In this document: one piece after another, positions 1 to 35,330 of the stretch
Numbering within the stretch: the stretch's first letter is position 1
How the letters are laid out: the number at the start of each line of letters is the position of its first letter
Notes under the pieces: model-generated
Seen by the model: only the letters and a program-made list of their open reading frames with translations
Databases searched by the model: none
What the model was told of the DNA's origin: nothing
Program-made: the position numbers and the translations under genes
Assembly (NCBI GenBank): GCA_018823105.1
Contig: JAHJJH010000019.1
Span: forward strand, 1-35,330
Direction of reading: 5' to 3'
DNA length: 35,330 nucleotides
From: Verrucomicrobiota bacterium
GTDB taxonomy: Bacteria; Verrucomicrobiota; Kiritimatiellia; CAIQIC01; JAGNIJ01

Positions 1-1086
1 CGTAAAACAAAGCCGGAACTGCATTTCACGGAGATCGTACTGTCGAACCCGCACAGCCTTCCTGTGGGCCGCACCCTCGGGAAGATCAAAGAGCACCTTT
101 GCGACATCTATCGCATTTTCGTTCGCGAGGGAATCCTCATCCTGAAACTGAACGGAGAGGAATTGGTCTGCCGGGAACCAGACGTTTTGGTCGCACCTTA
201 CTATAAGAAGCTCAATGGCCCCGCCGTTCGGTGGAGCAAGGAAATCGATTTCGACTTTGGGAAAGGACTGCGAGCCACAGGTTTTGCGGCCATCCGCAAG
301 AGGGCGAGCACCACTCACGCCGGATTCGCACTTTTTCGCCGTCGCCGCTTGATCCAAGGAAGCGGCGACGAGGGGTATCGCCCGGAGTTCATCTTCGGCA
401 AGCCGAACAGCTTCATATACCAGAGGCTTTTTGGCGAACTCCATCTGGAAGGATTTGAGATCAGTCACACAAAGGATGGCTTCCAGTGGGACGAGAACGA
501 GGAGCCTTTCCTCGCGCTCCTCAAAGAGGATCTCTCAAGAGCCGAATTCCCTCTACTTCAGCAGGCAAAGGAGCACCGCGTTCAGCGAGAGCGTTCCGAT
601 TATCGCAGGGGTGCGGAGACGGCAGCGCAGAGTACGTCTGACACAATCAAGGAGCATGTACCCCCTGTCATGAATTCGATTGCGGGGCACATGGCGCCAG
701 AGCCACCACCCGCGCGACTTGCCGAGGCGACCACTGCCTCGCGCCGCACCATCGATATCGAGTTCCATGGTCGGCCTTGGCGCATTGTTCTGGAACTCTC
801 CGACGATCCTGCGGTCGGAGAGTGGCTGGAGATCAGCGACCAGGTCGCGCAAGCAGATTCGCAAGATGCGGGCGGGCGCCGGGTGATAGAGTTGCGGCTA
901 TCTCTTGCACATCCTTTCATGGACAGATTCGGCGGAGTCGATCCAGAGCAGATCGAGCCGCTACTTCGCGTCGCTGCCGCCTTGGGCCTTGCGGAAGTGG
1001 CCGCCAGGGAGAGCGGTGTTCGTATGGCTGGGACAGTGCGCAGAAACGTCAACGAACTGTTGAAAGAGGCATTATGGAAGACGTGA
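1..1086 (+). CDS. MutL/MORC-like GHKL ATPase of a defence cassette, 3' part only
   Basis: The reading frame is open from the first base, so the N-terminus lies outside the window. A GTG at 64 is an internal codon rather than a convincing start. What remains matches the middle and C-terminus of Hsp90-type (GHKL) ATP-binding proteins related to MutL and MORC. Near the start is the stretch GRTLGKIKEHLCDIYR, followed by a short beta segment ending LNGEEL, both typical of the transducer region. The C-terminal third (about 230 to 361 of the visible part) begins IDIEFHGRPWRI and ends in a helix, and is seen in proteins paired with Z1 ATPases. The nucleotide-binding motifs cannot be checked. The next gene, a Z1 ATPase, starts 28 bases downstream on the same strand, which supports a shared operon. 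The role is inferred: an ATP-driven clamp or switch in an anti-phage or restriction-like system. Confidence 0.75.
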   Translation, partial: RKTKPELHFTEIVLSNPHSLPVGRTLGKIKEHLCDIYRIFVREGILILKLNGEELVCREPDVLVAPYYKKLNGPAVRWSKEIDFDFGKGLRATGFAAIRKRASTTHAGFALFRRRRLIQGSGDEGYRPEFIFGKPNSFIYQRLFGELHLEGFEISHTKDGFQWDENEEPFLALLKEDLSRAEFPLLQQAKEHRVQRERSDYRRGAETAAQSTSDTIKEHVPPVMNSIAGHMAPEPPPARLAEATTASRRTIDIEFHGRPWRIVLELSDDPAVGEWLEISDQVAQADSQDAGGRRVIELRLSLAHPFMDRFGGVDPEQIEPLLRVAAALGLAEVAARESGVRMAGTVRRNVNELLKEALWKT

Positions 1087-1114
1087 CCGCGAGCGTTAAC
1101 GAGGACGTGTCCCA

Positions 1115-3343
1115 ATGACCAATGGCGAACGTGGCGTAGAGGGCGGGGAGGTCATTAGTGTTCTCCCTCAGGGTGTTGCCCCCGCCCGGTGGACCCCGCG
1201 CGTTGGTCCTGAGACAACTGAACTCTTGATAAACATACGTCTTTCCGAGGAGAACCAGCTCCGAATTCGGGACGAGGGGGTAGCTATACTCTCTCGCTGC
1301 GTCCCCCCCACTCAACTGTCCGGGCAGCAGACCGGCCTCGTAGTGGGCTACATCCAGAGCGGCAAGACACTGTCTTTCACGACAGTGGCAGCCCTTGCGC
1401 GGGACAACTCATATCCCTTGGTCATTGTGATTGCAGGGACTTCGGTCCCGCTCTCAGGGCAATCGGTTCGTCGTCTGCACCATGACCTTCGTCTCGATTC
1501 TCGGCCGGATCACGTCTGGCAGCACATCCACAACCCTCAAGTTGAAGGGGACGACCACGGACGAATTTCCAGCGTTCTCGCCGAATGGAAGGATCCTCAT
1601 GTTCCGCAGGAAGAGCGAAGAACAGCTCTTATCACCGTGATGAAGCACCACGGCCACTTGAACCATCTAATCGAGGTCCTCCGACGCCTGAACCTGCAAG
1701 GCGTTCCGGTGCTGATCGTGGATGATGAGGCAGATCAGGCTGGCCTGAACAATTTGATCCAGGAGGGTGACGAGAGCACGACCTATCAAAGACTCTGCAT
1801 GCTGAAGGAAGTAGTCCCTCACCACACTTTTCTTCAGTACACGGCGACGCCACAGGGCCCCCTCCTTATTAACCTGATTGATGTTCTCTCGCCGGGCTTT
1901 GCTGTGCCGTTGACCCCGGGAAATGAATACACGGGCGGGAGTATTTTCTTCCACGACGGGAGTCCTTACATTCGAGAGATTCCGCCCAATCAGATCCCAA
2001 CTCGCGACCATCCACTGCCTGAACCTCCAGAGAGTCTTCTGGCCGCCCTTCGATTCTTCTTTGTTGGCGTCGCTTCCGGCCTGATCCGTGATCATGGCTG
2101 GGGTCATCGATCTATGATGATTCACCCGTCCCAGCGAACAGTCGGTCACACGCAATACTATGCTTGGGTAGCGGAGATCCGCGACACGTGGATTCGAATC
2201 CTCGGACACCCCGGTGATCAGGACTGCCACGAATTGATAGAGGACTTTCGCCCTGCCTACAACGATCTCGCCACAACAGTGCGCGATCTGGAACCGTGGG
2301 AGGCGATCAACGCGCACCTGCTTCGAGCCATCCGCACGACCGAACCGCATCTGGTGAATGCAAAGAGGGGACGCACCCCCGAGGTTAATTGGAGCAGTGC
2401 ATACTCCCACATACTGGTCGGTGGACAAGTCCTCGACCGTGGATTCACTGTAGAGGGCCTCACCGTAACGTACATGCCAAGAGGTCTCGGCACTCGCAGG
2501 GCGGACACTATCCAGCAGCGTGCTCGCTTCTTCGGCTACAAACGGCCCTATCTGCCATACTGCCGCATCTATCTTGAGCCTCAAGTGGAAGATGCACTCC
2601 GCCGCTACGTAGAGCATGAAGAGGATGTGCGCGGGCGCCTCGAAGAGAACTCCAGAACAGGCCGACCTTTGTCTGAGCTTCGCAGAGCCTTCCTGCTCAC
2701 GCGGTCTCTCGAACCGACAAGAGACAGCATCATTGACGTTGACTTTGTACGCGTCAACCTAGACGAAGGCTGGTCTGCGCCGAAAGCGCCACATGAATCA
2801 GCCGAATTCATCCGCTCAAACCGGGCGCTTGTGGAAGCGTTTCTAGATTCGCTTCGGCTTGTTCCGCTCGAGGGGCATCCAGAGCGCACCGAATTCCAAA
2901 TCCACGATGTCGCACGTAGCGTGCTGCTTCAGGAGGCCTACGAACGACTTCTCGCGGACATTCGGTATGCCCGGCTGAGCGACGCGCAGAACTACCTCGG
3001 CGTTCAAGTAATTCTTCGCCGTTATTTTGAGGAACACCCCGAGGCTACGTGCTCTGTGTATAGAATGAGCGGCGGTCGAACTCGCGAAAGAAAACTCAAC
3101 GACGACGGCAACATACCGAATCTGTTTCAAGGTGCCTACCCTGTCGAGCGCGCACGAAGAGGGCAGATATACCCAGGAGATCGAGAGATTCATGATCCAA
3201 ACGCGGTGAGCATTCAGTTGCATACTCTTGCAATTCCGGCGGAACTCGGAGTTCACCCCGCGTATCAAGGTGTGCCCGCTCTCGCGATCTGGATACCAAG
3301 AGATGCCACCGGGGACGTGATTGTCCAAGATCAGGGAGGATAG
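1115..3343 (+). CDS. Z1 domain-containing ATPase (helicase-like)
   Basis: This 742-residue protein has the hallmarks of the Z1 superfamily, P-loop ATPases related to superfamily 2 helicases that travel with MutL-like ATPases and nucleases. A Walker A motif GYIQSGKT is at residues 78-85. A Walker B motif VLIVDDEAD is at 199-207, and a motif III-like YTATPQ is at 242-247. Further on are GGQVLDRGFTVEGL and an arginine-finger-type DTIQQRARFFGYKR segment. The ATG at 1115 is preceded by GAGG about ten bases upstream, a weak ribosome site. The gene lies 28 bases after the ATPase gene and 10 bases before the nuclease gene, so co-transcription is very likely. By analogy it should couple ATP hydrolysis to remodelling or sensing of DNA or of the partner nuclease. 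The family assignment is firm; the molecular role is inference. Confidence 0.9.
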   Translation: MTNGERGVEGGEVISVLPQGVAPARWTPRVGPETTELLINIRLSEENQLRIRDEGVAILSRCVPPTQLSGQQTGLVVGYIQSGKTLSFTTVAALARDNSYPLVIVIAGTSVPLSGQSVRRLHHDLRLDSRPDHVWQHIHNPQVEGDDHGRISSVLAEWKDPHVPQEERRTALITVMKHHGHLNHLIEVLRRLNLQGVPVLIVDDEADQAGLNNLIQEGDESTTYQRLCMLKEVVPHHTFLQYTATPQGPLLINLIDVLSPGFAVPLTPGNEYTGGSIFFHDGSPYIREIPPNQIPTRDHPLPEPPESLLAALRFFFVGVASGLIRDHGWGHRSMMIHPSQRTVGHTQYYAWVAEIRDTWIRILGHPGDQDCHELIEDFRPAYNDLATTVRDLEPWEAINAHLLRAIRTTEPHLVNAKRGRTPEVNWSSAYSHILVGGQVLDRGFTVEGLTVTYMPRGLGTRRADTIQQRARFFGYKRPYLPYCRIYLEPQVEDALRRYVEHEEDVRGRLEENSRTGRPLSELRRAFLLTRSLEPTRDSIIDVDFVRVNLDEGWSAPKAPHESAEFIRSNRALVEAFLDSLRLVPLEGHPERTEFQIHDVARSVLLQEAYERLLADIRYARLSDAQNYLGVQVILRRYFEEHPEATCSVYRMSGGRTRERKLNDDGNIPNLFQGAYPVERARRGQIYPGDREIHDPNAVSIQLHTLAIPAELGVHPAYQGVPALAIWIPRDATGDVIVQDQGG

Positions 3344-3353
3344 GAAGAAGCCG

Positions 3354-4358
3354 ATGAACAGTCATTTGCCGCCTCTGTTTCGGACGCTCACGGCACCAGG
3401 ACCCAACTCTGGAACCGGCCTTACCCTTAACGGTGTGGTCTTTCCCGTCAGCGCTGATTTCCACTTGGGCAAGGATGAGCAGGGCCGCCCCGTCGTTGTC
3501 ATTCGTGTGCCCAGTCCCACCGCGGTGGGTCTCCCACCTGTTGAATTGGAGAACCTGAGAGTAGACCACCTCGCTCATTGCCGCATTCTTCAGGCTTCAG
3601 GAAGAGAGATCGAAGACAAGTTCTCGGTCATACGATGCCTGAGCTATGACCACAGCCTTCAGGAGTACTTCCTGAACACCATGGAGGAGATCGCCACTGC
3701 CTTGGCCCCCCGTATCACTGCGGCGACGATCTCTTCAGCAATTCATAAGTTGGCCGAGCTCTTCCAAGCCCTCACTCGTCCGCCATCGCGTCCGCTTCAA
3801 GGTTTGTGGGCCGAACTCTTCGTCATCAGATCCTCAAGGGACCAATCTCGCCTGTTGCGCGCATGGCATTCGGAGGCAGAAGAGAGATTCGATTTCGGCC
3901 TCGACGATCAGCGCCTTGAAACGAAATGTTCGAGCACCAGAGACCGGCGCCACCATTTCTCACTGGAGCAAGCTCAACCAAGCGCTGGGCTCCACGTGCT
4001 AATTGCATCTCTGTTCGTGGAGGGTCAGACCAACGGCCTCACCCTCGGAAGACTTTGGGATGAGATACGTGATTTCGCAGGCGGAGAGACAGAACTCGCG
4101 ATGAAGATTGAGCGCGTCTGCTGCAGTGCTCTGGGGGCCTCATGGAACAAAGCGCGAGAGAAGGCGTTTGATGAGAAGCTGGCGAGGGAATCCCTTGCCT
4201 TCTACGACGCCGCCGATATTCCACGCGTATCGAGAGCCCAGCCCATGGGAGTAACGGATATCCGTTTCTGTTCCGACCTCTCGCGCGTCAAGCCAATCAA
4301 TATCAAGGAGTTTGAGAATGACGGGTCGCTCTTCGCGGCTTGCCCGCTCGTCAGGTAG
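3354..4358 (+). CDS. PD-(D/E)XK motif nuclease, DUF4420-like
   Basis: This 334-residue protein belongs to the PD-(D/E)XK family (Pfam DUF4420, PF14390) that sits beside Z1 proteins. The nuclease core is visible: GLWAELFVI with Glu154, then FDF with Asp180, then LETKC with the Glu189-x-Lys191 pair, followed by HHFSLEQ. These fit the E...D...ExK metal-binding layout. An upstream TTG at 3321 is open in frame, but the ATG at 3354 is preferred. It follows the Z1 stop by ten bases and has a purine-rich GGAGG/GGAAG stretch just upstream. The 3' end overlaps the next gene by 41 bases, which suggests translational coupling. It is probably the DNA-cleaving or nicking effector of the cassette. The family is well supported; substrate and trigger are unknown. 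Confidence 0.85.
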   Translation: MNSHLPPLFRTLTAPGPNSGTGLTLNGVVFPVSADFHLGKDEQGRPVVVIRVPSPTAVGLPPVELENLRVDHLAHCRILQASGREIEDKFSVIRCLSYDHSLQEYFLNTMEEIATALAPRITAATISSAIHKLAELFQALTRPPSRPLQGLWAELFVIRSSRDQSRLLRAWHSEAEERFDFGLDDQRLETKCSSTRDRRHHFSLEQAQPSAGLHVLIASLFVEGQTNGLTLGRLWDEIRDFAGGETELAMKIERVCCSALGASWNKAREKAFDEKLARESLAFYDAADIPRVSRAQPMGVTDIRFCSDLSRVKPINIKEFENDGSLFAACPLVR

Positions 4359-4827
4359 TGCACGCTTAGGGAAAACCGAAAAATCGGTATCGCCGAGTTT
4401 CAGTCCATACCGCGCAACTTCTCGACAAGCATCTTTAACAAAGCAGAAGAACCGTAGCAAAAACACCAAGGCCGAACTTCTGCTTCGTCAGCACATACGG
4501 GGCTTTGGCCTCCATTACCGCATTTGCGCTCAATTCCTACCCGGCAGGCCGGACCTTGTTTTCCCAAGTGCGAAAGTCGTGGTGTTCTGCGATGGCGATT
4601 TCTGGCATGGGCGGCATTGGAGACGATTAAAGGCGAATCTCTTGAAGGGAACCAATGCAACGTATTGGGTGGCCAAGATACAGGCAAATATCATCCGCGA
4701 TCGCCGCCAGGCAGGGCTCTTGAGACGAATGGGATGGCGTGTCTTACGTTTTTGGGAAACAGACGTCCTTCGTAATCCCGACGAAATGGCACGGAAGGTC
4801 AAGAGAGCCGTCTGCAGAAATGTGTAG
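4318..4827 (+). CDS. Vsr-like (very short patch repair type) endonuclease
   Basis: The 169-residue product has the Vsr fold signature. After a basic N-terminal extension comes KNTKAELLLRQH, then PGRPDLVF with the candidate catalytic Asp79, then FCDGDFWHGRH with His97 and His100, then a helix ending NIIRDRR, then GWRVLRFWETDVL. The ATG at 4318 has AAGGAG seven bases upstream and lies inside the nuclease gene, giving a 41-base overlap. A TTG two codons earlier is less likely. In E. coli Vsr, cysteines in HGCFWH, HHC and WEC bind a structural zinc. Here those positions are Asp, Trp and Thr, so the zinc site appears to be missing. Stand-alone Vsr nicks T:G mismatches beside a Dcm methylase, but no methylase is visible in the window. 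A role in the defence cassette is therefore at least as likely. Confidence 0.85.
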   Translation: MTGRSSRLARSSGSARLGKTEKSVSPSFSPYRATSRQASLTKQKNRSKNTKAELLLRQHIRGFGLHYRICAQFLPGRPDLVFPSAKVVVFCDGDFWHGRHWRRLKANLLKGTNATYWVAKIQANIIRDRRQAGLLRRMGWRVLRFWETDVLRNPDEMARKVKRAVCRNV

Positions 4828-4980
4828 ATGTGTGCGGCCCGTTCCCTTCTTTGTGATAGTGTCCTGATCCGGGCGCTGGCGGTGGAGATCCACAAGAATT
4901 GGATAGAGCAACACCGGTATCTGAACATGGAGTTGCTTCGGGAGAATAGGAAACAGCGGATGTTGGAGGCCGTGGCATGA
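4828..4980 (+). pseudogene. Short remnant, possibly the C-terminus of an IS256/Mutator-type transposase
   Basis: The 50-codon frame follows directly on the Vsr stop codon, in the same frame. It reads LIRALAVEIHKNWIEQHRYL followed by NMELLREN and a short basic tail. The pattern LxxALxxEIxxxWxxxxRYLNM resembles the end of Mutator/IS256 transposases. No catalytic region precedes it, so if this is right it is only a scar. It could instead be a genuine short peptide fused by chance to good spacing; there is no ribosome-binding site. The identification is tentative. Confidence 0.35.
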
Positions 4981-5046
4981 GGAGGGGCAGAAATAAGAGG
5001 CATTGTAGCGGTTGGCGCGTGGCGCTAATCGGGAGGGCGAGTATAG

Positions 5047-5169
5047 CGATGGCGCGTCGTGCGGATTTGGGAACATGAGCTGGCGAAGAATCCGCAACGA
5101 TGTGTTGAAAAGATCAAGAAAGTGTTGACCTCCAGGCATAGCGTCGCGGACCCCGGAGCAGTGCAGTGA
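5047..5169 (+). pseudogene. Truncated C-terminal end of a second Vsr-like nuclease
   Basis: A frame open between a TAG at 5044 and a TGA at 5167 reads WRVVRIWEHELAKNPQRC and continues VEKIKKVL. This is the typical Vsr C-terminus: GWRV, the WEH/WEC segment, then an amphipathic helix. It parallels GWRVLRFWETDVLRNPDEMA of the intact gene at 4318-4827 but is clearly a different family member. The catalytic half is absent and there is no start codon, so it is a relic. About 40 bases upstream, in another frame, a similar string SGWRVALI is seen, which hints at a small internal duplication or frameshift during decay. Confidence 0.6.
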
Positions 5170-5227
5170 TTTCACCAGTCGGATCGGTGGTAAGGATTAT
5201 TTGACTGCACTGAATTGAGTTGCCAGG

Positions 5228-5243
5228 CCACGCAATTGCGTGG
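5228..5243. promoter_or_regulatory. Perfect 16-bp palindrome, likely operator of the MNT-HEPN pair
   Basis: The sequence CCACGCAATTGCGTGG is perfectly self-complementary. It ends four bases before the ATG at 5247. The first gene encodes an HTH domain at its N-terminus, so binding of its own product here and autorepression, as is usual for toxin-antitoxin operons, is a natural inference. A TTGACT at 5201-5206 could be a -35 element, but no convincing -10 lies at the right distance. Confidence 0.55.
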
Positions 5244-5246
5244 TAT

Positions 5247-5846
5247 ATGAACGCAATCATGAACCGTTTGGCGGAGATTGTCGGGTCGAAGATCAGGGCG
5301 GAGGTCTTCCGGCTGCTGTTCACGGGCAGGGAACAGGAACTCCACATCCGCGAAATCCAGCGCCGTACCGGATTCAACGACCGGGCCATCCGACAGGAGT
5401 TGGTCAAGCTGGCACGGCTGGATCTCGTCGCGCCCCGGCGCGACGGCAACCGGCTGTATTATTCCGCCAAGAGGGACAACCCGCTTTTCCCCGACATACA
5501 CAACCTGACAATTAAGACCATCGGCTTGGCGGACGTGCTGAAGGCCGCTCTGCGATCCGAGAAGATTCAGGTGGCGTTCGTCTTTGGGTCCCTGGCGCAG
5601 GGGACGGAGAAAGCCGCCAGCGATGTGGACCTTGTGGTCATTGGAGCGCTGGGCATGCGCGAACTGACAGGGCTGCTTTCAGGCGTTACGGAGAAGATCG
5701 GCCGGGTGATCAACCCCCACGTACTGACCGTTTCCGACTTCAAGGCGAAAGTTCGGGCGGGAAACAACTTTATTACCGCGGTGCTGAAGGAAGCCAAGAT
5801 CTTCCTTAAAGGCGATGAACACGAGCTTACAGCATTGGCGCGATAA
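5247..5846 (+). CDS. HTH-fused minimal nucleotidyltransferase (MNT antitoxin-type)
   Basis: This 199-residue protein has two domains. Residues about 5-80 form a winged helix-turn-helix (ELHIREIQRRTG, then a recognition helix, then a wing with RRDGNRLYY). Residues about 105-190 form a Pol-beta-type nucleotidyltransferase with FVFGSLAQG (Gly114-Ser115) and SDVDLVVIG (Asp126, Asp128), the metal ligands. MNT proteins of this type neutralise HEPN toxins, in studied cases by AMPylating them. The HEPN gene overlaps the 3' end by 32 bases, so the two are translationally coupled. The start is uncertain: ATGs lie at 5247 and 5259 and a TTG at 5220, none with a clear ribosome site. The ATG at 5259 gives the family-like beginning MNRLAEIVGSK. 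The palindrome just upstream suggests autoregulation. Confidence 0.85.
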   Translation: MNAIMNRLAEIVGSKIRAEVFRLLFTGREQELHIREIQRRTGFNDRAIRQELVKLARLDLVAPRRDGNRLYYSAKRDNPLFPDIHNLTIKTIGLADVLKAALRSEKIQVAFVFGSLAQGTEKAASDVDLVVIGALGMRELTGLLSGVTEKIGRVINPHVLTVSDFKAKVRAGNNFITAVLKEAKIFLKGDEHELTALAR

Positions 5847-6261
5847 CGGCTGGTTGCGGGTTCACACCCCGACGCGCAGGGAGATCGCAGACTTGTTCGC
5901 GATAGCGGAGCGTGATCTCAAGGACGCCAGGGCGGCTGGGGTGTCTTCTGACTGGCGTTTCGGCATTGCCTACAATGCTGCCCTGAAGCTCTGCACCATC
6001 CTGGTCCACGCCGAGGGCTACCGTCCCGAGCACACGCTCCAACATTATCGCATGATCGCGGCGCTTCCTTTGATCATGGGCGCGGACCGCAAGACGGATG
6101 CGGATTACCTTGAAACCTGCCGCCGCAAAAGGAACGTGGTCGAATATGATCACGTGGGCGGGGCCTCCGACGCTGATGCCGACGAGTTATTGCAGTTCGC
6201 GGCGGAGTTGATGGCTCAAGTGCGCCACTGGCTGAAAAACACGCATCCCGAGTTGACATGA
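5815..6261 (+). CDS. HEPN domain toxin-type protein
   Basis: The 148-residue product is a HEPN domain protein: a four-helix bundle with helices beginning at about residues 20, 50, 75 and 120. The motif region CRRKRNVVEYDH contains Arg106-x6-His113, fitting the R-x(4-6)-H signature of HEPN RNases. FGIAYNAALKLC near residues 49-60 is the conserved second helix. The ATG at 5815 lies inside the nucleotidyltransferase gene (32-base overlap), the standard antitoxin-first order of MNT-HEPN modules. Such proteins cleave RNA, often tRNA, when released from the antitoxin. The pair probably serves as an abortive-infection or stabilisation module of the neighbouring island. Activity is inferred from family and motif; the module type is well supported. 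Confidence 0.85.
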   Translation: MNTSLQHWRDNGWLRVHTPTRREIADLFAIAERDLKDARAAGVSSDWRFGIAYNAALKLCTILVHAEGYRPEHTLQHYRMIAALPLIMGADRKTDADYLETCRRKRNVVEYDHVGGASDADADELLQFAAELMAQVRHWLKNTHPELT

Positions 6262-6275
6262 ACCCGATCGAAGGC

Positions 6276-6420
6276 TGGAGCGGGTGACGGGACCCCGCGT
6301 CCAGCGGGGTAAAATCGAACCCCGCCCCGCGTGTCGCGGGGCCGTGTAGTCAGCCCTGCCGGTGGCGGGGTGAACTTGGAAGGTTACCCCGCCAATCATC
6401 ACCCTGGTACAACCTGCTTT
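6276..6420 (-). pseudogene. Broken tRNA-Gly copy split by four inserts of about 20 bp
   Basis: Blocks identical or nearly identical to the intact tRNA-Gly at 6824-6897 occur in the same order and orientation. They are 6276-6292 (17 of 17 bases), 6314-6322 (9 of 9), 6343-6354 (11 of 12), 6375-6383 (9 of 9) and 6404-6407 (CTGG), perhaps with GCTTT at 6416-6420. They are separated by inserts of 21, 20, 20 and 20 bases. Inserts 1 and 2 are GC-rich hairpins in themselves. Inserts 3 and 4 are partly complementary, through GGCGGGGT and ACCCCGCC. On the minus strand inserts 1 and 3, and on the plus strand insert 4, begin TT(T/C)ACCCCGC or close to it. The inserts interrupt the acceptor/T-arm and anticodon arm, so a functional tRNA is not expected. 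Confidence 0.6.
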
Positions 6421-6465
6421 CGGCAACGAGCCGCCGCGAGTGACCCAAAAAAAGAGCGTTCGACA

Positions 6466-6732
6466 TCAAATCGGGAATATATTGACGGGCAGGTTGAATA
6501 ATGCGGCTTTCTTTTCACGCCGCCAGGCCTTGATTTCAATTTCCCGTTTTCGTGCCTCGGATTGTGATTTGCACGCTTCTGCATAGCGGTACTGCACGGG
6601 CCGCCGCGTTCGGGTCCAGCGGGATGCCACGCCGGCATTGTGCATGTCGAGACGACGGCTCAAATCCGTAGTGATGCCAACGTAGTAAGAACCATCCATG
6701 CATTCCAGAATATAGGTGTACCACTTTGCCAT
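6466..6732 (-). CDS. GIY-YIG nuclease family protein
   Basis: The 88-residue product is a single-domain GIY-YIG protein of the small UPF0213/YhbQ-like group, which is normally 80-100 residues. The core reads YTYILEC near residues 5-11 and SYYVGITTDLSRRL at 15-28, with the conserved arginine in SRRL. Next come RWTRTRRPVQ and the helix EARKREIEIKAW containing the likely catalytic Glu64. Members are found as stand-alone genes and in mobile regions; their biological role is poorly defined. The gene lies between the broken and the intact tRNA-Gly copies and points toward the defence genes. This position is compatible with cargo of an island inserted at the tRNA. No ribosome site was clear upstream of the ATG. 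Confidence 0.88.
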   Translation of the reverse strand: MAKWYTYILECMDGSYYVGITTDLSRRLDMHNAGVASRWTRTRRPVQYRYAEACKSQSEARKREIEIKAWRREKKAALFNLPVNIFPI

Positions 6733-6764
6733 GTTCGGCCCTTCGTCGCTTCGCTCCTCAGGGT

Positions 6765-6825
6765 CATTCGTCGGCCTGACACGGCTGGTTTACCATGAGG
6801 AGGCCGCGTCAGCGGCCGACGAATG
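6765..6825. repeat. Long imperfect hairpin abutting the 3' end of tRNA-Gly
   Basis: The arms CATTCGTCGGCC (6765-6776) and GGCCGACGAATG (6814-6825) are perfect inverted repeats. The inner segments TGACACGGC and GCCGCGTCA extend the stem with one wobble when read on the minus strand. The right arm overlaps the encoded CCA of the tRNA by two bases. It could act in tRNA transcription termination or processing, or be a small mobile repeat end. There is no T-run for a classical terminator. Confidence 0.6.
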
Positions 6826-6897
6826 GAGCGGGTGACGGGAATCGAACCCGTGTAGCCAGCTTGGAAGGCTGGAGCTTTACCTCTAAGCTACACCCGC
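6824..6897 (-). tRNA. tRNA-Gly (anticodon TCC), CCA encoded
   Basis: Read on the minus strand, the acceptor stem GCGGGTG pairs with CACCCGC, followed by T and an encoded CCA. The D-arm is GCTTAGAGGTAAAGC. The anticodon arm is CCAGC-CTTCCAA-GCTGG, giving anticodon TCC for GGA codons. The T-arm is CGGGTTCGATTCCCG. Length including CCA is 74 bases. The last 17 bases of the gene recur at 6276-6292, as expected where an element has used the tRNA 3' end as an attachment site. Confidence 0.96.
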
Positions 6898-7014
6898 CTA
6901 GACCTTAAGGGCTCGGCTGCGGCCAACAGGCTCGCCCAAGCCTCGAAGACCCGGCCACGGCGGGGAGGAACCCGTCGTGCTGTAAGCAGACTCTACGTAT
7001 CCGCCGGTGAAGCG

Positions 7015-9876
7015 TCAAGAACCGGCGGCAGGCAGAGTCTGGGCCGGTGGCGGGAGGCGACTGTCCAGGGCGTCGCGGATCGCCGCCAGGAGGTCGTCGC
7101 TCCTGCTGGGCTTGTAGAGTATGCCCAGCGCGCCGGCGGCGATGAGCCGCTCGCTGAGCTCCTCGCGAACGAATCCGCTGGTCAGCAGAACCTTGACGGC
7201 CGGGTTCAGTTCCCGCAGCGCATGGAAAGTTTCCTCGCCCCCCAGGCCCGGCATCACGAGGTCGAGAAAGACCAGGTCCACCCGGTCCTTCATGCCCTTG
7301 AACAGCTCGATGGCTTCCTCGCCCGACGAGGCGGACACAATTTTGTAGCCGTAGGATTTCAGGACTTCGACGACCATCTGGCGGACCAGGTTTTCGTCTT
7401 CTACCACCAGAAGGGTCTCGGTTCCGGTCAGGACGCGGCCGGCGGCCGGGGTCTCCGGCTGCGCCCCCCCCACCTCGCAAGCGGGGAAGTAGAGACGGAA
7501 GGTGGTCCCCCGGCCCTCCTCGCTTTCGACGTGGACATACCCCTTGTGGTTGGTGACGATGCCGTACACGATGGACAGGCCCAGGCCGGTGCCGCCACTC
7601 GCGGCCTTGGTGGTGAAGAACGGATCGAAGATCCGGGCTTGGTCTTCCGGTGTGATCCCCCGGCCGGTGTCGCGCACGGTCACACAGACATACTTGTCCG
7701 CGGTGGCCTCGGGCAGGACGGCCCGCTCACGGGGATCCAGCGCGCGGTGCTCGGTGACCAGCGTCAGTGCGCCGACTTTTCCCTCCATCGCCTCAGCGGC
7801 GTTGATCCCAAGGTTCATGATCACCTGGTTGAGCTGCCCGCGGTCGCCCAGCACGGGAGGCAGTTCGGGGGCCAGCCGCGTGTGGATCTGGACGTTGGCG
7901 GAGAGCGAGCGGCGGAGGATGGTCCCGACGTCGCCGATGACGGTGTTGAAAGAAACGGGTTCCTTGGCGAAGTGCCGGCGCCGGGCAAAGGATAGCAACT
8001 GGCGGGTGAGATCAGCGGCCCGCACGGCAGACTGCTCGATCAGCCCCAGATCGCGGTGGATATTGCTGCCGGCCGGCGTCCGCGCCAGCAAATAGGTGGT
8101 AAAGCCGAGAATGCTGCTCAAGATGTTGTTGAAATCGTGGGCAATGCCGCCGGCCAGCATGCCGACGGCCTCCATCTTCTGGGCCTGCCGCAGGTGCTCC
8201 TCGAGTCCCCGTCGGACGGTCTCCTGTTCCTCGGCCCGGAGCCGGGCCGCGACCTGGAGGGCCGCCACCGTCACGACTTCCACGTCGAGGCTGTCAAACG
8301 CCCGGGTCTTGTCGTCGAGCATGACGATAGAGCCCCGGATCCGCCCGCCGGAATCGCGCAAGGGCGCTCCGACGCAGGTCTTCAGAGGCCGGGAACCCAG
8401 CACGGCCGCACAATGCGGCGGCGGCGCCGTGTCGAGAGCGTGGGAGTAGAAGGGCATGCCCGTGTCGGTGATCTGCCCGCACACCACGCACGGCAGGTTC
8501 TCCAGGGTGTCGGGCCCCACCTCGGCCAGGACGTCGGGCCGGCAGCGATAGACCGCGCGCGCCTCGCCGGTCAGGTGGAGGATGACGAGAAGTGGGTCGT
8601 ACATTTCGAACAGGATATCGCAAACCCCCTGGAGGAACTGCTGGGGATCCTGGGCCAGAGAGCTGGTCTGGGCGAAGAATAGTTTCAATCGCGAGATCAG
8701 TTCCTGGGCGCGGTCATGCCGGCGCTGCATGTCCTCGGCTTGTTCGATCAGCTCGAACTCATGCTGCTTATGCCGATGGATATTGCGCGCTACGGCCATG
8801 ATGCCCCGGGGCTGGCCGACTTCATCGTGCAGGATGCTGTGGCTTTGCTCGAACCAGACGATCTGCTCACGGGCATCCCGCACGCGGAATTCGATCATCC
8901 CGTCCCTCCGGGTCCGGGCGCATTGCCGGAGTTCCTGGCGGAGCGCCTCGACATCGGCGGGCATGACGAAATCGGCCCAGCCTTTCTCGCCGCTGAAGAG
9001 TTGGTCGGAGCGCAGCCCGGTGATCCGTTCGAAGGACGGGTTGGCCAGCAGGATGTCGCCTTCCATGTTGAGGATGAGAATGGGGTCCGAAGATTCGCGG
9101 AAGAGCACGCTGAAGCGTTCCTCGGAGGCCTCGAGGGCGTAGGCCAGATCCTTCTGCCCGGAGAGGTCGCCGGCGACGCCCCGGACGCCGAGGGTGACGC
9201 CGCGGAGATCCTTGATGGGGAAGAACGACGACCAGAACGGCCGCGCCGCACCGCGTCCGTGGATCAGGCGCAGCTCCGAGTTGCGAATGGCTTCACCGCC
9301 GATCACCTTGCGCCAGATGGAGTCGAACGACGGTTTCTGGCCCTCCACCAGCAGGTCCCGGAACGACTGGCCGGCGGTCATCTCGCCCTGGCGATCGAGG
9401 AATTCGGCGAACTCGTTGGCCCCGTACACGATGCGGCCGCCAACGTCCAGTTCGAAGAGAATCACGGGCGCGCCGGATGGAAGGAGCCGGGGCGCCGCGT
9501 CGTTCCAGGCGGGGGATTCGAGAACCCAGACGACGGCCGCGCGATTCGCGCCCCACGGCAGAATACAGCCCCGCGCGCGGACAAGACGACTGGAGGAGCC
9601 CGCCGGCACGCAGACAAACTCCTTCCATTGCTGTTCGCCGCCCGGCGCACCGTTTCCCGCCCCGAATCCGAGCGCCTCGCAGGTCGGCTGATCCATGCCG
9701 ACCAGGTCGCCGCCGAACCGGCCGATCGCCTGCCGGGTGCGGCAGCCGGTGATCCGTTCGGCCGCCGGATTGAGCCGCAGGACGCGCAAGGCCCCGTCCA
9801 TCACAATTACCGGCAGATCGAGAGATGATACAAGGGACTTGAAAAACGAAGCGGTCAGGCTGGATCGATCGGTCAT
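7015..9876 (-). CDS. Hybrid sensor histidine kinase (PAS-PAS-PAS-GAF-HisKA-HATPase-REC)
   Basis: This 953-residue protein has no signal peptide or membrane segment, so it is a cytoplasmic sensor. PAS-like domains lie at about 12-65, 132-240 and 250-370, the last with [19 protein letters not shown] coiled linker follows, then a GAF-like domain at about 395-555 and a HisKA domain with H-box [17 protein letters not shown] (His580). The HATPase domain at about 675-795 has the N-box [16 protein letters not shown] and [13 protein letters not shown]. The C-terminal receiver domain at about 820-935 carries the phospho-acceptor Asp872 in LDLVMPG. The internal receiver suggests a phosphorelay or autoregulation. 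No output regulator lies next to it. It shares its strand with tsaD but is separated from it by 150 bases holding a trinucleotide repeat. The input signal is unknown. The assignment is firm. Confidence 0.95.
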
Positions 9877-9975
9877 CGCGTCGCGCTACCTGTTGGAGGT
9901 CAGCATAGAGAAGCGGGCCGGGACCGTCAAAGGCATAGTGCGGGACGGGGGGCCGTTAGTTTTATGAACCGGATC

Positions 9976-10023
9976 GAGGACGATGACGAGGACGACGACG
10001 AGGACGAGGACGAGAAGGAGGAG
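9976..10023. repeat. Trinucleotide microsatellite (GAC/GAG)16
   Basis: Sixteen consecutive triplets, nearly all GAC or GAG, lie between the tsaD stop codon (complement of 10027-10029) and the sensor kinase gene. On the minus strand it is a C/T-rich GTC/CTC run directly after tsaD. The plus-strand reading as an Asp/Glu-rich peptide is a by-product. A shorter copy of the same motif is at 25891-25908. Confidence 0.85.
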
Positions 10024-10026
10024 GGA

Positions 10027-11094
10027 TCAGGAGATGGGACGGGAGGCCAGGCGGAGGGCGGGTTCGACGTCCAACGCGGCCGGATCGGCGGGGGGCGGTC
10101 CGCCGGCGGCACCCGCCAAGCCGGCCACCATAGCCGCGTTATCGGTGCAATAGGCCATCGGGGCCAGGTGGAGGGCAAGTCCATGACGCCGGGCGGTCTC
10201 CTCCAGCCGGGCGCGAAGCCGCTGATTCCGGGCCACGCCGCCGACGCAACCGAAGGAACGATACGGCGCCTTGTCGAGGGCGCGTTCGACCCGGTCAAGC
10301 AGCGCGTCGAAGACGGCCTCCTGGTAGCTGGCCGCGACGTCTTTCAAGTTCCCGTTCTCGAGGAGTTCGGGACGCCGGCGCAGGGTGTAGAGCAAAGAGG
10401 TCTTCAAGCCGCTGAAACTGAAGCATAAGTCGGGATCCAGGCCGCCAGCGGTGCGATAACTTGCGCGGATGGAAATCCGGGGAAAGGACAGGATCTCGGG
10501 ATCTCCGCTTTCGGCGGCCTGCTCAATTGCGGGGCCGCCGGGGTAGCCCAGGTGCATCAGATTGGCGCCCTTGTCCAGGGCCTCCCCGGCTGCATCGTCC
10601 AGGCTTTGCCCCAGCCACTGATAGCGCCCCACGTGTTCCAGCCGGACGAGGGCGGTATGCCCCCCGGAGACCATCAGCACCAGCCTCGGGGCTTCGAGAG
10701 CGGGCACCCGTGTTGAGGTTGGGGAGTCTGGAAGGAACAGGGAATACAGGTGCGCTTCCACGTGATTGACGGCGTGCAGGGGGCGACGCAATCGGAGGGC
10801 CAGGGACTGGGCGGCGGAAAGGCCGACGAGCAGTGAGCTGGCCAGCCCCGGGCCCTGGGTGACGGCGATCGCGTCGAGGGCGGTCCAGTCCAGGCCGGCC
10901 TGCGTGACGGCCTGGTCGAGAATCCGCGGCAGGACTTCCACGTGCTGCCGCGAAGCGAGCTCCGGGACGACGCCCCCGTAAGGCTGGTGGCTCTGGATCT
11001 GGCTGTAGACGCAGTTGGAAAGAACCCGCGATCCATCGGCCACCACGGCGGCGGCGGTTTCATCGCAGGATGTTTCGATACCGAGGATGTTCAT
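10027..11094 (-). CDS. tsaD: tRNA N6-adenosine threonylcarbamoyltransferase TsaD
   Basis: TsaD transfers the threonylcarbamoyl group from TC-AMP to A37 of ANN-decoding tRNAs, working with TsaB and TsaE in the cytoplasm. The 355-residue length is normal. The start MNILGIETSCDETA is the family signature. The metal-binding HVEAH motif is at His111/His115. SGGHTALV and SFSGLKTSLLY follow, and YCTDNAAMVA near the C-terminus holds the last metal-binding Asp. It lies 43 bases downstream of the S41 peptidase gene on the same strand and is probably co-transcribed with it. The trinucleotide repeat starts just past its stop codon. tsaB and tsaE are not in the window. Confidence 0.97.
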   Translation of the reverse strand: MNILGIETSCDETAAAVVADGSRVLSNCVYSQIQSHQPYGGVVPELASRQHVEVLPRILDQAVTQAGLDWTALDAIAVTQGPGLASSLLVGLSAAQSLALRLRRPLHAVNHVEAHLYSLFLPDSPTSTRVPALEAPRLVLMVSGGHTALVRLEHVGRYQWLGQSLDDAAGEALDKGANLMHLGYPGGPAIEQAAESGDPEILSFPRISIRASYRTAGGLDPDLCFSFSGLKTSLLYTLRRRPELLENGNLKDVAASYQEAVFDALLDRVERALDKAPYRSFGCVGGVARNQRLRARLEETARRHGLALHLAPMAYCTDNAAMVAGLAGAAGGPPPADPAALDVEPALRLASRPIS

Positions 11095-11137
11095 ACGAAT
11101 CCACGGCCGGGCCGCAGGCCGTGCCGGGAAATGCCGT

Positions 11138-12433
11138 TCAATGCATGGCCATGGCCGGGGTCTCTTGCTGCGCGGTGAAAATCATCACGCCCTTGAGGAT
11201 ATCCAGGGCCCGCTCCAACTGCAGGTCTTTGACACGAGCGGCCTCCGGGACTTGTTTCGGGGCGCCGTTTTCCGTGGTGGCCCGTTGGAGCATCAACTGG
11301 TGCCAATCTTCCGGCGGCATGGGCACGACGACATCCGGTTCAATGCCCTGCTCCTGGATGACGCGTTTGCTGGGCGTGTAGTAATGAGCCGTGGTCAGCC
11401 GGATGGCGGATCCGTCGTCGAGTTGAAGGACGCTCTGCACGGAGCCCTTGCCGAAGGTCTTTTCGCCCACGAGGATGGCGCGGCGTTGGTCCTGCAGCGC
11501 GCCGGCGACGATTTCAGCCGCGCTGGCGCTGGCGCCGTTGATCAGGATGACCACGGGGAAATCCAGATAGTGGGTGCGGCCCTTGGCCCGGAAGGTCTGA
11601 AGCGGTTTCTCGTTGCGGCCCTGGGTGAAGACGATCATGTCGCCCCGCCGCACGAATTTCTCCGCCACCTCGATGGCCGAGGTCAGCAGGCCGCCCGGGT
11701 TGTTGCGCAGGTCGAGAACGAGCGCGCGCATCCCCTGGGCCTGCAGCGTCTGGACGGCCTCGTGCACGGCCTTGGCCGTGGGGTCGTTGAACTGGACAAT
11801 CCGCAGGTAGCCGATGCCGTCGTCCAGCAATTCGGTATTCTTGACGCTGGGGATATTGATGCGGGCGCGGACGAGTTCGAGGGTGCGGATTTCTTCGGTC
11901 TTCGGGCGCAGGATGCCGATGGTGACCTTGGTGCCCGGCGCGCCGCGCAGTTTCTTGACCGCCTCCGCCAGCGACACCCCATCGGTCGACTGGCCGTCGA
12001 TTTCCATGATCTTGTCGCCGGGCAGCAAGCCGGCCTTGAACCCGGGCGTATCCTCCATGGGGGCGATGACCGTCAGCATGCCGTCCTTGGTGCCGATGAC
12101 AATGCCCAACCCGCCGAACTCTCCGGCCGTCTCGTCCTTCATGTCCTTGTACATGTCCGGATCGAGGAACTGGCTGTGGGGATCGAGTGATTGCAGCATG
12201 CCGCGCAACGCGCCGTAGATGAGTTCCTGGTAGGAGGTTTTACCCGCGTCCACGTACTGTTCTCGGACCTGTTCGAGAACCCGGGTGAACAGGGCGATCT
12301 TCTCAAATCCCGCGTCCCGGTCGTCCGTCGCGGCGCCCTGGATCTGCAGGCGGGCCCCCATGACCAGGTTGACGGCCAGCAGGCTCGCCAGGGCCATCCA
12401 GCCAACGCCCCGACCCAATGTTTTCAGAACCAT
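11138..12433 (-). CDS. S41 family C-terminal processing peptidase (CtpA/CtpB type)
   Basis: This 431-residue serine protease is exported to the periplasm. The N-terminal hydrophobic stretch at about 12-27 (WMALASLLAVNLVMGA) is a signal peptide or anchor. A PDZ domain covers about 105-178, with the substrate loop GGLGIVIG. The S41 catalytic core follows, with DLRNNPGGLL at 241-250 and NGASASAAEIVAGAL around Ser304. The general-base Lys329 and Gln333 are in GEKTFGKGSVQS. The Ser-Lys-Gln spacing of 25 and 4 residues equals that of Bacillus CtpB. The gene has a plausible sigma70 promoter at 12493-12521 and leads into tsaD. Such proteases trim periplasmic or membrane proteins at their C-termini; the substrate here is unknown. 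Confidence 0.95.
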   Translation of the reverse strand: MVLKTLGRGVGWMALASLLAVNLVMGARLQIQGAATDDRDAGFEKIALFTRVLEQVREQYVDAGKTSYQELIYGALRGMLQSLDPHSQFLDPDMYKDMKDETAGEFGGLGIVIGTKDGMLTVIAPMEDTPGFKAGLLPGDKIMEIDGQSTDGVSLAEAVKKLRGAPGTKVTIGILRPKTEEIRTLELVRARINIPSVKNTELLDDGIGYLRIVQFNDPTAKAVHEAVQTLQAQGMRALVLDLRNNPGGLLTSAIEVAEKFVRRGDMIVFTQGRNEKPLQTFRAKGRTHYLDFPVVILINGASASAAEIVAGALQDQRRAILVGEKTFGKGSVQSVLQLDDGSAIRLTTAHYYTPSKRVIQEQGIEPDVVVPMPPEDWHQLMLQRATTENGAPKQVPEAARVKDLQLERALDILKGVMIFTAQQETPAMAMH

Positions 12434-12492
12434 CGTCGATCTCCATGCCGGATCTTCTGCGCCCGACCCGGCGAAAACATCCCATAATTGAA

Positions 12493-12521
12493 CGTATAAC
12501 GCATCGCCGCGTCGAATGCAA
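12493..12521 (-). promoter_or_regulatory. Putative sigma70 promoter of the S41 peptidase-tsaD operon
   Basis: On the minus strand TTGCAT (complement of 12516-12521) and TATACG (complement of 12493-12498) are separated by 17 bases. Each hexamer matches consensus at four of six positions. Transcription would start about 50 bases before the ATG at 12433. The rest of the 12434-12735 interval holds a REP-like element and a plus-strand promoter. Confidence 0.45.
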
Positions 12522-12562
12522 CTGTCGGCCGGCTGGGGCGGCCTGCATCTTTAGCGAACAGT

Positions 12563-12620
12563 GTAGGGCCTGCGCTTGCGCAGGGCCGAGAAATCGGCGC
12601 GCCGCAAGCGGCGGCCCTAC
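12563..12620. repeat. REP/BIME-like double hairpin bounded by GTAGGGC...GCCCTAC
   Basis: The 58-base unit starts GTAGGGCC and ends GGCCCTAC. Inside are two successive hairpins, CCTGCGC-TT-GCGCAGG and GCCGC-AA-GCGGC. The same plan recurs at 20902-20953 with different inner sequence but the same ends. It therefore looks like a dispersed extragenic palindromic family. It lies between the divergent S41 peptidase and TPR genes. Confidence 0.7.
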
Positions 12621-12686
12621 AAAATCCCTCTCACCCAAGACCTCCGATCTCCCTCTATCGCTAAGGATTCAGGGGGGCGGCATGGC

Positions 12687-12715
12687 TTGCACAATGGGAG
12701 CGCTTGTACTATAGT
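12687..12715 (+). promoter_or_regulatory. Putative sigma70 promoter of the TPR gene pair
   Basis: TTGCAC (12687-12692) and TATAGT (12710-12715) are separated by exactly 17 bases. The -10 matches consensus at five of six positions. Transcription would begin near 12722, giving a leader of about 14 bases before the ATG at 12736. Confidence 0.55.
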
Positions 12716-12735
12716 CACCCCCCAAGGTTTCAACG

Positions 12736-13935
12736 ATGAAGGAGCGCATGCGACAGTCGTCAACGGCCAAGGTAAATAAAAAAAACGGTGCGCCGGAGTA
12801 TCTCTATCACCTCCAGAAGAGCGATTCGGCGCCGACGGGCAAAATCCCCCGCCGGGAAAACCCGCGAGAGCCGCATGTATCGTCTCATACCGGGCTGCAC
12901 ACGTTTCTTCTGGTGCTGGCCAGCATGGGCCTGTTCCTCCTGGTCGTGCTGTTCATCTCCAAGAAGACCTGGCAGATGAAAGAAAGCGCCAGGACGCGGG
13001 ACATTCACTCCGGCGGGGCCGTAACCGAACAGGCCGTTGATCTGGGGAAAAAGCGTTTGGAGACGGAGGAACTGCTGGCTGGTGTAACGCGGTCGGACAG
13101 CGACCTGACGAACGAGGCAACCCTGCTGGCCCGGCGCGGCGACCTGCTGCAGGCGGCCGGCCAAGCCCTGCAAGCGGCCGAAATGTATGCCGAGGCCTTG
13201 AAAATATGGCCTGACCTGAATTCAGTTCGCGGCGAGTTGGGCCGGCTCCATCTCCGCCAGCGAGCGTACGGCAAGGCGTTGATCGTCCTCCAGGCGGCGG
13301 TCGGCAACGAGCCGGATTCACCCGCGCTGCTGAACGACCTGGCGGTGGCTTTCTTCTATCAGAATCGTATTCCCAAGGCGCTCGAACTTCTGGATGCGGT
13401 GATCCAGTACGATCCCAACTTTGCCCCTGCGCATTTCAACCGGGCGCTCTGTTTCCTAATCCAATCCGACCAGACCGCCGCCCGCGAAGCGCTGGACCGT
13501 TACCTGGTCCTGGCGCCCGGCGACGCCAAGGCCCTGAAGGAGAAGGCCTTCCTGGAAGCCTCACAGCAGCGGTACCCCGAAGCCTATGCAATCCAGTTGT
13601 CGGCGTTGAACAAGACCCCGGATTGGGTGCCGCTGGTCCTGGACGCCGCCGCGGTATCCGCCTTGATGGGCGAACCGGAGAGGGCCTGGTCGCATCTCGA
13701 ACACGCCGCCGCCAAGGCGCCGCCCGCCGTGGTCCTGCGCAGCTTTCGGGGCTCGGCATTCGAGGCAATCCGCAAGACGGAGGCAGGCCAGGCGTTTGAG
13801 AAGCGGCTGGACGAACAAGCCCGCCGTGGGCAGTCCTTGGACGAGCACTCGAGGGCATGGGATGCCTTCAGCAACGAACCCCTTCTTTTCTCTCCGCCAG
13901 CAGGCTCGACGGCACGGCGCGAGAAACCGGAGTGA
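12736..13935 (+). CDS. Membrane-anchored TPR-repeat protein
   Basis: This 399-residue protein has a polar basic N-terminus, one transmembrane helix at about 54-75 (LHTFLLVLASMGLFLLVVLF), and a long C-terminal tetratricopeptide region. TPR-like helices run from about 130 to 290, for example AEMYAEALKIWPDLNSVRGE and ALELLDAVIQYDPNFAPAHF. The topology is probably N-in with the TPR domain in the periplasm. TPRs mediate protein-protein contact, and no enzymatic motif is seen. An AAGG sits nine bases before the ATG. The gene ends two bases before a paralogue with the same TM-plus-TPR design, so the two are one operon and may form a complex. Specific function is unknown. Confidence 0.85.
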   Translation: MKERMRQSSTAKVNKKNGAPEYLYHLQKSDSAPTGKIPRRENPREPHVSSHTGLHTFLLVLASMGLFLLVVLFISKKTWQMKESARTRDIHSGGAVTEQAVDLGKKRLETEELLAGVTRSDSDLTNEATLLARRGDLLQAAGQALQAAEMYAEALKIWPDLNSVRGELGRLHLRQRAYGKALIVLQAAVGNEPDSPALLNDLAVAFFYQNRIPKALELLDAVIQYDPNFAPAHFNRALCFLIQSDQTAAREALDRYLVLAPGDAKALKEKAFLEASQQRYPEAYAIQLSALNKTPDWVPLVLDAAAVSALMGEPERAWSHLEHAAAKAPPAVVLRSFRGSAFEAIRKTEAGQAFEKRLDEQARRGQSLDEHSRAWDAFSNEPLLFSPPAGSTARREKPE

Positions 13936-13937
13936 GC

Positions 13938-15026
13938 ATGGATCCCCTTTCGCACAGCGTTTACAACGTGCGGGACAAGGTTGAGCCGCCCGTGGAGTCG
14001 CCCGTGGCCGGTACGCCGTCGGCGACAGCCTCCTTCTGGACGGATACCCAGCGCCAACTCCGCCGCCAGACGATGCTCTTTGTGTTGACCGTGGTTGTCT
14101 CGGGCTTTCTGATTGTTTTCATCACGACCTACTACTACCTGCAGATCAGTGAAGCCCGCCAAAACGTCCGTCCTGTTCGCCAGACCCTGGAGCGTGCCTC
14201 TTCCCCGCTGCGTTTTGAGGTGGATGCGCAGACGATGTACCTGCTCGAGGAATTGCCGGTGCCGTCCGGCAAGGAGGCATCGGAAGATCTGCCCCTGTCT
14301 GTGTCGGCCATTAGGCAAGCGACCTATTACCTGGTCAGTGCCGAGAAGGCGGCCAAGCAGGACCGAAACGAGGATGCGCTCACCAGCTACCAGAAGGTCG
14401 CCCGGATATTTCCTGATATCCTTGAAGTTCAGGGCCGGATCGGGCTGCTGTCGATTCGCCTGAAGCAGTATGCCGTGGCCGCCGAGGCGTTCGAAAAGGC
14501 ATCCCGCGAAGGCCCCATGACCTCCTCCATGGCCAATAACCTGGGCGTGGCCTACCTGGGTATGGAGGACTTCGAGAAGGCGGAGGCGGCCTTCAAGACG
14601 GCCACGCGGATAAATCCGCACTACGCCATGGCCTACTTCAACATCGCCACCCTGTACCTGCGCCGCGGGCAGCCCGACAAGGCCAGCCAGTTTTTCGAGG
14701 AGTACATGACGCTTCAGCCGAGCGATACGATGGCCGGCCAGACCTATGCGCTGATCCTGATCCAGTTGGAACAATGGGACCATGCGGCCACGTTGCTTCG
14801 GCAGATCGCCCGCGTCGCGCCCGACGTGGCGCCCATTCATTTTCGCCTGGCCCAGGCACTCTCCCACGGACCCGACCGCGAGGCGGCCGTGGAGGCGCTG
14901 AAAAGGGCGATCGTGCTGGTGGATCCCAAGCAGGCGCTGTCATGGATGTCGCGGCCGGAGTTCAATCTGCTTCGGAACGATCCGGCTTTTGAGGAGATTC
15001 TGCTGGAGCTGGGGGCTCAAGACTGA
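13938..15026 (+). CDS. Second membrane-anchored TPR-repeat protein
   Basis: The 362-residue product begins at the ATG at 13938, two bases after the upstream stop, with CGGAG just before it. An upstream in-frame start at 13857 would overlap the previous gene and is not needed. It has a basic N-terminus, a transmembrane helix at about 46-66 (MLFVLTVVVSGFLIVFITTY) and TPR units at about 130-310. Clear examples are SSMANNLGVAYLGMEDFEKA and AMAYFNIATLYLRRGQPDKA. The layout mirrors the preceding protein, with low sequence identity, pointing to an old duplication. Its last 65 bases overlap the 3' end of comEC on the other strand. Function is unknown beyond a scaffold or assembly role suggested by the TPRs. 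Confidence 0.87.
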   Translation: MDPLSHSVYNVRDKVEPPVESPVAGTPSATASFWTDTQRQLRRQTMLFVLTVVVSGFLIVFITTYYYLQISEARQNVRPVRQTLERASSPLRFEVDAQTMYLLEELPVPSGKEASEDLPLSVSAIRQATYYLVSAEKAAKQDRNEDALTSYQKVARIFPDILEVQGRIGLLSIRLKQYAVAAEAFEKASREGPMTSSMANNLGVAYLGMEDFEKAEAAFKTATRINPHYAMAYFNIATLYLRRGQPDKASQFFEEYMTLQPSDTMAGQTYALILIQLEQWDHAATLLRQIARVAPDVAPIHFRLAQALSHGPDREAAVEALKRAIVLVDPKQALSWMSRPEFNLLRNDPAFEEILLELGAQD

Positions 15027-17442
15027 CCAGCGGCCGGCAGGCGCTCTTTTTCCCGCCCGGGGTCGAAGGCAGGAAGGCGATGCGAATCGGCCCGTTTTCA
15101 TCGGTTCTCCATGTGGGGATGGATTGCGCGCGGAGGCGCGCCAGCATCTCCCGGTCCGGCTGCCCCCGGATATTTCCGGTTCCCACGCTGATCACGGCGC
15201 AGGCGGGCCGCACCTGCGCCAGCCAGCCCGTGGCGCATGTCCCTTCCGCGCCATGGTCCCCGGCCAGCAACACCGTGGCGCCCAGGTCAAGGGGCTGGTC
15301 GAGCAGATCCTGCTCCACGGCCCTGTCCGCGCCGCCCATGATCAGCACCGCCGTGGCCTCCCGGCCCACGCGCAGCACCAGCGAGGCTTCGTTCGCTCGG
15401 CGGTAGGTCCGGTCGCCGGGAGGATGCAGCGCCTCCCATTCCAGGCCGCCGGGGAAAAGGCCGCGATCGCCCCGGGTCAATATCCGGAGAGGAATACCAC
15501 GGCGGCGGATGTCCGCCATGAGGGCCCGGTATGGCACGGACCGGTCCAGATGCGGTGAACACCACACCTCGCCGACAGGAAACTCATCCATCAGCGCTTT
15601 GGCGCCACCGATATGCTCGGCGTCTCCGTGGGTCAGCACCAGGGCGTAAAGGCGGTTGACGCCGTGGCGGCGCAGATGGCGGATCACCTCGCGCGACGAG
15701 AATCGGGGACCCGTATCCACCAGCACGTCCCGGGATCCCGGGAGGTTGAGAAAGACCGCCTGGCCCTGGCCGACGTCCAGCACGTCCGCGTGCGCGGCGT
15801 CGCTACGGAGGTAGCCTCCGAGGCCGATGGCCAGGGCCGCTACGCCGGCGGCTGCGATCCCGATTCGGCGACGCGCCATCCGCAACAGGGCCATCCAGCC
15901 AAACCAGGCGGCCATGAACCAGGCGGGCGGCGTGGGGACATAGGTATATCCCCAGCGGAAACTGGAAAACCATTCGATGCCGCCGAGCAGGATGGAAATG
16001 AAGACCCGGTTGGCGTGGTTGAATACCTCGGCCAGCCAGGCCGACAGGCCGCCGAACAGGATGGAAAGAATCCCCGTCATCAAAACAACGAACGAAAGCG
16101 GGATGACCAGCAGGTTCCCGGGCAGCGCCAGCGGCGCGATCAGGTTGAAGAAGCGGGCGGTCAGCGGAGCGGTCGTGATCCATACCGCGCTGGTGGCCAG
16201 GAGCAGCGAGGCGACATACAGCGCCGCCTGCCGGGTTCGCCGTTTCCACCTGGACTCCGGAGGGGCCCAGGGATCCGCCTTCAATCTCCCGGCAATCGGA
16301 CGCATCCAGAGGGGGTACCACATCATCAGGGCGGCCACGGCCGAGAAGGAGAACAGGAAACCGAGATCCGTCAATTGGAGCGGCGCGAACAGGAGGATCA
16401 GGATGGCCGCCAGCGCCAGCGCGGAAGGCCCGTCCGGCCGCCGATGAAACAGGGGGCCGGCCCAGAAGAGCAGCGCCATGATGGTGGCCCGAAGCGTGCT
16501 GGCGCTCATTCCGGTGACGATCGCGTACACCACCAGGGCGGGCGCCAGGTAGAGCGCCCAGTGCTGCCGGGAGCGGCCCAGGGCTTTCAGCAGGGCCGTG
16601 ATCAGCACCACCATGATCCCGACGTGCAGCCCTGAAATGGCGATGATGTGCAGGGTGCCCGTCGTCGAGAAAGCGCGGAGAAGCTTCGGCGACAGTTCCT
16701 GCCGGTAGCCGAGCAGCAGCGTGCGCAGCAGCGCCGCGGCGTCGGGCTGGCGCTCCAGACCCCGGCCCAGGATGTCAAAACACGCGCGTCGCTGGGCCAG
16801 GCACCATGAGACGAATCCCCACCCGTGTCCGCGCGAAAGCCTCCGGCCTCCCTCCGCGTCGGGCCGCATGAAACACACGAAGCCGCCCCGACCGTTTTCG
16901 AACCGAGCCCGGCGCTCCAGCACGCCCTGCCAGATCCACCGCTCACCGTATCGCGGCTCCAGACTGCCGGCCTCCGTTCGCCAATAGAACGCCACGCGTC
17001 CGCGCGCCCGTTCCCAACAGGTCCGACGTCGTATCCCCTCTACCCGAAGATGGAAGCGATGCAAGACCTGTCCCTTCCGGCGGGCGGGCGTGGTGATCGA
17101 GTCGCCGGTGACCATACCGATCAGTTCAACCTGTTCGCGGTCGCGGGTCATCAAGGCCGGCAGTTCGCGGGCGGACGGGCTTTTGGCCGCCAGCGAGCCG
17201 TGCATGCATCCGACCAAAAAGACGGCGATCCCCGTCAATAACGAGCCCCAGGCGGCTTGCCGGAACATGACGGCCGCGACGGCCAGGAACGCGGCAGCGA
17301 CCCCCAACCAGGGAAGGGGCGCGTTAAAAAACAGCCCGGTGCCGACCCCGGCCAGGAAAAAGATCGCCAGGCCGATGAGCGGTCGTCTCGGGAATCCCGG
17401 CCGGCCGGTATCCATCGCCACATCCATGGGTTGGGCCGCCAT
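14962..17442 (-). CDS. comEC: ComEC/Rec2 family DNA uptake channel protein
   Basis: This 826-residue polytopic inner-membrane protein matches ComEC, the channel that brings single-stranded DNA into the cytoplasm during natural transformation. The N-terminal third has several hydrophobic helices and an OB-like soluble segment (about 95-210). The Competence domain covers about 230-500 and includes LHIIAISGLHVGIMVVLITA. The C-terminal metallo-beta-lactamase-like domain starts near DVLDVGQGQAVFLN. Its metal motifs are altered: THGDAEHIGG has Glu where Asp is usual, and AGDHGAEG has Asp where a His is usual. VISVGTGNIRGQP is conserved. The ATG at 17442 lies six bases after the thiD stop, so the two genes form an operon. 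The 3' end overlaps the convergent TPR gene. No other competence genes are in the window. Confidence 0.93.
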   Translation of the reverse strand: MAAQPMDVAMDTGRPGFPRRPLIGLAIFFLAGVGTGLFFNAPLPWLGVAAAFLAVAAVMFRQAAWGSLLTGIAVFLVGCMHGSLAAKSPSARELPALMTRDREQVELIGMVTGDSITTPARRKGQVLHRFHLRVEGIRRRTCWERARGRVAFYWRTEAGSLEPRYGERWIWQGVLERRARFENGRGGFVCFMRPDAEGGRRLSRGHGWGFVSWCLAQRRACFDILGRGLERQPDAAALLRTLLLGYRQELSPKLLRAFSTTGTLHIIAISGLHVGIMVVLITALLKALGRSRQHWALYLAPALVVYAIVTGMSASTLRATIMALLFWAGPLFHRRPDGPSALALAAILILLFAPLQLTDLGFLFSFSAVAALMMWYPLWMRPIAGRLKADPWAPPESRWKRRTRQAALYVASLLLATSAVWITTAPLTARFFNLIAPLALPGNLLVIPLSFVVLMTGILSILFGGLSAWLAEVFNHANRVFISILLGGIEWFSSFRWGYTYVPTPPAWFMAAWFGWMALLRMARRRIGIAAAGVAALAIGLGGYLRSDAAHADVLDVGQGQAVFLNLPGSRDVLVDTGPRFSSREVIRHLRRHGVNRLYALVLTHGDAEHIGGAKALMDEFPVGEVWCSPHLDRSVPYRALMADIRRRGIPLRILTRGDRGLFPGGLEWEALHPPGDRTYRRANEASLVLRVGREATAVLIMGGADRAVEQDLLDQPLDLGATVLLAGDHGAEGTCATGWLAQVRPACAVISVGTGNIRGQPDREMLARLRAQSIPTWRTDENGPIRIAFLPSTPGGKKSACRPLVSLEPPAPAESPQKPDRSEAD

Positions 17443-17448
17443 GGCGGT

Positions 17449-18273
17449 TCAGGCCGGGGGTTTGGTTTCGTAGTTCGCCAGGAAATGGAGGGGCCAGTGC
17501 GCGCCGGCCGGACGCGCCGATTCCAGGGCTTGGCGCACGTAGGCCCGCGCCTGGGTGACGGCATCATCCAGCAAGCGGCCTTTGGCCAGACCGGCCGTGA
17601 TAGCCGCGGAGAAGGCGCAACCCGCGCCGTGCGTCTCTACGGCGGGTAGGCGGGGACCGGTCATCACGAGTTCCTGGCCCTCGTCGTACAGCACGTCCGT
17701 AATCTCCTCGCCCCCCAGATGTCCGCCCTTGATGACGCAGGCCACGTCGTAACGGTCGCCGATTTCCCGCGCCGCTTCGCGCATTTGTTCGACAGACTCG
17801 ATGGTGTGGCCGCAGAGGATACGCGCCTCGTCCAGATTGGGGGTGATCACCCGGGCCTGGGGCAGTAAGTCGCTGCAGAGGGCTTCAATGGCATCCGGCT
17901 CCAGCAGGCGGGCGCCCGAGGCGGCGACCATGACCGGATCCACGACCAGGATGGGAATGCCCTGTTGCACGTCGGCGGCGGCTACGGCCCGGATAATAGG
18001 AGTGGAATACAGCATGCCGGTTTTGGCCGCGGCAATGGGGAATGCATCGCACACGGTTTTAATCTGTTGCGCCACGAATTGGGAGGGCAAGGCTTCGATA
18101 CCGGTGACTTGGCGGGGATTCTGGGCCGTCACGCAGGTCAGCGCGCAGGTGCCGAACACCTCGAACGCTGCGAAGGTCAGCAGGTCCGCCTGAATTCCTG
18201 CGCCGCCCCCGCTGTCCGACCCTGCGATGGTCAAGGCCACGGGCCAGGCCGGGCGCTGGGTGGAATCGTTCAT
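17449..18273 (-). CDS. thiD: Hydroxymethylpyrimidine/phosphomethylpyrimidine kinase ThiD
   Basis: ThiD phosphorylates HMP and then HMP-phosphate to HMP-PP, the pyrimidine half of thiamine. The 274-residue length is normal. The ribokinase-like fold is shown by LTIAGSDSGGGAGIQADLLTF at about residues 14-34, VVDPVMVAASG, and TPNLDEARIL. The anion hole and catalytic motif THGAGCAFSAAI has Cys219 in the expected place; Ala replaces the common Thr in HGTGC. It is the first gene of a pair with comEC. No TPP riboswitch motif was found upstream, and no other thiamine genes are nearby. A weak promoter lies just ahead of the start. Confidence 0.96.
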   Translation of the reverse strand: MNDSTQRPAWPVALTIAGSDSGGGAGIQADLLTFAAFEVFGTCALTCVTAQNPRQVTGIEALPSQFVAQQIKTVCDAFPIAAAKTGMLYSTPIIRAVAAADVQQGIPILVVDPVMVAASGARLLEPDAIEALCSDLLPQARVITPNLDEARILCGHTIESVEQMREAAREIGDRYDVACVIKGGHLGGEEITDVLYDEGQELVMTGPRLPAVETHGAGCAFSAAITAGLAKGRLLDDAVTQARAYVRQALESARPAGAHWPLHFLANYETKPPA

Positions 18274-18282
18274 CCTGCCTGC

Positions 18283-18310
18283 AGCCTAGCCCGAAATGCC
18301 GGGGCGTCAA
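18283..18310 (-). promoter_or_regulatory. Possible promoter of thiD-comEC
   Basis: On the minus strand TTGACG (complement of 18305-18310) and TAGGCT (complement of 18283-18288) are 16 bases apart. The -35 is strong and the -10 weak. The transcript would start only a few bases before the ATG at 18273, so the leader would be very short. Confidence 0.35.
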
Positions 18311-18401
18311 GCCGGCAGCCAGCCGGCACTCCTCCGGCGCGCAATCCGGACCAAGAGGGAAGGGCTTTGAAAAACGGTTGACGCAATGAAAAAGTGCATG
18401 A

Positions 18402-19530
<1,129 letters not shown>

Positions 19531-19558
19531 GTGTCAGGTGTCGGGTGTCAGGTGTCAG
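19531..19558. repeat. Heptanucleotide repeat, four units of GTGTCAG
   Basis: Four head-to-tail 7-mers, GTGTCAG, GTGTCGG, GTGTCAG and GTGTCAG, start on the base after the gap stop codon. The reverse complement CTGACAC also occurs in the repeat at 25921-25948. It fills part of the 102-base gap-pgk spacer. Confidence 0.9.
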
Positions 19559-19632
19559 CCCGGGGAGAACTCCGGGCACTTGACGTCCATCCTGATCCTT
19601 GGACCCCCGAACCCCATCGTGAGGAGAAGCAG

Positions 19633-20886
19633 ATGAACAAACTGACCGTTCGCGACGTGGACTTCAAGGGCCGGCGCGTCCTGTGCCGCGTGGACTTCAA
19701 CGTCCCGATCAAGGACGGGGTGGTCAACGACAATACCCGGATCAGCGCGGCCCTGCCGACGATCAAGTATGTTCTGGATCAGGGAGGGGCGCTGGTGCTG
19801 ATGAGCCACCTGGGCCGCCCCAAGGGCAAGGGATACGAGACGGAGTTCAGTCTCAAGCCCGTGGCCGGACGCCTGCAGGAACTGCTGGGTCGCCCGGTGA
19901 AGTTCGGGCCGGACTGCATCGGTCCCGACACGCTGGCCATGGCCCGGGCCCTCAAGCCGGGCGAGGTCCTGCTGGTCGAGAACACGCGCTTCTATCCCGA
20001 TGAGGGTAAGGCCAAGGTGGCCGATACGGCGACGGAGGAAGAGAAGAAGGCCGCCAAGGCAGAGATGAAGAAGAAGCAGGCCGATCTGGCCGCGAAACTG
20101 GCGCCGCTGGGCGACGGTGAAATCTTTATCAACGATGCCTTCGGGTCCGCCCACCGCGCGCATGCCTCGACGGCGCTGGTCTGCAAGTATTACAAGAAGA
20201 ACGTCGCCGGCTTCCTCATGGAGAAGGAAATCGACTTCATGGGCCGCGCGCTCTCGAATCCGGAGAAGCCCTTTGTGGCGATCCTCGGCGGCGCCAAGGT
20301 CAGCGACAAGGTCAATGTCATCACCAACCTGCTGACGAAGGTCGACTCGCTGATCGTCGGCGGCGCCATGGCCTACACCTTCTACCGCGCCAAGGGCCTG
20401 CCCACGGGCAAGTCACTGGTCGAGGAAGACAAGGTGGACCTGGCGAAGGATATCCTGGCCAGGGCCCAGGCCGCCGGGGTGAAACTTCTGCTGCCGGTGG
20501 ACAATGTGATCGCGGACAAGTTCGATGCCGCGGCGCAGACAAAGACTGTCGGCGAGAAGATTGACGAAGGCTGGCTGGCGCTGGATATCGGTCCGAAGAG
20601 CGCGGAGCTCTTTGCGGCGGAGATCCGGAAGGCGAAGACGGTGGTCTGGAACGGGCCGATGGGCTGTTTCGAGATGGCCCCGTTCGCCGCCGGCACGCTG
20701 GCCATCGCGAAGGCCGTAGCCGGGACGAAATGCTTGAGCATCATCGGCGGTGGTGACAGCGTGAGCGCGGTCAACAAGAGCGGCCTGGCCGGCAAAATGA
20801 GCCACATCAGCACCGGCGGCGGAGCGAGCCTCGAGTTCCTGGAAGGCAAACAGTTGCCGGGTGTCGTCGCGCTGACGGACAAGTGA
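19633..20886 (+). CDS. pgk: Phosphoglycerate kinase
   Basis: PGK makes ATP from 1,3-bisphosphoglycerate in glycolysis. The ATG at 19633 has GAGGAG six bases upstream and gives the standard start MNKLTVRDVDFKGRRVLCRV; the longer upstream frame is not coding. The 417-residue product has VDFNVPIKDG, MSHLGRPKG, ENTRFYP, NDAFGSAHRAHAST, and the C-terminal nucleotide loop GGGDSVSAV followed by STGGGASLEFLEG. Compared with typical PGKs of about 390-400 residues, there is an extra Lys/Glu/Ala-rich stretch at about 125-158, in the loop between ENTRFYP and the GD.IFINDAF segment. This probably forms a charged helical extension. The gene is second in the gap-pgk-tpiA-secG cluster. Confidence 0.97.
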   Translation: MNKLTVRDVDFKGRRVLCRVDFNVPIKDGVVNDNTRISAALPTIKYVLDQGGALVLMSHLGRPKGKGYETEFSLKPVAGRLQELLGRPVKFGPDCIGPDTLAMARALKPGEVLLVENTRFYPDEGKAKVADTATEEEKKAAKAEMKKKQADLAAKLAPLGDGEIFINDAFGSAHRAHASTALVCKYYKKNVAGFLMEKEIDFMGRALSNPEKPFVAILGGAKVSDKVNVITNLLTKVDSLIVGGAMAYTFYRAKGLPTGKSLVEEDKVDLAKDILARAQAAGVKLLLPVDNVIADKFDAAAQTKTVGEKIDEGWLALDIGPKSAELFAAEIRKAKTVVWNGPMGCFEMAPFAAGTLAIAKAVAGTKCLSIIGGGDSVSAVNKSGLAGKMSHISTGGGASLEFLEGKQLPGVVALTDK

Positions 20887-20901
20887 CAGCATGACAAATG
20901 G

Positions 20902-20953
20902 GTAGGGCGCGCTCGCCGAGCGCGCCGCGGCGGCTTGAGCCAAGCCGCCCTAC
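20902..20953. repeat. REP/BIME-like double hairpin bounded by GTAGGGC...GCCCTAC
   Basis: The 52-base unit begins GTAGGGCG and ends CGCCCTAC. Inside are two perfect hairpins, GGCGCGCT-CGCCG-AGCGCGCC and GGCGGCTTG-AGC-CAAGCCGCC. It occupies most of the pgk-tpiA spacer and could modulate readthrough or mRNA stability. It shares ends and plan with 12563-12620. Confidence 0.8.
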
Positions 20954-20985
20954 CACGGGAAATCGGCAAACACAGGACATATACC

Positions 20986-21741
20986 ATGCGTAAACCCATC
21001 GTGGCCGGAAACTGGAAGATGAATAAGACCGTTGCCGAGGCGCTGGCCCTGGTCGAAGAGATCAAGGCCGGGATGCAGGGCCTGGACGGGGTGGACGTGG
21101 TCCTGTGCCCTCCAAGCACCGCGCTGCAGGCGATCGGGCAGGCCATCGCGGGCACGAAACTCGACCTGGGCGCACAGAATATGCACTGGGAGAAATCCGG
21201 CGCGTTCACGGGCGAGGTGTCCGCATCCATGATCCGGGAACTGGGTTGTCACTATATCATCCTGGGCCACAGTGAGCGCCGGCAGTACTTCAAAGAGACG
21301 GACGAGATGGTCAACAAAAAGGCCCGGGCAGCGCTGGCGGCGGGCCTGCATCCGATTGTCTGTGTCGGGGAACTCCTGGACGAACGCGAGTCGGGGCGGA
21401 CGGAAGCGGTAGTCGGCGCGCAGGTGCGCGGGAGCCTGGCGGGCTTGAGCGGCCAGGACCTGCTGAAGACCGTCGTCGCGTACGAGCCGGTCTGGGCCAT
21501 CGGCACCGGCAAGACCGCGTCGCCGGCCCAGGCGCAGGAAGTCCACGCGTTCCTCCGGCGCCTCCTGAAGGAGCTGTCGGACGATCACATCGCGCAGTCG
21601 GTCCGCCTCCAGTATGGCGGAAGCGTGAAGGCGTCCAACGCCGCGGAGTTGTTCCACCAACCGGATATTGACGGCGGGCTCATCGGCGGCGCGAGCCTCG
21701 ACGCGGGTTCTTTCCTTGCCATTGCCCGGGGCGCCCTGTAA
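20986..21741 (+). CDS. tpiA: Triosephosphate isomerase
   Basis: TIM interconverts dihydroxyacetone phosphate and glyceraldehyde-3-phosphate. The 251-residue length is standard. The catalytic residues are in place: Lys11 in AGNWKMNKT, His95 in [10 protein letters not shown], and Glu167 in [20 protein letters not shown]. The phosphate loop [10 protein letters not shown] and [14 protein letters not shown] complete the barrel. The ATG at 20986 follows AGGA by about eight bases; an upstream in-frame start at 20935 would run through the REP-like element and is rejected. It is third in the glycolytic cluster. Confidence 0.98.
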
Positions 21742-21768
21742 TGGTTTCTACGGAAAGCGGGGGCTGTT

Positions 21769-22200
21769 ATGCTGACTAAAATTATCCTGATTGGCGTCGA
21801 AATGATCTGCAGCCTGGCCCTCATCGGCCTGATCCTGCTCCAGCAGTCCAAGAGCGGGGGGCTGGGGCTGGCCTTCGGCGCCGGCATGGGCGAAAGCCTG
21901 TTCGGTTCGCGGGCCGGCAACATCCTGACCAAGCTGACGATCATCTTTGCCGTCGTCTTCATGGTGAACACCGTGCTGCTGGCGCTGGTCTATTCCGGCG
22001 AGCACACGCAGTCGCTGATGAGCAGCCAGATGCGGCCCCCGGCGGCTCCGTCGGGACCGATTACCGGACCGGTTCCCTCTGCTCCTATGCCGTCCGGCGT
22101 AAGCATGCAGGAAATCCCGATGGAGCAGCCGGCGGCTCCAGTCGAGCCAGCGGCCCCGCCGCCGAAGATCGAAAGCGAGCCTGTCCCGGTCGCCGAATAG
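21769..22200 (+). CDS. secG: Preprotein translocase subunit SecG
   Basis: SecG is the small accessory subunit of the SecYEG translocon in the inner membrane. The 143-residue product has two transmembrane helices at about 2-22 and 52-75, joined by the conserved loop LLQQSKSGGLGLAFGAGMGE and followed by SLFGSRAGNILTK, the family signature. After the second helix is a Pro/Ala-rich tail of about 60 residues with no known domain, which makes it longer than the usual 75-110 residues. It sits 27 bases after tpiA, a very common linkage in bacteria. The transporter genes begin 13 bases later. Confidence 0.95.
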   Translation: MLTKIILIGVEMICSLALIGLILLQQSKSGGLGLAFGAGMGESLFGSRAGNILTKLTIIFAVVFMVNTVLLALVYSGEHTQSLMSSQMRPPAAPSGPITGPVPSAPMPSGVSMQEIPMEQPAAPVEPAAPPPKIESEPVPVAE

Positions 22201-22213
22201 GTCCGCGAGCCGC

Positions 22214-24028
22214 GTGAAAGCGCCGGCGCCAACACCCTCCCGAGTACGTTCCGGGGGGGTGGTTTGTTTCTGGGCCGGCCTTGCTGTGGCACTTCTGTTC
22301 CCGGCCCTGGTCCTTCTGATTTCCGCCTGCGGTGAGCGTTCGCCCTCGACCGCGGAAAATATTTGGCACGGTCAGACGGCACGTATCCGGACTTTTGATC
22401 CGGCGCGCGCCGCGGACGTCGCCTCCGCACAGGCCGTCAGCCGCGTCTATGAAGGGCTTTTGCAGTACGCCTATCTTGATCGCCCTTACCGGGTGGAGCC
22501 GTTGCTGGCCGAGGCCCTGCCTGAGATCTCGCCGGATGGATTGATCTACACGTTCCGAATCCGGCGCGGCCTCTACTTCCAGGACGATCCTTGCTTCGTG
22601 GCGTCGGGGGGCAAGGGGCGCGAACTGGAGGCGGAGGATTTTGTCTATTCCATCAAACGCCTGGCGGATCGCAAGACGGCCTCTTCGGGGTACTGGATTT
22701 TCCGGGACCGGATCCTGGGCCTCGACGATTTCCGGGCCGCCTCGGATGGCGTTGAAGCCACCGACTATGCCCGGCCCGTAGAGGGGCTGTACGCGCCCGA
22801 CCCGCACACGCTGCAAATCCGGCTGACCCGGCCCTATCCGCAACTGGCCTGGGTGCTCACGATGCCTTATGCCGCGGCGGTTCCGCGTGAGGCCGTGGAA
22901 TCTTACGGCCGCGAGTTTGATCGGCATCCCGTCGGCACCGGCCCGTTCATCCTGGCCTCCTGGCGGCCGAATCACCATGTGGAATTCGTCCGCAATCCCA
23001 AGTGGGCCGAGACGGGCCGCGTGGAGCGACATCCTGCTGCGGACGCGTCCATTCCGCTGGTGGATCGCGTGATGCTCTATGTCATTGGCGACCCGGCGAC
23101 GGCCTGGCTGATGTTCCTGGACGGGCGCCTGGAGATTTCCGGGATCTCACGCGACAACTGGGACGCTGTTTTCGGCGGCGGCCGCGAACTGGGCGCGGAG
23201 TTGACGGCGAAGGATATCCAGTGGGTTCGCGCGTCTACGCTGGACCTTTACTATATCGGTTTCAACATGGACGATCCCGTGGTAGGGCCGAATCGCCGGC
23301 TGCGGCAGGCGCTGACGCGCGCCTTCAACTCCGAAGAGTGGGCCCGGTTTTATAACGGGCGGGTGGTGCGGCCCAACGGCCCCATTCCTCCCGGTGTGGT
23401 CGGCGCCCCCGACGGCCCGGGGCCGTTTCCCTTCGACCTGGAGCACGCGCGCCGCTTGCTGGCCGAGGCCGGCTATCCGGACGGCCGCGATCCGCAAACG
23501 GGCCGGCGTCTCGTCCTGACGCTGGACCTCGGACAGGCGGATAATCCGGAGATGCGCCAATCCACGGATCTGTTCATCCAGTTTATGGACCGGTTGGGGG
23601 TGGTCATCGAACCGCGATACAACAACTGGCCGACGTTCCTGGGCCGGATCGAGCGGCGCCAGGTTCAACTGTTCCGCTTGAGTTGGATCGCCGACTACCC
23701 CGACGCGGAGAATTTCCTGCAGCTCTTCTACAGCCCCAATACCTCGCCGGGTTCCAACCGGAGCAACTACCGGAATCCGGAATTCGACCGGCTTTATGAA
23801 GTCGCGCGCGGCCTGCCGGATTCGAACGAGCGGACGGAGTTGTACCGTCGGATGGCCGCGATCATTCAGGAGGACTGTCCCTGGATCTTCACGCACCACC
23901 CCACGGCCTATGTGCTTCTCCAGCCGTGGGCGTGCCATTATAAATACCACGACTTCCCGTACGGCATGGAAAAATACTATGCTGTTTCACGAAGAACACT
24001 GAACACCGAACACAGAACACTTCCATGA
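22214..24028 (+). CDS. Peptide ABC transporter substrate-binding lipoprotein (SBP family 5), first of two
   Basis: This 604-residue extracytoplasmic solute-binding protein is of the DppA/OppA family. The start is a GTG at 22214; no ATG alternative fits the signal peptide. A hydrophobic stretch ends in a lipobox ISAC with Cys39, so it is probably a lipoprotein. Family-5 features include FDPARAADVASAQAVSRVYE near residue 60 and LEAEDFVYSIKRLAD. The stretches VGTGPFILASW, FNMDDPV, RQALTRAFNSEEWARF and SWIADYPDAENFLQLFY follow. The last residues, RRTLNTEHRTLP, are encoded by a heptamer repeat (23994-24021) and look like an added tail. The stop overlaps the next start (ATGA). It is first in a transporter operon and follows secG by 13 bases. 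The ligand is probably oligopeptides; this is inference. Confidence 0.92.
   Translation: MKAPAPTPSRVRSGGVVCFWAGLAVALLFPALVLLISACGERSPSTAENIWHGQTARIRTFDPARAADVASAQAVSRVYEGLLQYAYLDRPYRVEPLLAEALPEISPDGLIYTFRIRRGLYFQDDPCFVASGGKGRELEAEDFVYSIKRLADRKTASSGYWIFRDRILGLDDFRAASDGVEATDYARPVEGLYAPDPHTLQIRLTRPYPQLAWVLTMPYAAAVPREAVESYGREFDRHPVGTGPFILASWRPNHHVEFVRNPKWAETGRVERHPAADASIPLVDRVMLYVIGDPATAWLMFLDGRLEISGISRDNWDAVFGGGRELGAELTAKDIQWVRASTLDLYYIGFNMDDPVVGPNRRLRQALTRAFNSEEWARFYNGRVVRPNGPIPPGVVGAPDGPGPFPFDLEHARRLLAEAGYPDGRDPQTGRRLVLTLDLGQADNPEMRQSTDLFIQFMDRLGVVIEPRYNNWPTFLGRIERRQVQLFRLSWIADYPDAENFLQLFYSPNTSPGSNRSNYRNPEFDRLYEVARGLPDSNERTELYRRMAAIIQEDCPWIFTHHPTAYVLLQPWACHYKYHDFPYGMEKYYAVSRRTLNTEHRTLP
23994..24021. 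repeat. Heptanucleotide repeat, four units of GAACACN, coding
   Basis: The units GAACACT, GAACACC, GAACACA and GAACACT lie head-to-tail within the final codons of the first binding-protein gene and end four bases before the next start codon. They encode the RTLNTEHRT tail. Confidence 0.9.
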
Positions 24029-25860
24029 AAAAGCTCTTGCTGCTGGGCCTTCTCCTCCTGACCTCCATCCCCGGGGTCCGAGCGGCCGACGAGATGTTCC
24101 CCCGCGAAGGCTGGAAGGAGGCTGCCAATCCGCTCGCCTACCCGGAAGCCCGGCCCGGCGGGGAAATCGCCATTTACGCGGGGGATTATCCGAAGAGCTT
24201 CAATTATTACCTGGACCAGAATGTCTTTTCCGCCGAATTGTTCGGTGCGATGTACGAGTCGTTGCTGGGCCAGCACCCCCTGACGCTGGACTATGAGCCC
24301 GGACTGGCCGAGCGGTGGTCCATCTCGGAAGACAAGCGCACCTTCACCTTTTGGCTCGATCCCCGCGCGAAATGGAGCGACGGCCGGCCCGTTACAGCGG
24401 AGGATGTGAAGTGGACGTTTGACGCCGTTATGAAACCGGAAAACATCACCGGACCGCATAAAATCTATCTCAGCCGGTTTGAAACGCCCGAAGTGCTCGA
24501 CGAGCGGACCATCCGCTTCCACGCGAAGGAGATCCATTGGCAGAACCTGGATGCCCTGGCGTCCTACCAGATCCTGCCCCGCCATGCGTTTGCCGAGGCC
24601 GATTTCAACAAGATCAATTTCGAGTTCCCGGTCGTTTCTGGATCCTACCGGCTGGGCGAAATCCAGGAAGGCGTGCTGGCCAAGCTGGAACGGCGCGCCG
24701 ACTGGTGGAACCGCGATTCCATCCGTTCGCGGAGCGTCGGGAACTTCCAGACCCTTGTCTTTAAATTTTTTGCAGAGCGGGACAACGCCTTCGAGGCGTT
24801 CAAGAAGGGCGCGATTGACCTGTTCCCCGTGTACACCGCACACCTCTGGGCCACCCAGACCGAGGGCGAGCGGTATGACAGGAACTGGGTGATCAAGCAG
24901 CGGATTTTCAACTACAATCCCGTGGGATTTCAGGGTTTCGCCATGAACGGCCGGCGGCCGCCGTTCGACGACGTTCACGTTCGCCGTGCCCTGGCGCACC
25001 TGCTGGACCGCGAGAAGATGAACGCCACCCTGATGCATAACCAGTATTTTCTGCACCGCTCCTACTATGAGGATCTCTACAGCGCGGAGCGCCCGTGCAA
25101 GAACGAGTTGGTCGAATTCGACAAGGACCGCGCGCGCAAGTCGCTGGCCGAGGCGGGGTGGACGGTTAATCCGAAGAGCGGCTTGCTGGAAAAGGACGGG
25201 CAGCCCTTCCGTTTCCGGTTTCTTTCCCGCGACGCGGCGACGGACAAGTTCCTCGTCATCTACAAAGAGGCCCTCAAGGACGCGGGCATCGAAATGCTTA
25301 TCGAGAAAAAGGATTGGGCCGCATGGGCCAAGGACATGGACGAATTCAACTTCGACATGACCTGGGCCGCCTGGAGCGGGGGCCTGCGGAAGGATCCCGA
25401 GCCCATGTGGTCTTCCGTCGAGGCGGACAAGCGATCCGGCCAGAACATCACCGGATTCCGCAACGACGAAGTGGATGCCTTGATCGCCGCGCAACGCGAA
25501 AACTTTGATATCCAGCAGCGCCACGAACTGTGCCGGCGGATTGACCGCATCTTGACGGCCGAGTTCCCCTACATCCTGCTGTGGAACATCAACTATACCC
25601 GGCTGCTCTATTGGAACAAGTTCGGCGTCCCGCCGACCGTGCTCGGCAAATACGGCGACGAGCGCGCGGCCTACTGGTACTGGTGGTATGATGAGGACGT
25701 CGCCGCTGAACTGAAGGACGCCATGAACGAGGGGTTGCCTCTGCCGCGCAAGCCGGCGGCAGTGCGGTTTGATGAGGTGTTCCAGACAAAATCTGAACAA
25801 CGAACGCCCAACATCCAACGCCCAACGGCCAAGGAATCCGAAGAACCTGAAGGAGAATAA
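24025..25860 (+). CDS. Peptide ABC transporter substrate-binding protein (YejA-like), second of two
   Basis: This 611-residue periplasmic binding protein has a Sec signal peptide, MKKLLLLGLLLLTSIPGVRA, cut before ADEM. The mature part follows the family-5/YejA pattern: YPKSFNYYLDQNVFSAELFG, YEPGLAERWSISEDKRTFTF, WSDGRPVTAEDVKWTFDA and SYQILPRHAF. Later come FDDVHVRRALAHLLDREKMN and TWAAWSGGLRKDPEPMWSS. The start codon overlaps the previous stop (ATGA), showing translational coupling. The final residues (SEQRTPNIQRPTAKESEE and a short end) come from a heptamer repeat at 25799-25833 and are not family-conserved. Two binding proteins in one operon suggest a split ligand range or a second docking partner. 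Ligand is inferred as peptides. Confidence 0.92.
   Translation: MKKLLLLGLLLLTSIPGVRAADEMFPREGWKEAANPLAYPEARPGGEIAIYAGDYPKSFNYYLDQNVFSAELFGAMYESLLGQHPLTLDYEPGLAERWSISEDKRTFTFWLDPRAKWSDGRPVTAEDVKWTFDAVMKPENITGPHKIYLSRFETPEVLDERTIRFHAKEIHWQNLDALASYQILPRHAFAEADFNKINFEFPVVSGSYRLGEIQEGVLAKLERRADWWNRDSIRSRSVGNFQTLVFKFFAERDNAFEAFKKGAIDLFPVYTAHLWATQTEGERYDRNWVIKQRIFNYNPVGFQGFAMNGRRPPFDDVHVRRALAHLLDREKMNATLMHNQYFLHRSYYEDLYSAERPCKNELVEFDKDRARKSLAEAGWTVNPKSGLLEKDGQPFRFRFLSRDAATDKFLVIYKEALKDAGIEMLIEKKDWAAWAKDMDEFNFDMTWAAWSGGLRKDPEPMWSSVEADKRSGQNITGFRNDEVDALIAAQRENFDIQQRHELCRRIDRILTAEFPYILLWNINYTRLLYWNKFGVPPTVLGKYGDERAAYWYWWYDEDVAAELKDAMNEGLPLPRKPAAVRFDEVFQTKSEQRTPNIQRPTAKESEEPEGE
25799..25833. repeat. Heptanucleotide repeat, five units of (R)NCCAAC type, coding
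   Basis: The units AACGAAC, GCCCAAC, ATCCAAC, GCCCAAC and GGCCAAG follow each other and encode the tail of the second binding protein. The three central units fit best. Confidence 0.8.
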
Positions 25861-25890
25861 ACCGACCAGGCAGAGATCCTTCGCTGTGCT

Positions 25891-25948
25891 GACAACGACG
25901 AGGACGAGAATGCGGATTGTCCTGAACCTTGACACCTGAACCCTGACA
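25891..25948. repeat. Compound repeat: GAC/GAG triplets then four heptamers
   Basis: A six-triplet GAC/AAC/GAG stretch (25891-25908), similar to 9976-10023, is followed by heptamers CCTGAAC, CTTGACA, CCTGAAC and CCTGACA at 25921-25948. Nearly all of the 96-base spacer between the second binding protein and the YejB-like gene is simple repeat. It ends eight bases before that start codon, so repeat length could affect translation initiation. Confidence 0.85.
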
Positions 25949-25956
25949 CCTTCCCC

Positions 25957-27003
25957 ATGGACCGCCTCAACTATTTTCTCCGCCGCTTGCTGCTCATGGT
26001 GCCCACATTCATCGGGATCACCTTTTTCAGCTTCGGCCTGTGCCAGTTCGTGCCGGGCGGGCCCATCGAGCAGGTGATCCTCCAGATGCGCGGGGTAGGG
26101 GGGGGCGCGGGCGACCGCATGTCCTCCGCGGCGGGCCCCATCACCGAGGAACAGCGCAAGGCCCTGGAGAAGCATTTCGGATTTGATAAGCCCTTGCCGG
26201 AGCGGTACTGGAAGTGGCTGGTGCGCGACCGCATTGGCCTGGCCGTGGAGTCCTACAAGTATCCGAACAAGACGGTCTGGCAGCTGATCAAGGCCCGCTT
26301 TCCAGTGTCGCTGGTGTTCGGCGTGACGGGATTTGTGCTGACGTACCTGGTCTGCATCCCGCTGGGTATCGCCAAGGCCTTGCGGCACGGCAGCGCGTTC
26401 GACCTCGCCTCCAGCGCGATTGTTTTCATCGGCTATGCCATACCCCCGTTCGCCTTCGGCATGGTGTTGAAGGTGCTCTTCAGCGGCGTCACGGAAACCT
26501 TTTGGGACATCTTTCCCGTCGCCGGGTTCCATTCGCCGGATTTTGCGGCGCTGGGATTCGGGGCGAAGATCAAGGATCTCTTCCTGCACATGTTCCTGCC
26601 GGTGCTCTGCTACATGGTCGGGAACTTTGCCGTGCTCACGCTGCTGATGAAAAACTCGTTGCTGGAGCAGATCGGGCAGGATTACATCCGGACCGTCCTG
26701 GCCCGGGGCGCCACCCGCGCCCGCGCCATCTGGGGCCACGCCTTTCGCAACGCGCTCATCCCCATCGCCACCGGGTTCGGCGGCATCCTGACGATCATGT
26801 TCGCGGGCTCCGTGCTCATCGAGCGCGTGTTCGAAATCCCCGGCATGGGCCGCCTGAGCCTGGATGCCATCGTCAGCCGCGACTACATGGTCTTCATGGG
26901 GATTCTCTCGTTGACTGCAATCCTGGGAATGCTCGGGCGCCTGCTCTCCGATTTCTGCTACCTCCTGATTGACCCCCGCATCACGTTTCGGAACCAGGGA
27001 TGA
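25957..27003 (+). CDS. Peptide ABC transporter permease, YejB/DppB-like
   Basis: This 348-residue inner-membrane permease has an N-terminal helix starting NYFLRRLLLMVPTFIGITFF, a periplasmic segment to about residue 110, and five further helices. The EAA-type coupling loop reads DYIRTVLARGATRARAIWGH, with the family-conserved G after ARGA. The YejB-like features are FVPGGPIEQ near residue 33 and the long first loop. A run of eight G residues at 26098-26105 lies in the coding part for VGGGAG. The ATG at 25957 is preceded mainly by simple repeats, with no clear Shine-Dalgarno. The stop overlaps the next start (ATGA). It pairs with the following permease to form the channel. Confidence 0.95.
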   Translation: MDRLNYFLRRLLLMVPTFIGITFFSFGLCQFVPGGPIEQVILQMRGVGGGAGDRMSSAAGPITEEQRKALEKHFGFDKPLPERYWKWLVRDRIGLAVESYKYPNKTVWQLIKARFPVSLVFGVTGFVLTYLVCIPLGIAKALRHGSAFDLASSAIVFIGYAIPPFAFGMVLKVLFSGVTETFWDIFPVAGFHSPDFAALGFGAKIKDLFLHMFLPVLCYMVGNFAVLTLLMKNSLLEQIGQDYIRTVLARGATRARAIWGHAFRNALIPIATGFGGILTIMFAGSVLIERVFEIPGMGRLSLDAIVSRDYMVFMGILSLTAILGMLGRLLSDFCYLLIDPRITFRNQG

Positions 27004-28628
27004 CGACAGCCGATCCAGAGCGTGCCGTCACGGCTGTCCGGAGATGGGGATTTGATCCCGTCACACGGAAACGGTTTACACGCTTCCGCGAGATGCGCCG
27101 CGCGTGGTGGTCATTCTGGATCCTGGTCATCCTCTACGGGGTCAGCCTGGTTTCCGAGTTGGTGGCCGGCAACCAACCGCTCATGGTGCGCTTTCAGGGG
27201 CGTTTGTATTTCCCGGTAGTCCGGTTTTATCCCGAAGATGTTTTCACGGGCAGCGGTCGCATGACCCGGCCGGACTACAAGCAGATCGCGCGCAACGAGG
27301 TGTTCCGGGCTGATCCACATCATCGCATGGTGTTTCCCCCGATTCCCTATGGCCCCCTGGAAAGCGTCCGTCCGGAATCCATTGCTTTGCCCGATGAGGC
27401 GTTGATTACCCTCTCCCGCGAACCCGTCGTGGGCACGGTGACCCTGGCCCCCGACGGCTCCATCGTGTCCGCGGAGGCTGTTTCATTTTTCTTTGGCGTC
27501 CCCGAGGACCGCTTAGCGGGAGAACCGTTTGAACGGTTCGGTGCGCTTCCCGTCCGCTTCAAAAGTGCCCTGCAGGAGCGCTTTGCCAACCGGGCGGCGC
27601 CCGGCCTGGCCGTGGAAAGTCACGGACCGGATGGACAGGCGGCCCTGCTTTCACTGGCCACCTTTACGCCGCGTACAACGCCGCCGGCTTACGTCCGCTT
27701 GTTGGTTCGAGAGCCCGAGACCGCCCCTTCCGTCGCAGGCCGCGTGAGCGTCTCCCGCGAGGGCGAGGCAATCGCGGTTGAGGGAACGACTTGGCAGGCG
27801 CTGGAGGACGCGGAGCGCGCACGCCTCCTTGACAGTGCACAGCAATGCTTTGGAGGACCCGTGCCCGAGGAACGCATTCTCGTGGACGGCCGCTGGGTTC
27901 GCGCCCGGTTCAGCCGGGATGTGGTGACCTTCCCCTTCCGCCCCGTGAGGGGGCATCCGCTCGGACTGGACAGCGCCGGGCGCGATATCCTGGTGCGTAT
28001 TCTCTACGGGCTTCGCACCTCGTTGACCTTCGGCCTGCTGCTGGTCGTGGCCACTATGGCGGCCGGCATCGCGGTGGGCGCCCTGCAGGGGTACTACGGA
28101 GGGGTGGTGGACCTGCTGGGCCAGCGGGCTGTGGAAATATGGGAATCGCTGCCCTTCCTTTATATCCTGATCCTGATGGGTTCCGTGTTCGGCCGGAGCT
28201 TTGCGCTCTTGTTAATTTGCTACGGGATTTTCAACTGGGTGGGCATTTCCTATTACATTCGCGCCGAATTTCTGCGATTGCGCCGGCAACCTTTTGTTGA
28301 GGCCGCCTGGTGCATGGGATTGCCCGCCCGGAAGATTATTTTCCGGCACATCCTGCCCAATGCCCTCGTGCCGGTCATCACCTTCTTTCCGTTTTCGCTG
28401 GTCGGAGCGGTGGGGGTGCTGGCCGCGCTGGACTACCTGGGATTCGGGCTCCCGCCGCCCACAGCGAGTTGGGGGGAGATGCTGGCCCAGGCCCAGGAAT
28501 ATAACTGGGCCTGGTGGCTGTCGCTGTATCCCTCGCTGGCCCTTTTTATTGTCATGCTGTTGGGTGTCTTTATCGGCGAGGGCGTTCGCGCCGCCTTTGA
28601 TCCAAGACGATATACCCGCCTCGAATAG
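27000..28628 (+). CDS. Peptide ABC transporter permease, YejE-like with extra PAS-like domain
   Basis: The 542-residue product is a YejE-type permease, normally about 340 residues. The N-terminal part has one helix at about 36-54, then a YejE-like segment with LYFPVVRFYPE and FPPIPYG near 113-118. The permease core begins at HPLGLDSAGRDILVRILYG near residue 319 and has helices to the end. The EAA loop runs through FVEAAWCMGLPARKIIFRH. Between them is an insert of about 180 residues (about 125-308), on the periplasmic side by topology. Its first half (142-240) reads like a PAS domain: VTLAPDGSIVSAEAVSFFFG, then VPEDRLAGEPFERF, then a closing strand YVRLLVREP. The rest has no clear match. The insert could sense a ligand or dock a binding protein. 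The permease assignment is firm; the PAS reading is inference. Confidence 0.9.
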   Translation: MTTADPERAVTAVRRWGFDPVTRKRFTRFREMRRAWWSFWILVILYGVSLVSELVAGNQPLMVRFQGRLYFPVVRFYPEDVFTGSGRMTRPDYKQIARNEVFRADPHHRMVFPPIPYGPLESVRPESIALPDEALITLSREPVVGTVTLAPDGSIVSAEAVSFFFGVPEDRLAGEPFERFGALPVRFKSALQERFANRAAPGLAVESHGPDGQAALLSLATFTPRTTPPAYVRLLVREPETAPSVAGRVSVSREGEAIAVEGTTWQALEDAERARLLDSAQQCFGGPVPEERILVDGRWVRARFSRDVVTFPFRPVRGHPLGLDSAGRDILVRILYGLRTSLTFGLLLVVATMAAGIAVGALQGYYGGVVDLLGQRAVEIWESLPFLYILILMGSVFGRSFALLLICYGIFNWVGISYYIRAEFLRLRRQPFVEAAWCMGLPARKIIFRHILPNALVPVITFFPFSLVGAVGVLAALDYLGFGLPPPTASWGEMLAQAQEYNWAWWLSLYPSLALFIVMLLGVFIGEGVRAAFDPRRYTRLE

Positions 28629-28736
28629 CGCGGAGTGGTCTTTCCCCCCCCTTCTTTTTACCAGTTCCCGCGGAGTTGGCAGGCAACCTGCTTTAATAAT
28701 GCACGGTATACATAACATTTAGCGCAGGGTAGTTTT

Positions 28737-28742
28737 TATAAT
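28737..28742 (+). promoter_or_regulatory. Possible -10 box of the metallopeptidase gene
   Basis: A consensus TATAAT lies about 25 bases before the start at 28767, in an AT-rich stretch within the 138-base spacer. No good -35 hexamer is found 16-18 bases upstream, so this may be an activator-dependent promoter, or chance. Confidence 0.35.
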
Positions 28743-28766
28743 TAGCGATTGTGTCGGGAGATGGGT

Positions 28767-31700
28767 ATGATTTGGGCGATGCATCATGTCCGGCGGATTT
28801 TGTATCTGCTGGTCATGGCCGGCACTGCATGGGCTGCTGATACCAAGCCGGACGGCGCCCCCGCCCGTCTTTTCGGGCCCGATGCCAAGGAGGTCTATGG
28901 CGGGGGGCGTGCCATTCGCGTGGCGGATTTCCCTCCCAGCCTGCTTCGAACCCAGTTGGAGGGATTGTCGCCTGACGCCCGTGCCCGCGCCCTGGAGAAA
29001 CTGGAGTCGTTGCAATTTCACCGGAACGATATCAGCGCCCTGCGGTCAGACCGCGAGGGTGGCATTTATTATGTCTGTGATTTTGGCCGCCCGTCCGGGG
29101 TGGATGAGCAGGAGGCCGAAGAGGCCAGCGCGCCGATCGACGAACCCCGGATCCTTTTCGCTTCGATCCCGGTGACCAGCCCGCCCGCGTATCACAGCAA
29201 ACCGGGTTCCACCAACATACTGTTCCTGGACTTCAACGGCCATGTCGTCTCGAATACATACTGGAACACGGCCTATACTACCCCCGTCTGGCGCGCCCGG
29301 GCGTTTGATACGGACGGGGATGAAACGACCTTCAGCGACTTGGAGCAACGCTACATCAAGCAGATCTGGGAGCGGGTGGCAGAGGACTATACGCCGTTCG
29401 ACGTGGACGTCACCACGGAGCAGCCGCCCTCCTGGTATCGCCGCGTCGGCCACGCCCTGATTACGCCGACTACCGATGCCGACGGTCGTCGTTGCCCTCA
29501 TTACGGGTATGGCGGAATCGCCTACGTGAATGTCTTCAACTTGGCCAACTACTCCTATAACGTGGCCGGTTGTTACTCCCCCGCCTGGGTCACCCCTATG
29601 TCGGGGTCTTCCTATGCGAGCACAGCGGAGGCCGCGACGCACGAACTGGGACACAATATGGGCCTGAGCCACGACGGCACCTCCACGCTGGGATACTATC
29701 CGGGCCACGCCGCGACAACCAGCGCGCCCTCCTGGGGCCCGATCATGGGAACCGCCTACGGGCGGAACGTGTCCCAGTGGAGCAAGGGAGAGTATTATAA
29801 CGCGAACCAGACACAGGACGACTTGGCCATTATTGCCGCCAAGACGGTGTACAAGACGGATGACCATGGAAGCAACAGCGCCTCGGCCACCCCGATGTCC
29901 GTCGACGGGTTGAGCGTGACGGCGACCGGTCTGATCGGGCGCACATCCGACCGTGATGTTTTTTCCCTGTCTTCCGGCAGCGGTAACGTGGTGCTTTCCG
30001 CGATCCCATATCGCTGCACCAACGGCACGTGGGGCGGCAACAGCGACCTGGTGCTGCTGCTCTGCGACAGCGACGGCTCCGTGCTGGCTTCGAATAACAT
30101 CGCGGCCGGGGTTCACGCCTCCATCACGCAGGCGGTGGCCGTCGGCACGTACTATGCGCACGTCTATCCCTGCGGAACCGGCTATCCGACGAACAACCCT
30201 CCCAGCGGATACACGGTATACGGCAGCCTCGGCGCCTACCTGGTGACGGGCACGGTGGCCGCGCTGGGCGACGTCGTTATCCTGTCGGAGCCCGATGGCG
30301 GAGAGGTCTTCTATCGTTCGAACCAGATGGACATTGCCTGGTCGTCCGGCTTTACCAATGCCGTGAAGATCGAACTGTACCGGGGCGGCGCGCTGAACAC
30401 CGTGATCGTATCGAATACCCCCAACGACGACGCGTACTCGTGGCCCATTCCCGGCGCGCAGGCCATCGGGACCAACTACCGCATCCGGGTGGCCCGGGTG
30501 GACAATGAAAGCATTTATGATGAGAGCGCCGGGGATTTCAGTATCCGTGCCCCGCCCGTGGTGGTGTTGTCCGAAAATTTTGACAGCAGCGCTTCGCTGC
30601 CCGTCGCCTGGACGCAAGAGTTCGTGGTTAGTACAACCAGTTGGAGGCTGCAAAACGGCGGAGGGTCCTCGGGCGGGGCTCATCCCTCATCAGCGTATTC
30701 CGGCACCAATAATGCCATTCTTTATGCCGCATCCACTTCAGACCACAAAACCCGCCTGATCACGCCCGCGATGAATCTCGGCGGGACCGCAAATGCGCAA
30801 CTCACCTTCCAGCATACTATGGAAGTCTGGAACGGCGATCAGGATCAGTTGCGTGTCTTCTGCCGCACCAACAGCACGGCGGCTTGGGTCGAAATAGGTG
30901 CTTATATCGACAGTGTTGCAGCATGGACCGAACGGACTCACTCCCTGCCCAACGTCTCCACCCAGTATTTCGTGGCTTTTGAAGGTAACGCCAAATATGG
31001 TTACGGGGTCTGTCTCGATGACGTGGAGGTTACGGCTGAAGTCCTCGATTCGCCGGTGGTGGAGTCCAACCGCCTTGTGGTGGTGTCCCCGTACGGGACA
31101 CCCGCCCCGTCGGCAGGAACGAACTGGTATACCAACGGCGCGGCGGTTTCCGCGTCCGTCGGCGGGTCGCCGGCAACGCAGGGCCTGACCATCCAGTATG
31201 TCTGCTCCGGCTGGGCGGGGACCGGCAGCGTGCCGGCCAGCGGCGCGCAGACCAATCTGTACTTTTCGCTGACGAATGATTCGACGCTGACCTGGCGTTG
31301 GACCACGAACTTCTATTTCGGCCGCACGGCCGGGACGAATGGCGCCGTCCTGGGGCCGACCAGCGGGTGGTATGCCTCCGGCAGCAGCGTTTCCGTAACC
31401 GCTGCGCCTGCGGATCATTACTGCTTTGCCGGGTGGAGCGGGGACGCGCAGGGCGACACCAATGCCCTTGTAATGACGGTCACGATGGATTGGTCGCGGC
31501 ACCTGACGGCCAACTTCACGGAAATCATGGCGGCCTGCGGGACACCAGAACCCTGGCTTGCGGAATACTATCCGGCGACCAATAACTACAACGAGGCCGA
31601 GCTCAGCGACACGGATGGCGATGGGCTGGAGGCCTGGAAGGAGTACATCGCCGGCACCGATCCCACCGATCCCGCCTCGGGACTGGAGTTGGTTGAGCCG

Positions 31701-31913
31701 TCCCTCCCGATAGATGGCCGGATGCTCATGCAGTGGATGGCCGTCTCGGGGCGGTACTATTCGATCTTTTACCTCACCAACCTCGCCGCGTCGGTCATGC
31801 AACCCTTGATCGAAGACTTGCGCGCGGATGGGAACGGCATCCTGTCTTTCACCAACACGATCCCGCCGGAAGAGTCGCAACGCTACTATCGCCTCAAGGT
31901 TACGCTCGAGTAG
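28767..31913 (+). CDS. Large secreted zinc metallopeptidase with C-terminal repeat domains
   Basis: The 1048-residue product starts at the ATG at 28767, six bases after GGGAG; a TTG at 28749 and ATG at 28761 are less likely. A signal peptide ends in GTAWA. A metzincin-type domain follows, with HELGHNMGLSH giving zinc ligands His292, His296 and His302 and catalytic Glu293, and PIMGTAYGRNVSQWS as a possible Met-turn. Next come a PPC-like beta domain (about 370-500) and a segment with SEPDGGEVFYRSNQMDIAWS (about 505-600). A jelly-roll of the choice-of-anchor J type (about 605-760) is followed by two InlB-type B-repeats (about 765-925). A DTDGDGLEAWKEYIAGTDP calcium loop (about 946-965) precedes the C-terminal YYSIFY...YYRLKV module. 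It sits between the permease and ATPase genes of a peptide importer, so it may supply peptides. Confidence 0.9.
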   Translation: MIWAMHHVRRILYLLVMAGTAWAADTKPDGAPARLFGPDAKEVYGGGRAIRVADFPPSLLRTQLEGLSPDARARALEKLESLQFHRNDISALRSDREGGIYYVCDFGRPSGVDEQEAEEASAPIDEPRILFASIPVTSPPAYHSKPGSTNILFLDFNGHVVSNTYWNTAYTTPVWRARAFDTDGDETTFSDLEQRYIKQIWERVAEDYTPFDVDVTTEQPPSWYRRVGHALITPTTDADGRRCPHYGYGGIAYVNVFNLANYSYNVAGCYSPAWVTPMSGSSYASTAEAATHELGHNMGLSHDGTSTLGYYPGHAATTSAPSWGPIMGTAYGRNVSQWSKGEYYNANQTQDDLAIIAAKTVYKTDDHGSNSASATPMSVDGLSVTATGLIGRTSDRDVFSLSSGSGNVVLSAIPYRCTNGTWGGNSDLVLLLCDSDGSVLASNNIAAGVHASITQAVAVGTYYAHVYPCGTGYPTNNPPSGYTVYGSLGAYLVTGTVAALGDVVILSEPDGGEVFYRSNQMDIAWSSGFTNAVKIELYRGGALNTVIVSNTPNDDAYSWPIPGAQAIGTNYRIRVARVDNESIYDESAGDFSIRAPPVVVLSENFDSSASLPVAWTQEFVVSTTSWRLQNGGGSSGGAHPSSAYSGTNNAILYAASTSDHKTRLITPAMNLGGTANAQLTFQHTMEVWNGDQDQLRVFCRTNSTAAWVEIGAYIDSVAAWTERTHSLPNVSTQYFVAFEGNAKYGYGVCLDDVEVTAEVLDSPVVESNRLVVVSPYGTPAPSAGTNWYTNGAAVSASVGGSPATQGLTIQYVCSGWAGTGSVPASGAQTNLYFSLTNDSTLTWRWTTNFYFGRTAGTNGAVLGPTSGWYASGSSVSVTAAPADHYCFAGWSGDAQGDTNALVMTVTMDWSRHLTANFTEIMAACGTPEPWLAEYYPATNNYNEAELSDTDGDGLEAWKEYIAGTDPTDPASGLELVEPSLPIDGRMLMQWMAVSGRYYSIFYLTNLAASVMQPLIEDLRADGNGILSFTNTIPPEESQRYYRLKVTLE

Positions 31914-31924
31914 TCCTGCAACCG

Positions 31925-31974
31925 CGAGCATGAGCGAGCGGACCTCCGCTGCATTTTCCCCTCGCTCACGCTCG
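31925..31974. terminator. Inverted repeat after the metallopeptidase gene
   Basis: The 14-base arms 31925-31938 and 31961-31974 match at 13 of 14 positions around a 22-base loop (CGAGCATGAGCGAG against CTCGCTCACGCTCG). It lies 12 bases after the stop codon. There is no following T-run, so if it slows transcription it would be as a Rho-dependent or mRNA-stabilising hairpin. Confidence 0.35.
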
Positions 31975-32043
31975 GGGCTACGCGACGCGAGAAAAAGATT
32001 TTTAGCCAAACCGGCAGACATGGTTGTACTATCAGGCGCATTC

Positions 32044-33029
<986 letters not shown>

Positions 33030-33033
<4 letters not shown>

Positions 33034-34004
33034 CTACGCCTCCCCCCTTGCTGGAAATCAACGGATTGCGGACCTGGTTCCCGGTACGGCGGGGAATCAT
33101 CAGCCGCACGGTCGGCCAGGTGAAGGCCGTGGATGACGTCTCTCTCTGCGTGGCCGAGGGCGAAACGCTGGGGCTGGTGGGCGAATCGGGCTGCGGGAAG
33201 ACCACCCTCGGACGAACGATCGTCGGCCTGGAACAACCCCGTGCCGGCCGGATCCTTTTTCAAGGCAGGAACCTGGGCCGCATGTCCCGCCGGGATCGCA
33301 AAGCCGTCAGCCTCCATCTGCAGTTTATTTTTCAGGATCCCTACGCCTCATTGAATCCGCGCATGACCATACTCGACATTCTGACGGAAGGACTGGGGGA
33401 ACATCGCTTGTTGCGTAAGGCGCGGGAGGAAGAGGCGGTGCGTCTCCTGGCCGAAGTGGGCCTTCCTTCGGACGCCTTGTATCGCTATCCGTTCGAGTTT
33501 TCCGGGGGGCAACGCCAGCGAATCAGCCTGGCCCGCGCGCTCTCGTTACGACCTTCGCTGGTGATTTGTGACGAACCGGTCAGTTCGCTGGACGTGTCGG
33601 TGCAGGCCCAGGTGATCAACCTGCTCATGGAACTGCGCGAGAAGCACGGACTGGCCTACCTGTTCATCTCGCACGACTTGAGCGTCGTCCGGCACTTGAG
33701 CGACCGGATCGCCGTGATGTACCTGGGCCGGATTGTGGAAGAGGGCGGCGCGGAAGCCATTATGGAGAATCCGTTGCATCCCTACACCCAGGCCTTGCTG
33801 GCCGCCGTGCTGGTCCCGGGCCGCCCGCGGGGTCAGAAGTTGGTGCTTCCCGGTGAGCCTCCCTCACCGCTGAACCCGCCCCCCGGATGCCCGTTTCACA
33901 CCCGTTGCCCCAAGGTCATGGAAATCTGCCGGAAGGAGTATCCGGCCGCCCGCACCGCCGAGGAACGGCGCGTGAACTGTCATCTCCATCCAGCCGATGA
34001 ATAA
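33030..34004 (+). CDS. Peptide ABC transporter ATP-binding protein, DppF/OppF-like
   Basis: The 324-residue partner ATPase begins at the ATG at 33030 overlapping the previous stop, with a GGGGGA upstream. It has the OppF-type N-terminus PLLEINGLRTWFPVRRGIIS, with the family-specific insertion before VKAVDDVS. Walker A GESGCGKTTL is at 51-60, the signature FSGGQRQR near 156-163, and Walker B LVICDEPVSSLDV near 174-186. The C-terminal motif GCPFHTRCPKVMEIC is the cysteine-rich oligopeptide extension. With the DppD-like protein it forms the ATPase heterodimer for the YejB/YejE-like channel. It is the last gene of the transporter operon. No terminator was seen in the 141 bases to the next gene, which carry a new promoter. 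Confidence 0.96.
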
Positions 34005-34066
34005 CCGCTGCGCCGGCTTCATGTAGTGCACAACACGCTGGAGAATAATTAATTACATGTTTTATG

Positions 34067-34095
34067 TTGACGTGGCGTCGAATGGTTTATAGTAT
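34067..34095 (+). promoter_or_regulatory. Putative promoter of the tandem lipoprotein genes
   Basis: TTGACG at 34067-34072 is followed after 17 bases by TAGTAT (34090-34095), or after 15 by TATAGT (34088-34093). The region is far more AT-rich than its surroundings. Transcription would start about 40 bases before the ATG at 34146. Confidence 0.5.
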
Positions 34096-34145
34096 TTAAT
34101 ACTCGAAGAGCGTCGTATGATGTGCTCTAGAAAAAGGAGGTTCGC

Positions 34146-34607
34146 ATGAAAGACCGATGGTCGATTGCTTGGGTCATGGCGTGTCTGTTGCCGGCACTGC
34201 TGTTCTTGGCTGCTTGTGACGGTGGAGGAGGGAGCAGCACCACTACTGTGGTTGTCACCAATACCGTGAACGGTCAACCCGTGGTCGTTACCAATACGAT
34301 CACCCCGCCGGAACCACAAACGCTTCAGGATCGCACATACAGCGTTCCGGCCGGCGCCACGGTTATGTCGGATGCAGAGACAGCCCCGGACGATGGGACC
34401 ATGTTCGCCACGGTGGATTGGAGTGGTGGTGGACAACTTCAGGCTGATTTATTTCGGAATGGAGCCGCTGTGGCTGCACAACTGGATAATTCACCACTGA
34501 ATATTTCGGCAGTGACAGATGACGGGCAAACATGGACTGTCAGAATCATAAATAGTACGCCGGATAATAAGAACGTGAATATCACGATCCGGTATGCGCC
34601 TGAATGA
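34146..34607 (+). CDS. Small lipoprotein, first of a tandem pair
   Basis: The 153-residue product has a signal peptide with a lipobox LAAC (MKDRWSIAWVMACLLPALLF, then LAAC with Cys24), followed by DGGGGSS. A Thr/Val-rich linker contains two copies of a VVVTNT motif (VVVTNTVNGQPVVVTNT) and leads to TPPEPQ. A beta-rich domain of about 100 residues follows, ending NVNITIRYAPE, which recalls pre-peptidase C-terminal (PPC) folds. An AAGGAGG is placed five bases before the ATG, one of the strongest ribosome sites in the window, suggesting high expression. No function is recognised. The outer-membrane or surface location is inference from the lipobox. The downstream gene is a close paralogue. Confidence 0.8.
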   Translation: MKDRWSIAWVMACLLPALLFLAACDGGGGSSTTTVVVTNTVNGQPVVVTNTITPPEPQTLQDRTYSVPAGATVMSDAETAPDDGTMFATVDWSGGGQLQADLFRNGAAVAAQLDNSPLNISAVTDDGQTWTVRIINSTPDNKNVNITIRYAPE

Positions 34608-34635
34608 TGTGTATGAGATACGGAGGAGAATAACA

Positions 34636-35103
34636 ATGAAACTGAAAATTTTCGGATGGCTGTACGTAGCGTGTCTTCTGCCTGTGATGCTGTTTCTCGT
34701 GGCGTGCGATGACGGCGGGGGAGGCGGCACGCAGGTGGTGGTTGTAACCAACATCGTGGACGGACAAGTCGTGGTCGTTACTAATACGGTCACCCCCCCG
34801 GAGCCGCAGAACCTTTATAACAGCACTTTGAGCGTGCCCGACGGGGGTGCGAATATCACAACCGATGCTGTGACCGCTCCGGATGACGGGACCATAACCG
34901 CCGTGGCGGATTGGAGTGGAGGGGGTGCGCTTCATGTAAGGCTTCTGCGGAACGGCGTCGCCCAGACGGGCGCTATTGACGAATCCCCGATCACGATGAC
35001 GGCTGGGACAGACGATGGGATCAACTGGGTTGTCAGGCTTGACAATGATAGTTCGCCGGGAGCGAAGAACGTCCATGTGACCATCGGATACTTGCCGGAG
35101 TAA
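34636..35103 (+). CDS. Small lipoprotein, second of a tandem pair
   Basis: This 155-residue paralogue of the preceding gene has the same plan. The signal peptide ends in lipobox LVAC, then DDGGGGG, then the linker VVTNIVDGQVVVVTNTVTPP, then a PPC-like beta domain with TAPDDGTITAVADWSGGG and a final NVHVTIGYLPE. The ATG at 34636 follows GGAGGAG by seven bases; an in-frame ATG at 34594 would overlap the first gene. It starts 28 bases after the first lipoprotein and is followed by an intrinsic terminator. The two form a two-gene operon from local duplication. Function is unknown; the linker repeats could be structural. Confidence 0.8.
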   Translation: MKLKIFGWLYVACLLPVMLFLVACDDGGGGGTQVVVVTNIVDGQVVVVTNTVTPPEPQNLYNSTLSVPDGGANITTDAVTAPDDGTITAVADWSGGGALHVRLLRNGVAQTGAIDESPITMTAGTDDGINWVVRLDNDSSPGAKNVHVTIGYLPE

Positions 35104-35144
35104 TAAGGGACGTTCTGCTGTCGTTTGCGTTGGAAAGAAGACGA

Positions 35145-35177
35145 GGGGCCGCAAGCGCGGCCCCTTTCTTTTATATT
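35145..35177 (+). terminator. Intrinsic terminator of the lipoprotein operon
   Basis: The perfect stem GGGGCCGC (35145-35152) and GCGGCCCC (35157-35164), with loop AAGC, is followed by TTTCTTTTATATT. This is a textbook Rho-independent terminator 41 bases after the stop codon. Confidence 0.9.
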
Positions 35178-35189
35178 GCTGTAGCGTGA

Positions 35190-35330
35190 CTAGTGTTGTG
35201 TCCCGGAAATAATCATGCAAAGTCGTTCGAGTTTGGCGAGGATGGAGTCGGCGGAAGCGACCCACAGGAAAGGGTGAGGCTTGTGGTTGTACTGCTGAAC
35301 GAAATGATCGATGCGCTGAGTTAGTTCTGC
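35190..35330 (-). CDS. IS630-type transposase, C-terminal end only (gene runs off the window)
   Basis: On the minus strand the last 46 codons of a gene are open from the window edge to a TAG (complement of 35190-35192). They read HFVQQYNHKPHPFLWVASAD, then SILAKLERL, then a short end. The YN...PF.W pattern followed by a helix is the C-terminus of IS630/Tc1-type DDE transposases (DDE_3). The sequence just outside the stop (complement of CTAGTGTTGTGTCCCGG) may be the insertion-sequence end. The rest of the element is outside, so activity cannot be judged. Confidence 0.65.
   Translation of the reverse strand, partial: AELTQRIDHFVQQYNHKPHPFLWVASADSILAKLERLCMIISGTQH

Follow-up and report, generated by a model that had tools for sequence, protein, structure and literature searches.

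The window analysed here, a 35,330-nucleotide stretch of contig JAHJJH010000019.1 from a Verrucomicrobiota bacterium of the class Kiritimatiellia, carries on its minus strand an intact tRNA-Gly gene, a small endonuclease gene and a broken tRNA-Gly copy, in that order. The intact gene (6824..6897, anticodon UCC) is called by ARAGORN and scores 73.6 bits against Rfam RF00005; it is the native gene and serves as the empty-site reference. It is followed by an 88-aa GIY-YIG (URI-type) endonuclease ORF (6466..6732; Pfam PF01541, E 1.4e-17) and then by a partial tRNA-Gly(UCC) copy (6276..6407), whose sequence runs from immediately ahead of the anticodon loop to the terminal CCA, the 5' half being absent. 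ARAGORN and Rfam call the native gene only and find no cloverleaf in the broken copy. On the plus strand at 5220-6261, a small nucleotidyltransferase ORF (Pfam NTP_transf_2/Polbeta) overlaps a 148-aa ORF for which a Pfam search returned no match, an arrangement resembling MNT/HEPN-type pairs.

Read along the minus strand, the broken copy consists of tRNA-Gly blocks alternating with four hairpin inserts. The first block, CCAG (6407-6404), precedes a 20-bp insert whose 5' arm is partly decayed and which ends in GGCGGGGTAA (6384..6403), the native anticodon-loop block CCTTCCAAG (6375..6383; identical to native tRNA-Gly, repeat D15), and a 21-bp insert, TTCA-CCCCGCC..GGCAGGG (6354..6374); the two inserts form inverted repeat I4. 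The block CTGACTACACGG (6353-6342) separates this anticodon-arm pair from a pair in the T arm, where inserts of 21 bp each, CCCCGCG..CGCGGGG-CGGG (6321..6341) and TTTA-CCCCGC..GCGGGG (6292..6312), flank the native T-loop block GTTCGATT (GTTCGAT(T), 6313..6320), as defined by empty-site comparison. The last block is CCCGTCACCCGCTCCA (6291-6276). A first, sequence-only reading had placed the blocks and inserts at these positions, which are confirmed. That reading can be refined: all four inserts belong to one hairpin family and are arranged as two inverted pairs, each around 7-9 native bases. The T-arm pair is matched by the covariance model R1 (C216:6293-6341, E 3.5e-10), a circular match in that this unit is one of the 12 from which R1 was built; matches of R1 in genomes that supplied none of the 12 are not circular. 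The anticodon-arm pair looks older than the T-arm pair because its first hairpin is without a 5' arm. The same anticodon-arm site is also occupied at a further locus, L220, by empty-site comparison.

The tRNA-Gly ancestry of the blocks is borne out statistically. A gap-tolerant chain alignment of the native gene with 6276-6407 scores 28.8, against 7.1 +/- 1.1 for 120 dinucleotide shuffles (z=19), and random windows of the contig reach at most 10. Hairpins of the form CCCCGC-N-GCGGGG are confined, window-wide, to the broken copy, with three overlapping matches where 0.34 are expected. Decay or chance as the origin of the pattern is ruled out by this z value together with recurrence in many genomes, and an assembly artefact is unlikely given that independent public assemblies carry the pattern. 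A search for the insert family at other tRNA genes of this genome and its relatives, as the sequence-only reading had proposed, recovered further broken tRNAs. In this genome, where they came from a DNA search, tRNA-Asp has broken copies on both sides, in which two pairs occupy the T arm and another the D arm; a broken tRNA-Arg copy lies ~20 bp from tRNA-Arg; and tRNA-Gly(CCC) and tRNA-Pro have broken copies as well.

Across several genomes, broken copies of tRNA-Asp, Arg, Gly, Pro, His, Met and Val contain a unit of the general form [hairpin+YAAR]-X(7 bp)-[YTTR+hairpin], in which the two hairpins, E1 and E2, are inverted copies of one another and a TAAA or CAAG tag adjoins X. With the native gene as the empty site, 24 tRNA units were submitted to comparison; 23 were aligned, and the Arg unit was read by eye. 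No target-site duplication is seen. In the clean cases, which make up most of the 23 aligned units, native A-X-B corresponds to broken A-E1-X-E2-B, with flanks of 14/14 and 10/10, X of 7/7, and inserts of 19-23 bp with 21 bp modal; the length of X is ambiguous, at 7 to 9 bp, as insert ends can match the tRNA. Degenerate are L046, the second hairpin of the L101 units and the second hairpin of two L217 units. The unit of insertion is the inverted hairpin pair around 7 bp, and not the single 20-bp insert first supposed. A transposon of the target-site-duplicating kind (DDE/MITE) is ruled out by the native-versus-broken comparison. An integron attC site, with its GTTRRRY core, was set aside by reasoning rather than by scoring, X of the units being unlike that core.

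In all, 62 candidate units are inverted dimers of hairpins that end in a tetranucleotide tag, mainly CAAG or TAAA. Among 45 units tallied, CAAG occurs 38 times, TAAA 25 times and CAGG 10 times, and neither GTAG nor CGTC was found. The two ends of a unit are usually unlike: 40/60 pairs combine a TAAA-type with a CAAG-type end, and one pair is TAAA-TAAA (permutation p 3e-4). The stems covary through compensatory changes (score 0.252, reached by 0/500 shuffles) and also switch to CCACGC/GCGTGG, while loops vary freely.

The units recall REPs and REPINs, which are likewise hairpins of 20-40 bp with a 4-nt tag at the foot, in inverted dimers that are often heterodimers. It is most improbable, in our estimation, that the units are classical REPIN or MITE insertions in which X is a fixed spacer that resembles tRNA loops by chance. 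Tag-plus-hairpin anatomy and inverted dimers are as in REPs (PMC3733652, PMC3116915), and some known REP dimers are located inside palindromes (PMC3733652); yet the empty-site comparison shows X to be the native tRNA sequence, whether at a T, D or anticodon site, and to differ from target to target, and target-site duplication is absent. Further differences are the tags, TTTA/CTTG here as opposed to the GTAG/CGTC of RAYT-associated REPs, a spacing of nearly always 7 bp (7-9) in which the spacer is target DNA, and precise hits in tRNA loops. Nor is there a diagnostic link to Y1 transposases: PF01797 is found in 246/288 genomes of the class, and the unit-rich genome G105, only 70% complete, has no PF01797 match, a distribution uninformative as to whether Y1/RAYT enzymes drive the hairpins. 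REPs share the tag-plus-hairpin dimer form with these units, but not the tag, spacing or footprint.

Rickettsia palindromic elements are also palindromic inserts within genes; they are longer and are not known to bracket 7 bp. To our knowledge, no known insertion mechanism has a footprint of paired hairpins around an unduplicated 7 bp, and a search of the open-access literature found no report of one. There is a substantial chance that this insertion footprint is categorically new. The GC clusters, or double-hairpin elements, of yeast mitochondria are short mobile GC-rich hairpins with conserved stems and variable loops (PMC4478555), and the units described here similarly combine stem-conserving compensatory changes with variable loops. 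The yeast clusters, however, have AG or ACT direct repeats at their flanks, interpreted as target-site duplications (PMC4478555), whereas our units reside in bacterial chromosomes, are without such flanking repeats and hold an unduplicated target between two hairpins.

The distribution of the units was surveyed at several scales. A pattern scan of species-representative genome contigs yielded 21 loci, the convincing ones being tRNA-Asp, Gly, His, Met and Pro copies in Kiritimatiellota, Lentisphaerae and Verrucomicrobia MAGs. A loose pattern search in relatives gave mostly chance matches and was replaced by the R1 covariance model. R1 finds units in 32/288 genomes of the class (E <= 0.001), abundantly in a few families, the number of units per genome being a lower bound; a same-genus genome, G001, yielded none. 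In a sample of the phylum, 7/241 genomes have units (E <= 1e-6), including two that do not belong to the class. At L101 and L217, tandem broken copies of tRNA-Met and tRNA-Val lie upstream of the intact gene, and the tRNA-Met copies have a further 24-nt hairpin-like insert in the anticodon loop.

Most of the 49-bp units lie away from tRNAs and from GIY-YIG genes. The idea of a mini-element that repeatedly targets tRNA arms is supported, since the same pairs occur in T, D and anticodon arms of broken copies in several genomes, but tRNAs are one target among others. Outside tRNAs, too, the hairpins come in short pairs of the same type and are not portions of an unrelated long repeat. REP-like GTAG..CTAC palindromes of this genome also harbour units of this form. 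Where units lie in tandem arrays of heptamers, X corresponds to a single repeat of the array; among 31 non-tRNA units, X is identical to flanking heptamers at 3.34/7 positions versus 2.15 when permuted (p 2e-4). At sites outside such arrays, the two flanks tend to pair with each other and place X at the tip of the resulting stem (p 0.001, an indicative value, the array and non-array groups having been sorted by eye beforehand). At L186, L200, L204 and L213, a pair lies within the remnants of an older pair, and the X boundary is common to both on at least one side. Insertion strictly in loops was rejected, since X at L058, the tRNA-Gly(CCC) locus of this genome, takes in the 3' strand of the anticodon stem. 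A sharp target consensus was likewise rejected; the STYCRAR-like signal is weak, about 4 bits, and inflated by an orientation chosen to fit. Heptamer arrays (CATCGAA/CGCCCAA, CCTCTGA) at L187, L201, L215 and other loci have a unit length equal to the 7-bp target spacing, and could be footprints of the hairpin-pair machinery.

The sequence-only reading had also raised a tRNA-derived RNA with lengthened helices, selected as RNA, which the survey disfavours and which we consider very unlikely. The transcript does fold better than shuffles (z -4.1) and the stems covary, but covariation is equally compatible with hairpin DNA, no Rfam family is matched, and copies are without the 5' half or the 3' end. 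Loops vary freely, moreover, and pairs of the same kind are also found outside tRNAs, in heptamer arrays and at REP-like tips.

The endonuclease gene at the locus belongs to a wider association. Of ten small GIY-YIG genes in this genome, six are no more than about 500 bp from the 3' end of a tRNA encoded on the same strand. Contig C208 of this genome carries three GIY-YIG genes (L049, L050, L052) with no tRNA found in the loci examined. In the class sample, with the best locus taken from each genome, a tRNA lies within 250 bp on the same strand at 23/29 GIY-YIG loci, and the GIY-YIG gene is on its 3' side in 21 of those 23. Extra partial copies were found near 20/36 tRNAs examined at GIY-YIG loci. 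We found no report in the open-access literature of GIY-YIG genes located systematically at bacterial tRNA genes. A close parallel is SegB of phages T4 and T6, a GIY-YIG homing endonuclease encoded beside tRNA genes (PMC13096335, PMC2988022) that drives tandem amplification of a tRNA-Tyr segment (PMC13096335). Shared with SegB are the GIY-YIG domain (PF01541), a small gene at tRNA genes and duplicated tRNA segments; the present loci differ in being chromosomal and bacterial, in involving many tRNA types and in having broken copies with hairpins, and their cleavage is putative. The tRNA association and the duplicates are directly observed, and we infer from them cleavage and a SegB-like origin of the duplicates. 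The nuclease and hairpin processes are not strictly coupled, because broken tRNAs with hairpins but no GIY-YIG gene nearby occur (Arg, Pro, Val, Met). At L091:5560-6500, the duplicated segment comprises not only the broken copy but also ~60 bp from upstream of tRNA-Asp, and so includes the likely promoter. At L233, a partial tRNA-Pro and a GIY-YIG gene are duplicated in tandem with near-identical nuclease copies, resembling SegB-type segmental amplification.

Elements at tRNA-Ser have a distinct organization, with 5' halves upstream and 3' halves downstream of an intact tRNA and GIY-YIG gene, and with larger hairpin pairs interrupting the halves at the anticodon loop. In the genomes searched, these hairpins occur at tRNA-Ser only, and at the same anticodon position in several genomes. 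Four arrays (L228, L238, L240, L248) consist of repeated 5' halves with a hairpin end, an intact tRNA and a GIY-YIG gene; a 3' half is present in 3/4, and the hairpin pairs are of a family other than the 49-bp unit. The larger pairs are more readily seen as a working component of the GIY-YIG element than as a repeat independent of it.

This bears on the main alternative, which we regard as unlikely, namely that the hairpinned tRNA loop is a functional part, an attachment or homing site, of the GIY-YIG element. A cassette of intact tRNA and GIY-YIG gene would then split A-(E1-X-E2)-B and leave direct repeats of the hairpinned loop at either end, the hairpins rendering the flanking halves uncuttable or recombinogenic. 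The topology A-(hairpin loop)-b-[tRNA+GIY]-a-(hairpin loop)-B does repeat, at tRNA-Asp (L002, L091) and tRNA-Ser (L228, L238), with the right-hand half of the Ser topology at L051 of this genome, and the fixed position and lack of dispersal of the Ser hairpins agree with such a role. Against it, GIY-YIG genes are common in genomes where R1 finds no unit. An attachment site would explain why the topology recurs and would cover the Ser elements, but it leaves unexplained the numerous units remote from tRNAs and from GIY-YIG genes.

The reading towards which we lean, with modest confidence, is that two mobile processes meet: a SegB-like duplication of tRNA genes by GIY-YIG elements, and the insertion of REP-like hairpin pairs into the dispensable copies. 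Comparison of sequences documents paired insertion, the 7-bp bracket, the lack of duplication, the preference for loops and heptamers, and the co-occurrence with tRNA duplicates. A free-standing GIY-YIG endonuclease gene resides 3' of tRNA genes and would, as SegB does, promote tRNA duplication, giving one intact and one or more partial copies. A non-autonomous REP-like element of about 21 bp, a hairpin plus a 4-nt YAAR tag, would insert as an inverted pair flanking a 7-bp target, on opposite strands and without duplication. For the simplest chemistry we infer staggered joining: two hairpin ends, typically one of TAAA and one of CAAG type, would each be joined to one target strand, at points 7 bp apart, with each hairpin becoming sealed to the target at either end. 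The preferred targets are 7-nt palindrome loops (tRNA T, D and anticodon loops, and REP-like tips) and the units of heptamer arrays. Insertions into tRNAs would persist only in surplus, redundant copies, because the native gene is essential. A more tentative proposal, which we hold to be somewhat doubtful, is that this is a new form of DNA insertion, hairpin-target-hairpin with ends joining opposite strands 7 bp apart, used by or coupled to tRNA-borne GIY-YIG elements that carry or restore an intact tRNA.

These results also suggest that the small GIY-YIG genes, which are common in these genomes and rarely explained, make up a class of tRNA-resident elements in bacteria, comparable with SegB of phages. 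Where a broken tRNA copy lies next to the intact original, insertion is recorded base by base, and the pair shows directly what footprint a palindromic repeat leaves. The paired-hairpin footprint bears on how REP-like hairpins spread, and the broken tRNAs are ready substrates for testing it.

Follow-up and report, generated by a model that had tools for sequence, protein, structure and literature searches.

The DNA examined here (the window, 35,330 nt) comes from an uncultured bacterium related to Kiritimatiella and carries two adjacent genes for oligopeptide-type ABC substrate-binding proteins, SBP1 and SBP2, whose reading frames are joined by an ATGA stop/start overlap (Table 1). Both proteins match PF00496 far above the curated cut-off of 32.4 bits (SBP1, E 1.9e-68, 231.7 bits; SBP2, E 9.2e-70, 236 bits), and SBP1 has matches at E <= 1e-60 in 44 of the 56 genomes searched, the source genome counted. 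For SBP1, our home-made gene finder places the start at 22286 by preference.

Table 1. Genes and heptamer arrays of the SBP1/SBP2 region and of the gap junction in the window
Feature	Position	Strand	Basis or remark
SBP1 gene (SBP_bac_5 oligopeptide-type ABC substrate-binding protein)	22214..24028	+	ORF, 604 aa
Heptamer array 1, GAACACN x4, C-rich-sense start-side type	23994..24021	+	Tandem Repeats Finder, lag-7 scan
ATGA stop/start overlap joining SBP1 and SBP2	24025..24028	+	ORFs; absent in same-genus genome G001
SBP2 gene (second SBP_bac_5 oligopeptide-type ABC substrate-binding protein)	24025..25860	+	ORF, 611 aa
Heptamer array 2, CCAACGY type, degenerate	25795..25832	+	Tandem Repeats Finder (25803-25832) and lag-7 scan
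Start-side array CCTGAAC/CCTGACA, SBP2/DppB-like permease junction	25921..25951	+	Tandem Repeats Finder
DppB/YejB-like permease gene, 3' of the preceding array	25957..27003	+	Matches below curated cut-offs
G-rich AGGTGTC array on the stop side of the gap (GAPDH) gene	19529..19558	+	Tandem Repeats Finder, lag-7 scan

Tandem Repeats Finder reports array 1 as a period-7 repeat of 4.0 copies with 85% match, which ends 3-4 nt upstream of the SBP2 ATG, and array 2 as a period-7 repeat of 4.3 copies with 78% match, which the lag-7 scan stretches to the limits given in the table. The window holds three lag-7 arrays scoring at least 10, against a chance expectation, from thirty first-order Markov resamplings of the window, of 0.07 on average and 1 at most. 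The array preceding the permease gene has a period of 14, is built of related 7-mers and ends 5 nt before the permease ATG. The AGGTGTC array overlaps the TAG stop of gap, and no above-threshold counterpart was found at the G001 junction.

As the earlier note had proposed, the C-terminal tails of both binding proteins are read, entirely or partly, from these repeats. Array 1 translates as RTLNTEHRTL, residues 594-603 of 604 in SBP1, and array 2 as EQRTPNIQRPTAK, residues 591-603 of 611 in SBP2. Its further claim that the tails lie past the conserved folds agrees with the domain matches, which stop well short of them (residues 94-510 in SBP1 and 90-465 in SBP2), and with AlphaFold models in which both tails are predicted to be disordered, pLDDT falling below 50 at ORF residues 594-604 of SBP1 (model residues 570-580, the model beginning 24 residues into the ORF) and at residues 588-611 of SBP2. 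Both tails are presumably translated in the cell. SBP2 has 24 extra C-terminal residues, only about 13 of which are array-derived, and in SBP1 the array seems not to be a plain addition but to stand in place of an older C-terminus.

Heptamer arrays at gene junctions

Tandem 7-mers recur at many sites of the source genome when judged against searches with the patterns reversed. Three GAACACN units (at most one mismatch) gave 29 overlapping matches on 17 source-genome contigs, and three GTGAATA units (at most three mismatches) gave 39 overlapping matches in the source genome and 21 in G001, with no matches to the backwards controls in either search; across the unit-pattern searches of the source genome, these controls returned 0, 7, 0 and 4. 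Arrays of the CCAACGY class, to which array 2 belongs, also lie elsewhere in the source genome and in G001. The units found comprise GAACACN, CCTGAAC, GTGAATR, CCAACGY and related sequences; TAACTGA is not among them, in a list drawn from the arrays encountered. Lag-7 arrays that touch intergenic DNA number nine in the source sample, against two at lag 6 and two at lag 8, and five in G001, against one and zero, with one low-complexity array in each set. Lag-match rates for source intergenic DNA were set aside, being distorted by masked N stretches.

Junctions bearing arrays are codirectional in 58 of 64 cases, whereas 396 of the 517 sampled gene pairs are (Fisher p 0.01); most array junctions come from pattern searches, and the gene calls are home-made. 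Nine of 62 arrays fall inside called ORFs. Three of these are at the 3' end, another three lie no more than 20 nt from a called start that is possibly mis-called, and the remaining three are in the interior, of which two are GC-rich runs and one is in a doubtful ORF. Given that six of the nine sit elsewhere, such arrays tend to be confined to 3' ends but do not obey this as a rule. Because arrays occur at gene junctions genome-wide, the system is not particular to SBP1 and SBP2. Degenerate heptamer units of many kinds occur across the class, and the best-ranked matches in the open-access literature included none that deals with such arrays in Kiritimatiellia.

Strand polarity and its possible basis

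Among 77 arrays in 58 codirectional junctions of the source genome and G001, those that are G-rich in the sense strand all lie closer to the stop codon (33 of 33), whereas C-rich-sense arrays are divided between start (23) and stop (21) sides (Fisher, 1e-7). A stricter set, which drops weak-skew arrays and arrays inside the called downstream gene, places 28 of 28 G-rich arrays on the stop side and splits the C-rich ones 22 to 18 in favour of the start. At junctions holding both types, G-rich precedes C-rich in 15 of 15, and spacers without arrays have little strand skew. This polarity can hold as a rule for the genus at most, because the SBP1/DppB junction of G002, a genome of the same family, has the reverse order, arrays in G005 are often inverted pairs between convergent genes, and polarity was not seen at other Kiritimatiellia loci (p = 1 for the 10 arrays counted, three of 13 having been left out for weak skew). 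We therefore abandoned the idea of a class-wide polarity, which failed in these 10 classed arrays and in G002, G005 and G038. A general role of hairpins in the genus was likewise rejected, since the two arrays of most such junctions are GTGAATR and CTGAAC, units that do not complement each other. By eye, a few junctions do carry complementary arrays.

The stop-side GTGAATR arrays overlap the gene's stop codon in 14 of 20 cases, 11 of them in identical register, and all three frames are closed in 20 of 20. The latter is weakened as a sign of selection because TGA-bearing heptamers yield such stops almost free: tandem arrays of letter-shuffled units close all frames in a mean of 17.6 of 20. Start-side arrays contain a Shine-Dalgarno-like word in 2 of 24 cases, against 254 of 543 genes, a comparison that is biased by our gene finder, which favours Shine-Dalgarno sequences in choosing starts, and a deficit that is partly definitional because the array fills the site. 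They are also predicted to fold weakly, with a median MFE of -3.3 kcal/mol (n=24), whereas the comparison set (n=533) has -13.9 kcal/mol (p 3e-13). When the 24 arrays are reverse-complemented in silico, the value becomes -12.1 kcal/mol, and the total of NTG codons in the upstream 34 nt rises from 5 to 54.

We consider it probable that the tails are by-products of short heptamer arrays that occupy junctions genome-wide in this genus and are filtered by translation. Arrays would arise and turn over in spacers, most likely through slippage-like duplication, and translation would filter their position and orientation. Units that are G-rich in sense (GTGAATR, GGTGTCAG) would persist on the stop side, where GTGAATR arrays offer stops in all three frames, often including the gene's own. 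Units leading into starts would be C-rich in sense (CTGAAC, CTGACAC and the complement of GTGAATR) and sit at the Shine-Dalgarno position; they may precede start codons because they are predicted to be unfolded and are almost without start-like codons. Since a 7-bp unit does not make a whole number of codons, an array entering a frame would be best tolerated at the extreme 3' end, where it would either supply the stop or add a few disordered residues. A bolder form of this proposal, which we offer as a tentative possibility, is an ordered junction module in which a stop-side array shuts every frame and is followed by an unstructured, Shine-Dalgarno-free start-side array serving as a ribosome landing site, so that invasion by the module would let proteins gain, lose or swap C-termini.

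It seems rather unlikely that the arrays are functionless and owe their polarity to mutation bias linked to transcription or replication, and not to translational selection. Strand bias alone would not make the stop end and the start end of one spacer differ in array orientation, as seen at all junctions holding both types, nor would it be expected to leave array-free spacers without the skew, although the turnover of arrays between species, the many degenerate kinds of unit in the class and the slippage origin hypothesised for other heptamers (PMC4692102) fit such a by-product. Also unlikely, in our analysis, is that the arrays are sites for an RNA- or DNA-binding protein controlling downstream translation or coupling, an idea that partly overlaps with the translational filter. 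Placement of the arrays is strand- and position-specific, and a start-side position with a missing Shine-Dalgarno sequence is reported too for TAACTGA repeats (PMC4679880). However, sister species carry different units at the same junction, only one of the two species has an above-threshold array at 12 of the 20 orthologous junctions that bear any (source-only cases being inflated by the choice of loci), and no binding protein is known for the arrays.

Turnover of the binding-protein tails

Under the preferred reading, filtering by translation, array 1 would be a start-side array of SBP2 that intruded into the end of SBP1. In the two of its units that have the variable base in frame, the codon is AGA rather than TGA, and thus SBP1 translation continues to the ATGA. 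Consistent with the earlier note, which had set conserved tails against its proposal, no conservation was seen between the two species: the SBP1 homologue of G001 ends in EDPEP, and the tail of its SBP2 homologue is a different and longer sequence. Among the 59 SBP2-homologue loci with a stop codon within the contig, 58 end no more than 14 residues from source residue 587, and G001 alone is longer. In G001, the SBP1/SBP2 junction holds two copies of CCTGAAC/CCTGAAT, without a stop/start overlap, and the SBP2/DppB-like permease junction a few CCTGAAY-type copies, both below the array threshold; both binding-protein genes there have their stop codons within short CCTGAAC-type repeats. More generally, of the 20 array-bearing orthologous junctions compared between the source genome and G001, six were judged by eye to have a C-terminus altered by an array.

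The earlier note had also argued that gain or loss of a unit would shift the frame, changing the tail or fusing the ORFs, and this holds in silico at array 1. One added unit gives a 1217-aa SBP1-SBP2 fusion and the loss of two units a 1210-aa fusion, while the loss of one yields 691 aa, ending 269 nt into the SBP2 gene, and two added units yield 698 aa. Repeat-encoded, non-conserved tails and this arithmetic are the parts of the note's interpretation that stand; phase variation is the part that is not supported. We regard it as very unlikely that slippage in array 1 reversibly switches SBP1 among three forms (short-tailed, long-tailed out of frame, and fused to SBP2), and have dropped the idea. 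Altered frames on unit change, here in silico only, and tails that differ between the two species are what such switching would produce, but neither array is the long, pure tract of phase-variable repeats, array 1 having only four impure units. G001 bears another unit at the site and not merely another copy number, in a comparison that includes one genome of the source species; given that other unit and the missing stop/start overlap, the difference is not simple unit gain or loss. Moreover, housekeeping genes are flanked by arrays as well (gap/PGK in the source genome, PGK/TIM in G001), and a fusion would presumably place a signal peptide inside the protein. That the tails are selected protein features, such as linkers or recognition tags, is highly improbable, for although an open frame is kept through both arrays and SBP2 is long-tailed in both species of the genus, the tail sequences are not conserved, the other 58 SBP2-homologue loci have no long tail and both tails are predicted to be disordered.

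Comparison with known heptamer systems

Direct repeats of the heptamer TAACTGA occur in Beggiatoaceae, Cyanobacteria and Bacteroidetes, where a role as binding sites for a regulator has been suggested (PMC4679880, as for the features that follow). Like the arrays described here, they are mostly intergenic, face a close downstream start, occupy the Shine-Dalgarno site, sometimes overlap the upstream stop and provide stops in three frames, and the residues they encode lie mostly at protein ends. They favour one unit, whereas several degenerate classes are present here, with stop-side GTGAATR ahead of the start-side class, and TAACTGA (which rotates to CTGATAA) shares only a CTGA core with our start-side unit. 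The GGGNATC/GGGGAYT repeats of Xanthomonas and Nostoc have the same polarity as our arrays, their G-rich strand being coding after stops and non-coding before starts, and most are retained at corresponding gene junctions of two species, with variation in length and sequence (PMC4692102). Those repeats can form G-quadruplexes, whereas GTGAATR units lack a GGG run and, by eye, their arrays do not reach at least four such runs; some stop-side arrays of the CTGAAC complement do hold GGG runs. Because GTGAATR units nonetheless show the polarity, it does not need G-quadruplex potential.

In Geobacter metallireducens, many sites carry GGACCGG or class 3 MTYCTGA repeats, with four or five heptamers in tandem, and class 3 rotates to CTGAMTY, which resembles our start-side unit; these repeats are described as elements predicted to be regulatory or as sites for regulators (PMC2700814). 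The hmw1A promoter of Haemophilus influenzae also has 7-bp tandem repeats, but that tract comprises 11-24 units, lies in the promoter and alters transcription, with phase variation demonstrated, unlike the arrays here (PMC8262952). Borg tandem repeats, like ours, give new disordered protein segments, although all in-ORF unit lengths there are divisible by three (PMC9879509), in contrast to the 7-bp unit of the arrays found inside ORFs here.

Heptamer arrays occur in unrelated phyla, and two main papers on them leave their function open. The present arrays look like part of a strand-ordered repeat system that spans the genome, and not an on/off switch. Arrays of different units within one genus follow a polarity like the one reported for G-quadruplex heptamers, even where the unit lacks a GGG run, and the folding and start-codon counts give a simple translational reason for it, so that the question becomes testable. 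The arrays also illustrate how non-triplet repeats can rewrite protein C-termini between sister species.

Tail-encoding arrays at the binding-protein genes

The window comes from a 3.56-Mb metagenome-assembled genome in 356 contigs, whose nearest relatives are Kiritimatiellia. ORF calls and a profile search place a pair of genes for oligopeptide-type binding proteins (SBP1 and SBP2; PF00496) before those for two permeases and two ATPases, whose NCBIfam matches fall under the curated cut-offs. Ahead of the pair lie genes that, judging by their ORF sequences, are presumably gap, PGK, TIM and SecG. The earlier note proposed that heptamer repeats encode both C-terminal tails, and arrays 1 and 2 are indeed genuine heptamer repeats that encode tail residues.

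Features of the window, with positions on the forward strand and tail residues obtained by translation
Feature	Position	Description
ORF group	1115-4827	Possibly a restriction or defence cluster; includes an ORF of 742 aa that contains the motif GYIQSGKT and that we take to resemble a Z1-type ATPase
ORF adjoining the 742-aa ORF	3321-4358	Presumably PD-(D/E)XK-like
ORF of the same group	4312-4827	Presumably Vsr-like
Fourth array		AGGTGTC, 3' of gap
SBP1	22214-24028	604 aa
Array 1	23994-24021	GAACACN x4; RTLNTEHRTL, SBP1 residues 594-603
SBP2	24025-25860	611 aa
Array 2	25795-25832	CCAACGY type; EQRTPNIQRPTAK, SBP2 residues 591-603
Third array		CCTGAAC/CCTGACA, 5' of first permease gene
Small ORF	34146-34607	Lipoprotein-like start, LLPALLFLAACDGGGG
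Adjacent small ORF	34594-35103	Similar start, LLPVMLFLVACDDGGGG; the two look like tandem paralogues

In a comparison of tails among relatives, a long SBP2 tail occurs only in this genome and in G001, a genome of the same genus, with different residues. The survey covered 61 loci, two of which run off their contigs; among the 59 with a stop (at least one genome is counted twice), 58 end within -4 to +14 residues of our residue 587, and the only long tail outside this genome is that of G001 (+40). The extension comprises 24 residues here and differs in G001, and 3' of array 2 the reading frame and a small number of residues (AK....P.GE) remain common to the two genomes. For SBP1, a loose V/I-D...R..W pattern follows KYY in 16 of 31 loci, with carriers in the same family (G002) and the same order (G005). 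Because the pattern is absent from SBP1 of both this genome and G001 among these 31 loci, which include the two, the array appears to have replaced an older protein end in this genus, although about half of the relatives stop soon after KYY or KYW without it. AlphaFold pLDDT is below 50 for residues 594-604 of the SBP1 ORF and 588-611 of SBP2.

The predicted consequence of unit gain or loss, a changed tail or fused ORFs, was reproduced in silico. With array 1 at +1 or -2 units, SBP1 and SBP2 would fuse into 1217 or 1210 aa, and at -1 or +2 units the products of 691 or 698 aa would end 269 nt inside the next gene. Two units of array 1 with the variable base in frame read AGA, and most start-side units hold TGA; among 122 start-side units counted, this base is T in 100, C in 17, G in 4 and A in 1. 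The SBP1 stop of G001 is a TGA within a two-copy CCTGAAC/CCTGAAT repeat 17 nt 5' of the next start, and thus the ATGA overlap is not conserved. Neither this repeat nor the CCTGAAC-type copies where G001 SBP2 ends reach the array threshold.

Abundance, order and strand polarity of the arrays

Three-unit searches with GAACACN gave 29 overlapping matches on 17 contigs of this genome (backwards control, 0). Counts for this genome and G001 were 25 (control 7) and 17 (control 0) with CTGAACC at up to two mismatches, 39 and 21 (backwards control 0 in both) with GTGAATA at up to three, and 16 (control 4) and 8 (control 1) with CCAACGC. The degenerate YSAAMNN matches 55 of 56 relatives, with an excess that varies widely and a control that is equal or higher in several genomes. 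Arrays touching intergenic DNA at lags 7, 6 and 8 numbered 9, 2 and 2 in 350 kb of this genome and 5, 1 and 0 in 344 kb of G001, one array in each set being of low complexity. By a simple, purpose-written codon-usage gene finder, 9 of 62 distinct arrays from sampled and pattern-found loci lie within called ORFs: three at 3' ends (arrays 1 and 2 and one in locus L116), three within 20 nt of a called start and three in the interior.

Sampled and pattern-found loci together contain 64 array junctions, 58 of them codirectional and carrying 77 arrays; both strands were searched, so that orientation was not pre-selected. Read in gene sense, all 33 G-rich arrays are closer to the stop, and C-rich arrays divide into 23 on the start side and 21 on the stop side. 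A stricter set, which leaves out weak-skew arrays and five within the called downstream gene, gives 28 of 28 G-type arrays on the stop side, and 22 C-type arrays on the start side versus 18 on the stop side. Wherever both types occur, G precedes C (15/15); one other junction has two C arrays and one has two G arrays. Array-free spacers of at least 60 nt (81 here, 77 in G001) show small G/C skews of 0.002 and 0.05 near stops and 0.08 and 0.05 near starts. The stop-side GTGAATR arrays overlap the stop codon in 14 of 20 cases, 11 in the common register (A/G)AG-TGA, and all 20 close all three frames (shuffled-unit control mean, 17.6/20).

Polarity was not found among 13 arrays outside the genus, three being weak-skew and the other ten splitting 4, 3, 2 and 1 (p = 1). 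G005 and G038 have other layouts, and at a G002 locus (L233, 3282 onward) SBP1 is followed, with no intervening SBP2, by CGAACGC and GTTGGAC arrays and a DppB-like permease gene, the arrays being C-rich then G-rich, the reverse of our order. At G005 loci L394-L422, and at L082 between SecG and SBP1, arrays are often inverted pairs, CGAACAT ... GTTCGATG. Several G005 pairs have a short A-run 5' and a T-run 3'. Of eight listed junctions, six separate convergent genes, which suggests two-way terminators with heptamer stems.

Start-side features and turnover

Shine-Dalgarno-like words precede 254 of the 543 genes overall and 2 of the 24 whose start has a C-type array no more than 20 nt away; the scarcity in the latter group is due in part to the array occupying that position. 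Median predicted folding from -35 to +25 is -3.3 kcal/mol for these 24 genes versus -13.9 for 533 others, and in silico controls gave -5.2 for letter-shuffled and -12.1 for reverse-complemented arrays. Flipping the arrays raises the NTG codons in the 34 nt 5' of the start from 5 to 54 across the 24 genes, and NTG is present in 31 of 33 G-type versus 3 of 44 C-type arrays. Given these folding and start-codon contrasts, we read translation as a filter on where each array orientation can persist.

Among 52 orthologous codirectional junctions, arrays are present in both genomes at 8, here only at 10, in G001 only at 2 and in neither at 32, the excess here being inflated because many loci of this genome were picked for their arrays. 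Some G001 junctions retain sub-threshold remnants. Judged by eye, the reading of an array alters the C-terminus in 6 of 20 array-bearing orthologous pairs (both binding proteins and, as loci of this genome/G001, L116/L290, L116/L347, L340/L121 and L020/L122).

The sequence CCGCCGNAGNCNYGGCGNAGGCGGG, a palindrome some 25-30 nt long, was seen by eye within or directly adjoining arrays, at 4 of 4 matches in G001, 3 of 5 here (L313, L353 and L356) and 0 of 3 in G003; G001 loci include L328, L347 and L349. The palindrome appears to be a REP-type element for which the arrays serve as insertion sites. A link to Y1_Tnp transposases (PF01797; 11 here, 5 in G001) is only suggested.

Relation to known heptamer repeats

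The arrays of this genus are a variant of already described heptamer repeats. According to MacGregor (PMC4679880), TAACTGA heptamers lie directly 5' of starts and in most cases no Shine-Dalgarno site is present; they sometimes run over upstream stops and, in proteins, are mostly at the ends. The study of Rehm et al. (PMC4692102) places GGGNATC heptamers on the coding strand after stops and the non-coding strand before starts, the same polarity as ours, and considers phase variation unlikely; Geobacter also carries heptamer families (PMC2700814). Beyond this earlier work, the present arrays show unit classes in a fixed order, stop-side before start-side, and a polarity that extends to units lacking a GGG run; they also offer a rationale from folding and start codons, and worked cases of C-terminus replacement.
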